This document shows, in pieces, positions 1 through 49,323 of a stretch of 49,323 nt of DNA. The stretch's first letter is position 1, and each line of letters starts with the position of its first letter. The stretch comes from Salinicola halimionae (GTDB lineage: Bacteria; Pseudomonadota; Gammaproteobacteria; Pseudomonadales; Halomonadaceae). Under the pieces are notes generated by a model, which did not search any database, was not told the DNA's origin, and saw only the letters and a program-made list of their open reading frames with translations. The translations under genes and the position numbers were made by a program. The stretch is from NCBI RefSeq assembly GCF_003206065.1, contig NZ_PZJQ01000007.1, forward strand, positions 138,142-187,464. The letters are read 5' to 3'.

Positions 1-89
1 GCGCGGGCCTTGTTTTTATCGCCATGCCGACGTCGGCGGACTATGCCAATGATCGGCGGCGCTCGCATCGAGGGCTTGGATCTTGAACC

Positions 90-695
90 TTAGAGCGCCA
101 TTTTCGCGGCGATCTCGGCGACGTGCTTGCCCTGGAAGCGAGCAATCGTCAATTCGTTCTCACTCGGGGTACGACTACCATCGGCATTGGCCAGCGTCGT
201 CGCGCCGTAAGGTGTACCACCGGTAATCTCGTTCATGTTGGAGAGTTCAGGGCAACTATAGGGCACGCCGACGATCACCATGCCGTGATGCATCAAGGTG
301 GTATGAATCGAGGTCAGCGTAGTTTCCTGACCACCGTGCTGGGTTGCCGTCGAGGCAAACGCGCTGCCTATCTTGCCGATCAATTTGCCCTGCGCCCAAG
401 GACCACCCGTCAAGTCCCAGAAATTGCGCATCTGAGAGGTCATGTTGCCGAAACGGGTCGGGGTGCCGACGATGATGGCATCGTATTCCGCCAATACGTC
501 GGGGCCTTCGATCAGCGCCGCCTCCTGATCGATTTTGTAGCCGGATTTCACCGCCACCTCTTCCGGTACCAATTCTGGCACGCGGCGGATGTCGACCTGG
601 GTGCCGCCGACGCTCTCTGCGCCTTCCGCAACCGCCTTGGCCATGGTCTCGATGTGGCCATAGCTCGAGTAATACAACACCAGTACTTTGCTCAT
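90..695 (-). CDS. wrbA: NAD(P)H:quinone oxidoreductase, WrbA type (flavodoxin-like)
   Basis: A 201-residue flavodoxin-fold protein, the usual WrbA length. It starts [14 protein letters not shown], whose SSYGH segment (about residues 10-14) is the FMN phosphate-binding loop. GTPTRFGNM (77-85) and [10 protein letters not shown] (115-124) are the other flavin-contact loops typical of WrbA. By family, WrbA is a soluble tetramer that reduces quinones by two electrons using NAD(P)H and protects against redox cycling. An AGGAGAG ribosome site lies just upstream of the ATG. It appears monocistronic, transcribed toward the window edge, and has no evident link to the sugar-acid genes. Assignment to the family is secure. 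Confidence 0.96.
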
Positions 696-963
696 GACAG
701 CTCTCCTGGAGAGATGGGGTTTTACGACGAACCGCCTCTCAGGCTAGCCTGCGCGATGTTACGACGCCATGGGTTAAGCTCGGACTCGATCCTGGCTTTT
801 TTCCGCGTAAAGCATCGAAAGGATCGAACGCTTTCCGATCATGAGAACACCACCCGACCCGGCTCACCCGTTGGTTCAGGCGTTTGTGGGCGGGGAGGAT
901 TAGCCGCTATTCTGTCGGCACACCCACCGAAAAGTGGTCCACGTTGATGGATCGGAGCCAGTG

Positions 964-2124
964 ATGACGACTTCCCGCGACCTGCTGTCCAGCCTTATAG
1001 GCTTCGATACGGTATCCCGCCACTCGAACCTCGAGCTGATCGACTTCGTCGAACGCTATCTGGCGTCCCACGGCATAACGTCGCAACGCATCAGCAACGC
1101 CGATGGCAGCAAATCGAATCTGTTGGCTCGGATTGGGCCGGCGGTCAAAGGCGGCGTGGTGCTCTCCGGTCATACCGACGTGGTGCCGGTGGACGGCCAG
1201 CCCTGGAGCAGTGACCCGTTCACGCTGACGGACAAGCAGGACGGCCGGCTGTACGGTCGTGGCAGCTGCGACATGAAGGGGTTTCTGGCCTGTGCGCTGG
1301 CGCAGGTCCCCGCTTGGCAGGCTCTCGAGCTCAAGCGTCCGGTCTACCTTGCCTTTTCCTATGATGAAGAGATTGGCTGCCTCGGCGCGCCTTCGATGAT
1401 CGAACGCCTGATGGAGGAAGAGCCGCTGCCCGGCGCGGTCATCATCGGCGAGCCCACCTCCATGCAACCGGTGGTGGCGCAGAAAGGGATCACCACCATG
1501 CGGACGACGGTGACCGGCAAGGAGTCGCATTCGAGCCAGATCAACCAGGGTGTATCGGCGATTCACGTCGCTGCCAGGCTGGTGACCCAGATCGAGGCGA
1601 TCATGCAGGAACTGGTCGACGAGGGTGCATTGGAATCCGTCTTCAACGTCCAGCATTCGAGCCTGCACGTGGGTCTGATCGAAGGCGGCACCGCGATCAA
1701 TATCATGGCGCGCCACTGCCAGTTCGACTGGGAGATTCGTCACCTGCCCAGCGACGGCTTCGACGTCGTCTTCGCACGTTTCGAGCGCTACGCCAAGGCG
1801 CTCGAAGCCGAACTCCAACAGCGCGCGCCGGAGATCCGCATCGTCACCGAGCAGATGGTCGACACCGTGCCGGCGCTGGCCGATCGTGACAATGCGCCAG
1901 CCGTCGAACTGTGTCGTGAATGTCTCGACGATCCGACCCTCGAGACCGGCGGCGTTGCGTACGCCACCGAAGGGGGTCAGTTCCAGCGCGTCGGCCTGCC
2001 GACCCTCGTCTGTGGCCCGGGCAGTATCGAACAGGCGCATCAGCCGGACGAGTACATCGAGATCAGCCAGCTCGAAGCCGGGGACCGGTTCATGCAAAGA
2101 CTGGGCGAACGAATGGCGCAGTAA
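964..2124 (+). CDS. argE: Acetylornithine deacetylase, M20 family (ArgE type)
   Basis: A 386-residue M20 zinc hydrolase. SGHTDVVP (68-75) supplies the first metal His70 and Asp72, SCDMKG (101-106) the bridging Asp103, and DEE (134-136) the catalytic glutamate. The length and the GHTDVVPVDGQPW segment match ArgE, which hydrolyses N-acetyl-L-ornithine to ornithine and acetate in arginine synthesis. Related M20 amidases cannot be excluded. The reading frame is open from 934, but the ATG at 964 is preferred because GGAG (954-957) sits six bases before it. The next gene follows after 46 bases on the same strand and may be cotranscribed. Confidence 0.88.
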   Translation: MTTSRDLLSSLIGFDTVSRHSNLELIDFVERYLASHGITSQRISNADGSKSNLLARIGPAVKGGVVLSGHTDVVPVDGQPWSSDPFTLTDKQDGRLYGRGSCDMKGFLACALAQVPAWQALELKRPVYLAFSYDEEIGCLGAPSMIERLMEEEPLPGAVIIGEPTSMQPVVAQKGITTMRTTVTGKESHSSQINQGVSAIHVAARLVTQIEAIMQELVDEGALESVFNVQHSSLHVGLIEGGTAINIMARHCQFDWEIRHLPSDGFDVVFARFERYAKALEAELQQRAPEIRIVTEQMVDTVPALADRDNAPAVELCRECLDDPTLETGGVAYATEGGQFQRVGLPTLVCGPGSIEQAHQPDEYIEISQLEAGDRFMQRLGERMAQ

Positions 2125-2170
2125 GCGTCTCCCTCGCGTCTTCTTTCTCGATCAACGGAAATCGCGATTC

Positions 2171-2563
2171 ATGCACACCCCGGCTCTCGCTCTTCGCCGC
2201 ACCGCACTGGTAGCCGTCTACGGCACCCTGAAGCGCGGGCTGCGCAATCACCACTGGCTCGATGGCGCCGAATTCGTCGGTAGCGATATCCTTACGACGG
2301 TGACCCTCTACGATATTGGCCCCTATCCTGGCGCCAAGGCCGAGCCCTCCCGAGGCGTGGAGGTCGAGGTCTTCCGCGTCGGCGTGAGTTGTCTGAAAGG
2401 CCTGGATCGGCTGGAAGACTATCGCGTGCGACGACCGAAATCCGGCGACTATGATCGCACCGTTCACGACACCGCGTTCGGCCCCGCATGGTTGTATCTT
2501 TACAACCGCGACGTCACGGGCTGTCCGGTGATTCGCCAGGGCGGCTGGCCGATAGTCGCCTGA
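2171..2563 (+). CDS. Gamma-glutamylcyclotransferase-like (AIG2/GGACT fold) protein
   Basis: A 130-residue protein with the diagnostic VYGTLKRG substrate-binding motif (16-23) and LDRLEDY (79-84), whose Glu82 is at the position of the catalytic acid. The fold cyclises or rearranges gamma-glutamyl groups and releases 5-oxoproline in characterised members; the bacterial substrate is unknown. The frame is open further upstream, but the ATG at 2171 gives the normal family length and avoids overlap with the preceding argE-like gene. The ribosome site is weak, so translation may be coupled to the upstream gene. It converges on the FadR-type regulator that follows. Confidence 0.85.
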   Translation: MHTPALALRRTALVAVYGTLKRGLRNHHWLDGAEFVGSDILTTVTLYDIGPYPGAKAEPSRGVEVEVFRVGVSCLKGLDRLEDYRVRRPKSGDYDRTVHDTAFGPAWLYLYNRDVTGCPVIRQGGWPIVA

Positions 2564-2608
2564 ACGACAGGATCGGGAACGAGCGCCGCCAGACCTTCGC
2601 CAAGCCGA

Positions 2609-3364
2609 TCAAGCGTCGAAAAATACTTTCAGCACATGATCCATGTGCACTTCCATCGCTTTTCTTGCCGCGTCGGGATCGCGATTCTCGATGGCCGTCA
2701 GAATGCATTCGTGGTCGTGCTGTGATTGCCGCGGCATGTCGGTTTCCATGAACAGCTCCTGAAGGCGGCGAAACATCTTGCCGTACTGATGACCCAGCAG
2801 ATGCTTGAGAGTCATCGCATAGGCGGCGTTTCCCGACGCCTCGGCGATGCGAATATGCAGTAGCCGGTCACCGGCCTGATTGCGACCGCCGTGGCGATTA
2901 TCCTCGACGTTGCGCGCATAGGCGGCGCGCATCGCGACGAGATCGTCGTCGCTGGCATTGATCGCGGCCAGCGCCGCAGTCTCGGGCTCCAGATAGCGTC
3001 TCGCCTGCAGCAGCGAGAACGGCGGGATTTCCTGATCCAGATCCAGCTCGATCTCGCTGGCGAACTCCGGGTCCAGCGCCCACCCCTCCAGGCGCCGTGC
3101 CGCACTCATCACTGACGACTCGACCTCGCCCGAACGCTCCAGCACCAGCACACCATGGCCGACGCGAACCTCGACCTGCCCCACTACCTCCAGCGCGATC
3201 AGCGCCTCGCGCACCGATGCCCGGCTGACGCCAAGCTGCTGGGCCAGATCGCGCTCCGGCGGTAGCAGGCTGCCGGGCGGGAACTCACCCTGTTGAATCA
3301 ATACCAATAGCTGATCGGCAATCTGTCGATAGAGCCGCTGCGCGCGAATAGTCTGGATCGGCAT
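2609..3364 (-). CDS. GntR-family regulator, FadR/FCD subfamily (UxuR/ExuR-like)
   Basis: A 251-residue repressor. The N-terminal winged helix (about 10-75) carries PPERDLAQQLGVSRASVREAL, and the C-terminal all-helical FCD ligand domain has the Asp/His metal-site pattern (HIRIAEASGN, QHDHECI, MEVHMDH). Start chosen at 3364: GGGAG lies eight bases upstream, and the alternative ATG at 3385 would add only seven residues. It is divergent from the sugar-acid operon that begins at 3602 and probably controls it, since a matching pair of operator-like sequences (3500-3514 and 5367-5381) lies before two genes of that cluster. The ligand is unknown; a hexuronate, aldonate or keto-deoxy acid is likely. 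Confidence 0.9.
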   Translation of the reverse strand: MPIQTIRAQRLYRQIADQLLVLIQQGEFPPGSLLPPERDLAQQLGVSRASVREALIALEVVGQVEVRVGHGVLVLERSGEVESSVMSAARRLEGWALDPEFASEIELDLDQEIPPFSLLQARRYLEPETAALAAINASDDDLVAMRAAYARNVEDNRHGGRNQAGDRLLHIRIAEASGNAAYAMTLKHLLGHQYGKMFRRLQELFMETDMPRQSQHDHECILTAIENRDPDAARKAMEVHMDHVLKVFFDA

Positions 3365-3499
3365 CCATCGATCTCCCGGTTTCATGAGCAGGACGAGTTA
3401 GACATTGGTCGCAAATTCGAACGTTTTCACCGGCCTGGCCGGGACTATTAGACGTTTGGCGATTTGCGGGCCGTTTCCACAAAGGATAATACTTGGATC

Positions 3500-3514
3500 A
3501 AAGGTCAGGCCTTT
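3500..3514. promoter_or_regulatory. Operator-like site, copy 1
   Basis: AAAGGTCAGGCCTTT is a 15-bp inverted repeat (AAAGG, five-base spacer, CCTTT) in the divergent promoter region between the FadR-type regulator and the SDR gene. Its 9-bp core GGTCAGGCC recurs at 5367-5381 on the opposite strand, again inside symmetric arms and again before a gene of the cluster. GntR/FadR regulators bind short repeats of this general TGGT-N3-ACCA shape, so the neighbouring repressor is the obvious candidate. This is inference from sequence only. Confidence 0.5.
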
Positions 3515-3601
3515 AGACATTAGAACCAAACCTGTGCTGAGAAGCAAAAAGCCCAGAAGCAGAAAAGTGCAGATCAAAACCGCTTTCAGGAGCCATCGGT
3601 C

Positions 3602-4342
3602 ATGCGACTCGCCAACAAAACCGCTTTGATCACCGCCGCCGGTCAGGGCATCGGCCGTGCCACCGTCGAGCGATTCCTGGCCGAGGGGGCTCGAGTCATT
3701 GCCACCGATATCGATGCGGCCAAGCTCGAGGGGCTGGAAAACGCCCAGTGCCACGCCCTCGATGTCACCGATGCCGAGGCCGTGCGCACGCTGATCGAGT
3801 CGCTGCCGCCGCTGGACATCCTGTTCAACTGCGCGGGCACTGTGCCGAGCGGTTCGATCCTCGAGTGCGACGATGACCAATGGGCCTTCGCCCAACGGCT
3901 CAACGTCGACTCGATGTTCTACACCATACGCGCGGCGCTGCCGGCGATGCTGGACAACGGCGGCGGCAGCATCATCAACATGGCGTCGCTCGCTTCCAGC
4001 GCCAAGGGCGTGGTCAATCGCTTCGCCTACGGCACCACCAAGGCGGCCGTGGTCGGGCTGACCAAATCCGTCGCCGCCGACTATATGACTCGCGGCATCC
4101 GCTGCAATGCGATCTGCCCGGGCACGGTCGACTCCCCGTCCCTGCGCGAACGCGTCGCCGAGCAGGCGCGCCAGCAGGGCCGCACGACCGACGAGGTCTT
4201 CGCCGAATTCATTGCCCGCCAACCCATGGGTCGCCTGGGCAAGGTCGAGGAGATCGCCGCGTTGGCGACGCATCTGGCCAGCGACGAAGCGGGATTCATT
4301 ACGGGGACGGTGCAACTCATCGACGGCGGCTGGTCCAATTGA
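3602..4342 (+). CDS. SDR oxidoreductase, probable 2-keto-3-deoxy-L-fuconate dehydrogenase
   Basis: A 246-residue classical SDR. It has the nucleotide loop TAAGQGIG (11-18), NCAG (76-79), the catalytic Ser in MASLASS, and Tyr143/Lys147 in YGTTK. Asp36 after the second strand favours NAD over NADP. The sequence resembles bacterial DHRS6-like enzymes of the non-phosphorylated L-fucose pathway, which oxidise the C4 hydroxyl of 2-keto-3-deoxy-L-fuconate. The following FAH-family hydrolase would cleave the diketo product, which supports this role. CAGGAG lies nine bases before the ATG. A related keto-deoxy acid from L-galactonate or L-rhamnonate is an alternative substrate. Confidence 0.82.
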   Translation: MRLANKTALITAAGQGIGRATVERFLAEGARVIATDIDAAKLEGLENAQCHALDVTDAEAVRTLIESLPPLDILFNCAGTVPSGSILECDDDQWAFAQRLNVDSMFYTIRAALPAMLDNGGGSIINMASLASSAKGVVNRFAYGTTKAAVVGLTKSVAADYMTRGIRCNAICPGTVDSPSLRERVAEQARQQGRTTDEVFAEFIARQPMGRLGKVEEIAALATHLASDEAGFITGTVQLIDGGWSN

Positions 4343-4356
4343 TCTCTTGAGTTCTC

Positions 4357-4426
4357 GTAGCTCCTAGCTCGTAGCTCGTAGCTCGTAGCTCGTAGCTCGT
4401 AGCTCGTAGCTCGTAGCTCGTAGCTC
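4357..4426. repeat. Heptanucleotide tandem repeat, 10 units of GTAGCTC
   Basis: Ten consecutive 7-bp units run from 4357 to 4426. Nine are exactly GTAGCTC and the second reads CTAGCTC. The array lies between the SDR stop codon (4342) and the FAH-hydrolase start (4471), ending 44 bases before that start. The unit length is not a multiple of three, but the array is non-coding, so copy-number change would alter spacing or mRNA leader structure, not a reading frame. Confidence 0.97.
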
Positions 4427-4470
4427 CCAACTAGAGTCTATTCGCTAATGCATACAGAAAAGGAAAACGC

Positions 4471-5313
4471 ATGAAACTGCTACGCCACGGCCCCAAGGGC
4501 CAGGAAAAGCCCGGTATCGTCGATGCCAACGGGATCGTTCGCGATCTGTCCGGCCAGATCGACGACATCGCTGGCGACGTGCTCTCCGATGCGGGTCTGG
4601 CCCAGCTGGCCAAGATCGACATCGACAGTCTTCCTGAAGTGGCTGCAGGCGCGCGCCTCGGCCCCTGCGTCGGTCGTGTCGGTAAGTTCATCTGCATCGG
4701 GCTCAATTATTCCGATCATGCCGCGGAAACCGGCGCCGAAGTGCCCGCCGAGCCGGTGATCTTCAACAAGTGGACCAGCGCCATCTGCGGCCCCAACGAC
4801 GACGTGGAGATCCCCCGCGGCTCCCAGAAGACCGACTGGGAAGTGGAACTCGGCGTGGTCATCGGCAAGGGCGGCCGCTACATCGAAGAAGCCGACGCCA
4901 TGAGCCACGTCGCTGGCTTTTGCGTGGTCAACGATGTTTCCGAGCGCGAGTATCAGCTCGAACGTTCCGGCACCTGGGACAAGGGCAAGGGCTGCGACAC
5001 TTTCGGCCCGCTCGGCCCCTGGCTTGTCACCCGCGACGAGATCGCCGATCCGCAGAATCTGGACATGTGGCTCGAGGTCGACGGCAAGCGCTATCAGAAC
5101 GGCTCGACCCAGACCATGGTGTTCCAGGTCCCGCACCTGGTCGCCTATCTCAGCCGCTTCATGAGCCTGCAGCCAGGCGACGTGATCTCCACCGGCACCC
5201 CGCCGGGCGTCGGTATGGGCCAGAACCCGAAAGTCTTCCTCAAGCCGGGTCAGACCATGCGTCTGGGAATCGAAGGGCTCGGCGAGCAGCAGCAGCGCTG
5301 CGTCGAGAGCTGA
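4471..5313 (+). CDS. FAH-family hydrolase, probable 2,4-diketo-3-deoxy-L-fuconate hydrolase
   Basis: A 280-residue fumarylacetoacetate-hydrolase-fold protein. The metal ligands are Glu124 and Glu126 in DWEVELG and Asp155 in VVNDVSERE; His83 in LNYSDHAAETG is the likely general base. Proteins of this type are often labelled ureidoglycolate lyase, but the partner dehydrogenase immediately upstream points to C-C cleavage of a 2,4-diketo-3-deoxy aldonate. That gives pyruvate plus L-lactate from L-fuconate or L-rhamnonate, or pyruvate plus glycerate from a hexonate. AAGGAA precedes the ATG. The gene is separated from its partner by the heptamer array, so expression of the two may not be strictly coupled. 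Confidence 0.85.
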   Translation: MKLLRHGPKGQEKPGIVDANGIVRDLSGQIDDIAGDVLSDAGLAQLAKIDIDSLPEVAAGARLGPCVGRVGKFICIGLNYSDHAAETGAEVPAEPVIFNKWTSAICGPNDDVEIPRGSQKTDWEVELGVVIGKGGRYIEEADAMSHVAGFCVVNDVSEREYQLERSGTWDKGKGCDTFGPLGPWLVTRDEIADPQNLDMWLEVDGKRYQNGSTQTMVFQVPHLVAYLSRFMSLQPGDVISTGTPPGVGMGQNPKVFLKPGQTMRLGIEGLGEQQQRCVES

Positions 5314-5366
5314 TAGACGGGACGCCACCCGCTGCCGACCGTGTCGGAAGGGGGTGGTAAAACATA

Positions 5367-5381
5367 ATTGGCCTGACCATT
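5367..5381. promoter_or_regulatory. Operator-like site, copy 2
   Basis: ATTGGCCTGACCATT reads AATGG-TCAGG-CCAAT on the minus strand and shares the 9-bp core GGTCAGGCC with the site at 3500-3514. It sits 45 bases before the alcohol dehydrogenase start codon. The arms resemble the AATTGGT-N3-ACCAATT operator of PdhR/UxuR-like FadR-family repressors. It suggests a second promoter, separately repressible, for the 5426-12314 gene block. Confidence 0.5.
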
Positions 5382-5425
5382 GGGCCTATAGTCAATTTGC
5401 GATATCGCCATACTGGAGCGCTTTC

Positions 5426-6481
5426 ATGCAAGTCGTCGTCTGTTCGAAACCGAACGAGATGGCCGTCATCGACCGGCCGGTGCCCGATTGCGCGCCCGGT
5501 GAGGCGCTGGTGGCGATCCGCCGCATCGGTATCTGCGGTACCGACATTCACGCCTTCGGCGGTAATCAGCCCTACTTCGTCTACCCGCGCGTGCTGGGTC
5601 ATGAGCTCAGCGGCGAGGTGGCGGCCACTGCCGAGGATGTCGATCCCGGCCTTGTCGGCCAGTCGGTCTATGTCATTCCCTATCTGCACTGCGGCGAATG
5701 CCGGGCGTGCCGTCAGGGTCGTACCAACTGCTGTCAGAAGTTGGAGGTGATCGGCGTCCATCGCGACGGCGGGATGGCGGAGTGGCTCAACGTGCCGGCT
5801 TCGCATCTGATGCCGGTGCCGGGTCTATCGGCGGAAGCTTTGGCGCTGGTCGAATGTCAGGCCATCGGCGCGCATGCCGTGCGTCGCGGTCAGGTCGAGA
5901 AGGATGAGCTGGTCGTGGTGGTGGGTGCCGGGCCGATCGGTATCGGCGTGCTACAGGTGGCCAAGAGCCGCGGTGCGCGGGTGGCGATGATCGATACCAA
6001 TCGTGATCGGCTGGCGCTTTGCCGCGACGAACTCGGCGCCGATGCCGTCTGGCATGCCGTCGAAGACGATGTGATCGCCGAGATCGAGGCGATCAACGAC
6101 GGCGCCCTGGCCGATGTGGTATTCGATGCCACCGGCAACCCCCAGGCGATGAACCGCGGCTTCGATTTCGCCGGCCACGGCGGCCGCTACGTGCTGGTCA
6201 GCGTGGTCAAGGCCGACATCACTTTCAGCGATCCGGATTTCCACAAGAAGGAGCTGACGCTGCTGGGCAGCCGCAATGCCACGCGGGAAGATTTCGAGAC
6301 CGTCACCCGGCTGATGGCCAGTGGCGACATTCTCACCGAGCCGCTGATCACCCACCGGGGTCGGCTCGAGGATCTGCCAGCGTTGATGCCGCAGTGGTGC
6401 GCGCCCGGCAGCGGCGTGGTCAAGGCGATGGTGACGCTCGAAAGCACAGGACACGCCGACGCGCTGGAGGGCCAGTCATGA
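5426..6481 (+). CDS. Zinc-dependent alcohol dehydrogenase, L-galactonate 5-dehydrogenase-like
   Basis: A 351-residue medium-chain dehydrogenase. Cys37 and His59-Glu60 (GHE) form the catalytic zinc site. Cys89, Cys92, Cys95 and Cys103 form the structural zinc lobe, and GAGPIG (167-172) is the NAD-binding loop. By similarity it belongs with RspB/LgoD-type polyol and aldonate dehydrogenases. The next two genes encode altronate dehydratase and tagaturonate reductase, so oxidation of L-galactonate to D-tagaturonate is the best-fitting reaction. The start at 5426 has TGGAG seven bases upstream; the frame is open from 5354, but that would overlap the operator. The stop overlaps the next start (ATGA). 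Confidence 0.82.
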   Translation: MQVVVCSKPNEMAVIDRPVPDCAPGEALVAIRRIGICGTDIHAFGGNQPYFVYPRVLGHELSGEVAATAEDVDPGLVGQSVYVIPYLHCGECRACRQGRTNCCQKLEVIGVHRDGGMAEWLNVPASHLMPVPGLSAEALALVECQAIGAHAVRRGQVEKDELVVVVGAGPIGIGVLQVAKSRGARVAMIDTNRDRLALCRDELGADAVWHAVEDDVIAEIEAINDGALADVVFDATGNPQAMNRGFDFAGHGGRYVLVSVVKADITFSDPDFHKKELTLLGSRNATREDFETVTRLMASGDILTEPLITHRGRLEDLPALMPQWCAPGSGVVKAMVTLESTGHADALEGQS

Positions 6482-8136
6482 GCGCCACCATCGGCACCGA
6501 CAGCCCGGCTCGCATCACCCTGCGCATCCACCCGCGCGACAACGTGGCGGTGGCGCTGACCGACCTGCCCGCCGGTCGCCAGGTGGTCGTCGACGATCGC
6601 GATATCGCGCTGGCCGACAACGTTCGCCACAAGCACAAGTTCACGCTCAAGGCGCTGTCGCCGGGGGAGATCGTCACCATGTACGGCGTCACCGTCGGCA
6701 AGGCGACACGCGCCATTCCCGTCGGCGGCGTCATCAGCGTCGACAATGTCGCCCACGCCACGGAAAGCGACGACGTCCAGCCCGGCAGCAAGCCCTGGAC
6801 ACCGCCGGACGTGACCCGCTTCCAGGGCACCACGTTCGACGGCTTCCATCGACCCGACGGCAGCGTCGGCACCGCCAATCTCTGGCTGGTGATTCCGCTG
6901 GTGTTCTGCGAAAACCGCAATATCGAGGTGCTGCGTCAGTGCGTCGCCGATGCGCTGGGCGATGACCCTTATCGTGACTACAAGCGCATGGCGCGGCAGA
7001 TGCTGGACGGTCTCGGAGATACTGAGCAGCGCGACGCGAGCGATCCGCTCGCCGCCGCCGCGCCAACACGCTTCCCCAACGTCGACGGCGTACGCTTTCT
7101 GACCCACACCCTGGGCTGCGGCGGCACCGACGACGATGCCGAGGCACTGTGCCAGCTACTGGCCGGCTATATCTGCCACCCCAACGTGGCCGGCGCGACG
7201 GTGCTGAGTCTCGGCTGCCAGAAAGCGCAGATTCAGATGCTCAAGGCGGCGGTGGCCGCGCGCGACCCGCAGCAGCGGCGAACGGTGGACTACTTCGACC
7301 AGCAATCCTCCCCCAGCGAAGAAGCCCTGATCCGCAATGCGCTGCAGTCGATCTTCGACGGTCTGGCGGCCGCCGACCGAATCCCGCGTCAACCGGCACC
7401 GCTGGCCAAGCTGACGCTCGGTGTCGAGTGCGGAGGATCCGACGGTTTCTCCGGCATCTCCGCCAATCCGCTGGTGGGCGGCGTGGTCGATCGCCTGGTC
7501 GCGCTGGGCGGTAGCGGCATTCTCGCCGAGTTCCCGGAGCTCTGCGGAGTCGAGCACGAGCTGGTCGCCCGCTGTACCGACGCAGATGTCGCCGGACGCT
7601 TCCGCGATCTGATGCAGGCCTATCAGCGCCACGCCGCCGCCGTGGGGGCCGATTTCTCCATGAATCCCTCGCCCGGCAACATTCGCGACGGCCTGATCAC
7701 CGACGCGATGAAATCCGCCGGCGCGGCCAAGAAAGGCGGCGATGGCCCGGTGGTCGACGTGCTCGACTACACCGAGCCCCATCGTCGCCCCGGCCTGAGC
7801 CTGCTCTGCACCCCAGGCAACGATGTGGAATCGACCACCGCCCTGGCCGGCTCCGGCGCCAACCTGATCGTCTTCACCACCGGGCTCGGCACGCCCACCG
7901 GCAACCCGGTGACGCCGGTGCTCAAGATCGCCAGCAACAGCGAACTGGCCACCCGTATGCGCGACATCATCGATTTCGATGCCGGTCCCATCGTGCGCGG
8001 CGAGCGCAGCATCGACGAGCTGGCCGAGGAACTGCTGGCGCTGTGCATCGAGGTCGCCTCTGGACGTCATCGGTCACATACCCAGCGGCTCTCCCAGCAC
8101 GACTTCATTCCCTGGAAGCGCGGGGTGTCGTTATGA
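6478..8136 (+). CDS. uxaA: Altronate dehydratase
   Basis: A 552-residue UxaA/GarD-type lyase. The N-terminal SAF domain (about 14-95) is joined to the catalytic galactarate/altronate dehydratase domain. That domain carries TLGCGGTDDD (211-220), SLGCQKAQ and VECGGSDGFSGISANP, whose cysteines and acidic residues bind the catalytic metal. It converts D-altronate to 2-keto-3-deoxy-D-gluconate. It is translationally coupled at both ends, with ATGA overlaps to the dehydrogenase before it and the reductase after it, which strongly implies one pathway. KDG kinase and aldolase are not in the window. Confidence 0.92.
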   Translation: MSATIGTDSPARITLRIHPRDNVAVALTDLPAGRQVVVDDRDIALADNVRHKHKFTLKALSPGEIVTMYGVTVGKATRAIPVGGVISVDNVAHATESDDVQPGSKPWTPPDVTRFQGTTFDGFHRPDGSVGTANLWLVIPLVFCENRNIEVLRQCVADALGDDPYRDYKRMARQMLDGLGDTEQRDASDPLAAAAPTRFPNVDGVRFLTHTLGCGGTDDDAEALCQLLAGYICHPNVAGATVLSLGCQKAQIQMLKAAVAARDPQQRRTVDYFDQQSSPSEEALIRNALQSIFDGLAAADRIPRQPAPLAKLTLGVECGGSDGFSGISANPLVGGVVDRLVALGGSGILAEFPELCGVEHELVARCTDADVAGRFRDLMQAYQRHAAAVGADFSMNPSPGNIRDGLITDAMKSAGAAKKGGDGPVVDVLDYTEPHRRPGLSLLCTPGNDVESTTALAGSGANLIVFTTGLGTPTGNPVTPVLKIASNSELATRMRDIIDFDAGPIVRGERSIDELAEELLALCIEVASGRHRSHTQRLSQHDFIPWKRGVSL

Positions 8137-9263
8137 ATCTCTCGAAGCCCACGAACGACTTCCGTGATGCCGGGATCGTCCAGTTCGGCACCGGGCGATT
8201 TCTGCTCGCCCATGTCGATGTACTGGTGTCTGAATCGCGGGTAAATGGCGACAGCGACGAGCGCATTCTGGTGGTCCAGAGTTCGACGCGCGAAGAAGGC
8301 AAGCGCAAGGCGCGCCTGCTCGCCGAGCAGCGCCGCTATCCCGTGCGGATTCGCGGTCGGCGCGATGGCGAGACGGTCGATCGCGAGCAGACCGTCGACA
8401 GCATCGCCGGCTGCCTGATCGCCGCCGAACAATGGGAGGCACTCAAGCGCCACGTGGTCGAGCACGCCCGCATCATCGTTTCGAATACCGCCGACAACGG
8501 CTACGAGACTGGCGACGACTCGAGTCTCGCGCCAGTGCCGACGAGCTTCCCCGGCAAAGTGACGCAACTGCTGCGCGCACGCTTCGAAGCCGGCAACGAC
8601 GGCCTGACGATCCTGCCCTGCGAGCTGATCGAGCAGAACGCCCTGAAGCTTAAATCGCTGGTGACGACAATGGCCCGCCGCGACGGTGAGGCGATGACCG
8701 ATAACGCGGCGTTTCTCGACTGGCTGGACAACCGCTGCGTCTGGGCCGACACGCTGGTCGACCGCATCGTCTCGGCCCCGCTCGAGCCGCTCGGCGCGAT
8801 CGCCGAACCCTATGCGTTATGGGCCATCCAGCGCCAGCCGGGCATGGCAATCCCCTGCGTCCACCCGGATGTCGAAATAGTCGATGATCTGGGCCCGCAA
8901 GCGATGTGCAAACTGCACATTCTCAATCTCGCTCACACCTATCTGGTCGATCGATGGCAGCGCGCCGGCCAGCCGGTCGAGTTCGTGCGTGAGGCAATGG
9001 AGAACGCCGCGCTGATCGACCCACTGCATGCCGTGCTCGAAGACGAAGTCCTGCCAACACTCTCTGCCGAGATATCGATGGCCCGACTGCAGGACTATCT
9101 GGGCGTGACGCTGGAGCGCTTCGCCAACCCTTTTCTCGATCATCGCCTCAGCGATATTGCCCAGAATCACACCGCCAAGCGACAGCGACGCCTGCAACCG
9201 GTGGTGGATAAAGCACGCCTTCAAGGGCGCGCCACGCCCAGGCTCGACGAGGCGTTGAGCTGA
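8133..9263 (+). CDS. uxaB: Tagaturonate reductase / mannitol dehydrogenase family (UxaB-like)
   Basis: A 376-residue polyol-specific long-chain dehydrogenase. QFGTGRFLLAH (17-27) is the nucleotide-binding motif, and the catalytic K-x4-N-x2-H signature is present as Lys260, Asn265 and His268. The family reduces D-tagaturonate to D-altronate or D-fructuronate to D-mannonate. The overlapping altronate dehydratase selects the tagaturonate reaction. It is shorter than E. coli UxaB (about 480 residues), so it belongs to a compact subgroup and the name rests mainly on context. Confidence 0.85.
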   Translation: MNLSKPTNDFRDAGIVQFGTGRFLLAHVDVLVSESRVNGDSDERILVVQSSTREEGKRKARLLAEQRRYPVRIRGRRDGETVDREQTVDSIAGCLIAAEQWEALKRHVVEHARIIVSNTADNGYETGDDSSLAPVPTSFPGKVTQLLRARFEAGNDGLTILPCELIEQNALKLKSLVTTMARRDGEAMTDNAAFLDWLDNRCVWADTLVDRIVSAPLEPLGAIAEPYALWAIQRQPGMAIPCVHPDVEIVDDLGPQAMCKLHILNLAHTYLVDRWQRAGQPVEFVREAMENAALIDPLHAVLEDEVLPTLSAEISMARLQDYLGVTLERFANPFLDHRLSDIAQNHTAKRQRRLQPVVDKARLQGRATPRLDEALS

Positions 9264-9310
9264 TGGCGACAACACGAAGCATCCAAGACGACAACATCCG
9301 GAGCACGCCA

Positions 9311-10306
9311 ATGATCACCCAACGATTCTTCCGCTTGACCGCCTCGCTTACCCTGGCGGGTCTGAGCACCCTGGCACTGACGGGCATGGCCCAGGCCGCC
9401 ACCGAGATTCGCGTCGCCTATGGCAATCAGCCTGGAGAGCCGGTCGACGTCGCGGTCAAGGCGTGGGCGAAAAGCGTCGAGAAAGCCAGCGACGGCGAGC
9501 TAACGCTGAAAGCCTTCCCCGCCAGCCAGCTCGGTGGCGAGACCGAGGTGATGGAGCAGGCCCGGTTCGGCTCGCCGTTGATCACCATCACCGCCTACTC
9601 GAACTTCATGAGTTCGGTGCCGGATCTCGCCGTACTCGATGCGCCCTACCTGGCCGACGATTTCGACAGCAAGCTCAAGGTGTTCGACTCCGACTGGTTC
9701 GCCGAGCAGGAGAAAAAAGTCGAGGAATCCGGCTACCACATCGTGATTCCCAACAGCGTCTACGGCGTCCGTCACCTGCTCTCGCGGGAAGCGGTCTCGA
9801 CGCCGGAAGATCTGGCCGGGGTCAAGATTCGGGTGCAGAACTCGCCGATGTACGTCGCCGCCATCAAGGCGATGGGCGCGGTGCCGACCCCGATGTCGCT
9901 GGGCGATGTCTATCCGGCGCTGGCCCAAGGGCTGGTGGACGGCGTCGAGAACCCGCTGCCGGTTCTTTATGGCGGCAAGTTCTACGAAGTTGTCAAGAAC
10001 CTCAACCTGACCGCGCACATGCACACGGTCGCGCCGTTCGTCACCGGTGAAGCGTTCTGGCAGCAACTGAGTCCGGAAGACCAGAAGATTCTGACCGAGA
10101 CGGGCCAGGAGATGGCCAAGAACCTGCGTGGCCTGGTCGAGAAAGAGACCGACAAGTCGCTACAGCAGTTGAAGGATGCCGGCGTTCAGGTTCACGAGGT
10201 CGACACCGCCCCGTTCCGCGAACGCGCCCAGAAGGAAATTCCGGCGGCATTCCCGCAGTGGAGCGAGGGGCTTTATCAGCAGGTCAGCGACATCATCAAC
10301 GGCTAG
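9311..10306 (+). CDS. TRAP transporter substrate-binding protein (DctP family)
   Basis: A 331-residue periplasmic receptor with a signal peptide ending near GMAQA (about residue 29), followed by ATEIRVAYGNQPGEPVDV. LAGVKIRVQNSPMY contains the conserved Arg that binds the substrate carboxylate in DctP proteins, and GLVDGVENP is a family signature. The start at 9311 has GGAG at 9300-9303. It follows the uxaB-like gene by 47 bases, so it very likely captures the acid degraded by the upstream enzymes (L-galactonate, tagaturonate or galacturonate). The membrane subunits follow after an unusually hairpin-rich gap. Confidence 0.93.
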   Translation: MITQRFFRLTASLTLAGLSTLALTGMAQAATEIRVAYGNQPGEPVDVAVKAWAKSVEKASDGELTLKAFPASQLGGETEVMEQARFGSPLITITAYSNFMSSVPDLAVLDAPYLADDFDSKLKVFDSDWFAEQEKKVEESGYHIVIPNSVYGVRHLLSREAVSTPEDLAGVKIRVQNSPMYVAAIKAMGAVPTPMSLGDVYPALAQGLVDGVENPLPVLYGGKFYEVVKNLNLTAHMHTVAPFVTGEAFWQQLSPEDQKILTETGQEMAKNLRGLVEKETDKSLQQLKDAGVQVHEVDTAPFRERAQKEIPAAFPQWSEGLYQQVSDIING

Positions 10307-10355
10307 TCTCGATGCCTGCGCGGACTCGGCGTCCCCAACGAATCGCGCCTTGCGA

Positions 10356-10399
10356 CCCACATGGATGTGGGAAGTGCGATTGTTCGTCGGGAACGAACA
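10356..10399 (+). other. Two hairpins between dctP and dctQ
   Basis: CCCACATGGATGTGGG (10356-10371) is a self-complementary 16-mer, and TGTTCGT (10381-10387) pairs with ACGAACA (10393-10399) around a five-base loop. Neither is followed by a T run. Their place after the binding-protein stop suggests a 3-prime mRNA stabiliser or partial transcription barrier. Confidence 0.5.
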
Positions 10400-10447
10400 T
10401 AGCCGCTTCATCTCGCTCGGCTATCGATCCTCCTTTGTTTAACGCTG

Positions 10448-10471
10448 CGGCGTGAGCTGTTGCTCACGCCG
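10448..10471 (+). other. Strong hairpin before dctQ
   Basis: CGGCGTGAGC and GCTCACGCCG form a perfect 10-bp stem closed by TGTT. It ends 17 bases before the dctQ start, just ahead of its TTAGGAG ribosome site. There is no T tail, so it is probably an mRNA-stability or translational element and not a terminator. Confidence 0.55.
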
Positions 10472-10488
10472 TTAGGAGTTGAATATTC

Positions 10489-11025
10489 ATGCAAACGCTT
10501 TTCAAGGCGATCGACCGCTTGATGCGGCTCGATGAGGTCATTGCCAGCCTGGCGCTGTTCGGGCTGTTCGTGGTGGCCATCGCCAATGTCTTCATGCGCT
10601 ACCTGTTCTCATCGCCGCTGGCCTGGAGCGAGGAGATCCTGCAGCTGCTGATGGTGTGGGCGACGTTCCTCGGCGCCAGCGCGCTGGTTCGGCGCAACGA
10701 ACACGTGCTGATCGGCCTGCTCAACGAGCGATTGCCGGCACCCGTCGCGCGCTGGAACACCCGCATTTTCAACGTCGGCATCGTCATGCTGTGCGCCGCC
10801 GCGATGCTGTTCTGGGGGCTGGAACTACTACCGTTCTCGCGTTTCCGCAGCACGCCGATGCTGCAGATTCCCTACTACTGGATTCACGTCGCCATTCCGA
10901 TCAGTGCCGCCATGATGCTCTACCACGGCCTGGTACGCCTGATCACCAATGATCGGCTGGTTACCAGTGACCAAAACATGGCGTCCCCGGCAGCGATTCC
11001 CGAGACCGCCGCCACCAAGGAGTGA
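10489..11025 (+). CDS. TRAP transporter small permease (DctQ family)
   Basis: A 178-residue membrane protein with four hydrophobic segments, roughly 15-40, 50-70, 95-115 and 130-150. It has the DctQ signature FMRYLFSSPLAWSEEILQLLMVW and a GASALVRRNEHV loop. The small subunit scaffolds the large DctM subunit in the sodium-driven transporter. TTAGGAG precedes the ATG. The dctM start lies immediately after its stop. Confidence 0.93.
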   Translation: MQTLFKAIDRLMRLDEVIASLALFGLFVVAIANVFMRYLFSSPLAWSEEILQLLMVWATFLGASALVRRNEHVLIGLLNERLPAPVARWNTRIFNVGIVMLCAAAMLFWGLELLPFSRFRSTPMLQIPYYWIHVAIPISAAMMLYHGLVRLITNDRLVTSDQNMASPAAIPETAATKE

Positions 11026-11030
11026 TAGCA

Positions 11031-12314
11031 ATGGCCGTTGGAATCGCGCTCGTCGCGCTCTTCGTTCTGTTCTGCCTGGGTACGCCGGTGGCCTTCGCCC
11101 TGTTCGCGTCGAGCCTGGCCTATTTTCTGATCGGCGCCGACCAGCCGATGGTGACGCTGATCCAGCGCCTTGCCGGCGGGCTCGAGTCGATTTCGCTACT
11201 GGCGATTCCGTTCTTCATCATGGCCGGGGTGTTCATGAACCACTCCGGTATCACCGAGCGCCTGCTGACGCTGGCCGAGCTGATGACCCGTCGAATGCAT
11301 GGCGGTCTGGCTCAGGCCAACGTGCTGTTGAGCACCTTCATGGGCGGTCTTTCCGGCTCCAACATCGCCGACGCGGCCATGAACGCCAAGCTGCTGGTGC
11401 CGAGCATGACGGCCGCCGGCTATCCCAAGGCGTTTTCGAGTGCAATCACGGCCTCGTCGTCGCTGATCACCTCGACCATTCCGCCGGGGATCGCGCTGAT
11501 CGTCTACGGCTACGTCAACAATGTCTCCATCGGCCGGCTGTTTCTCGCCGGTGTGGTGCCCGGCGTGCTGATGGCGGTCGCGATGATGGTGCTGGTCTCG
11601 ATCCAGTGCCGCCGTCTCGGCTATCAGAAGCCGCGTCGCGAACGCGTATCGCGCCACGAATGGATCAGCGTCACCCGTGCCGGGATCATCGCCCTGCTGC
11701 TGCCGGTGGTGGTGATCGGCGGGATTCGCGTCGGTGTCTTCACGCCGACCGAAGCGGGCGCGATGGCCGTGCTTTACGCCCTGATCGTCGGGCTATTCGT
11801 GTATCGGCAGATGGGGCTGGGCAGTATCGCCGTGGCGACGCAGGAATCGCTGATGGCCTCGGTCAACGTGCTGTTCATCATCGCGGTGGCCTCGGGCTTC
11901 GCGCGCGTGCTGACCTGGGAGCAGATCCCCCAGCAGATCGCGCTGATGCTGTCGTCGGGAGTGGGTAGCGCCGTGGCGTTTCTGCTGATCGCCAACGCCC
12001 TGCTGCTGATCCTGGGCATGTTCCTCGAAGGAAACGCGATCCTGATCGTGCTGTCGCCGCTGCTGGCGCCCGTGGCGGCGCAGTTCGGCATCGATCCGGT
12101 ACATTTCGGCATCGTGTTCATTCTCAACGCCTCGATCGGCACGATCACGCCCCCACTAGGGACGGTGATGTTCACCACCTGCAGCATCACCGGCGTTTCG
12201 ATAGGCGCCTTCATTCGAGCGATCGTGCCCTACTGGCTGCTGCTGGTCGCTTTGCTGCTGGTGGTGACGTTCGTGCCCGCGGTATCGCTGACGCTGCCCA
12301 ACTGGGTGTTTTGA
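11031..12314 (+). CDS. TRAP transporter large permease (DctM family)
   Basis: A 427-residue polytopic protein, the usual DctM length. It contains the family motifs IPFFIMAGVFMNHSGIT, GGLSGSNIADAAMNAKLLVPSM and STIPPGIALIVYG, with further GVFTPTEAGA and GTITPPLGTVMF segments. It is the ion-coupled translocation subunit. The start at 11031 is preferred over GTG 11022 because AAGGAG (11017-11022) is eight bases upstream of 11031. It is the last gene of the block and converges on the NanR-like regulator. Confidence 0.94.
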   Translation: MAVGIALVALFVLFCLGTPVAFALFASSLAYFLIGADQPMVTLIQRLAGGLESISLLAIPFFIMAGVFMNHSGITERLLTLAELMTRRMHGGLAQANVLLSTFMGGLSGSNIADAAMNAKLLVPSMTAAGYPKAFSSAITASSSLITSTIPPGIALIVYGYVNNVSIGRLFLAGVVPGVLMAVAMMVLVSIQCRRLGYQKPRRERVSRHEWISVTRAGIIALLLPVVVIGGIRVGVFTPTEAGAMAVLYALIVGLFVYRQMGLGSIAVATQESLMASVNVLFIIAVASGFARVLTWEQIPQQIALMLSSGVGSAVAFLLIANALLLILGMFLEGNAILIVLSPLLAPVAAQFGIDPVHFGIVFILNASIGTITPPLGTVMFTTCSITGVSIGAFIRAIVPYWLLLVALLLVVTFVPAVSLTLPNWVF

Positions 12315-12349
12315 ACCCATTGACCACGCTTGCATTGCCGTCTTGGCGA

Positions 12350-13078
12350 TCAGGGTACTTCCGGTTCGGACAGACGTTTCTTGAGTTGACGGTAGGTACC
12401 GTAGTGGCGGTCGAGATGTCGCCGCATCGCGGATTCGGCGGCATCCGGGTCCCCCGAGGCGATAGCCTCGACGATCTCGGTATGCGCCTTCAATGCCGCA
12501 TGATCCTCGCCCAGGCGCTGCAAGGCCTGGGCGCGGCGGTCATCGAGCCATTCCGAAAGCGCCTCGTGTACCGCATTGAAGATCGGGTTGCGGGCGATGC
12601 CCGCCAGTACACCATGAAAGTCGTTGTCACTGCGCTTAAAGCGCGCCTCGTCGCCCAATGCCTGGCGATTCTCCTCAATCGCTCGATGTAGGCTGTCGAT
12701 CTCCTCCTCAGAAGCATGTTCCGCCGCGTAGCGAGCCAAGGAAATCTCGAACATGGCACGGGCTTCCTGGAAATACTGCTGACCGTCAGACTTGGATAAA
12801 AGTTGACGAGTGACGCCCGACAAGCGTGTCATGACGGCGTCGGCTGTGGGTCGGATGACGCGCGCTCGGGTCCCGCTGTTAATGGCGATCAAGCCCAGGC
12901 GCTGCAGGTAGAACAGTGCCTCGCGAACCGCCGGTCGTCCCACGCCGAACTGCTCCATCAGCTGGCGCTCGGTGGGCAGCTGATCGTTCTCCTTGAGGCG
13001 CCCTTCGAGAATATCTCTCTCGAGTTGCTCGGCAACCTGTTCGGAGAGCGTCTTGCGTTCCACCTTGTATCTCGTCAT
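12350..13078 (-). CDS. GntR-family FCD regulator, NanR-like
   Basis: A 242-residue repressor with a winged helix containing PTERQLMEQFGVGRPAVREALFYLQRLGLI, followed by an FCD domain (FKRSDNDFHGVLAGIARNPIF). The segment around INSGTRARVIRPTAD closely resembles E. coli NanR. NanR controls sialic acid genes, but no sialic acid lyase or kinase is nearby. It follows the Ldh_2 gene by 62 bases on the same strand, so it is probably the last gene of the TRAP-2 operon and controls that operon. GAGGAG lies nine bases before the ATG. Confidence 0.88.
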   Translation of the reverse strand: MTRYKVERKTLSEQVAEQLERDILEGRLKENDQLPTERQLMEQFGVGRPAVREALFYLQRLGLIAINSGTRARVIRPTADAVMTRLSGVTRQLLSKSDGQQYFQEARAMFEISLARYAAEHASEEEIDSLHRAIEENRQALGDEARFKRSDNDFHGVLAGIARNPIFNAVHEALSEWLDDRRAQALQRLGEDHAALKAHTEIVEAIASGDPDAAESAMRRHLDRHYGTYRQLKKRLSEPEVP

Positions 13079-13140
13079 GCGTTGCGACTCCTCGCCAAAA
13101 TCACCTGACGGCTATGTTACTGCATGGCGGCAGACCCGCC

Positions 13141-14211
13141 CTACATTAGCGTCGGCGATGGCACCTCAAGCTCCTCTGCCAGTTGCCGGTAAGCTGCCAG
13201 GTTGGCGGCGTCCAACGGAATGCCCTCAGCATCACGGTGAGCCTGGCAACGCCATTCTCGGTCTCCCGGGGCAAGTATCTCCTCTCCTGCCAGCGCCGGC
13301 TGGGCGCGCAGGTCCTCGAGATAAGCGACGATGGACTTCTCGTAAATGGCCCGATCGGTGAAGGCTCCAGGATGCATGACTAGAAAGAAATGCCCGACGC
13401 CGCGCGGTGTCGACATGTCCGGGCTGTTCATCGGCAGCATGCGGAAGCCATGAACCATGCCTGTCAGGGTGGCGCTGAGCACCTCCACCATGCCGCCAAG
13501 ACCGGCGCCCTTGAAGCCGAAGTCGAGGCCGCCGAGCGGCAACAGCGAGGCGGCAGCCTGCGGGTCGGTGGTAAGCTCGCCGCGCAGGTCGACCACCACG
13601 TTAGCGGGCAACTCGCGGCCGATGGCGTTGTATTGCTTGACCCGGTTCCAGGGGATCGCGCTGGTCGCCATGTCGAGCAGATAAGGCTGGCTATCCGGTA
13701 CCGACGCAGCAAAGGCGATCGGGTTGGTGCCATGAAACGGCCTCTGCCCTCGATGCAAGCTGACCAATGCGTCGGCGTTGCAGAAGGACAGGCCGATGTA
13801 CCCTCGGCGCGCTGCCTCAAGAGCGTAGCAACCGGCCGCTCCGAAGTGCGACGAGTTGGCTACCGCCACGGCGCCGATACCGGCCGTTTCGGCTAGCTCG
13901 ATGGCATGCTCGATGGCGGTATAGCCCGCCTGGTGGCCGAAGCCGTCGTCGGCATCCAGGTAGCCCGTGGCCGGCATGCGCTGGGTAAACGCCATCGTTG
14001 GGCGCGCCTTGATTCGGCCGCCCTGCACGGCCTTGACGTAATGCGGTAACAGGCGCAGGCCATGGCTATCGGTGCCCATTCGCGAAGCAGTCACCAGGGC
14101 TCGGGTAACGGCGTCGGTGGCGGCAACATCGATGCCGCAGCATCGCAGCACTCCTCGCATGAAGGTTTCCAGTTCCGCCACGGCAACGCGAGCGACAGTG
14201 TCATTCGGCAT
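13141..14211 (-). CDS. Ldh_2-family NAD(P)-dependent 2-hydroxyacid dehydrogenase (YiaK-like)
   Basis: A 356-residue member of the malate/L-lactate/ureidoglycolate/2,3-diketogulonate dehydrogenase family, unrelated to Rossmann dehydrogenases. The active-site His50 is in MGTDSHGLRL, a second conserved His is in ANSSHFGAAG, and the cofactor-domain signature ATSAIPWNRVKQY is present. It follows dctM by 13 bases in the order dctP-dctQ-dctM-ldh. E. coli yiaK with the yiaMNO TRAP genes is a comparable pairing, so reduction of a keto or diketo aldonate is plausible. The exact substrate cannot be read from sequence. Confidence 0.88.
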   Translation of the reverse strand: MPNDTVARVAVAELETFMRGVLRCCGIDVAATDAVTRALVTASRMGTDSHGLRLLPHYVKAVQGGRIKARPTMAFTQRMPATGYLDADDGFGHQAGYTAIEHAIELAETAGIGAVAVANSSHFGAAGCYALEAARRGYIGLSFCNADALVSLHRGQRPFHGTNPIAFAASVPDSQPYLLDMATSAIPWNRVKQYNAIGRELPANVVVDLRGELTTDPQAAASLLPLGGLDFGFKGAGLGGMVEVLSATLTGMVHGFRMLPMNSPDMSTPRGVGHFFLVMHPGAFTDRAIYEKSIVAYLEDLRAQPALAGEEILAPGDREWRCQAHRDAEGIPLDAANLAAYRQLAEELEVPSPTLM

Positions 14212-14224
14212 GATTCGCCCCTCT

Positions 14225-15604
14225 TCAACGGTAGATGAGTTCGGGCAGCCACATGGACAGCGCTGGAATGAAGGTCACCAGCAGCAGCGCAATCAACAAT
14301 GGCACCAGGAATGGCAGGGTCCCGCGCATGCAGCGCTCGAAGGGAATGTTAGAGACTCGCGACAGCACGTAGATCACCATGCCTACCGGGGGCGTCAGCA
14401 GGCCGATCATCAGATTGAGAACCATGATCACGCCGAAGTGGACTGGATCGACACCCGCATTCACCGCCACCGGCAGCAATACCGGCACCAGAATAGTAAT
14501 TGCCGCGATGGTTTCCATGAAGCAGCCCACCACGATCAACACCAGGTTGATGAGTAGCAATACCATGATAGGGCTGTCGGCGAACGGGCCGAACAGCCCG
14601 ATGACCTGTTCGGTGACCTGGTTGCTGGTCAAGATCCAGGCGAAGATCGACGCGCCGGCAACGATCAGCAGAATGATCGCGGTGGTCTCGATGGTTTCCA
14701 GGCTGACCTGTACCAGCCGGCGCCAGGTCAGAATGCGATAGACCGCCATGCCCAGGAACAGCGCGTAGGCCGAGGCGGCAATCGCCGCCTCGGTCGGTGT
14801 GAACATGCCGCTGATGATGCCACCGACGATGATCACAGGCGTCAGCAGCGACAGGAATGCGCGGGCGAAGGTCACACCTAGCGTCTTTAAGACGAACGCG
14901 GCATCGCGCTGGTAGCCGCGCCGACGCGCCAGGATGGCGATCATGATCATCAGCACGACGCCCATCAGCAGCCCCGGGATCAGCCCGGCGACGAACAGCT
15001 GTCCCACCGAGGCGCCGGCCATCACGCCATAGATGACCATCGGCAGGCTGGGCGGGATGATCGGCCCGATGGTCGACGAGGCGGCCGTGATGCCGACCGC
15101 GAATTCCTCATCGTAGCCGGCATCGCGCATGGCCTTGATCTCGATCGTGCCCAGCCCGCCAGCATCGGCCACCGCCGCGCCCGACATACCCGAAAAGACG
15201 ATGCTCGCGCCGACGTTGACATGGCCCAATCCGCCACGCATCCAGCCCATCAGGGCGAGGGCGAAGTCGAAGATACGCTGGGTGATACCGCCGTTGTTCA
15301 TCAGGTTGCCGGCCAGGATGAAGAACGGAATCGCCAGCAGTGGAAAACTGTCCACGCCGCTGATCATGCGGTGGGCGATGACGATATCCGGCACCTGCCC
15401 GCTGAAATAGACATACAGCAGGCACGAGCCTGCCAGGCAGATGGCGATGGGCAGCCCTATCACCAGAAGGGTGAACAGCGAGGTGAACAGGAAGGCAATG
15501 TAATGGCCCTGGAGCGCCAGAATGATACAGCAGAGCACCGCAAGCGCGGCGATCACGGGCGCGATCAGCGAGCGACTACGGCGAAGGCTTAGCATGTTGG
15601 GCAT
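14225..15604 (-). CDS. TRAP transporter large permease (DctM family), second system
   Basis: A 459-residue polytopic membrane protein with DctM signatures: IPFFILAGNLMNNGGITQRIF, GMSGAAVADAGGLGTIEIKAM, STIGPIIPPSLPMVIYG and GMFTPTEAAIAASAYALF. It is slightly longer than usual because of an extra N-terminal hydrophobic stretch (about 1-35). An alternative start three codons later (15595) is possible. GGAAGAG lies upstream of the chosen ATG. It couples sodium flow to uptake of the ligand carried by the 16239-17240 receptor. Confidence 0.94.
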   Translation of the reverse strand: MPNMLSLRRSRSLIAPVIAALAVLCCIILALQGHYIAFLFTSLFTLLVIGLPIAICLAGSCLLYVYFSGQVPDIVIAHRMISGVDSFPLLAIPFFILAGNLMNNGGITQRIFDFALALMGWMRGGLGHVNVGASIVFSGMSGAAVADAGGLGTIEIKAMRDAGYDEEFAVGITAASSTIGPIIPPSLPMVIYGVMAGASVGQLFVAGLIPGLLMGVVLMIMIAILARRRGYQRDAAFVLKTLGVTFARAFLSLLTPVIIVGGIISGMFTPTEAAIAASAYALFLGMAVYRILTWRRLVQVSLETIETTAIILLIVAGASIFAWILTSNQVTEQVIGLFGPFADSPIMVLLLINLVLIVVGCFMETIAAITILVPVLLPVAVNAGVDPVHFGVIMVLNLMIGLLTPPVGMVIYVLSRVSNIPFERCMRGTLPFLVPLLIALLLVTFIPALSMWLPELIYR

Positions 15605-15623
15605 GGCAGGCTCTTCCTTATTG

Positions 15624-16166
15624 TTATCGATCGTCGGTCGAAATCAGCAGCTCACTGGTGCCTTCACGCCAATGGTGGACCGCCACCTGAACCGCGCGGA
15701 ACAGCATCAGCGCAAATCCAACCATCACCACGTAATAGAGATAGCTCTTGGGGACATCCACCGAGACCATCATCGCCTGCGTGCGTCCGGCCAGACCGTA
15801 AGTGATCCAGGCGGCAACGGCGAAAAACAAGATGCGGACAATATCGACCAGGGTCGACAGCAGGCGTCCTATCGCCGTTGGCATGTACCGATAGAAGAAG
15901 CCGACCATGATGTGTGAATTGTTGCGCACAGCCATCGCCCCCCCCAGGAAGCAGACCATAATCAACAGGTAGCGGGCGATTTCCTCGGTCCAGGCGATCG
16001 AGTCGCCGAGTACGTAACGGCTGAAAAATTGCAGGAAGACATCCAGCGCCAGCAGCCAGAAGACACCTAGCGTGATGTAATCCTCGATACGGTAATTGCG
16101 CGGGTCGAACTCCTCTTCCATGCCACTGAGCAGTTGTTCCTCGCGGGGCAGACGTTCTTCGGTCAT
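15624..16166 (-). CDS. TRAP transporter small permease (DctQ family), second system
   Basis: A 180-residue four-segment membrane protein. It has DctQ hallmarks FFSRYVLGDSIAWTEEIARYLLIMV and GGAMAVRNNSHIMVGFF, and a longer hydrophilic N-terminus than the other two DctQ proteins here. The start at 16166 (MTEERLPREE) is preferred over 16208 because GGAG lies seven bases upstream. It sits between the receptor gene and dctM. Confidence 0.92.
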   Translation of the reverse strand: MTEERLPREEQLLSGMEEEFDPRNYRIEDYITLGVFWLLALDVFLQFFSRYVLGDSIAWTEEIARYLLIMVCFLGGAMAVRNNSHIMVGFFYRYMPTAIGRLLSTLVDIVRILFFAVAAWITYGLAGRTQAMMVSVDVPKSYLYYVVMVGFALMLFRAVQVAVHHWREGTSELLISTDDR

Positions 16167-16238
16167 GGTCGGCTCCAGGCCCCACCGGCGGCTGGCCAGG
16201 TGGGGCAACGGGTTATGGTCAATTGCCGTAAAAGCCGA

Positions 16239-17240
16239 TTATTGGCCGAGTGCTTGCAAGCGGTCGTAAGTTGCCTTGTCCCAGGTTGCGGAATCACCGT
16301 TGAGATAGGGGATGACCGCTTCGCGGAACGGCTCGGTATCCACCTTGTTGACAGTGACTCCCTGGTCTTCGAACCAGGCCACTAAATCCTTCTCCGACTG
16401 GCGAACGTCCTGGGTGATCTTCTCGCCCGCTTCCGTATAGACATCACGGAAGATCTGCTTGTCCTCGTCCGAGAGGCGGTTCCACAGCGGCCCGCCGGCG
16501 ATAGTGATTAGCGAGTCGGTAATGTGGCCGGTGAGGTTGATGTAATCCTGCGTTTCATAGAACTTCTTGGCCTTGATGGTCAGCAACGGATTCTCCTGAG
16601 CATCGACCACGCCCTGTTGCAGGGCCAGATAGACTTCGGCAAAGGCGATCGGGGTCGGATTGGCACCAACGGCCTCGGGGAAAAGCATGTAAAGGGGGGC
16701 ATTGGGCGTACGGATCTTCAGTCCCTGCATGTCCTCGGGGGTGTTGATCGGCTTGTTCGACGTGACATGGCGCTTGCCGTAGTAGTTCATGGCCAGCGGT
16801 ACGTTGCCGGTTGCATCCTCGTACCCCTTGGCGATCTCCTTGAATAGATCGCTGTCGGCGTAAGCCTGCCAGTGATCGAAATCCCGGAACATGTAGGGAG
16901 CACCGGCGATGCCGATCGGTCCGTAGGAGCGGGCGGCAAACTGATTGCCGGTGTAGATCAAATCGACGGTACCCAACGATAGGGCTTCGTTGATATCCGC
17001 TTCCTTGCCCAGCGATGAAGCGGGATACACTTCGACGCTATAGCGTCCATCGGTGCGTTTCTCGATCTCATCGGCAGCCCACAGCGCCCATTTTTGGTAG
17101 GGCGTCGAGGCTTCATAGACGTGAGCGAACTTGAGCGTCTCCTGGGCCTGGACCATGCCGCAGACAGTGATCCCGGCCAGCAGCAGTGCTGTCGAGGCCC
17201 AGCGATTGAGCAGCTTGGAGCTGGTGTGCGTATTACCCAT
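16239..17240 (-). CDS. TRAP transporter substrate-binding protein (DctP family), second system
   Basis: A 333-residue periplasmic receptor with a signal peptide of about 32 residues ending in VQAQ. ETLKFAHVYEASTPYQKWALWAADEIEKR is the mature N-terminus, and MQGLKIRTPNAPLYM carries the carboxylate-binding Arg. GVVDAQENPLLTI is a further family signature. The sequence looks most like sialic acid and diketogulonate-type receptors (SiaP/YiaO). GGAGAA precedes the ATG. It is the first gene of the minus-strand operon and is divergent from the DgoR-like regulator at 17548. Confidence 0.93.
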   Translation of the reverse strand: MGNTHTSSKLLNRWASTALLLAGITVCGMVQAQETLKFAHVYEASTPYQKWALWAADEIEKRTDGRYSVEVYPASSLGKEADINEALSLGTVDLIYTGNQFAARSYGPIGIAGAPYMFRDFDHWQAYADSDLFKEIAKGYEDATGNVPLAMNYYGKRHVTSNKPINTPEDMQGLKIRTPNAPLYMLFPEAVGANPTPIAFAEVYLALQQGVVDAQENPLLTIKAKKFYETQDYINLTGHITDSLITIAGGPLWNRLSDEDKQIFRDVYTEAGEKITQDVRQSEKDLVAWFEDQGVTVNKVDTEPFREAVIPYLNGDSATWDKATYDRLQALGQ

Positions 17241-17547
17241 CTTGTTGTTCTCCTTATCGGACAGGGCAGGCGTAGCGCCTGTTGCAGCAAGCCTGGATGG
17301 CTGAATGTATACGTGTCATACCATCATAAGAAAATCTAGCCACTGCCACACCGCGCCGCAATGCCGTGGGTATTATCCTCTGGTCGTAGATGCCTCGAGT
17401 TTTTTGAATGAATACCCAACTACGACCATGGCCGTATGTCGACCTTTGTCGGTCGCAAAGCGGGTAACTGGGTGGGTAAGATGGAGTTGAGATAGCCAAT
17501 GTTGACCATACGGCTTAACCGACTTCGACTGCCGAGAACCGATTTTC
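17241..17547. promoter_or_regulatory. Divergent control region with interleaved inverted repeats
   Basis: This gap separates the TRAP-2 receptor gene from the GntR regulator. It contains GTAT-N7-ATAC (17307-17321), GGGTATT (17368-17374) pairing with AATACCC (17411-17417), TGGTCGTAG (17381-17389) pairing with CTACGACCA (17420-17428), and GCCGTATG (17431-17438) pairing with CATACGGC (17507-17514). The arms of the second and third pairs cross and are not nested, as expected for several overlapping dyad operators serving two divergent promoters. No small gene is evident here. Confidence 0.5.
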
Positions 17548-18315
17548 GTGAAGGACGCGCCAACACCCCGTTCCCCTCAACGCCCCAGCGTCGCTGAAGC
17601 ACTGGCTAAGGAAATCTTCGCCGGGCAGTACCAGCCCGGCGATTTCGTTCCCAAGGAGATCGATCTCTGCGATCAGTTCTCGCTCAACCGTTCGGCAGTA
17701 CGCAGCGATCTACGTCGGCTGGTCGATGCCGGCATCATCGAGCGTATCTCCGGCTACGGCTCTCGAGTCCGCGCCTATTCCGAGTGGAATATTCTCGATC
17801 CGCAGGTGACCGACTGGATGGTTCAGTTCGCCACGCCCAATCCCGGCATCCAACGCGAGATCCTGACTTTCAGGCTCGACGTCGAACCCTATGTGGCGAT
17901 GACGGCAGCCAAGCGCGCCACGGCGCGGGATCTGGTGGCGATCGAAGAAGCCTTCGAAGGCATGGGCCATGACTTCTACAATCCGGAATCGTCCAATCGG
18001 GGGCGCCTGCACAGCGACCACGACGTCGCGTTTCACGTCGCCATCTTCAAGGCGACGCACAATATCGTCTGGACCCAGCTGTCGCATATTCTGCGTCCCT
18101 CGATTCATCTGCTGGTGCAGACATCCAACGTCAGCGCCAGCGATCCCGAGCAGAGTCTGGAGCGCCACCGGCACTTGATGGAGTGCATTCGTACCCGGCG
18201 GCCGCGGGAAGCGTTCTTCGCGTCGGTAGCGGTGCTGGAAGGCACCGCCGACGCGCTGGGGATGGAAATGCCGGAAACCTTGCTGGGCGAGGTGCCGGCG
18301 GCTCTCGCCCGCTGA
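17548..18315 (+). CDS. GntR-family FCD regulator, DgoR-like
   Basis: A 255-residue FadR-subfamily regulator. The winged helix (about 12-78) reads LAKEIFAGQYQPGDFVPKEIDLC, then a recognition helix NRSAVRSDLRRLVDAG. The linker SEWNILDPQVTDWM is characteristic of D-galactonate repressor (DgoR) relatives, and the FCD domain has HSDHDVAFHVAIFKATHN. It starts with GTG at 17548. It lies upstream of an SDR, with an IlvD-type dehydratase and AraD1 protein opposite, so an aldonate or its keto-deoxy product is the likely effector. It is also divergent from the TRAP-2 operon, which it could control as well. Confidence 0.87.
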   Translation: MKDAPTPRSPQRPSVAEALAKEIFAGQYQPGDFVPKEIDLCDQFSLNRSAVRSDLRRLVDAGIIERISGYGSRVRAYSEWNILDPQVTDWMVQFATPNPGIQREILTFRLDVEPYVAMTAAKRATARDLVAIEEAFEGMGHDFYNPESSNRGRLHSDHDVAFHVAIFKATHNIVWTQLSHILRPSIHLLVQTSNVSASDPEQSLERHRHLMECIRTRRPREAFFASVAVLEGTADALGMEMPETLLGEVPAALAR

Positions 18316-18399
18316 CCGCATCGCCGGATACCCGTTCGCTGCGGACTTCGCACGCCGTGCCCGCGACGCCCGTATTGATCTCACGAGAGGAAAAACACC

Positions 18400-19188
18400 A
18401 TGGATTTCGGTATTCGCGGCCGTTGGGCCATCGTCTGTGCAGCCAGCCAGGGTCTGGGTAAAGGTTGCGCGATTGCACTGGCGAAAGAAGGCGTCAATCT
18501 GGTCATCAACTCCCGTCGTGAGGATACGCTCGATGCGGTTGCCGCAGAGCTACGCGAACTGGACGCGACGATCGAGGTACGCCCGATCGCCGGCGATATC
18601 GGCGACCCGCACGTCCAGAAAGCCCTGCTCGCCGCCTGCCCTCAGGTCGACATTCTGATCAACAATAACGGCGGGCCGCCGCCCGGAGACTTCCGCGACT
18701 GGACCCGAGAGGACTGGCTAGCGGCGGTAGAGGCCAACATGCTCACGCCCATCCTGCTGATTCAGGCTTGCGTCGATGGCATGGCAGCACGGGGCTTCGG
18801 TCGCGTCGTCAATATCACCTCCTCGGCCGTGAAGGCCCCGATCGACGTGCTCGGGCTGTCCAACGGCGCGCGTAGCGGGCTGACCGGGTTCGTTGCCGGC
18901 ACCGCTCGCCAATCGAGTCTGGCCAGCCGCAACGTGACCCTCAACAATCTGCTGCCGGGCGCTTTCGACACTCAGCGCCTGAGAGGCGGCATCGACAAGG
19001 CCGCCAGCAAGAGCGGTCGCTCCCACGAGGAGGTGGCCCAATCTCGTATGGACGCCATTCCTGCCGGGCGCTTCGGCAACCCCGAAGAGTTCGGTCAAGT
19101 CTGCGCCTTTCTCTGCAGCCAGCAGGCCGCCTACATGATCGGACAGAACGTGCTGCTCGACGGCGGTGCCTATCCCGGTACTTTTTAA
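18400..19188 (+). CDS. SDR-family protein lacking the Tyr-Lys catalytic pair
   Basis: A 262-residue SDR-fold protein. The nucleotide loop AASQGLG (14-20), INNNGGPPPG (87-96) and the catalytic-type serines in NITSSAV (139-144) are present. At the place of Tyr-x-x-x-Lys it reads SNGARSG, with Asn155 and Ser159 where Tyr and Lys are expected. Other bacterial SDRs with an NGARSG-like motif exist, so this is a subgroup trait and not a sequencing slip; whether it catalyses a reaction is unclear. GAGAGGAAAAA precedes the ATG. It follows the DgoR-like gene by 84 bases and converges on the dehydratase gene. Confidence 0.85.
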   Translation: MDFGIRGRWAIVCAASQGLGKGCAIALAKEGVNLVINSRREDTLDAVAAELRELDATIEVRPIAGDIGDPHVQKALLAACPQVDILINNNGGPPPGDFRDWTREDWLAAVEANMLTPILLIQACVDGMAARGFGRVVNITSSAVKAPIDVLGLSNGARSGLTGFVAGTARQSSLASRNVTLNNLLPGAFDTQRLRGGIDKAASKSGRSHEEVAQSRMDAIPAGRFGNPEEFGQVCAFLCSQQAAYMIGQNVLLDGGAYPGTF

Positions 19189-19268
19189 GGCGCCCGAAGC
19201 CGCGCCTCTATCCTGGTCGAGGCATCCGCAGCAGCGTCTCTACCTTGGTCGAGGCGCTCGGAAACGAA

Positions 19269-19294
19269 AGCGCCGAGCGGCAAAGCTCGGCGCT
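19269..19294. terminator. Bidirectional terminator-like hairpin
   Basis: AGCGCCGAGC and GCTCGGCGCT form a perfect 10-bp stem around GGCAAA, between the convergent SDR and IlvD-type genes. On the minus strand it is followed by TTCGTTT, a weak T tract. Just upstream (about 19205-19255) is an imperfect direct repeat of a CTCTA-CTTGGTCGAGG-like sequence, itself able to form small stems. Confidence 0.6.
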
Positions 19295-19325
19295 GGTAGT
19301 TGTCGGCTGCCCGCGTCGGCCGAGG

Positions 19326-21125
19326 TCAGTGATTGTCGCGCGGCAGATCCCAGGCAATCGCCCGATATTTGGTGGCCGGTGCCAACGTCATCCCGCGATC
19401 AAGCTGTTCGACCATCGAGCGCTGAATCTCCTGCCATGGCGTCTGATGATCGCGATAGGGATAACCGCCGCTGGCTTCGAGCTTGGCGCGTCGTGCCGCC
19501 AGTTCTTCCGCATCGACCAGCAGGTTGGCCTCGCCACGGTTGAGATCGATACGGATCCGGTCGCCGCTCTCCAATAGCGCAAGACCACCGCCCGCTGCCG
19601 CTTCCGGCGAGGCGTTGAGAATCGACGGCGAACCCGATGTTCCCGACTGACGTCCGTCGCCCAGACACGGCAACGATTCGATACCGCGCTTGATCAACGC
19701 TTCTGGCGGTTGCATGTTGACCACTTCGGCACCACCGGGGTGGCCAACCGGGCCAGCGCCACGCATCACCAGGATGGTGTTCTCGTCGATCTCGAGCGCT
19801 GGGTCATCGATGCGTGCGTGGTAGTCCTCGGAGCCGTCGAACACCACGACCTTGCCCTCGAACGCATCGAGGTCATCGGGGTTGGAGAGATAACGGCGAC
19901 GAAAATCTGCGGAGATGACGCTGGTCTTCATCAGCGCCGAGTCGAACAGGTTGCCTTTGAGGTTGATGAACCCAGCGTCCGCTACCAGCGGATTGGCGTA
20001 GCGCAGGATGACGTCCTCGTCCTGCGTCTCCTGACCAAAGCAGTTGTCGTGCAGCGTGCGGCCGTTGACGGTCAGCGCATCGCCGTGAAGTCGCCCGGCC
20101 GTCAGCAACTCATGCACCACCGCTGGAACGCCGCCCGCCCGGAAGAACTCTTCGCCCAGATAGGCCCCCGCTGGCATCACGTTGGCCAGCAGCGGAATGT
20201 CGTGGCCGAGTCGCTGCCAGTCGTCGTTGCTCAGCTCGATTCCGGCATGGCGCGCGATCGCGTTGATATGCACCGGGGCGTTGCTCGAACCACCCAGCGC
20301 CGAACACACCACGATGGCGTTCTCAAACGCCTCTCGGGTCAGGATATGGCTGGGGCGCAGGTCTTCCCACACCATTTCGACGATGCGCGCCCCGGTGGCA
20401 TAGGCGACCATCGGCCGCTCCTTATAGGGCGCGGGGATCATTGCCGAACCCGGCAGGCTCATGCCCAGCACTTCGGCCATCGAGTTCATGGTCGAGGCCG
20501 TACCCATGGTGTTGCAGTGCCCCACCGACGGCGCCGAGTCGGCGATCCGGGCCAGGAATTCGGGATAGTCGATCTCGCCGGTCGCCATTCGCTTGCGTAG
20601 CTCCCACACGATAGTGCCGGAACCGACACGGTCCTTGCCGCGCCAGCCGTTTAGCATTGGTCCGCCGGAAAGCACGATTGCCGGAATATCGGCCGTGGCG
20701 GCCGCCATCAGGCAAGCCGGCGTGGTCTTATCACAGCCGGTGGTCAGGAGAACGGCATCGAGCGGATACCCGTGAAGCACCTCGACCAGCCCCAGATAGG
20801 CGAGATTGCGATCCAGCGCCGCCGTGGGCCGGCGCACGTTCTCGTGAATCGGATGTAACGGAAATTCGAACGGAACGCCGCCAGCAGCGCGAATGCCCGC
20901 CTTGACTCGTTCAACCAGTTGAATGTGGTGGCGGTTGCAGGGCGTCAGATCTGAACCGGACTGAGCGATACCGATGATCGGCTTGCCGGACGAGAGTTCT
21001 TCCAGCGTGATGCCATAGTTCATGTACCGTTCGAGACATAGCGCGGTGGTACCGGCGTGATCGGGGTTATCGAACCACCAGCGCGATCGCAGTTGTTCGG
21101 GGGTTCGGCGGGGACGCTCACTCAT
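19326..21125 (-). CDS. IlvD/Edd-family sugar-acid dehydratase (arabinonate/xylonate type)
   Basis: A 599-residue iron-sulfur dehydratase. The cluster cysteines are Cys63 ([10 protein letters not shown]), Cys131 ([10 protein letters not shown]) and Cys204 (GHCNTMGTA). Lys133 next to the second is the metal-site lysine, carbamylated in characterised relatives. [11 protein letters not shown] near the C-terminus is also a family signature. The [12 protein letters not shown] form and length match pentonate and hexonate dehydratases, not valine-pathway IlvD. The start at 21125 ([20 protein letters not shown]) matches relatives; the frame stays open to 21236. It is downstream of araD1 on the same strand, suggesting sequential dehydrations. 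Confidence 0.88.
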
Positions 21126-21299
21126 GATCGGGGCTCTCGCAGAGTTGGCACAGGCTTGGTCGGCGAGCCAGCGCCGATCGGCAGATGCGGCCGTCGCTGG
21201 ATCGTCGTCGGTGACAGGGAAACGCGTTGCTGACATTGACCTGAAAGTCAGTTGAACACGCGGGTGGCTAACGCGAGCAATCCATTCGCGCTGGGCGCA

Positions 21300-22307
21300 T
21301 TACAGCGTTTTCGCAGCGGAATACCCGAAATCCGCTTCGCTGCCGAGCGCGTTGCGCAAGGGCCGACCCAGCGCCGGCAGGTCGATCTCGTAGCGATCGC
21401 CGGGCTCGACGACGATCTTGTCGGCAAAGCTCAGCGTGGCGGTGCCGAAGAAGTGCACATGGACGTCACCAGGCCGACGAAAGTTGCGGTACTTGAAGTG
21501 GTGATGTTCGAGGTTCGCCAGGCTGTGCGCCATGTTGCCCTCGCCAGTCAAGAACGGCTTTTCCCATAGCGTTTCGCCATCGCGCACGATGCGACTGGTG
21601 CCTTCCAGGTTCTCCGGCAGCTCGCCAATGAAAAGCTCCGGACCGAAACTGCAGGCGCGTAGCTTGGAATGTGCCAACCACAGGTAGTTGAAACGCTCGG
21701 TGATGTGATCAGAGAACTCGTTGCCGATGGCATAACCGACGCGCCATGGCTGCCCGCTCTTGCCGATCACGTAAAGGCCCGCCAGTTCCGGTTCTTCGCC
21801 GGCATCCTGAGCGAAAGACGGGGACGGGATATCGGTTTCCGGTGCCACCACGCAGTCACCATCCCCCTTGTAGAACCACTCCGGTTGCGGTCCGACCTCG
21901 CCCGTCTGCGGCTTGCCGGCCTCGACACCCATGCGGAACATGCGCATCGAATCGGTCAGCTCACTATCGTCGACCTTGTCAGACGAGGACATAGCAGCGG
22001 CGTGCATCGCCGAACGAGTATCGGCGCTACCGAGATGCGTGAGGCCGGTGCCGGTGACCAGGCAGTGCGCAGGGTCCGGGTGCGTCAGCGGCGGCAGCAA
22101 GCGGCGCTCGTCGATGAGCTGTGCATAGTCTAGGCGCGCCTCGGTCAGCGCTGATTCGACTATCGACGTCAGCGACTTGCCTTCGTCGATGGCGCGCCTG
22201 GCCAAGCCGTAGACGCCATCATCAGCATTGACGACCTGGACCTCCCGCTCGTTCAGGACCACTGCCACGGTCAGTCGATCATCGTTCAGACACTGTATCA
22301 GGCGCAT
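21300..22307 (-). CDS. AraD1/GguC-family protein, probable 2-keto-3-deoxy-aldonate dehydratase
   Basis: A 335-residue protein of the AraD1 (GguC) family, a divergent FAH-like fold. ALRYIGKS-like segment LYVIGKSGQPWRVGYAIGNEFSDH and HVHFFGTATLSFADK are recognisable. Family members occur in sugar-acid clusters and are proposed to dehydrate L-2-keto-3-deoxyarabinonate to alpha-ketoglutarate semialdehyde; the biochemical evidence is limited. GAGGAGG lies eight bases before the ATG. Together with the following IlvD/Edd dehydratase it gives two consecutive steps of a pentonate route. The semialdehyde dehydrogenase that would complete it is absent here. A perfect palindrome lies 79 bases upstream. 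Confidence 0.82.
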   Translation of the reverse strand: MRLIQCLNDDRLTVAVVLNEREVQVVNADDGVYGLARRAIDEGKSLTSIVESALTEARLDYAQLIDERRLLPPLTHPDPAHCLVTGTGLTHLGSADTRSAMHAAAMSSSDKVDDSELTDSMRMFRMGVEAGKPQTGEVGPQPEWFYKGDGDCVVAPETDIPSPSFAQDAGEEPELAGLYVIGKSGQPWRVGYAIGNEFSDHITERFNYLWLAHSKLRACSFGPELFIGELPENLEGTSRIVRDGETLWEKPFLTGEGNMAHSLANLEHHHFKYRNFRRPGDVHVHFFGTATLSFADKIVVEPGDRYEIDLPALGRPLRNALGSEADFGYSAAKTL

Positions 22308-22773
22308 TACCTACCTCCTCGAGTTAACTACGATTCGCACTACCGATTCGCACCACCGCGCTAACGTCCCTCAGCGGCAATCCAGTTCAGTGAACGCGTT
22401 CACTGAATGCGGCGCAACAACCACCCATGACGACGCCATGCCTATGTTGAACATATGACAGATAAGTACAACATAGACTTTCGGAGCAAATACGCTCAAC
22501 GCGAACCAGCGTAATCTAGATACGACGGCCAACCCTCGACATCTGTTCCTCATCGGTTTTATTGCCGAATGATGTTGATAAATCAAGGCAAAATAGAACG
22601 CCTAAACAGGATCTTTATGGCTATCTCTAAATAGATCGTTCTGCCTTGTGGGCGGCAGTAATACCAATGTCTAGCCAATACGCTTATTGCATTCAATAGT
22701 CATAAACCATAGCTTCATTGAGCGAAAAGCCCGTCAATAACCACACAAAATATCGCTCCCCAGGAGATACGCC
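22308..22773. other. Divergent intergenic region (araD1 / tctC)
   Basis: A 466-base gap with no convincing gene. The half next to araD1 has normal base composition and holds the 22-bp palindrome. The half nearer tctC (about 22560-22760) is visibly AT-rich and probably contains the promoter of the TTT operon. No RNA gene or coding frame with codon bias could be supported. Confidence 0.7.
22386..22407. promoter_or_regulatory. Perfect 22-bp palindromic operator
   Basis: The left half TTCAGTGAACG is followed directly by its exact reverse complement, giving a 22-bp palindrome with central AACGCGTT. It lies 79 bases before the araD1 start codon and 366 bases before tctC. A central CG with TGAA/TTCA arms resembles operators of LacI-family repressors, but no LacI gene lies in the window. 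The adjacent FCD and LysR regulators do not usually use such long uninterrupted palindromes. Confidence 0.7.
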
Positions 22774-23751
22774 ATGAAGACGTCGATCACCCGAACTCAT
22801 CTCGCAGGATTGCTGGGCCTGTCGTTGCTGCTGCCACTGCCGGCAATGGCGGACTATCCCGAAAAACCGATCACGCTGATCGTCCCCTGGGCCGCGGGCG
22901 GCGGAACCGACGCCACCGCCAGAACCATCGCCGCGGCACTGGAAGAGGAACTCGGTCAGACGGTCAACGTGGTCAACCGCACCGGCGGGAGCGGTGTGGT
23001 GGGACATACGGCCATGACGATGGCCAAACCCGATGGCTATACCCTTGGCCTGATCACCGGCGAGATCAACATGATGCACTGGCAGGGGCTGACGCAGCTG
23101 ACCTACAAGGACTACACCCCCATCGCCCAGATCAACTATGACTACGCTGGCATCCAGGTTGCCGCCGATGGCCCGTTCGACTCTGTCCAATCACTCGTCG
23201 ATCAGGTCAAAAGCGAACCCGCTCGAACTTATACCGCTTCCGGCACCGGCCAGGGGGGCGTGTGGCACCTGGCTTTCGCCGGTTTCCTGCTGGATCAGGG
23301 CCTGGAAGCCGACCGCGTCTCCTGGATTCCCAGCCAGGGTGCTGCACCGGCGATGACCGAGATGGCCGCCGGCAGTATCGACATCGTCCCCAGCTCGGTT
23401 CCCGAAGGGCGTTCGATGGTCGACGCTGGCAAAGCCAAGAGCCTGGCAATCATGGCACCGGAGCGACTCGACAGCTTTCCCGACGTACCCACGCTGAAAG
23501 AAGCTATCGGCAGCGACTACACCATCGGTGAATGGCGAGGTATCGCCGGCCCGAAGGGTATGGACCCGGCCGTCGTCGATACGCTCGAGAAAGCGGTCGA
23601 AGCTGCCTACAACAGCGACACCTACCAGAGCTTCATGTCCAAGCAGGGGTTTGGCACGGAGTGGCGCGGTGCGGACGATTTCGGCAAGTTTATGGCCGAA
23701 CAGGATGAACGCTTCGGCAAGATCGTCGAGCAGGTAGGCCTGGCCAAGTGA
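22774..23751 (+). CDS. Tripartite tricarboxylate transporter receptor (TctC/Bug family)
   Basis: A 325-residue periplasmic receptor. The signal peptide of about 26 residues ends at PAMA, and the mature protein starts DYPEKPITLIVPWAAGGGTDATAR, the Bug-family ligand loop. GTGQGGVWHLA and the AAGSIDIVP segment are also typical. Family receptors bind di- or tricarboxylates and, in some cases, aromatic or sugar acids. AGGAGA precedes the ATG. It begins an operon tctC-tctB-tctA-ldh-FAH on the plus strand, so the ligand is probably the substrate of the two enzymes at the operon end. Confidence 0.94.
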   Translation: MKTSITRTHLAGLLGLSLLLPLPAMADYPEKPITLIVPWAAGGGTDATARTIAAALEEELGQTVNVVNRTGGSGVVGHTAMTMAKPDGYTLGLITGEINMMHWQGLTQLTYKDYTPIAQINYDYAGIQVAADGPFDSVQSLVDQVKSEPARTYTASGTGQGGVWHLAFAGFLLDQGLEADRVSWIPSQGAAPAMTEMAAGSIDIVPSSVPEGRSMVDAGKAKSLAIMAPERLDSFPDVPTLKEAIGSDYTIGEWRGIAGPKGMDPAVVDTLEKAVEAAYNSDTYQSFMSKQGFGTEWRGADDFGKFMAEQDERFGKIVEQVGLAK

Positions 23752-23779
23752 TCCGACGACCCGACCGGGAGACGACTTC

Positions 23780-24253
23780 ATGAGAGACTTCCTGCTCGGA
23801 CTGGCGTTCGTGATCGGCGGCGGCGTGGTCATCGCCGTCGCCCGGACCTATCCAACGATGCCTGCCCTGCAGTTCGGGCCTTCACTGTTCCCCTCACTGA
23901 TCGGCGGGGGAATGGTGATCGGCGGACTGGTGCTGGCGTTGACTCGGGTCGGTCGGCTCAGGAGCGCGTTTGCCGGTCCCCGTTCCCAGACGACGAGCTA
24001 TGACTATCGCAGCCTGTTGATCTCGCTGCTGCCCTGCGCGCTGATCGTGTTCTATATCCTGACCAGCGAGTTCCTGGGCGCTCCTCTATGCATGGCATTG
24101 AGCATGCTGCTCCTGATGCAGGTGCGTGGCGCCAAGCTGTGGCTTTCTCTGATCGTATCGATCGTTATCGCAGCGGCGATCTATCTGCTGTTCTCCCGCT
24201 ACCTGCTGATCCCGCTGCCGGAAGGCACCCTGCTCTCTCAAATCTTACCTTAG
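23780..24253 (+). CDS. Tripartite tricarboxylate transporter small subunit (TctB)
   Basis: A 157-residue membrane protein with four predicted hydrophobic segments (about 5-20, 35-55, 77-95 and 100-145, the last region likely two helices). ARTYPTMPALQFGPSLFPSLIGGGMVIGG is the conserved TctB N-terminal pattern. It is the poorly conserved small partner of TctA. GGGAGA precedes the ATG. It lies 28 bases after tctC and 14 before tctA. Confidence 0.9.
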   Translation: MRDFLLGLAFVIGGGVVIAVARTYPTMPALQFGPSLFPSLIGGGMVIGGLVLALTRVGRLRSAFAGPRSQTTSYDYRSLLISLLPCALIVFYILTSEFLGAPLCMALSMLLLMQVRGAKLWLSLIVSIVIAAAIYLLFSRYLLIPLPEGTLLSQILP

Positions 24254-24267
24254 CCTGGTGATCGCTC

Positions 24268-25809
24268 ATGGACGCTTTTCTACAAGGCCTGGCAATGGTG
24301 TTCAACGCCCAGACGATGCTGGTCATCGTCGCGGCGTCCGTATTCGGGCTGTTCGTCGGTGCCATTCCTGGCTTGACCGCCACCATGGCGGTGGCGCTGC
24401 TGGTGCCGATCACGTTCTATATGGATGCGACCCCGGCCATTGCCGCTATCGTCGCGACGTCGGCGATGGCGATCTTTGCCGGTGACATTCCCGGAACCTA
24501 TCTCAATATTCCCGGCACGCCAGCTTCGGCGGCCTATGTCGGAGAATCCTACCGGCTCGCCCAGAAGGGCCGAGCTCGGGAAACACTGGGCACCAACCTG
24601 GTCTGCTCGGTCATCGGTGGCCTGTTCGGTACGCTGGTACTGGTTTTCGTCTCGCCTTCGCTGGCGGAGATGGCGCTCAACTTCAGCTCGTTCGAATACT
24701 TCTGGCTCGCGCTGCTCGGCCTGAGCAGCTCGATCTTCATTGCCATCGGCTCAAGGGTCAAAGCGTTCCTTTCGCTGACGGTGGGCCTGCTGCTGTCAAC
24801 GGTCGGTCTCGACATGATGAGCGGCGCGCCGCGCTTCACCTTCGGCGTGCCCGATCTGATGGCCGGGGTCAACTTCATTCCGGTAATGATCGGCATGTTC
24901 GCGCTCAATGAGATCATGATGTTCTACGGCTCGCGGACGGAAGCACGCCACGTTCCGGTGATGACCAAGGATAGCGTCTTCTCCATGGCGCCGAAGCATA
25001 TCAGGACCTACTGGCGCAACATTCTGCGCGGCAGCTCATTGGGCACTTTGATTGGCGCCTTGCCAGGTGCCGGTGCAGATATCGCAGCCTGGATCGCTTA
25101 CGCGATGGGCAAGAGTCGCTCCAAGGAGAAAGAGAAGTACGGTACCGGCCATATCGAGGGTATCGTCGATGCCAGCTCCGCCAACAACTCCGGTATCAGC
25201 GGGGCCTGGGTCCCGGCACTGGTATTCGGCATCCCCGGGGATACCATCACCGCCATCGTGATCGGCGTGCTTTACATGAAGGGCATGAATCCCGGCCCGA
25301 CGATCTTCATGAATGGCGGCGGTCAGGTCTACGCCCTGTTCACGGTGTTCTTCGTCGCCAACCTGATCATGCTGCCCATCGGCTATCTCGCCATTCGGGC
25401 CTCGAAGGTCTTCATTCTGACTCCACGCAAGATGCTGATGCCGTTGATCCTGAGTTTCTGCATCGTCGGCGCCTTCGCCATCAACAATTCGATCACCGAT
25501 ATCTGGATCATGCTGATCATCGGGATGGTAGCGTTCGTGCTGGCACGCAACGACTTCCCCATGGCACCTGCCATTCTCGGACTGGTACTCGGCAGTACGC
25601 TGGAAAACAGCTTCATGAGTTCGATGCTGAAATCCAATGGCGACATGCTGGCCTTCTTCGAGCGTCCCATCAGTGCCGCGCTGGGCGCACTGGTCATTCT
25701 GATCTGGGTACTGCCGTCGCTGATCCGGCTGTTCCGCCACTGGCGCCGTCCATCGCAATCTTCTCCCGAAAACGATCGCAAAAACTATCGCAAGCCGAGG
25801 TCTTCATGA
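24268..25809 (+). CDS. Tripartite tricarboxylate transporter large permease (TctA)
   Basis: A 513-residue protein of about 11-12 hydrophobic segments, the usual TctA length. It contains the duplicated TctA signatures GAIPGLTATMAVALLVPITF near the N-terminus and GALPGAGADIAAWIAYAMGK in the middle, plus the GDIPGTYLNIPGTP loop. It is the ion-coupled permease. The ribosome site is weak, so translation may depend on tctB. Its stop overlaps the next start (ATGA), tying transport to the following dehydrogenase. Confidence 0.95.
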   Translation: MDAFLQGLAMVFNAQTMLVIVAASVFGLFVGAIPGLTATMAVALLVPITFYMDATPAIAAIVATSAMAIFAGDIPGTYLNIPGTPASAAYVGESYRLAQKGRARETLGTNLVCSVIGGLFGTLVLVFVSPSLAEMALNFSSFEYFWLALLGLSSSIFIAIGSRVKAFLSLTVGLLLSTVGLDMMSGAPRFTFGVPDLMAGVNFIPVMIGMFALNEIMMFYGSRTEARHVPVMTKDSVFSMAPKHIRTYWRNILRGSSLGTLIGALPGAGADIAAWIAYAMGKSRSKEKEKYGTGHIEGIVDASSANNSGISGAWVPALVFGIPGDTITAIVIGVLYMKGMNPGPTIFMNGGGQVYALFTVFFVANLIMLPIGYLAIRASKVFILTPRKMLMPLILSFCIVGAFAINNSITDIWIMLIIGMVAFVLARNDFPMAPAILGLVLGSTLENSFMSSMLKSNGDMLAFFERPISAALGALVILIWVLPSLIRLFRHWRRPSQSSPENDRKNYRKPRSS

Positions 25810-26861
25810 CACGTTATGACGCCGCCAACCTGCGCTCTACGCTAACCACTCTGTTCGCGGAAAACGGCGCGAGCCCCGAGGTTGCGGAAACCACCGCACG
25901 CATTCTGGTCGAGGGGGATCTGCTCGGACATCACACCCACGGAGTGAAATTGGCCAATGGCTACCTCAAGGATCTCAAGGCGGGCCATGCCTGCGGAGAT
26001 CACGAGCGGCTCGAGATTCACCAGAACAGCCCGGTCGCGGCGCTGTTCGATGGCCACTATCTGCTGGGCCCCTATCTCGTTCAACGCGCGCTGGATCATT
26101 GCCGCGAAGCCGCCAGCGCCTTCGGCATCGGCATGGTCAGTCTCAAGCGCTCGCATCACATCGCCTGCCTGGCGGCCTACCTGCAGCCGCTGGTCGAGGC
26201 CAATCTGATTCCGCTGATCCTGACCTCGGATCCAGCGGTCGCTTCGGTGGCGCCCTACGGCGGCCTGGACCGTGTTTATACGCCCAATCCCCTGGCCATC
26301 GGCATCCCCGGGCGCGAGCAGCCGCTGCTGATTGATGTCAGCATGTCGACCATCACCAATGGCACTGTAGGCAAGACTCGCGCTGCCGGCGATAAACTGG
26401 ACCATCCCGCGATCCTGACCGGCCATGGCGAGGTCAGCGATGACCCCGAGGATTATTTCGCCTCCCCCGAGGGCAGTATCCTACCGCTGGGCGAACTGGC
26501 GTTCGGTCACAAGGGCTTCGCGCTGGGGTTGATGGTCGAGGCCTTGACCTCGGCGCTGTCAGGCTTCGGCCGCAAGGACTCGCCCGAGGGCTGGGGTGCC
26601 TCGGTGATGGTCATGGTGATCGATCCGGCCCGCTTCGGCGGCACCGAAGCGTTTCTCGACGAAACCGATCATGTGGCCAAACGCTGCCTCGCCAGCCGTC
26701 CGCGCGATCCCGACAAGCCGGTACGCATGCCCGGTCAGTCCGGCATGGCCCGACGCCAGGACGCTCTCGCTAACGGTATTTCTTTGCCGACGGATGTGAT
26801 CGATGCCATGCGGGACGCCGTGGCAGACTCATCTCTGGCAGGCACGACCCCGTTCGGCTGA
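25806..26861 (+). CDS. Ldh_2-family NAD(P)-dependent 2-hydroxyacid dehydrogenase
   Basis: A 351-residue malate/L-lactate dehydrogenase-family protein, the second of this family in the window. The active-site His45 is in LGHHTHGVKLA, with a further conserved His pair in LKRSHHIACL, and DVSMSTITNGTVGK is the cofactor-loop region. It is translationally coupled to tctA by a 4-base overlap. With the FAH-family enzyme that follows, it probably performs one redox step on the acid imported by TctABC. The substrate cannot be deduced from sequence. Confidence 0.88.
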   Translation: MTRYDAANLRSTLTTLFAENGASPEVAETTARILVEGDLLGHHTHGVKLANGYLKDLKAGHACGDHERLEIHQNSPVAALFDGHYLLGPYLVQRALDHCREAASAFGIGMVSLKRSHHIACLAAYLQPLVEANLIPLILTSDPAVASVAPYGGLDRVYTPNPLAIGIPGREQPLLIDVSMSTITNGTVGKTRAAGDKLDHPAILTGHGEVSDDPEDYFASPEGSILPLGELAFGHKGFALGLMVEALTSALSGFGRKDSPEGWGASVMVMVIDPARFGGTEAFLDETDHVAKRCLASRPRDPDKPVRMPGQSGMARRQDALANGISLPTDVIDAMRDAVADSSLAGTTPFG

Positions 26862-26904
26862 CCATTCAGCCACCCTTTTCATTTCCCGAGGAGTTCGCTT
26901 TTCC

Positions 26905-28077
26905 ATGGCCCCAACTATCCACAATCACTGCCTTCCCGATGATGCCGAACGAGCGCTGCTGGTCGGCAGGGCCTGGCTCACCGGCGGCGGCAAGGGGCGT
27001 GCCGGCCCTGCCGTGGTAGCAGTACGCGGTGACGAGCTGGTCGATCTTTCCGACCACGTCTCGACCATGGCCGATCTGCTGGAACGTGATGACGCGGCCT
27101 TTCTGATTCGCGAGGCGCAGGGCAACAAGATTGGCACGCTGGACGAAGTGCTTGCCAACAGTATTAGCGATACACCGCAGGCGCCCTACTTGCTGGCACC
27201 GTGCGATGTCCAGGCGATCAAGGCCTGCGGCGTGACCTTTGCGGTCAGCCTGCTCGAACGGGTGATCGAGGAGCAGGCCGGTGGCGACCTCAAGCGCGCT
27301 GCCGAGTTGCGTCAGGAGATTCAGTCGCTGATTGGCGGCGATCTATCGCGGATCAAGCCGGGTTCGGATGAGGCGATGGCGCTCAAGGCTGAACTTCAGG
27401 CGCGGGGCGGCTGGTCGCAGTACATGGAAGTGGGTATCGGCCCCGACGCCGAGGTGTTCTCCAAGGCGCAACCGCTATCGGCCGTCGGTCATGGTGCTCG
27501 CGTCGGGTTACACCCTGCCTCGGAGTGGAACAACCCGGAGCCAGAGATCGTGCTGGCCGTGGATGCCGAGGGACGCGTGCGAGGTGCCACGCTGGGCAAC
27601 GACGTCAATCTACGCGATGTCGAGGGTCGCAGCGCCCTGTTGCTGGGCAAGGCCAAGGACAACAACGCCTCCTGCTCGATCGGCCCGTTCATCCGACTGT
27701 TCGATGAGCACTTCGACATCGATGACGTGCGCAGCGCGCAGGTATCGTTGCGCATCGAGGGAACGGACGACGACTTCGTGCTGGAGGGAAAGAGCGACAT
27801 GCGCGAAATCAGTCGCGATCCGCTGGACCTAGTGGCACAGACCTATGGCGCGCACCACCAGTATCCGGATGGTTTCATGCTGTTTCTCGGCACCATGTTC
27901 TCACCGATTCAGGACCGCGACGGGGAAGGTCAGGGCTTCACCCATCATCTTGGCGACCACGTGACCATTGCCACCTCCAAGCTGGGTGCGCTGAGCAACG
28001 TGGTCGATCGCAGCGATCGCCTGCCGCCCTGGACCTTCGGCATTCGCGCCTTGCTCGCCCATCTCAACCAGCGTTGA
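26905..28077 (+). CDS. FAH-family protein, XylX-like 2-keto-3-deoxy-pentonate dehydratase
   Basis: A 390-residue FAH-fold protein with metal ligands Glu212 and Glu214 (NPEPEIVLAVD) and Asp233 (GNDVNLRDVEGR). The long N-terminal half and HPASEWNNPEPE segment resemble the 2-keto-3-deoxy-xylonate/arabinonate dehydratases (XylX/KdaD type), not the short diketo-acid hydrolases such as 4471-5313. Such enzymes give alpha-ketoglutarate semialdehyde. The start at 26905 has CCGAGGAG upstream; the frame is open from 26803 but would overlap the previous gene. It ends the TTT operon. Confidence 0.82.
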   Translation: MAPTIHNHCLPDDAERALLVGRAWLTGGGKGRAGPAVVAVRGDELVDLSDHVSTMADLLERDDAAFLIREAQGNKIGTLDEVLANSISDTPQAPYLLAPCDVQAIKACGVTFAVSLLERVIEEQAGGDLKRAAELRQEIQSLIGGDLSRIKPGSDEAMALKAELQARGGWSQYMEVGIGPDAEVFSKAQPLSAVGHGARVGLHPASEWNNPEPEIVLAVDAEGRVRGATLGNDVNLRDVEGRSALLLGKAKDNNASCSIGPFIRLFDEHFDIDDVRSAQVSLRIEGTDDDFVLEGKSDMREISRDPLDLVAQTYGAHHQYPDGFMLFLGTMFSPIQDRDGEGQGFTHHLGDHVTIATSKLGALSNVVDRSDRLPPWTFGIRALLAHLNQR

Positions 28078-28103
28078 GGTAACATCCGGGGCCCTCTGCA
28101 TCA

Positions 28104-28148
28104 CGATCACCGCTGCCGATTCCTCGAGGATAGCGGCGACGGTGATCG
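28104..28148. terminator. Hairpin between convergent genes
   Basis: CGATCACCG (28104-28112) pairs with CGGTGATCG (28140-28148), with further partial pairing of GCTGCC and AGCGGC inside. It lies between the FAH-family stop codon and the LysR stop codon. The downstream bases CCTTTC are only weakly T-rich, so termination efficiency is uncertain. Confidence 0.5.
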
Positions 28149-28152
28149 CCTT

Positions 28153-29091
28153 TCATACGCCGTCGCGCATCAGCAACGTATCGATGAACTCGCCGACCAC
28201 GTCGGAAATTTCCTCTCCCTTGCGGGTTAACACGCCGTAGTAGCCCAGCGGCTCGCCGATCACCAGCGGCAGCGCCGTGAACTTGCCGGCCGAGACGGCC
28301 GTCTTGAGGACTGATGTCGGCAACAAGGCGATGGCATCCGACGAGCTGACCAGTTGTAACGTCGTCTGCGTCGAAGTGGTTTCCACCACGTTGCGTGGCG
28401 TCGATATTCCAGCTTCGGCCAAAGCCACTTCGAACAGCCCTCGCATCGGGCTGCTCATGGGGTGCAACACCCAGGGCCAGCGCACGACCTCGCCCAGGCC
28501 GGGTGGGCGCTCGCAAAGCGGATGCCCCGCCCTCACCACGATCGAGACCGGTTCCGCCTGCAGCGGAAGAAAGTCGAACAGATGGTGCTGAGCGTGCTCC
28601 GTTACACGGCCGATCATGACATCCAGGCGCTTGTACTCCAGATCCGCCAGCAGCCGGTCGCTGGAATTCTCGAACAGACTGACCGCCAGCTGCGGACGCC
28701 GGGACTTGATCGTGTTGATCGCCTTGGGCAGCAGCAGCGGCGCCGCGCCCGGCACCGCGCCGATGACTAACTTGCCGTACCCCCCTTCTCGCATCGACAC
28801 CAGGTCATCGATCAGGCGGTCAGTGTCATTGAGGATACTGCGGGCATAGCGCACCAACAGGCGACCCGAATCGGTGATCTCCATACTTCGAGGCAACCGG
28901 TAAAACAGCGTCATGCCGAAGAACGTCTCGATATCCTTCAGCATCTTGCTAGCCGCTGGCTGGCTCATGTTCATGTGACGCGACGTCGCATGGAGATTAC
29001 GACTTTCGTCCAGCGTGACAAGCAGCACCAGATGCTTGATGCGCAACCAGCCCTTGATGTGAATACGACTATCGTCGGACATCGAAGCCAT
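28153..29091 (-). CDS. LysR-family regulator (GbpR-like)
   Basis: A 312-residue LysR protein. The helix-turn-helix (about 20-75) contains RHMNMSQPAASKMLKDIE followed by FGMTLFYRLPRSMEITDSG, and the substrate domain follows. The sequence resembles the GbpR branch linked to sugar uptake. It is divergent from the L-fuconate dehydratase gene (262-base gap) and convergent with the TTT operon, so the L-fuconate operon is its most likely target. A later in-frame ATG (29082) is an alternative start. Confidence 0.92.
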   Translation of the reverse strand: MASMSDDSRIHIKGWLRIKHLVLLVTLDESRNLHATSRHMNMSQPAASKMLKDIETFFGMTLFYRLPRSMEITDSGRLLVRYARSILNDTDRLIDDLVSMREGGYGKLVIGAVPGAAPLLLPKAINTIKSRRPQLAVSLFENSSDRLLADLEYKRLDVMIGRVTEHAQHHLFDFLPLQAEPVSIVVRAGHPLCERPPGLGEVVRWPWVLHPMSSPMRGLFEVALAEAGISTPRNVVETTSTQTTLQLVSSSDAIALLPTSVLKTAVSAGKFTALPLVIGEPLGYYGVLTRKGEEISDVVGEFIDTLLMRDGV

Positions 29092-29261
29092 TCGTATAAA
29101 CCTTTGGTCTAAAACAATAACCCCCGGTTATCGGGGTAGCATAAAAAAAGATTAGCCACCGGACTATACCGCCAATTACGCTACTGAAACATCAGAAAAC
29201 AGATGCAGATAGCCGACGATAAATCGACGCATTGGTCCCGAAACTCGAAAAAACCAGCCAT

Positions 29262-29280
29262 AAAATACCAGTCGTATTTT
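29262..29280. promoter_or_regulatory. Candidate LysR operator before fucD
   Basis: AAAATAC and GTATTTT form a perfect 7-bp inverted repeat around CAGTC, 73 bases before the dehydratase start in the LysR/fucD divergent gap. LysR regulators often bind ATAC/GTAT dyads of the T-N(x)-A kind. Near the LysR side, ATAACC-CCC-GGTTAT gives a second small dyad. Confidence 0.4.
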
Positions 29281-29353
29281 CATCGTCGAAGCAACCAATG
29301 CACCGTTCTGTTTTCGACAATTCGATTGTGGTTATTCAAGGAATTATTTCAGC

Positions 29354-30652
29354 ATGCCCAAGATTCAGCGGGTCGAGGTTCAAGACATCCGTTTTCCGAC
29401 CTCCCGCGAGCTGGATGGCTCGGACGCGATGAACGCTGCACCGGACTATTCGGCCACCTACGTCATCCTGCATACCGATGCCGAAGATGACCTTACTGGC
29501 CATGGCCTGACCTTCACCATCGGCCGAGGCAACGAGATCTGCGTGGCGGCCGTCGAATCTCTGGCTTCCCGCCTCGAAGGACGCTCGCTATCGGATATTA
29601 CCGCCGACATGGGCGCTTACTGGCGTGAGCTGACCAGCGGCGATAGTCAACTACGCTGGCTGGGCCCGGAAAAAGGGGTAATCCACCTGGCCTGCGCGGC
29701 AATGATCAATGCGATCTGGGACCTGTGGGCCAAGCGCGAGGGCAAGCCGGTGTGGAAGCTGCTCGCCGACATGAGCCCCGAAGAACTGGTGCGCTGCCTC
29801 GACTTCCGCTTCGTCACCGATGCGTTGACCCCGGAGGAAGCCATCGGCCTGCTCAAGGGTCGTGAAGCGGGCAAGGCTGATCGAGAAGCGACCATGCGCG
29901 AGCACGGCTACCCCGCGTACACCACGTCCGCAGGCTGGCTCGGCTATTCCGAAGAGAAGATGCGCGCACTCTGTCGCGAGGCCATCGCCGACGGTTGGGA
30001 ACATTTCAAGCAGAAAGTCGGTGGCGACATCGAAGAAGACCGCCGCCGTGCCCGCATTCTGCGTGAAGAGATCGGCGAGGAACGCCTGCTGATGATGGAC
30101 GCCAATCAGATGTGGGACGTCGATGAGGCGATCACCAATATGAGACGTCTGGCCGAGTTCCGTCCGCATTGGATCGAGGAACCGACCAGTCCAGACGATA
30201 TCCTGGGCCATGCCGAGATTCGTCATCGCCTGGCCCCGATTGGCGTCGCCACCGGAGAGCACTGTCATAACCGGGTCATGTTCAAGCAGCTGTTTCAGGC
30301 CGACGCGATCGATTTCTGTCAGCTCGACGCCGCTCGTCTGGGCGGACTCAACGAGGTGATCATCGTACTGCTGCTGGCCGCCAAATATGACATCCCGGTT
30401 TGCCCCCACGGTGGTGGCGTCGGTCTGTGCGAATACACCCAGCATATCTCGATGTTCGACTTCATCGCCGTGTCCGGCTCGCTGGAAGGCAGGCTGCTCG
30501 AGTACGTCGACCACCTGCATGAGCACTTCGTCGACCCGGTACAGATTCGCCGAGGACACTACGTCGTGCCGGAAGCTCCCGGCTACGGTGTCACCATGAA
30601 GGCGGACTCGTTGAGCGCCCACCAGTTTCCCGGCGGTAGTGCTTGGAGCTAG
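29354..30652 (+). CDS. fucD: L-fuconate dehydratase (enolase superfamily)
   Basis: A 432-residue enolase-superfamily enzyme. The N-terminal cap begins with the diagnostic VRFPTSRELDGSDAMN-like stretch (here IRFPTSRELDGSDAMN). FKQKVGG holds the catalytic Lys pair, metal ligands lie in MMDANQMWD, WIEEPTSPDD and GEHCHNRV, and HGGGVGLCEYTQH holds the catalytic His. These match Xanthomonas FucD closely. It dehydrates L-fuconate, and in FucD also L-galactonate and D-arabinonate, to the 2-keto-3-deoxy acid. The next pathway enzymes appear to be at 3602-5313, about 25 kb away. A TRAP transporter follows downstream. Confidence 0.93.
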   Translation: MPKIQRVEVQDIRFPTSRELDGSDAMNAAPDYSATYVILHTDAEDDLTGHGLTFTIGRGNEICVAAVESLASRLEGRSLSDITADMGAYWRELTSGDSQLRWLGPEKGVIHLACAAMINAIWDLWAKREGKPVWKLLADMSPEELVRCLDFRFVTDALTPEEAIGLLKGREAGKADREATMREHGYPAYTTSAGWLGYSEEKMRALCREAIADGWEHFKQKVGGDIEEDRRRARILREEIGEERLLMMDANQMWDVDEAITNMRRLAEFRPHWIEEPTSPDDILGHAEIRHRLAPIGVATGEHCHNRVMFKQLFQADAIDFCQLDAARLGGLNEVIIVLLLAAKYDIPVCPHGGGVGLCEYTQHISMFDFIAVSGSLEGRLLEYVDHLHEHFVDPVQIRRGHYVVPEAPGYGVTMKADSLSAHQFPGGSAWS

Positions 30653-30725
30653 TGCCTGGTGCTAGCTCTTGGCCTGGTGCTAGCTCTTGGCCTGGTATTA
30701 GCTCCCTGACTGGCGCTAGCACTTG
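30639..30725. repeat. Short degenerate tandem repeats with AGCT core
   Basis: Two identical 18-bp units GCCTGGTGCTAGCTCTTG (30654-30671 and 30672-30689) are followed by two degenerate copies (30690-30725) and preceded by related 13-base pieces. The array starts across the fucD stop codon and runs into the gap before the TRAP receptor gene. Confidence 0.85.
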
Positions 30726-30883
30726 AAAATCGCCTTGCGCGAGGTGTTGAAAACCAGCCCTTGGCGTCAGACCTTGGCAAGCCTGACGCCGCCATCCCGA
30801 GCATTCGGACGCCGCCGAAATCTGGCGGCGCCGTGTCGCATGCCACTCACGCTATTTACGTCACTCACGTTCTGGAGTTGAAG

Positions 30884-31981
30884 ATGACAACAATCATACC
30901 CTCCCATCTTGCCAAGCGCCCCCGCGCTCGCGCCTCGCTGACAACGCTGATGACGGCCGCCGTGCTGAGTTTGACCAGCCTGTCGGCCGTGGCAGCCTCC
31001 GACATGCCGGCATTCCCGGAAGTCACCGGTGATGTCGTCAAGGGAGATGGCAACGACTACAGCCTCAAGTTCAACATCGGGTTGACGCAATCCAGCGCGC
31101 AATATCGTGGTCTGGAGTACTTCAAGAAGATCGTCGAGCAGCGCAGCGACGACCATATCCAGGTGCAGATGTTCCACAGCGCCCAACTCGGCGACGATCT
31201 ACAGTCGGTCAGCGCGCTTCAGGCTGGGACGCTGGAAATGACGTCGCCGTCCACCTCGCCCATGGTCAGCATGTTTCCGCAATTCGCCGTGTTCGACCTG
31301 CCGTTCCTGTTCCCGAAACCCGAGATCGCCGACAAGGTGCTGGATGGGGATATCGGTCAACAGATGCTCAAGGACGCCTCGACGAAAGGCCTGGTCGCCA
31401 TCGGCTGGTCAGAGAACGGCTATCGCCAGCTGACCAACAGCAAGACCGCGGTAACCTCGCCCTCTGATCTCGACGGTCTGAAAGTTCGTACCATGCAGAA
31501 TCCGATCCATCTGGATATCTGGCGCACTCTGGGCGCGAACCCGACACCGATGTCATTCGCCGAGCTGTTTACGGCACTGGAGCAGGGTGTCGTCGATGGC
31601 CAGGAGAACCCGTGGATCACCATCGAATCTTCGAAGTTCAATGAAGTGCAGCAGTACGCCACCGAGACGAATCACGTCTACACGCCGTTCATCACGCTGG
31701 TGTCCGAGCGCTTCTGGGATCGGCTGCCGGAAAGCTACCAGCAGCTGCTGCGGGATGCTGCCAAGCAGATGGGTGACTACGAGCGTCATGTCAGTCGCGT
31801 CATGAACGATCAGATCAAGCAGGAGCTGAAAGACGACGGTATGAAGATCACCGAGCTGACGCCGGAACAGGTCGCCGTCTTCCAGAAGGATCTGGCACCG
31901 GTCTACGACGACTGGCGTGAAAAGATCGGCGGCGACTTGATCGACCGTATCCGTGCCGAGTCGAAGGTCGACTCGAAGTAA
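30884..31981 (+). CDS. TRAP transporter substrate-binding protein (DctP family), third system
   Basis: A 365-residue periplasmic receptor, longer than the other two, with a long N-terminus. The signal peptide ends near SAVAAS (about residue 38). LDGLKVRTMQNPIHLDIW contains the carboxylate-binding Arg, and GVVDGQENPWITI is the family signature. The start at 30884 has TGGAG upstream; the frame is open further 5-prime through non-coding-like repeat-adjacent DNA. It follows fucD by 231 bases and is likely the L-fuconate or related aldonate receptor. Confidence 0.93.
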   Translation: MTTIIPSHLAKRPRARASLTTLMTAAVLSLTSLSAVAASDMPAFPEVTGDVVKGDGNDYSLKFNIGLTQSSAQYRGLEYFKKIVEQRSDDHIQVQMFHSAQLGDDLQSVSALQAGTLEMTSPSTSPMVSMFPQFAVFDLPFLFPKPEIADKVLDGDIGQQMLKDASTKGLVAIGWSENGYRQLTNSKTAVTSPSDLDGLKVRTMQNPIHLDIWRTLGANPTPMSFAELFTALEQGVVDGQENPWITIESSKFNEVQQYATETNHVYTPFITLVSERFWDRLPESYQQLLRDAAKQMGDYERHVSRVMNDQIKQELKDDGMKITELTPEQVAVFQKDLAPVYDDWREKIGGDLIDRIRAESKVDSK

Positions 31982-32044
31982 GTGTCGCTTCGCCGCCAGC
32001 GCATGGGCGCGGGCGGCGAACCTTGAGTGATTACGGAGGTCATG

Positions 32045-32533
32045 ATGAGTGCCGACACCCCCGCTACCCGGGGTCTCCTGGGCTGGCTGCGTCAAACGCT
32101 GGAAATCGCCGCCGGATTGCTCGTGCTGGGCGTCGTTTTTTGCGTCACGGCCAACGTCTTTGGCCGCTTCGTTCTCAACTATTCCTATACCTGGGCCGAG
32201 GAACTCTCCCGGGTATTGTTCATCTGGCTGGTGCTGTTGGGTGCCGGCGTCGGCAGCCTCGGCAACGAACATGTGGCGGTCACCTTCTTTCGCGACAAGG
32301 CCCCTGCCGGGCTGCGCAAGGCTGCCGTGCTGCTGAGCATCACGATCATCTACATCGTCTGTGCCTGTATTCTGCTGGGCTTCAAGGATGTGATCTCCGG
32401 CTATACCAGCGCTACGCCGATGCTGGGCATTCCGCAGACTTTTCTCTATAGCGCCATGCCGGTGATGGCAATCCTGACCATGATCGCCAACACCATCGCC
32501 CTCGTTGGCCTGTTTCGGAGCAAGACGCCATGA
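32045..32533 (+). CDS. TRAP transporter small permease (DctQ family), third system
   Basis: A 162-residue four-segment membrane protein. FGRFVLNYSYTWAEELSRVLFIWLVLLGAG is the DctQ core, followed by GNEHVAVTFF. GGAGGT (32035-32040) is well placed for the ATG at 32045; the in-frame ATG at 32042 is too close to it. The stop overlaps the dctM start (ATGA). Confidence 0.92.
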   Translation: MSADTPATRGLLGWLRQTLEIAAGLLVLGVVFCVTANVFGRFVLNYSYTWAEELSRVLFIWLVLLGAGVGSLGNEHVAVTFFRDKAPAGLRKAAVLLSITIIYIVCACILLGFKDVISGYTSATPMLGIPQTFLYSAMPVMAILTMIANTIALVGLFRSKTP

Positions 32534-33786
32534 TCCTGTGGAGCATTCTGATAGGGCTGGCCATCTGCATCATCATTGGCATGCCGATCTCGTTTGGGCT
32601 GGCGGCCATCAGCCTGTTTATCTTTTTCGAATCCGGTTACGCGCTATCGCCGATCGTCTCGCAGGCCGTCAACGGTCTGGACTCTTTTCCGCTGCTGGCG
32701 ATCCCGCTGTTCATTCTGGTCGGGGAGGTCATGAGCGCCGGGGGCATCGCTACACGGCTGGTTCGCCTCGCCAGTGCCATGGTCGGATTCGTCGCCGGCG
32801 GTCTGGGACAGGTGGCGGTATTGACCTCGATGTTCTTCGGTGGCATTAGCGGTTCCGCCGTAGCCGATGCCTCCGCCGTTGGCAGCATGATGATCGAGCC
32901 GATGAAGCAACATCGCTACAGTGCGCCGCTGGCGACCGCGATCGTGGTCGCGGCATCGGTAGTCGGTATCATCATCCCGCCATCGATCCCGATGATTCTG
33001 TTCGGCGTAGTCACCAACACCTCGATCTCGCAGCTGTTCATGGCGGGTATCGTGCCCGGCATTCTGATCACGCTGGGTCTGGCGGCGACCACCTATGTGC
33101 AGTCGCGCAAGAACGGTCGCGGCCAGCCATTCTCGATGCCTGAGCTGTTTGCGGCATTGAAGGAAGCACTGCTGGCGCTGTTGCTGCCTGTGATCATCGT
33201 CGGCGGCATCCTGTCGGGTGTGTTCACGCCGACCGAAAGCGCGGCGATCGCGCTTGTCTATGCATTCGCTGTGTCGTTTTTCATCTATCGCAGTCTGACC
33301 CTTAAGCGGTTTTTCGAGCTCTGCATTGCTACCGGCAAACTCACCGGTGTCGTCATGCTGCTGCTGGCTTTCGCCAGCGTGTTGGCCTGGCTACTGACGG
33401 CCAACATGATTCCGCAGCAGCTGGTGGTCACCCTTTCGGCTATCACCGAGAACCAGTTCCTGCTGCTGCTGATACTCACTGGATTCCTGCTGGTGGTCGG
33501 GTTTTTCATGGATCTAACCCCGGCGATGGTCATCCTGGCCCCGCTGATGACGCCGGTAGTCGTCAAGCTGGGAGTCGATCCGGTCTATTTCGGCGTACTG
33601 ATGTCGTTCGTGCTCGGAATCGGCTTGATCACACCACCCGTGGGAACCGTACTCTACGTCGGCTGCGGCGTCGGCAAGGTCGGCATGGAGAGCCTGGTCA
33701 AGAGCCTGCTGCCATTCTATTTCACGCTGATCGCGCTGTTGGCACTGTTCCTGCTCTTCCCTCAGGTCGTGCTGTGGTATCGCTGA
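32530..33786 (+). CDS. TRAP transporter large permease (DctM family), third system
   Basis: A 418-residue polytopic protein with IPLFILVGEVMSAGGIATRLV, GGISGSAVADASAVGSMMIEPM, GIIIPPSIPMILFGV and GVFTPTESAAIALVYA, all DctM signatures. It is translationally coupled to dctQ. The FAD-linked dehydrogenase gene follows after 70 bases and is probably in the same transcript. Confidence 0.94.
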   Translation: MILWSILIGLAICIIIGMPISFGLAAISLFIFFESGYALSPIVSQAVNGLDSFPLLAIPLFILVGEVMSAGGIATRLVRLASAMVGFVAGGLGQVAVLTSMFFGGISGSAVADASAVGSMMIEPMKQHRYSAPLATAIVVAASVVGIIIPPSIPMILFGVVTNTSISQLFMAGIVPGILITLGLAATTYVQSRKNGRGQPFSMPELFAALKEALLALLLPVIIVGGILSGVFTPTESAAIALVYAFAVSFFIYRSLTLKRFFELCIATGKLTGVVMLLLAFASVLAWLLTANMIPQQLVVTLSAITENQFLLLLILTGFLLVVGFFMDLTPAMVILAPLMTPVVVKLGVDPVYFGVLMSFVLGIGLITPPVGTVLYVGCGVGKVGMESLVKSLLPFYFTLIALLALFLLFPQVVLWYR

Positions 33787-33856
33787 GAGGAGAGCATTTC
33801 AATGATGCCATTGGGTTCGATCATGCTCCTTTTGATAACGTATCGAGAGGTAATTC

Positions 33857-35284
33857 ATGACCACGCGTGAAGTGTTGCTCGACGACCTGGCGGCACTGCT
33901 GGGCAAGGGCGGACTGCTGACCCATAGCGACGACATGGAGCGCTACCGCGTCGACTGGCCGGGCTACCGCGGCGCCGAGCCGCTGGCGGTAGCCCGGCCG
34001 GCGACGACTCGTCAGGTGGCCGATGTCGTGAGTTACTGTCATCGCCACGACATCCCGTTGGTGCCGCAGGGCGGACACAGCGGGCTCGTGGGAGGGGCGC
34101 TGCCCGATGCCGACTATCCGGAGCTGGTCGTCAGTCTCGAGCGGATGGCGTCGGTGCGCCAGATCGATCCCATCAACTTCTCCATGAGCGTCGACGGCGG
34201 CTGCGTACTGCAGTCGATCAAGGAGGCCGCCGAAGCGGCCGACTGCGACTTTCCACTCTCGCTCGGCGCGCAAGGCAGCTGTCAGATCGGCGGCAATGTC
34301 TCGACCAATGCCGGCGGCCTCAACGTGCTGCGCTACGGCATGATGCGACAACTGGTACTGGGGCTCGAAGTGGTGCTGCCGGACGGGCGTATCTACAACG
34401 GCATGAAAGCACTACACAAGAACAATGCCGGCTACGACCTGAAGCAGCTTTTCATCGGTGCGGAAGGCACGCTCGGTATCGTCACCGGCGCAGTGCTCAA
34501 GCTCTTTCCTCGACCCCAGGTCAGCCGCACCGCCCTGCTCGCGTGTCCGGACATCGATGCCGTGCTGAGCCTATATGCGTTGGCGCGTCGCAGTTGCTGC
34601 GATCTGCTGACCGCCTTTGAACTGGTGCCGCGCACCTGTCTCGAACTCGCCATGGAAGCGTCACCCGATCTGCGGGATCCGCTCGAGGCGCCCTCTCCGG
34701 TCTACGTGCTGATGGAGGCTGCCGCTAGCGGACCGGTCGACCTCGACGCCATGATCGAGAATCTGTTCGAGCGCGGATTCGAGGCCGGCGTGCTGACCGA
34801 CGGCGTGCTCGCCAGCAGCGACACTCAGGCTCGAAACCTTTGGCACATTCGCGAGGCGATGCTGGAGGGCCAGCGCAATCGCGGTGAACATTTGCGCACC
34901 GACGTCTCGCTACCCATTTCGTCGCTGAGCGCGTTCCATGAACGTGCGTCCAACGAAATTCAGGCGCTAAGCCCACAGGCGACGATCATCGCCTATGGGC
35001 ACATCGGCGATGGCAATCTTCACTTCAATATTCTGCCACCGCCTGGGCTCGAGGCAGAGGAACGCACGACGCTACTGCATGAACTGGAAGAACGCCTGTT
35101 CGAGATCGTTGCCGACTTCGATGGCAGTATCAGCGCCGAACACGGCATCGGGCGGTTCAAGCAGACGGCCTTTCTAGACACGCTGCCGGAACCCGAATAC
35201 GACATCATGCGAGGCCTCAAGCGTCTGCTGGATCCGCGATATTTGATGTCGCCCGGCCGGATTCTGCCACGTCCGATCGAATGA
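33857..35284 (+). CDS. FAD-linked D-2-hydroxyacid dehydrogenase (GlcD/D-lactate/D-2-hydroxyglutarate type)
   Basis: A 475-residue two-domain flavoprotein. The FAD_binding_4 domain (about 35-220) contains PQGGHSGLVGG and SLGAQGSCQIGGNVSTNAGG. The C-terminal FAD-oxidase domain contains IIAYGHIGDGNLHFNI and ISAEHGIG, whose histidines bind the metal or substrate. Such enzymes oxidise D-2-hydroxyacids to 2-oxoacids and pass electrons to quinone or an electron carrier. GAGAGGT precedes the ATG. In this operon it may oxidise a hydroxyacid product of sugar-acid cleavage, for example D-lactate or glycerate; the substrate is not certain. Confidence 0.88.
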   Translation: MTTREVLLDDLAALLGKGGLLTHSDDMERYRVDWPGYRGAEPLAVARPATTRQVADVVSYCHRHDIPLVPQGGHSGLVGGALPDADYPELVVSLERMASVRQIDPINFSMSVDGGCVLQSIKEAAEAADCDFPLSLGAQGSCQIGGNVSTNAGGLNVLRYGMMRQLVLGLEVVLPDGRIYNGMKALHKNNAGYDLKQLFIGAEGTLGIVTGAVLKLFPRPQVSRTALLACPDIDAVLSLYALARRSCCDLLTAFELVPRTCLELAMEASPDLRDPLEAPSPVYVLMEAAASGPVDLDAMIENLFERGFEAGVLTDGVLASSDTQARNLWHIREAMLEGQRNRGEHLRTDVSLPISSLSAFHERASNEIQALSPQATIIAYGHIGDGNLHFNILPPPGLEAEERTTLLHELEERLFEIVADFDGSISAEHGIGRFKQTAFLDTLPEPEYDIMRGLKRLLDPRYLMSPGRILPRPIE

Positions 35285-35319
35285 GCGCTCAGTAACCACA
35301 TGCGATATCCACCTCGCTC

Positions 35320-36258
35320 ATGAAGCTTTCCATGAATGATTCTCGTCCCGTGCACGCTAGCCATGCAGAACAGGCACCCCGCACCGTCGGATTCATCGGT
35401 ATTGGCATCATGGGAGCGCCCATGGCCAGCCGTCTGGCCAGAGCGGGCCATCACGTTCGGGCCTGGAATCGCACACCCGACAAAATGATTCCCCTGCAGC
35501 AAGCGGGCGTGGAGGCGGTGGATTCTCCCATCGCCGCCGCTCAAGGCGCCGATGTGGTCATCATCATGTTGAGCGCCGGGCCGGTATGTGACGACATTCT
35601 GCTGGGCGAAACCGGCGTCATCTCCACGATGCAGCCCGGCAGCCAACTGATCGTGATGAGCTCGATTCCGGTAGATACCGCCCGACATCAGGCCGCCATC
35701 GCGTCTCGTCATGGAATCGGCTATCTGGACGCGCCGGTCTCCGGCGGCGAACGCGGCGCCATCGAAGGCACGCTGGCGATCATGGCCGGCGGCGAGCCAA
35801 CGGTGTTCGACAGCTGCCAGGCCCTGCTGACAAATCTCGGCCGCCCCACGCATGTCGGTCCCGCCGGAAGCGGCCAACTGGCCAAACTCGCTAACCAGTT
35901 GATCGTGGCCAATACCATCGCCACCGTGGCCGAAGCGCTGCTACTGGTGGAGCGCGGGGGCGCCGATCCCGCGCAGGTGCGAATGGCCCTGATGGGTGGC
36001 TTCGCCGATTCGACGATTCTGAAGATGCACGGTCAACGCATGCTCGAGGGAGACTTTGCGCCGGGCGGCGCCGCGAAATGGCAGTACAAGGATACCCAGA
36101 CCGCCATGGCGGAAATGACCCGATTGGAACTGGATCTGCCGGTGAGTCTTCAGGCTGATGCGCTGTTCGGCGACATGCTGAGCCATGGCGACGGCGAACT
36201 GGACCACAGCGCGTTGATTCGAGAGCTTCGTCGGCGTAACGGCATGCCGGTGGATTGA
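35320..36258 (+). CDS. Beta-hydroxyacid dehydrogenase (GarR / 3-hydroxyisobutyrate dehydrogenase family)
   Basis: A 312-residue NAD(P)-dependent enzyme. GFIGIGIMGAPMASRL is the nucleotide motif, DAPVSGGERGAIEGTLAIM the substrate-binding loop, and GSGQLAKLANQLIVAN carries the catalytic Lys. The family includes tartronate semialdehyde reductase (GarR), which makes D-glycerate in hexarate breakdown. The N-terminus before the Rossmann fold is longer than usual (about 20 residues). The ATG at 35332 is an alternative start, and neither start has a strong ribosome site. It is the last gene of the fucD-TRAP block, and convergent with the GntR regulator. Confidence 0.87.
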   Translation: MKLSMNDSRPVHASHAEQAPRTVGFIGIGIMGAPMASRLARAGHHVRAWNRTPDKMIPLQQAGVEAVDSPIAAAQGADVVIIMLSAGPVCDDILLGETGVISTMQPGSQLIVMSSIPVDTARHQAAIASRHGIGYLDAPVSGGERGAIEGTLAIMAGGEPTVFDSCQALLTNLGRPTHVGPAGSGQLAKLANQLIVANTIATVAEALLLVERGGADPAQVRMALMGGFADSTILKMHGQRMLEGDFAPGGAAKWQYKDTQTAMAEMTRLELDLPVSLQADALFGDMLSHGDGELDHSALIRELRRRNGMPVD

Positions 36259-36289
36259 ACAGCCCCCGGCACGTGACCTGGCCTGACGA

Positions 36290-37270
36290 TCAGCGCTGAC
36301 CGAGCCAGCGGAGATATCCCGGAGCCCGCAGTTCGCCAGCATGCCGGAAGTTGGCCAATCGTTCCTGAACCAGCGACTCCGAAGCCTGAAGATGTTGATA
36401 CAGCGCCGCGCTGGCTGACGCCGGACGGCGCGCCTGCATTGCCTCGAAGACTTCTCGATGGGCCGCAAAGAAAGGATCGCCCGGCGGCAGTTCGATCTCT
36501 CCATCCAGCAAATGCTTGCTGATCAGCAGAATTGGCCGCGTGCGTTGAAGCATTATCAGAACCTCGGCGTTGCCGCCGCATTCCAGGGCTTCGTGATGTA
36601 GATCGTTCTCCAGCGCATCGAGCTGACTGGCCTGAACTTCGGGGTACCGGGCCTGAGCCCGATCGAGCCGATCGAGGTAACGGATAATAGCCTCGTCGGA
36701 AATCCGCTCGCAGGCGCGAGCAATCATGAACGGCTCCAGCTGTCGCCGAGCATCGTAGAGCTGATGTAACCGATCATCGTCCAACGGCACTACGTTCCAG
36801 CTGCTGTACTTGATCTTTTCGACCACACCGAGCGACTGCAGCTGCAGCAGGATTCGATACGTCGTGGCACGGCTGACATCCAGTGACTTGGCCAGCTGCA
36901 ACTCGTTGAGCTCGAGCCGGCCTTTCATCGAACACAGTACGACATCGTGTTCGACCCTTTCGGCCAGCGCTAGCCAGGAGTCGGTGCGCCTGACGGAAGC
37001 CCGCCCGCCGGCAGCACGGAAATCCGCGGCGGTCAGCGAACGGCGCACGATTGATCGGGGTTCACGCCCGACCAGAAAACCCCGTCCCTCGAAGCGGCTG
37101 ATCGCACCCTCATCGTGCAAACGCCCCAGCGTCTGCCGTACTGGCGAACGACTCATACCGAAAATATCGGCGATATTTCCCTCGAGCAGTACCAAGCCTG
37201 GCTCCAGATGCCCGCTGGCCATGCTGCGCAGCAGCGCATCATACAACTGATCCTTGAGCGTCTTGGCCAT
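36290..37270 (-). CDS. GntR-family regulator with two apparent winged helices and an FCD domain
   Basis: A 326-residue regulator, about 80-100 residues longer than usual for the FCD class. The first winged helix (about 5-70) contains GNIADIFGMSRSPVRQTLGRLHDEGAI. A second HTH-like segment (about 100-160) reads LNELQLAKSLDVSRATTYRILLQLQSLGVV. The FCD-like helical domain follows (LEPFMIARACERISDEAI onward). Start chosen at 37270 because GAGG is just upstream; the frame is open to 37345. It is convergent with the fucD-TRAP block, so its target is not obvious; the upstream gap contains the small dyad GGCTAT-CTC-ATAGCC at 37386-37400. Confidence 0.82.
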   Translation of the reverse strand: MAKTLKDQLYDALLRSMASGHLEPGLVLLEGNIADIFGMSRSPVRQTLGRLHDEGAISRFEGRGFLVGREPRSIVRRSLTAADFRAAGGRASVRRTDSWLALAERVEHDVVLCSMKGRLELNELQLAKSLDVSRATTYRILLQLQSLGVVEKIKYSSWNVVPLDDDRLHQLYDARRQLEPFMIARACERISDEAIIRYLDRLDRAQARYPEVQASQLDALENDLHHEALECGGNAEVLIMLQRTRPILLISKHLLDGEIELPPGDPFFAAHREVFEAMQARRPASASAALYQHLQASESLVQERLANFRHAGELRAPGYLRWLGQR

Positions 37271-37465
37271 CAACCTCATTCCTGCCGCAAGTCGGAGACG
37301 AATCGGGACGTGCCACGATTCAGCGATAACGAGTATTGCATACAAAGATCGTCACTGGCTGCCAGACATAGGGACTATTCACAATGGCTATCTCATAGCC
37401 CGTTCCGGCTAGATCCAGAGTTTTTCCAACTAGATGCAAAGAGAACGCGGACAAATCAAATCGTC

Positions 37466-37504
37466 AGAAAAAATAAAACGCCGCCCACACGAGGTGGGCG
37501 GCGT
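37466..37504 (-). terminator. Rho-independent terminator of deaD
   Basis: ACGCCGCCCAC (37478-37488) pairs perfectly with GTGGGCGGCGT (37494-37504) around a 5-base loop. Read on the minus strand it is followed by TTTTATTTTTTC. It lies 46 bases after the deaD stop codon. This is the clearest intrinsic terminator in the window. Confidence 0.93.
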
Positions 37505-37549
37505 CTAAAGAGCGAGGCCGAGGCCCCGCTATCCGGTCTGAATCGCGAA

Positions 37550-39271
37550 TCAGGCCTGCGAACGACGAACCGGTGCATCGCCGTCAGTACGACGACGCGG
37601 TGCGCGCTCGGGTGAACCCTGATCTTCCGCGATCTCCAACGAGCGGCCGCCAACGCGGGCCCGTGACATCTTGGTCAGAATCGAGGCCGGCAGACCGCTC
37701 GGCAGTTCGACCACGGAGAAGGCATTGCGGATATCAATACGACCGATGCGCCCGCCTTCGATACCGCCTTCATTGGCCAGAGCGCCGACCAGCTGTCCCG
37801 GCTTGACCCCATCCTTGTGACCTACCGAAACGCGATAGCGGGTCATGCCCTCACGAGGCGCGCTGTCACGCTGACGCGGGCCGCCACGTTCGCGATTGCC
37901 GCCTTCGCGGCCGCCATCCCGACCATTGTCGCGACGCGACGGTGCGTTGGTGATGCGACCGATCGGGGCTTCACCACCACGCGCCAATGTTGCCAGTGCT
38001 GCGGCCAGATCGATCGGATCGTGACCTTCTTCGACCAGCTTTTCGATCAGTCCGCGCTGGTGGTCCGAACCGGCATCGAGCATCTCGCGCAGACGCGCAC
38101 TGAAGCGGTCATCGCGATGGGCGCGAATGGCGGCATCGTCGGGCAGCGGCATTTCGGTCATGGACTGACCGGTCGCCTGCTCGACCCAACGAACCTTGCG
38201 CGTTTCCCGGCCACCGGCGAAGGTAATGGCGATACCGTCGCGGCCCGCGCGGCCGGTACGACCGATACGGTGGATATAGGCCTCGGAATCCTGCGGCAGG
38301 TCATAGTTGATGACGTGCGTGATTCGCGGCACGTCGAGACCACGAGCCGCAACATCAGTGGCGACCAGCACGTCGACCTTGCTACGCTTGAGACGCGTCA
38401 CGGTACGTTCACGCAGGCTCTGGTCGAGATCGCCCGACAGACCGGCAGCGTTGACGCCACGAGCGGTGAGCTGCTCGACCAGCGTGGTACAGGCGGCACG
38501 GGTACGCACGAACACGATGGCCGCGTCGACGGCTTCGACTTCCAGGATACGCGCCAGCGCTTCCAGCTTGCTGGGGCCTTCGACACGCACCACACGCTGC
38601 TTGATGTTCTCGCCGGTACTGATCTTGGAATCGATCGTGACCTTGACCGGATCCACCAGATAACGGTTGACGATTCGCTCGATTTCGCTAGGCAGCGTGG
38701 CCGAAAAGAATACGCGCTGGGCGTTCTTCGGGGTATCCGCGACGACGCGCTTGACGTCATCGATGAAGCCCATGCGCAACATCTCGTCGGCTTCGTCGAG
38801 CACCAGCGCCGACAGACCGTCGAGCTTGAGACTTTTGCGATCCAGGTGGTCGATGACCCGACCCGGCGTACCCACGACAACCTGGGCACCACGCTTCAGT
38901 GCCGAGAGCTGCTCGCGATAGTCCTGGCCGCCGCACAGCGTGGCGACTTCCAGGCCTTTCAGATTCTGACCGTACTTGGTAAACGATACGGCAACCTGCT
39001 GCGCCAGTTCACGGGTCGGGGCCAATACCAATACTTGTGGTTCTCGCCGGCCGAGGTCGAGTCGGCTCAGCAGAGGCAGCGCGAACGCTGCAGTCTTGCC
39101 GGTGCCGGTCTGCGCCTGGCCCAGCATGTCACGACCTTCCAGTAGCGCAGGAATCGTCTGCGTCTGGATCGGTGACGGGGTTTCATAGCCCAGTGTTTCG
39201 AGGGCAGTCAGTACTTCCGGCAACAGAGCCAGATCGCCAAAGCTAGGCGAAGCAGTAACAGTCGAGGTCAT
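37550..39271 (-). CDS. deaD: DEAD-box ATP-dependent RNA helicase (DeaD/CsdA type)
   Basis: A 573-residue helicase. The Q motif is near PSPIQTQTI (32-40), Walker A AQTGTGKT is at 53-60, DEAD at 159-162 and SAT at 190-192, and HRIGRTGRAGR is motif VI. After the helicase core there is an Arg/Gly-rich stretch (about 455-480), then a DbpA-type RNA-binding domain (about 485-555) and a basic tail. This architecture matches DeaD/CsdA, which unwinds structured RNA in ribosome assembly and cold adaptation. AAGGTG precedes the ATG. The leader is long and structured, and transcription ends at the 37466-37504 terminator. Confidence 0.95.
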   Translation of the reverse strand: MTSTVTASPSFGDLALLPEVLTALETLGYETPSPIQTQTIPALLEGRDMLGQAQTGTGKTAAFALPLLSRLDLGRREPQVLVLAPTRELAQQVAVSFTKYGQNLKGLEVATLCGGQDYREQLSALKRGAQVVVGTPGRVIDHLDRKSLKLDGLSALVLDEADEMLRMGFIDDVKRVVADTPKNAQRVFFSATLPSEIERIVNRYLVDPVKVTIDSKISTGENIKQRVVRVEGPSKLEALARILEVEAVDAAIVFVRTRAACTTLVEQLTARGVNAAGLSGDLDQSLRERTVTRLKRSKVDVLVATDVAARGLDVPRITHVINYDLPQDSEAYIHRIGRTGRAGRDGIAITFAGGRETRKVRWVEQATGQSMTEMPLPDDAAIRAHRDDRFSARLREMLDAGSDHQRGLIEKLVEEGHDPIDLAAALATLARGGEAPIGRITNAPSRRDNGRDGGREGGNRERGGPRQRDSAPREGMTRYRVSVGHKDGVKPGQLVGALANEGGIEGGRIGRIDIRNAFSVVELPSGLPASILTKMSRARVGGRSLEIAEDQGSPERAPRRRTDGDAPVRRSQA

Positions 39272-39736
39272 TTCACACCTTGGAGTGGCCGGTAGGCACC
39301 GGCGAAAATGTCATGGCATTGGTGGCGTGATCACCACTGAATGCCGGTCGCACCAGGCATTGCGCTTATCCCCCCGCGAGTCACGAAAGCGATAGCGTAT
39401 GTGGCGACCTTGATGCGCCCGGTTGAACTAAAACATCAACCGATCTAGGCGCTCCATCATTGCATCCGGACGCGAAAAACGGCTTGGCCGTGCGTCATGT
39501 ACGAGATACGTCCGGTGCTGGGCATCGATTCACAGGTCGATGGCGTCGATTACAGACATATCGGCAGGATGGTGGGGTCAACACATGCGAGGAGGCGCTA
39601 CTATACCATTGGCGTAGACGTTTCACCACCGAAACGTAAAAATCCGACAGATGAAGCCTCCGAGCGAACGCCGTAGACTGTATTCAAAGCCTTTTTTTCC
39701 AGTACCGTCTTCACAGAACCTTAGAGCCCTTTCGTC
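39272..39736. other. Divergent gap deaD / yaiI with structured deaD leader
   Basis: A 465-base gap with no supported gene. Close to the deaD start, GCCGGT (39288-39293) pairs with ACCGGC (39298-39303), and GGCATTGGTG (39315-39324) pairs with CACC and AATGCC (39332-39345, with an ACTG bulge). Long structured leaders are known for cold-shock helicase mRNAs. The region near yaiI is ordinary, with a TTTTTTT run at 39692-39698. Confidence 0.55.
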
Positions 39737-40204
39737 ATGCCGACACCCAAACCTTCACTATGGATAGATGCCGACGCCTGCCCCCGCGTGGCTCGGGACA
39801 TCATCATTCGGGCCGCCGAGCGGACCCGTACCCAGAGCTGGATGGTGGCGAACCATGCCTTGCCGCTACCGCCGTCGCCATGGGTCAAGTCTCGCACGGT
39901 AGCGCAGGGCTTCGACGCGGCGGACAACGTGATCGTCGAAGCAGTGGCTACCGGCGACCTGGTGATCACCAGCGACCTGCCGTTGGCGCAGGAGGTCATC
40001 GAGCGCGGCGCCGAGGTAATGACCACTCGTGGGGAGCGCCTGACCCTCGACAACATCAAGTCTCGCGTGCAGATGCGTGATTTCATGGAGACGTTGCGCG
40101 CCAGTGGCGAACACACCCAAGGGCCCAACGCTTACAGCGACGGCGATCGCCGCGAATTCGCCAATGCGCTGGATCGCTGGCTACAGCGTCACGCCCGTTC
40201 CTGA
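39737..40204 (+). CDS. YaiI/YqxD family protein (UPF0178)
   Basis: A 155-residue protein of the UPF0178 family. The N-terminal LWIDADACPRVARDII carries the acidic cluster typical of PIN-like nuclease folds, and VITSDLPLAQEVIERGA and LTLDNIKSRVQMRDF are conserved blocks. Function is not established; a nuclease-like role is only inferred from the fold. It stands alone, convergent with the glutathionyl-hydroquinone reductase gene. Confidence 0.9.
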   Translation: MPTPKPSLWIDADACPRVARDIIIRAAERTRTQSWMVANHALPLPPSPWVKSRTVAQGFDAADNVIVEAVATGDLVITSDLPLAQEVIERGAEVMTTRGERLTLDNIKSRVQMRDFMETLRASGEHTQGPNAYSDGDRREFANALDRWLQRHARS

Positions 40205-40232
40205 CAACGGGCTTCTAGACCTGCCAACACCC

Positions 40233-41240
40233 TTATCGGTCGGCCCCGCGAATCCCCTGCCCCGGCAACCGTTCGCGATCGTGAGGATCATCCAGTGCCA
40301 GCGCCGGCCCTACCGGAACGATGCGAGTCGGGTTGATCGTCGGGTGGCTATAGTAGTAGTGGCGCTTGATGTGATCGAAATCGACCGTCTGCTGAATACC
40401 CGGCCACTGATACAGTTCGCGTAGGTAATTCGACAGATTGGGATAGTCGGCAATGCGCTGACGATTGCATTTGAAATGACCGTGATAGACCGGGTCGAAT
40501 CGCACCAGCGTCGTAAACAGCCGGATATCCGCTTCGGTTAGCCACTCTCCCGCCAGATAGCGCTGCGCGTCGAGGCGTGCTTCCAGGCGATCAAGGCAAG
40601 CGAATAGCGCGACGAAGTGCTTTTCGTAGACAGCCTGTTCGGTAGCGAAACCGGCCTTGTAGACACCGTTATTGACGTTATCGTAGACATCGGCATTGAC
40701 GGCATCGATAACGTCGCGCAGATCTTCGGGGTAGAAGTCCAGGCGATTACCGGTCAGCTCATCGAATGCCGAATTCAACATTCGCACGATATCAGCGGAC
40801 TCGTTGTTGACGATACACCGCCGATGGCGATCCCAAATCGCCGGCACGGTTACCCTGCCCGTGTAGCGGGGCTCCGTCAGAGTGTAGAGCTGATGGTGGT
40901 AGTCGACATAATTGACGCTGTCGCCGCTCGACCCCTCATCGACTCGATAGGACCAGCCCTGATCCAGCATCAGCGGGCTGGTATGAGATAGGCCGATCAG
41001 CGCCTCCAATCCTTTCAGTTTACGCATGATCAACGCGCGGTGCGCCCAGGGACAGGCTAACGATACATAGAGGTGATAGCGTCCGGGCTCCGCCGCTAGC
41101 CCCGGTTGACCCGCCGGCCCCGGCGTGCCCGTCGGCGTGACCCAATCCCGCAACTTGGCGGACTCGCGAACGAACTCCCCGCCATGCCCCTTGGTGTCAT
41201 ACCACTGATCCCGCCACTCGCCTTCGACAAGTAATCCCAT
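40233..41240 (-). CDS. Glutathionyl-hydroquinone reductase (Xi-class glutathione transferase, YqjG type)
   Basis: A 335-residue Xi-class GST. The catalytic Cys63 is in SLACPWAHRA, at the position used by E. coli YqjG. WSYRVDEG, PAIWDRHRRCIVNNESADI and the C-terminal helical domain with GEWLTEADIRLFTTLVRFDPVY are family signatures. It reduces glutathionyl-hydroquinones to hydroquinones and glutathione, protecting the cell from quinone adducts. The start at 41240 (MGLLVEGEW) has AGGAG upstream and matches relatives; the frame is open to 41267. Confidence 0.93.
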   Translation of the reverse strand: MGLLVEGEWRDQWYDTKGHGGEFVRESAKLRDWVTPTGTPGPAGQPGLAAEPGRYHLYVSLACPWAHRALIMRKLKGLEALIGLSHTSPLMLDQGWSYRVDEGSSGDSVNYVDYHHQLYTLTEPRYTGRVTVPAIWDRHRRCIVNNESADIVRMLNSAFDELTGNRLDFYPEDLRDVIDAVNADVYDNVNNGVYKAGFATEQAVYEKHFVALFACLDRLEARLDAQRYLAGEWLTEADIRLFTTLVRFDPVYHGHFKCNRQRIADYPNLSNYLRELYQWPGIQQTVDFDHIKRHYYYSHPTINPTRIVPVGPALALDDPHDRERLPGQGIRGADR

Positions 41241-41367
41241 GACTCGCTCCTGTGCATCCAACGACATGTGTCATTCAATGACGCGCGACTCGACGACGAA
41301 CGCCATCCGATGACTCGAGAATGCAGGATAGGCCTCCGCGGGCTGAGGTCGAGCGCAATAACTCGAC

Positions 41368-42306
41368 TCATTCGTTCGGTGACATCGATGAATGCAGACT
41401 CGGTGAAATGGCATCCCTTGGGCAGTTCGCGACCGCACTGGCCTTGAGCGTCTGGGCCAGCGCTAGCGTCGCAGGGCCCGCTCCATCGACATCGCGATGA
41501 AATATCTGCAGCGCCACCCGTCGCACCCCGCCCGCTCGCAACGGCAACACTTTCACGCGGCCCTGGTCCAACGCAGAACGAATGCGCGTCTCCGGGACCC
41601 ACGCAAAACCCAGGCCCCGTTCCAGCATGTCAATCGATGTCGATAGATGCCCCAGGGTCCAGCGCTGTTCGGCCTTCAACCAGCCGGCATCGAGTCGCTG
41701 ACGAATCGCCGAGTCCCGAACGACCAGCTGGCGATGCCGTTCTAGATCGCGCAGATCCAGCTCTCGCTGCAATTGATGTAGCGGATGCCCCGGGTGGGCC
41801 ACCGCAATGAAAGGCACTTCGACTATCGGTTCTCCCAGGAATCCCTGCGCGCTGACCCCCGAGATGATCAGGTCCGCCCGACCCTCGTACAACATTTCGA
41901 CAGCACCATTGAGCACAGTCTCATGCAGCTGCACGCGCACGTGAGGAAATGCATCCGAGAACCGCGTCAGTGCCTCGGCCAGAGCATCCCCCGGGAAGAC
42001 CTGATCCACGGCCAGCGTGACCTCCGCCTCGAGGCCGCCGGCCAGCCGCTCTGCTACGTCTTCAAGGGATGCCGCATTCTCGATGAGCTGGCGCGCGCGA
42101 CGCAGCAGCAGACTTCCGGCCTCCGTGAGCACGACCTGACGACCTTTCGGCTCGAAAAGCGCCACCCCTAACTGCTCTTCGATTTTGTGGATTGCATGAT
42201 TGAGTGTCGACGGGCTCCGGTGAACCACTTCGGCCGCCTTGGCAAACCCACCACTATCAGCGACTGCGGCCAGCATCTGCCACTGTAGCAATGTCACTTT
42301 TGGCAC
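41368..42306 (-). CDS. LysR-family transcriptional regulator
   Basis: A 312-residue LysR protein. The helix-turn-helix (about 5-65) contains GGFAKAAEVVHRSPSTLNHAIHKIEEQLGVALFE, followed by a periplasmic-binding-like effector domain. It starts with GTG at 42306, with GGGAG six bases upstream. It is 127 bases upstream of the GST gene in the same direction, but its target is not evident. The short Pro/Ser tail (ISPSLHSSMSPNE) is not conserved in the family. Confidence 0.91.
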   Translation of the reverse strand: MPKVTLLQWQMLAAVADSGGFAKAAEVVHRSPSTLNHAIHKIEEQLGVALFEPKGRQVVLTEAGSLLLRRARQLIENAASLEDVAERLAGGLEAEVTLAVDQVFPGDALAEALTRFSDAFPHVRVQLHETVLNGAVEMLYEGRADLIISGVSAQGFLGEPIVEVPFIAVAHPGHPLHQLQRELDLRDLERHRQLVVRDSAIRQRLDAGWLKAEQRWTLGHLSTSIDMLERGLGFAWVPETRIRSALDQGRVKVLPLRAGGVRRVALQIFHRDVDGAGPATLALAQTLKASAVANCPRDAISPSLHSSMSPNE

Positions 42307-42760
42307 AATCTTCTCCCGTGGATTCGAATTCTGGCGTGCAACATCATCGACAATAGCCCGACGTCTGTTGATAGTGACTCTCTACCACCACGCCGGAAAT
42401 CATGGCCGCTATTGTGACTTACTCAATGTCACGATGAACGTTAAATCGTCGCAATCATGCCAGCACCTTAAAACTATAAAACCTTTACAAGAGTTTTACG
42501 GCAGAAATACTTAGCCAAGAAACAACGCATTTCAGCGCACCATGGCGGTGCAACACCGTGCTCCTACGTCTTACAACTGTTTACGCATTAGGCGCAAAGC
42601 TGCAACTTTCGCCTGATGTCCACTATTCACGCAGAGCCCGGATGGCGCGCCTTCAGATACTGTATGTAAATACAGACTAGGCAATTAATACTAGCTTAGG
42701 GTATGGTTCTTCGGCCTTTATTTAAATCTGTCATCCTTTTTTATCCAGGCCCTTATCTTC
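42307..42760. other. Divergent gap LysR / M23 peptidase
   Basis: A 454-base gap without a convincing gene. It becomes AT-rich toward the peptidase. It holds the LexA-box-like site at 42660-42675 and a possible -10 element TAATAC at 42686-42691. Short frames here overlap the peptidase start in another phase and are not supported. Confidence 0.6.
42660..42675. promoter_or_regulatory. LexA (SOS) box-like site
   Basis: CTGTATGTAAATACAG fits the gammaproteobacterial LexA consensus CTGT-N8-ACAG exactly and is flanked by TA on the left, as in the extended consensus. It lies 86 bases before the M23 peptidase start and just upstream of a possible -10 TAATAC. A chance match is possible. Confidence 0.5.
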
Positions 42761-44428
42761 ATGTTGCGAATTTTCCATTCGCTGCCCCGCACGCACAAAG
42801 TGTTATTGCTTCCGGTTGCCACCATGGTCACCGTGCTGGGTACGCAAAAAATCGTTGGTGTTTTCGGCGATACCGAAAACGCTCAGGCACAGATTCCCGT
42901 CGCGGCGGCGACCACGATTTCTCAGTCGATCGTCAACTCAGCCGCCTCGAGTGAAGCAGCTATCGGCTCGCTTACGCTCGATGATTTATCGAAAGGCATT
43001 CCCCTGGCTCAGCTCAAGCCATTGGAGGTGATGCATCTCGACTTCATTTCTGAAGCACATGCCGATGATGACGCACAGACTCAGGCATTCTCGCCCATCG
43101 CCAAGCCGACGATTCAGCCCGATGTAGAGAAGCTGTCCACGCAGCTGCCGCCGGAGCAGGCCCAGTTGGCCGGTCGTGACGACGATGACACCATCGGGGG
43201 TACTTCTTATGAAGACTGGACTTTCGATAACGCTCAGGATCCTTCCGGCGATACGGAGCTAGGTGACGAGATCGCGTCCCGGGAAACCTACGTGCCGGAG
43301 TGGCAAAGCTACACCATCCAGAGCGGGGACTCTTTCGCGCTTACTGCCGAAAGAACGCTGGGTCTGGCATATAGTGATGTGATGCAGATTCTCAATACCG
43401 TGCCGGACAAGAAAGTCCTGACGCGCTGGAGAGTCGGCCACAGCTTCGACTACAAGCTCGACGAGAACGGTCAGCTGCTGGCACTTCGCGTCATGAAAAA
43501 CCCTCGAGAAGGTTACCTGCTCAAGCGTGGTGACGAGACCGCAGAATTCGCCTATACCCCGGTGGAGAAAGCGGGAGAAGCTGCCCAGCGCATGTTCAGC
43601 GGCACGGTCAACGGCTCGTTTGCTCTATCGGCGCAGTCGACCGGCCTCTCCAACTCAGAAGTGTCCGAGCTCACCAACATTCTCTCCAAGAAGCTCGATT
43701 TCCGTCGCGACGCACGCGCCGGCGATCAATTTCGCGTACTGGTAGAGTCGGACATGATCGATGGCCATTCTCTGGATTCCAAGGTCCTGGCCGCCGAATA
43801 TGAAGGGCAGCGCATGGATCTGACGGTGCTTCGCAATAGTGCCGACGATCACTTCTACACGCCAGACGGCAATAGCCTCGATCCGGCTTTCGATCGCTAT
43901 CCCTTTCAAGGCAATTATCGAATCAGCTCACCGTTTAACCTGCGACGCCTTCACCCGGTCACGGGGCGTATCAGCCCTCACAAGGGCACTGATTTTGCCA
44001 TGCGCTCCGGCACGCCGATTGATGCACCGGCCGATGGCGTCGTCGAACGCGTGGTCAATCATCCGCTCGCCGGGCGTTATATCGTCATCCGCCACAACAA
44101 CGGCTACGAAACCCGCTTCCTGCATCTGAGCAAGGCTCTCGTCAAGCCCGGAGAGCACGTCAAGATGGGTGAAGAAATCGCCCTGTCGGGAAGTACTGGC
44201 CGCGTCACCGGACCTCACCTTCACTACGAGGTCATGGTCAATAACCATCAGGTCGATCCCATGCGCGTCAAACTGCCTGAATCTCAGAGGCTGAGAGGCG
44301 ACGCCCTGGCCGCGTTCAAGCGCGAATCGGAAAACCTGCTGGCAAAACTGGATCAAAGCGGCGGCGATGAACCGGCCATCGCCCAGGTCGATATCTCAGG
44401 CAAACCAGCCGGGGACGACAACATCTAG
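42761..44428 (+). CDS. M23-family murein DD-endopeptidase, MepM/YebA-like
   Basis: A 555-residue cell-wall hydrolase. An N-terminal hydrophobic anchor (about 13-33, HKVLLLPVATMVTVLG) resembles the OapA/MepM start. A long low-complexity acidic linker follows (about 35-175), then a LysM-like/OapA segment (YTIQSGDSFALTAERTLG). The C-terminal LytM domain has metal ligands His407 and Asp411 (HKGTDFAM) and catalytic His486 and His488 (GPHLHYEV). MepM cleaves crosslinks between peptides to allow cell-wall growth. The linker is longer than in E. coli MepM. A LexA-box-like site lies upstream. Confidence 0.9.
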   Translation: MLRIFHSLPRTHKVLLLPVATMVTVLGTQKIVGVFGDTENAQAQIPVAAATTISQSIVNSAASSEAAIGSLTLDDLSKGIPLAQLKPLEVMHLDFISEAHADDDAQTQAFSPIAKPTIQPDVEKLSTQLPPEQAQLAGRDDDDTIGGTSYEDWTFDNAQDPSGDTELGDEIASRETYVPEWQSYTIQSGDSFALTAERTLGLAYSDVMQILNTVPDKKVLTRWRVGHSFDYKLDENGQLLALRVMKNPREGYLLKRGDETAEFAYTPVEKAGEAAQRMFSGTVNGSFALSAQSTGLSNSEVSELTNILSKKLDFRRDARAGDQFRVLVESDMIDGHSLDSKVLAAEYEGQRMDLTVLRNSADDHFYTPDGNSLDPAFDRYPFQGNYRISSPFNLRRLHPVTGRISPHKGTDFAMRSGTPIDAPADGVVERVVNHPLAGRYIVIRHNNGYETRFLHLSKALVKPGEHVKMGEEIALSGSTGRVTGPHLHYEVMVNNHQVDPMRVKLPESQRLRGDALAAFKRESENLLAKLDQSGGDEPAIAQVDISGKPAGDDNI

Positions 44429-45148
44429 CCTCAGCACGCCGGAATTCTAGCGAGCTTCCCCGTAGGACATCCCCTGTCGTTGGATATCAACTCAACGACA
44501 GGGCATGTCATCGAATGTGTCAGTACCCTTACACTCGCCCCCCATTGTGAGCCACACGGAAAATACCGTGGGAGGTATCACGGGCACGACCTCTATCTGT
44601 ACGTCTTCGGAAACACTGTCTTCAAAAAACTTGGCAGCGAAGTCGTCCCCATGTCGTGGAGTCACACATCCTTCTCGCCCTCGCAGTAAACCCATCCTAA
44701 GCCGCACTCTAATTTTTATGAGTAAATCCGCTATTAGCAGGCATCTACTGAGCACAAGCTCATGGTAGGAATTCGACACATACCACTGAAGCAATTCTAT
44801 AGATCATCATAGGACCGGCAATAAATATTTAGTTGTTTAATAAATAAATCATCCACTACCTTTTCTCCACTATTCCTCTGAACACAAACACTACCGCGGG
44901 TTAAAAATACTTCGACCTCAGGTAACAAAGCATTACCAAGTGGGCAACCGCCCGCGCCTAAGTGATTGTTTTTTATTGAATCATATACACCAATTAAAAT
45001 TTAATACTAATGTTCCATCCCTTAACAGTTTGCAATATTGAACCGACTCTCCTAGACCTAAATGTTAGAAAACCTGCAAAAAATCATTGGTTAAGAACTC
45101 AATGTAAAGCCCTGTAAATTTCACAGGCGAACGGTTCGGGGGAAGCAC
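44429..45148. other. AT-rich intergenic region before the giant adhesin
   Basis: A 720-base gap. The first part holds an 11-bp perfect hairpin (44472-44503); no gene is supported (a 69-codon frame from a TTG at 44480 has no ribosome site or similarity). From about 44800 to 45120 the DNA is strikingly AT-rich against its GC-rich surroundings. That is typical of promoters of large adhesins silenced by H-NS/MvaT-like proteins. Just before the adhesin start, CCTGT and ACAGG (about 45112-45128) form a small dyad. Confidence 0.6.
44472..44503. other. Perfect hairpin after the M23 peptidase gene
   Basis: CCCTGTCGTTG (44472-44482) pairs with CAACGACAGGG (44493-44503) around ten bases, 44 bases after the peptidase stop. 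There is no T run on either side, so an intrinsic terminator is doubtful; it may protect the mRNA end or act with Rho. Confidence 0.55.
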
Positions 45149-45835
45149 ATGTCCATTTCCGCAAAAGTCAGCGCACTCAACGAAGATGTTGCTGTAGCAC
45201 CCGCTAATGCTATCGGTATTGACGGCACAATCGCTATCAACCAACCGGGAAAAGTGCTGCTGAGTCTGTCACCGGACGACGTTCAGGTGCTACAGCGAGA
45301 CGGAAATGACCTGCTGATCCAAACCGCGGACGGCCAGTTTATTCGCATCGAGAACTTCTACGGCAGCAACGAAGCGGCCGCGAGCCAACTTTATTTGACC
45401 GATGAGAATCAGGAGCTGATCTGGGCAGACCTTGGCTCAGCAAGTAGCGATAGCTTTCTCATCGCCGATTACGTGTCCCAAGGTGAGTTTGGTGTCTTCG
45501 CACCGGCCACCATGGCTGGCGAGAATGCCGGCGCCGGAATCACCCCGCTCGGCTGGGCCGCCATCGGCGGTGGGGCGCTGGCTGCCGGTGCCCTGGCCGC
45601 TGGTGGTGGCGGTGGTGGCGGAAACGACGGTGATGACACACCACCGGACGATGGAGAGGACGGCGAAGGCGATACGACACCCCCCCGATGCGCCCACAGT
45701 CAATCCTTCCAACGGAGAAACCATCAGCGGCGGAGCCGAACCCGGCAGCACGGTCATCATCACCGATGGCGACGGGAGCCCGATCGGCGAGACCACGACC
45801 GACGACGATGGCAACTGGACGTTGACGCCCGATGA
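45149..45835 (+). CDS. N-terminal module of a giant BapA-like adhesin, ended by a frameshift
   Basis: As sequenced this frame gives 228 residues. Residues 1-120 form a BapA prefix-like domain (VLLSLSPDDVQVLQRDGNDLLIQ, then FIRIENFYG and LIWADLG). Next comes a small hydrophobic, Ala/Gly-rich segment (135-158) and an acidic linker ending DTTPP at 179. From residue 180 the sequence becomes Arg/His-rich and stops at 45835. The cause is the seven-C run at 45680-45686; with six C the frame continues into the Ig-like repeats. GGGGGAA lies six bases before the ATG. By family, this domain is the cell-proximal end of type I-secreted biofilm adhesins. Confidence 0.85.
   Translation: MSISAKVSALNEDVAVAPANAIGIDGTIAINQPGKVLLSLSPDDVQVLQRDGNDLLIQTADGQFIRIENFYGSNEAAASQLYLTDENQELIWADLGSASSDSFLIADYVSQGEFGVFAPATMAGENAGAGITPLGWAAIGGGALAAGALAAGGGGGGGNDGDDTPPDDGEDGEGDTTPPRCAHSQSFQRRNHQRRSRTRQHGHHHRWRREPDRRDHDRRRWQLDVDAR
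45680..45686 (+). other. Seven-cytosine tract causing +1 frameshift
   Basis: GAT-ACG-ACA is followed by seven C. Upstream codons begin at positions equal to 2 mod 3, and the repeat-coding frame after the tract begins at 0 mod 3 (GAT at 45687). One extra C explains the shift exactly. It may be a slippage mutation, a phase-variation site or a sequencing error. Confidence 0.9.
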
Positions 45836-48800
45836 ACCGCTGCCCGATGGCACAGCAATCGAAGTCGTTGCGCAGGACCCAGCTGGCAATATCAGCGAGC
45901 CGACAACCGGCAACATCGATGCCACCGCGCCGGCAACCCCGGTCATCGATCCCACCAACGGCGAAACGCTCATCGGTACCGCCGAGCCCGGTAGCACGAT
46001 CACGTTGACCGACGGTGACGGCAACGTCATGGGCGAAGCGATTACCGACGATAACGGCAACTGGTCCTTCCAGCCAGACGAGCCGCTTGCCGATGGCACC
46101 GAAGTCAACGCCACCGCTACCGACGCTGCCGGCAATGTCAGTGATCCAGCTTCCACGATCGTCGGTGGCGCGATCGTCGACAATACGCCGCCCGCGGCAC
46201 CCACCGATGTCACCGTGGCCGATGACGGCACTACCGTTACCGGCACTGCCGAGCCCGGTTCGACCGTTACCATCGAAGACGCCGACGGAAACCCTCTTGG
46301 TTCGGTCATCGCGAACGATGACGGCAGCTTCAGCGTGCCACTCGATCCGGCCCTCACCAACGGCGAGGATGTCACCGCCACTGCCACCGACGCTGTCGGT
46401 AACGAAAGCGACCCTACCAGCGCCACCGCCCCCGACCTGACTGCGCCGGATGCACCCACCGATGTCACCGTGGCCGACGACGGCACCGCCGTTACCGGCG
46501 CTGCCGAACCCGGCTCGACCGTCACCATCAGCGACACCGAAGGAAATCCTCTCGGTTCGGTCATCGCGAACGATGACGGCAGTTTCAGCGTGCCACTCGA
46601 TCCGGCCCTCACCAACGGCGAGGACGTCACCGCCACTGCCACCGACGCTGTCGGTAACGAAAGCGACACGACCAGCGCCACCGCCCCCGACCTGACTGCG
46701 CCGGATGCACCCACCGATGTCACCGTGGCCGACGACGGTAACGCCGTTACCGGCACTGCCGAACCCGGCTCGACCGTCACCATCAACGACGCCGACGGAA
46801 ATCCTCTCGGCTCGGTCATCGCGAACGATGACGGCAGCTTCAGCGTGCCACTCGACCCGGCCCTCACCAACGGCGAGGATGTCACCGCCACTGCCACCGA
46901 CGACGCCGGTAACGAGAGTGACCCCACGGGTGCCACCGCCCCGGACGTGAATGACAATACGCCACCCGCGACCCCGACGATTGGCGCCGCCAATGATGAT
47001 ATCGATCCGCAGATCGGCGGCCTCGATAACGGTGACAGCACTAACGACGCCACGCCCACGCTGAGTGGTCGCGCGGAGGCTGGCAGTACCGTCGCGATCT
47101 ACGCCGGCGATGATGTTCTGGATACCGTGATCGCCGACGACCAGGGTAACTGGTCTTATACGCCTGACGCGCTCGATGACGGCGATTACGCCTTCACCGT
47201 CACCGCTACCGACAGCACCGGCAATGTGTCGAACGCAAGTGATTCATTCACCCTGATAATCGACACCCAGCCTCCTACGGCTCCCGTGGTCAACCCGACC
47301 GATGGGCAAATCCTCACCGGTAGTGCCGAGGCCGGCAGTACCGTGACCCTGACGGACGTAGACGATAACGTCATCGCTACGGTGACGTCCGATATCAACG
47401 GCAACTGGTCGTTTGCGCCAGAAACACCATTACCGGACGACACCACTTTTAACGCCACCGCTACTGACGCCGCCGGTAACATCAGCCAGCCCGGTAGCGC
47501 TTCGGTCGATGCCAATCTGGAAGACACGCTCCCCCCTTCCGAGCCCGTAATCATCACCTCGCTGGATGCGGCCGCCCCCGTCACCGGAAACGTCGACAAC
47601 GGCGGAACGACCAATGATCCCAACCCGACGTTGGTGGGTACCGCTGAAGCAACCAATACGGTCCAGGTCTGGGCTGACGATGGCAGCAATATGCAAATGC
47701 TCGGCTCGACTCAGGCCGACAATTTCGGTAACTGGAGCTTCAGAATTTTCAGTCGCCTGGCAGACGGCAATACGACTTTCAGGGCGATATCGATCGACCC
47801 GGCCGGCCAGGAATCGGCGACCAGTTCATCCTATGCCGTCGTTGTCGACACGACGCCGCCAGATGCCCCGACCATCGATAGCGCGACTGACGATGTCGAT
47901 CCGACCGGTATGCTTGACGATGGTGACAGCACCAACGACACCACGCCTGCGCTGACCGGCACCGCTGAAGCCAACGCTACCGTGACCATCTCGGCCAACG
48001 GTGCGGCACTCGGCAGCATCACCGCTGACGGCGACGGCAACTGGTCATTCACCCCCGAAGCTCTGAATGAGGGCGATGTCACCTTTACCGCCACGGCAAC
48101 CGATGCCGCTGGCAACGTCTCGCCCATCAGCGATGGCTTCACTCTGACATTGGATGAAACGGCGCCCGATGCCGGCGACAACAGCATCTCGATCAACGAT
48201 GGCGGGGACGGTGCCTTGAATGTCGATGAAGCTGGCGGCGTCACGCTGACAGGGCGAATCGAGAGTGGCGCCTCCGTTACCGGTTTGACGATCAGCGATG
48301 GGGCCGATGGCAGCATCGACGTTCCGCTCGAAAACATCGATGTCGATGCCAACGGCAACCTAACCGTCAGTGGCGTGGATCTCTCCAGTCTCTCTGATGG
48401 CGAGCTGACTGCCACCCTCTATGTGACCGATGCCGCCGGCAATACCGGCACGGTCACCGATACGACCACCTTGGATAGCGTGGCGCCGGATGCCCCGACA
48501 GCAGCGCTGGCCAACGATACCGCCACCGGGGACGACGGCATTACCAGCGATGCCACGGTCAACGTCGGTGGCCTCGAAGACGGCGCAACCTGGGAATACA
48601 CCACCGACGGCGGCAGCACGTGGATCGACGGCACTGGTGCCAGTTTCGAACTGCCGGAAGGCATCTACGCCGATGGTGACGTGCAGGTGCACCAGACCGA
48701 TGCCGCGGGCAATACCAGCGATACGGGCAACCTCGGCACGGTGGCGATCGACCTGACCGCACCGGAAGCCCCAGTCATTGAAGGCGCCGAAGATGACATC

Positions 48801-49323
48801 CCCTCGCCTGGACCCATCGACGATGGAGAAACGACCAACGACGTAACGCCCACGTTGATCGGTAGCGCCGAAGCCAATGCCATCGTCACGGTCTACGCCG
48901 ATGGCCGAGCGCTAGGCACCACATCGGCCGACGACAACGGCGACTGGCAGTTCGCAACCGACGAGGAGGATCAATTGTTTGGCGGTGAAACAGTCTTCAC
49001 TGCCACCGCAACCGATGTTGCTGGCAACGTTTCCGCCACCAGCCCGACGTTTACGCTGACCTTTGACACGACCGCTCCTGCAGCGCCCGTGATCGATCCC
49101 ACCGACGGCGACGAGATCACCGGTACCGCCGAGCCCGGCAGCACGGTCACGTTGACCGATGGCGATGACAACGCGATTGGTACCGTGACGGCTGATCCGG
49201 ATGACGGCAGTTGGTCGTTCACGCCAGACGAGCCGCTACCCGATGGCACAGAGGTCAATGCCACCGCGACCGATGCCAGCGGCAATACCAGCCCTGAAGC
49301 CACTGTCACGGTCGATGCCACAG
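45687..49323 (+). CDS. Giant adhesin, Ig-like repeat region (partial, runs off window)
   Basis: After the C tract the frame starting DAPTVNPSNGETISGG stays open for 1212 codons to the window end. It encodes about 13 tandem bacterial Ig-like modules of roughly 80-105 residues. Typical elements are GTAEPGSTVTLTDGDG, DDNGNWSF, PLPDGTEVNATATDAAGN and DTTAPDAPVI linkers. The composition is strongly acidic (Asp, Thr, Gly), as in calcium-stabilised, halophile-type BapA/LapA adhesins that extend from the cell surface. There is no start codon of its own with a ribosome site, so it belongs to the 45149 gene. The C-terminal secretion signal and type I secretion genes should lie downstream of the window. 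Confidence 0.88.
46197..46961 (+). repeat. Three near-identical 255-bp tandem repeats
   Basis: Units start at 46197, 46452 and 46707, each 255 bp (85 codons, one Ig-like module beginning APTDVTVADDG). They differ at only a few positions, for example DAVGNESDP against DAVGNESDT and DDAGNESDP. The other modules in this gene are much more divergent, so these three arose by recent duplication or are kept alike by gene conversion. Confidence 0.95.

Follow-up and report, generated by a model that had tools for sequence, protein, structure and literature searches.

A frame break at a seven-C tract in the gene for a giant BapA-like adhesin of Salinicola halimionae

The gene for a giant BapA-like adhesin in Salinicola halimionae loses its reading frame at a tract of seven C. 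We consider the most probable cause, with a little more than even confidence, to be a chance slip of recent date in a C tract that is itself incidental. The adhesin would then be OFF in the sequenced clone, with reversion a rare event. The analysis covers a window of DNA, that is, the whole stretch of 49323 bases under study, which forms the final part of contig C9 in a genome of 11 contigs and 3.99 Mb. Table 1 lists the features of the adhesin gene within this window.

The favored mechanism is a one-base slip in a short C tract within the low-complexity linker that separates the BapA_N prefix from the Ig array, by which the frame would have been lost either in the isolate or in the sequenced clone. 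Translation would then halt at 45835 to give a 228-aa fragment that lacks the Ig repeats, the RTX repeats and the secretion target, and such a fragment should remain intracellular. Silencing is expected because the secretion target is C-terminal and lies past the break. Judged from the sequence, it is likely that no adhesin reaches the surface and that the fragment is not exported. A back-slip could restore the frame, presumably at a low rate, and the tract itself would be incidental, made of Pro-Pro codons in a GC-rich linker and not a kept contingency element.

Table 1. Features of the adhesin gene in the window
Feature	Positions	Strand	Evidence
Adhesin gene 5' part: BapA_N prefix domain, hydrophobic/Gly-rich stretch, acidic Pro-containing linker (177 codons)	45149..45679	+	PF22783; NF033677; homologues in 12/18 Salinicola genomes; alignment
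C7 tract, reading frame lost here	45680..45686	+	Direct read; homology; codon usage
Tail of the 228-aa ORF, out of frame, to stop	45687..45835	+	ORF translation; alignment of relatives
Adhesin Ig-like repeat part, other frame, ends at contig edge; 3' part on contig C7, locus L071	45687..49322	+	Big_6/Big_13; contig end

The adhesin gene and its frame break

Inspection of the window sequence places seven C at 45680-45686. An ATG open reading frame of 228 aa (45149-45835, plus strand) runs into this tract in one frame and meets its stop at 45835. A second frame, which encodes the Ig repeats, stays open between 45432 and 49322, where the window has its last codon, and 1212 of its codons follow the tract. 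The BapA prefix domain PF22783 scores 60.4 bits (cut-off 27) over residues 27-100 of the 228-aa ORF, and the BapA prefix profile NF033677 scores 45.2 bits, above its cut-off, within the first 177 codons. Profile searches of the 1212 codons downstream of the tract reveal an Ig-like array, with Big_6 matched in 11 stretches and Big_13 in 8. A relative with a single open frame (G014) matches the window in one frame to 45547 and in the other frame from 45684. In the database the nearest protein is P0002 (192 aa, encoded on a 1231-base contig), with 71% identity across 79% of the query; it aligns as far as the tract and then onward in a single frame. Two further proteins (P0003 and P0004) also pass the tract position in a single frame, and P0005 stops just short of it. 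The switch of frame is also visible by codon usage. Taken by alignment and codon usage, the break sits within the C7 tract or a few bases away.

The original prediction had placed a giant BapA-like adhesin out of frame at the seven-C run 45680..45686. The gene is confirmed by the prefix profile, the Ig array and the single frames of relatives, and the coordinates are exact, with direct reading, homology and codon usage in agreement. The accompanying description of two intact frames out of phase was right as to the loss of phase but not as to completeness, given that the 1212-codon frame ends at 49322 because contig C9 ends there.

With the C-terminus of the G008 adhesin as query, the 3' end of the gene was found outside the window, at the end of contig C7, where 1038 codons are open up to the contig edge. 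Contigs C9 and C7 appear to carry the two ends of one gene, because relatives have a single unbroken gene. No stop codon interrupts the 1212 + 1038 visible adhesin codons, the middle of the gene being unassembled. The adhesin spans 5241 (G008), 3572 (G003) and 3237 (G010) codons where its frame is unbroken. The 3' part carries RTX repeats (PF00353) and a type I secretion system (T1SS) target (TIGR03661, 63.4 bits, cut-off 17.6). Beyond it lie genes for TolC (485 aa), an ABC protein (734 aa) and HlyD (395 aa), all open, and further out there are matches to GreB-like and EAL-domain genes (named after G010 proteins). By profile search the adaptor is a type I HlyD, and the ABC protein belongs to the LssB-type T1SS permeases (TIGR03375, 860.6 bits, cut-off 693.1). 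TolC scores 141.7 bits with TIGR01844, under the cut-off of 225.15, and is above the Pfam OEP cut-off. Relatives with an unbroken adhesin have homologues of the same secretion genes beyond the gene. On this content the locus is a putative type I-secreted giant adhesin of the BapA/SiiE kind, with its only visible lesion at the C7 tract. Among the relatives, TolC of G010 (L060, 12251-13689, plus strand) seems split over two overlapping frames near the 5' end, and the G010 TolC query is matched by homologues starting no earlier than residue 84, or at residue 47 in a different frame.

Two readings would allow the region past the break to be translated all the same. The first is a split gene, with the Ig/RTX part beginning translation at an internal codon and being exported with no prefix domain attached. 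The Ig frame does offer ATG, GTG and TTG codons upstream of the tract, together with a TTG at 45822, near the stop of the first ORF, and the secretion target lies at the far end of the gene. However, no ribosome-binding site is shown for the candidate internal starts, no promoter-like site is found on the plus strand between 44400 and 46000, and 0/30 family loci are so organized; we regard such an arrangement as barely credible. The second is +1 ribosomal frameshifting, either leaky or programmed, at the Pro codons within the tract, which would yield some full-length adhesin. In the 0 frame the tract reads CCC CCC CGA, which gives a CCC-C context, and a study in E. coli describes CCC-C as prone to +1 shifts, up to 1% beside the start codon (PMC4519876). 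CGA accounts for 11.9% of Arg codons in 24 window genes. Frameshifting is nevertheless very improbable, in that the high rate applies to the second codon, with other positions described in the same study as less prone (PMC4519876), and among 30 loci every read-through uses one frame and none is open by such a shift.

Genome-wide controls and constraint beyond the break

Were the homopolymer simply missequenced or misassembled at this one place, the gene would be open in the living strain. Homopolymers are the classic site of such errors, the adhesin gene is otherwise open and constrained, and the contig breaks within this repetitive gene, so that local assembly is hard. The contig break is, however, more than 3 kb away from the tract, and two controls bear on the accuracy of the assembly. 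C/G runs of this length are in themselves not uncommon, with 121 overlapping C7 or G7 7-mers across the 3.99 Mb genome, and 84 distinct tracts of 7-9 bases, corresponding to 103/121 of these 7-mers, were classified by codon-usage score in 79 stretches and the window. Among the 46 coding C/G tracts of at least 7 bases, 45 are in frame (36 of length 7 and 9 of length 8), and the single same-strand frame switch is that of the adhesin. The 38 tracts outside the 46 comprise 37 that are weak or intergenic (score threshold 0.10) and 1 strand change. One C7 tract (L124) has best codon-usage frames that differ on its two sides, with one side at 0.095 (< 0.10), and may represent a second shifted gene. 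In the second control, 36 chosen window genes were compared with the syntenic G008 stretch. All 31 genes with a counterpart are in a single frame over 93-100% of their length; 4 have no G008 counterpart and 1 is the adhesin 5' part.

Because 45/46 tracts and 31/31 genes are in frame, the adhesin break is probably a single event and not the sign of a general fault, and general homopolymer error was rejected as unlikely. The assembly error raised as an alternative in the original prediction is disfavored by these controls. An isolated error is unlikely but conceivable, ranking second to a recent slip in likelihood, and a true switch, as yet unproven, is less likely than either. In one assembled sequence a local error looks the same as a fixed allele or a mixed culture. 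Elsewhere in the window, the DctQ gene (15624-16208) has an open frame and contains a C8 run at 15938-15945, longer than that of the adhesin. The 4 genes with no G008 counterpart form the block 13141-17240, which holds Ldh_2 and the TRAP-transporter genes DctM, DctQ and DctP and is absent from the otherwise colinear G008 stretch.

The codons past the break give no sign of relaxed constraint. For the first Ig domain after the tract (85 codons), dN/dS against three relatives is 0.12-0.19, and among those relatives, which have open frames, it is 0.08-0.14. Over 576 codons colinear with G014 the value is 0.147, and over the C-terminal 300 codons it is 0.09-0.13, compared with 0.13-0.15 between relatives. 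All of these are small pairwise estimates at high synonymous divergence, in which a modest recent relaxation would escape notice. Low dN/dS and the lack of stops together indicate that the break is recent, reversible or not real. An old pseudogene was rejected for the visible parts, where the 3' frames and secretion genes are open and dN/dS is low.

Returning to the favored slip, we infer that the change was recent because the visible downstream parts are open and still constrained. MutS (1187 bits) and MutL (618 bits) are open and above cut-off, and slippage at C7 should therefore be rare. A mutator strain was rejected, as both proteins are open and over cut-off.

The linker and its tract in related genomes

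The BapA prefix domain is present in 12/18 Salinicola genomes, including the one under study (G000). The frame is open through the linker in nine of the twelve (G002, G003, G008, G009, G010, G011, G014, G015 and G016) and broken in three (G000, G001 and G017). Among the nine open genomes the linker contains C7 in G009 and C6 in G016, with no run of at least 6 in the other seven. Where the C7 tract stands, G014 and G008 read in the same frame through codons that form no homopolymer. A scan of the linker at 30 family loci (nt 380-800 from match start) finds C runs of at least 7 in 3/30, which are the loci of 3/12 Salinicola genomes (G000, G001 and G009); G080 has a G7 and is open. Broken frames are found at 2/3 loci with such a C tract versus 1/27 others, with a nominal Fisher p of 0.02, which becomes 0.04 when G080 joins the tract loci on account of its G7, values that ignore the shared descent of the close relatives G001 and G009.

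Inspection of these two relatives reveals a difference in tract length. The C7 of G009 is in frame, and G001, with C8 at the homologous position and a C9 shortly before it, is out of frame. This difference points to slippage in the linker and hints that it has occurred repeatedly, which is more than chance alone would suggest and counts against a pure accident. In G001, however, the adhesin C-terminus was not found, and of TolC there remains just the part from about residue 306 onward, in the numbering of the G010 protein. The G001 tracts may have drifted once the gene was dead, because the adhesin 3' part and most of TolC are deleted. A large deletion at L050 (about 15279-17355, minus strand) joins the adhesin prefix and a short Ig remnant to the last quarter of TolC. 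In G017 an indel within the prefix domain breaks the frame, away from any run of at least 6 in nt 380-800. Later adhesin parts of G017 (L012/L057) lie in several frames, by decay or sequencing error, in a single-contig genome.

The original prediction had taken the tract for an ideal slipped-strand on/off switch of biofilm or surface attachment. Read as an evolved contingency switch, the tract would be maintained by selection, and slipped-strand mispairing in it would flip the adhesin between on and off frequently. The placement of the tract between prefix and repeats suits such a device, as do the open and constrained gene beyond it, the excess of broken frames among loci with C tracts and the G009/G001 length difference. 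In a Bordetella study, moreover, a C7/C8 difference in the fimX promoter correlates with transcript level (PMC1891110). Set against this, the tract is not kept: most relatives retain the gene without it, and the tracts of G000 and G009 differ in codon phase and context. The G001 tracts may be drift after death, the p values take no account of descent, and MutS and MutL are intact. C/G runs of at least 7 are also fewer in the window than a dinucleotide model expects (2 versus 5.7). The between-species comparison of tract length, with ordinary codons in the same frame in G014 and G008, went against the prediction, and the claim of an evolved switch is not upheld, although the association of tracts with broken frames speaks partly for it. 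We judge a maintained switch to be doubtful. A further reading, more improbable than the maintained switch, treats the acidic, proline-bearing linker of the BapA-like adhesins of Salinicola as a recurrent slippage hot spot, with C tracts in more than one lineage, an adhesin that is heritably ON or OFF at low frequency in an environmental halophile, and an OFF state made leaky by weak CCC-C +1 shifts.

The adhesin prefix shares 63-74% protein identity with G008, and the flanking window genes (2609-44428) share 86-99%. The adhesin may be a fast-diverging or exchanged locus within a conserved neighborhood. Upstream of the adhesin, G014 shows no similarity to the window. In searches with the long proteins, the best 120 of 2566 matches and the best 120 of 257 were filled by Pseudomonas and Enterobacter Ig proteins. 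Four other genomes (G054, G061, G091 and G119) have 4-6 BapA prefix matches each, and one other genus of the family thus seems to carry several such adhesin genes in a single genome.

If the tract does switch, Salinicola would offer a case of heritable on/off surface attachment, via a type I-secreted giant adhesin, in a halophile that is not a pathogen. If it does not, the locus would show that a short C run in a linker is able to silence a costly surface protein. It would also warn against equating each homopolymer frameshift with phase variation, this being the only shifted tract among the coding C/G tracts of at least 7 bases classified here.

Comparison with known adhesins and phase-variable systems

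SiiE, BapA and LapG serve as models for adhesins of this type. The Salinicola gene shares with BapA/SiiE-type giant adhesins the BapA prefix domain, the long Ig-like array, and the C-terminal RTX repeats and T1SS target, with TolC/ABC/HlyD genes adjoining the 3' end. It differs in that its frame is broken between prefix and repeats and in that its host is an environmental halophile, and it scores under the full-length cut-offs of the equivalogs SiiEA and Blp2. A search for the LapG protease (Peptidase_C93, PF06035) gave no match in G000, and the profile matched 1/14 control genomes. LapA-type release by LapG was rejected on the absence of Peptidase_C93 from G000 in this search.

Among the open-licence matches listed for giant adhesins, type I secretion and phase variation, no title describes tract switching of a BapA-like adhesin, an absence that proves little. 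The closest parallels are the Bordetella genes fimX, bapC, tcfA and BP3651, where, in PMC1891110, a one-base change in a C/G tract likewise affects a surface-associated gene; bapA is one row in the tract table of that study. The Bordetella variants in tract length occur among strains and, for three tracts, within cultures, whereas the Salinicola break is known from one genome. For BP3651, within-culture variation is reported only in alleles longer than C8 (PMC1891110).

Poly-C tracts are, according to a further study, generally under-represented in prokaryotic coding genes, and poly-C of 7-8 bases is over-represented in 11/99 genomes (PMC2831843). Mutation accumulation in P. aeruginosa resembles the Salinicola case in that one-base indels concentrate in G:C runs, mainly of 5-7 bases. 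That study gives 8 indels in 34 wild-type lines, 1 of them in a homopolymer, and 108/108 indels in single-base runs in mismatch-repair mutants, with a rate plateau at 7 bases (PMC4702332). Given this plateau, a C7 tract is long enough to slip, which counts against a purely incidental tract. The authors of that study regard such runs as possible switches in mutators (PMC4702332), which would favor a switch should repair ever fail. The concentration of P. aeruginosa indels in runs was seen in mismatch-repair mutants, in contrast to Salinicola, where MutS and MutL are intact.
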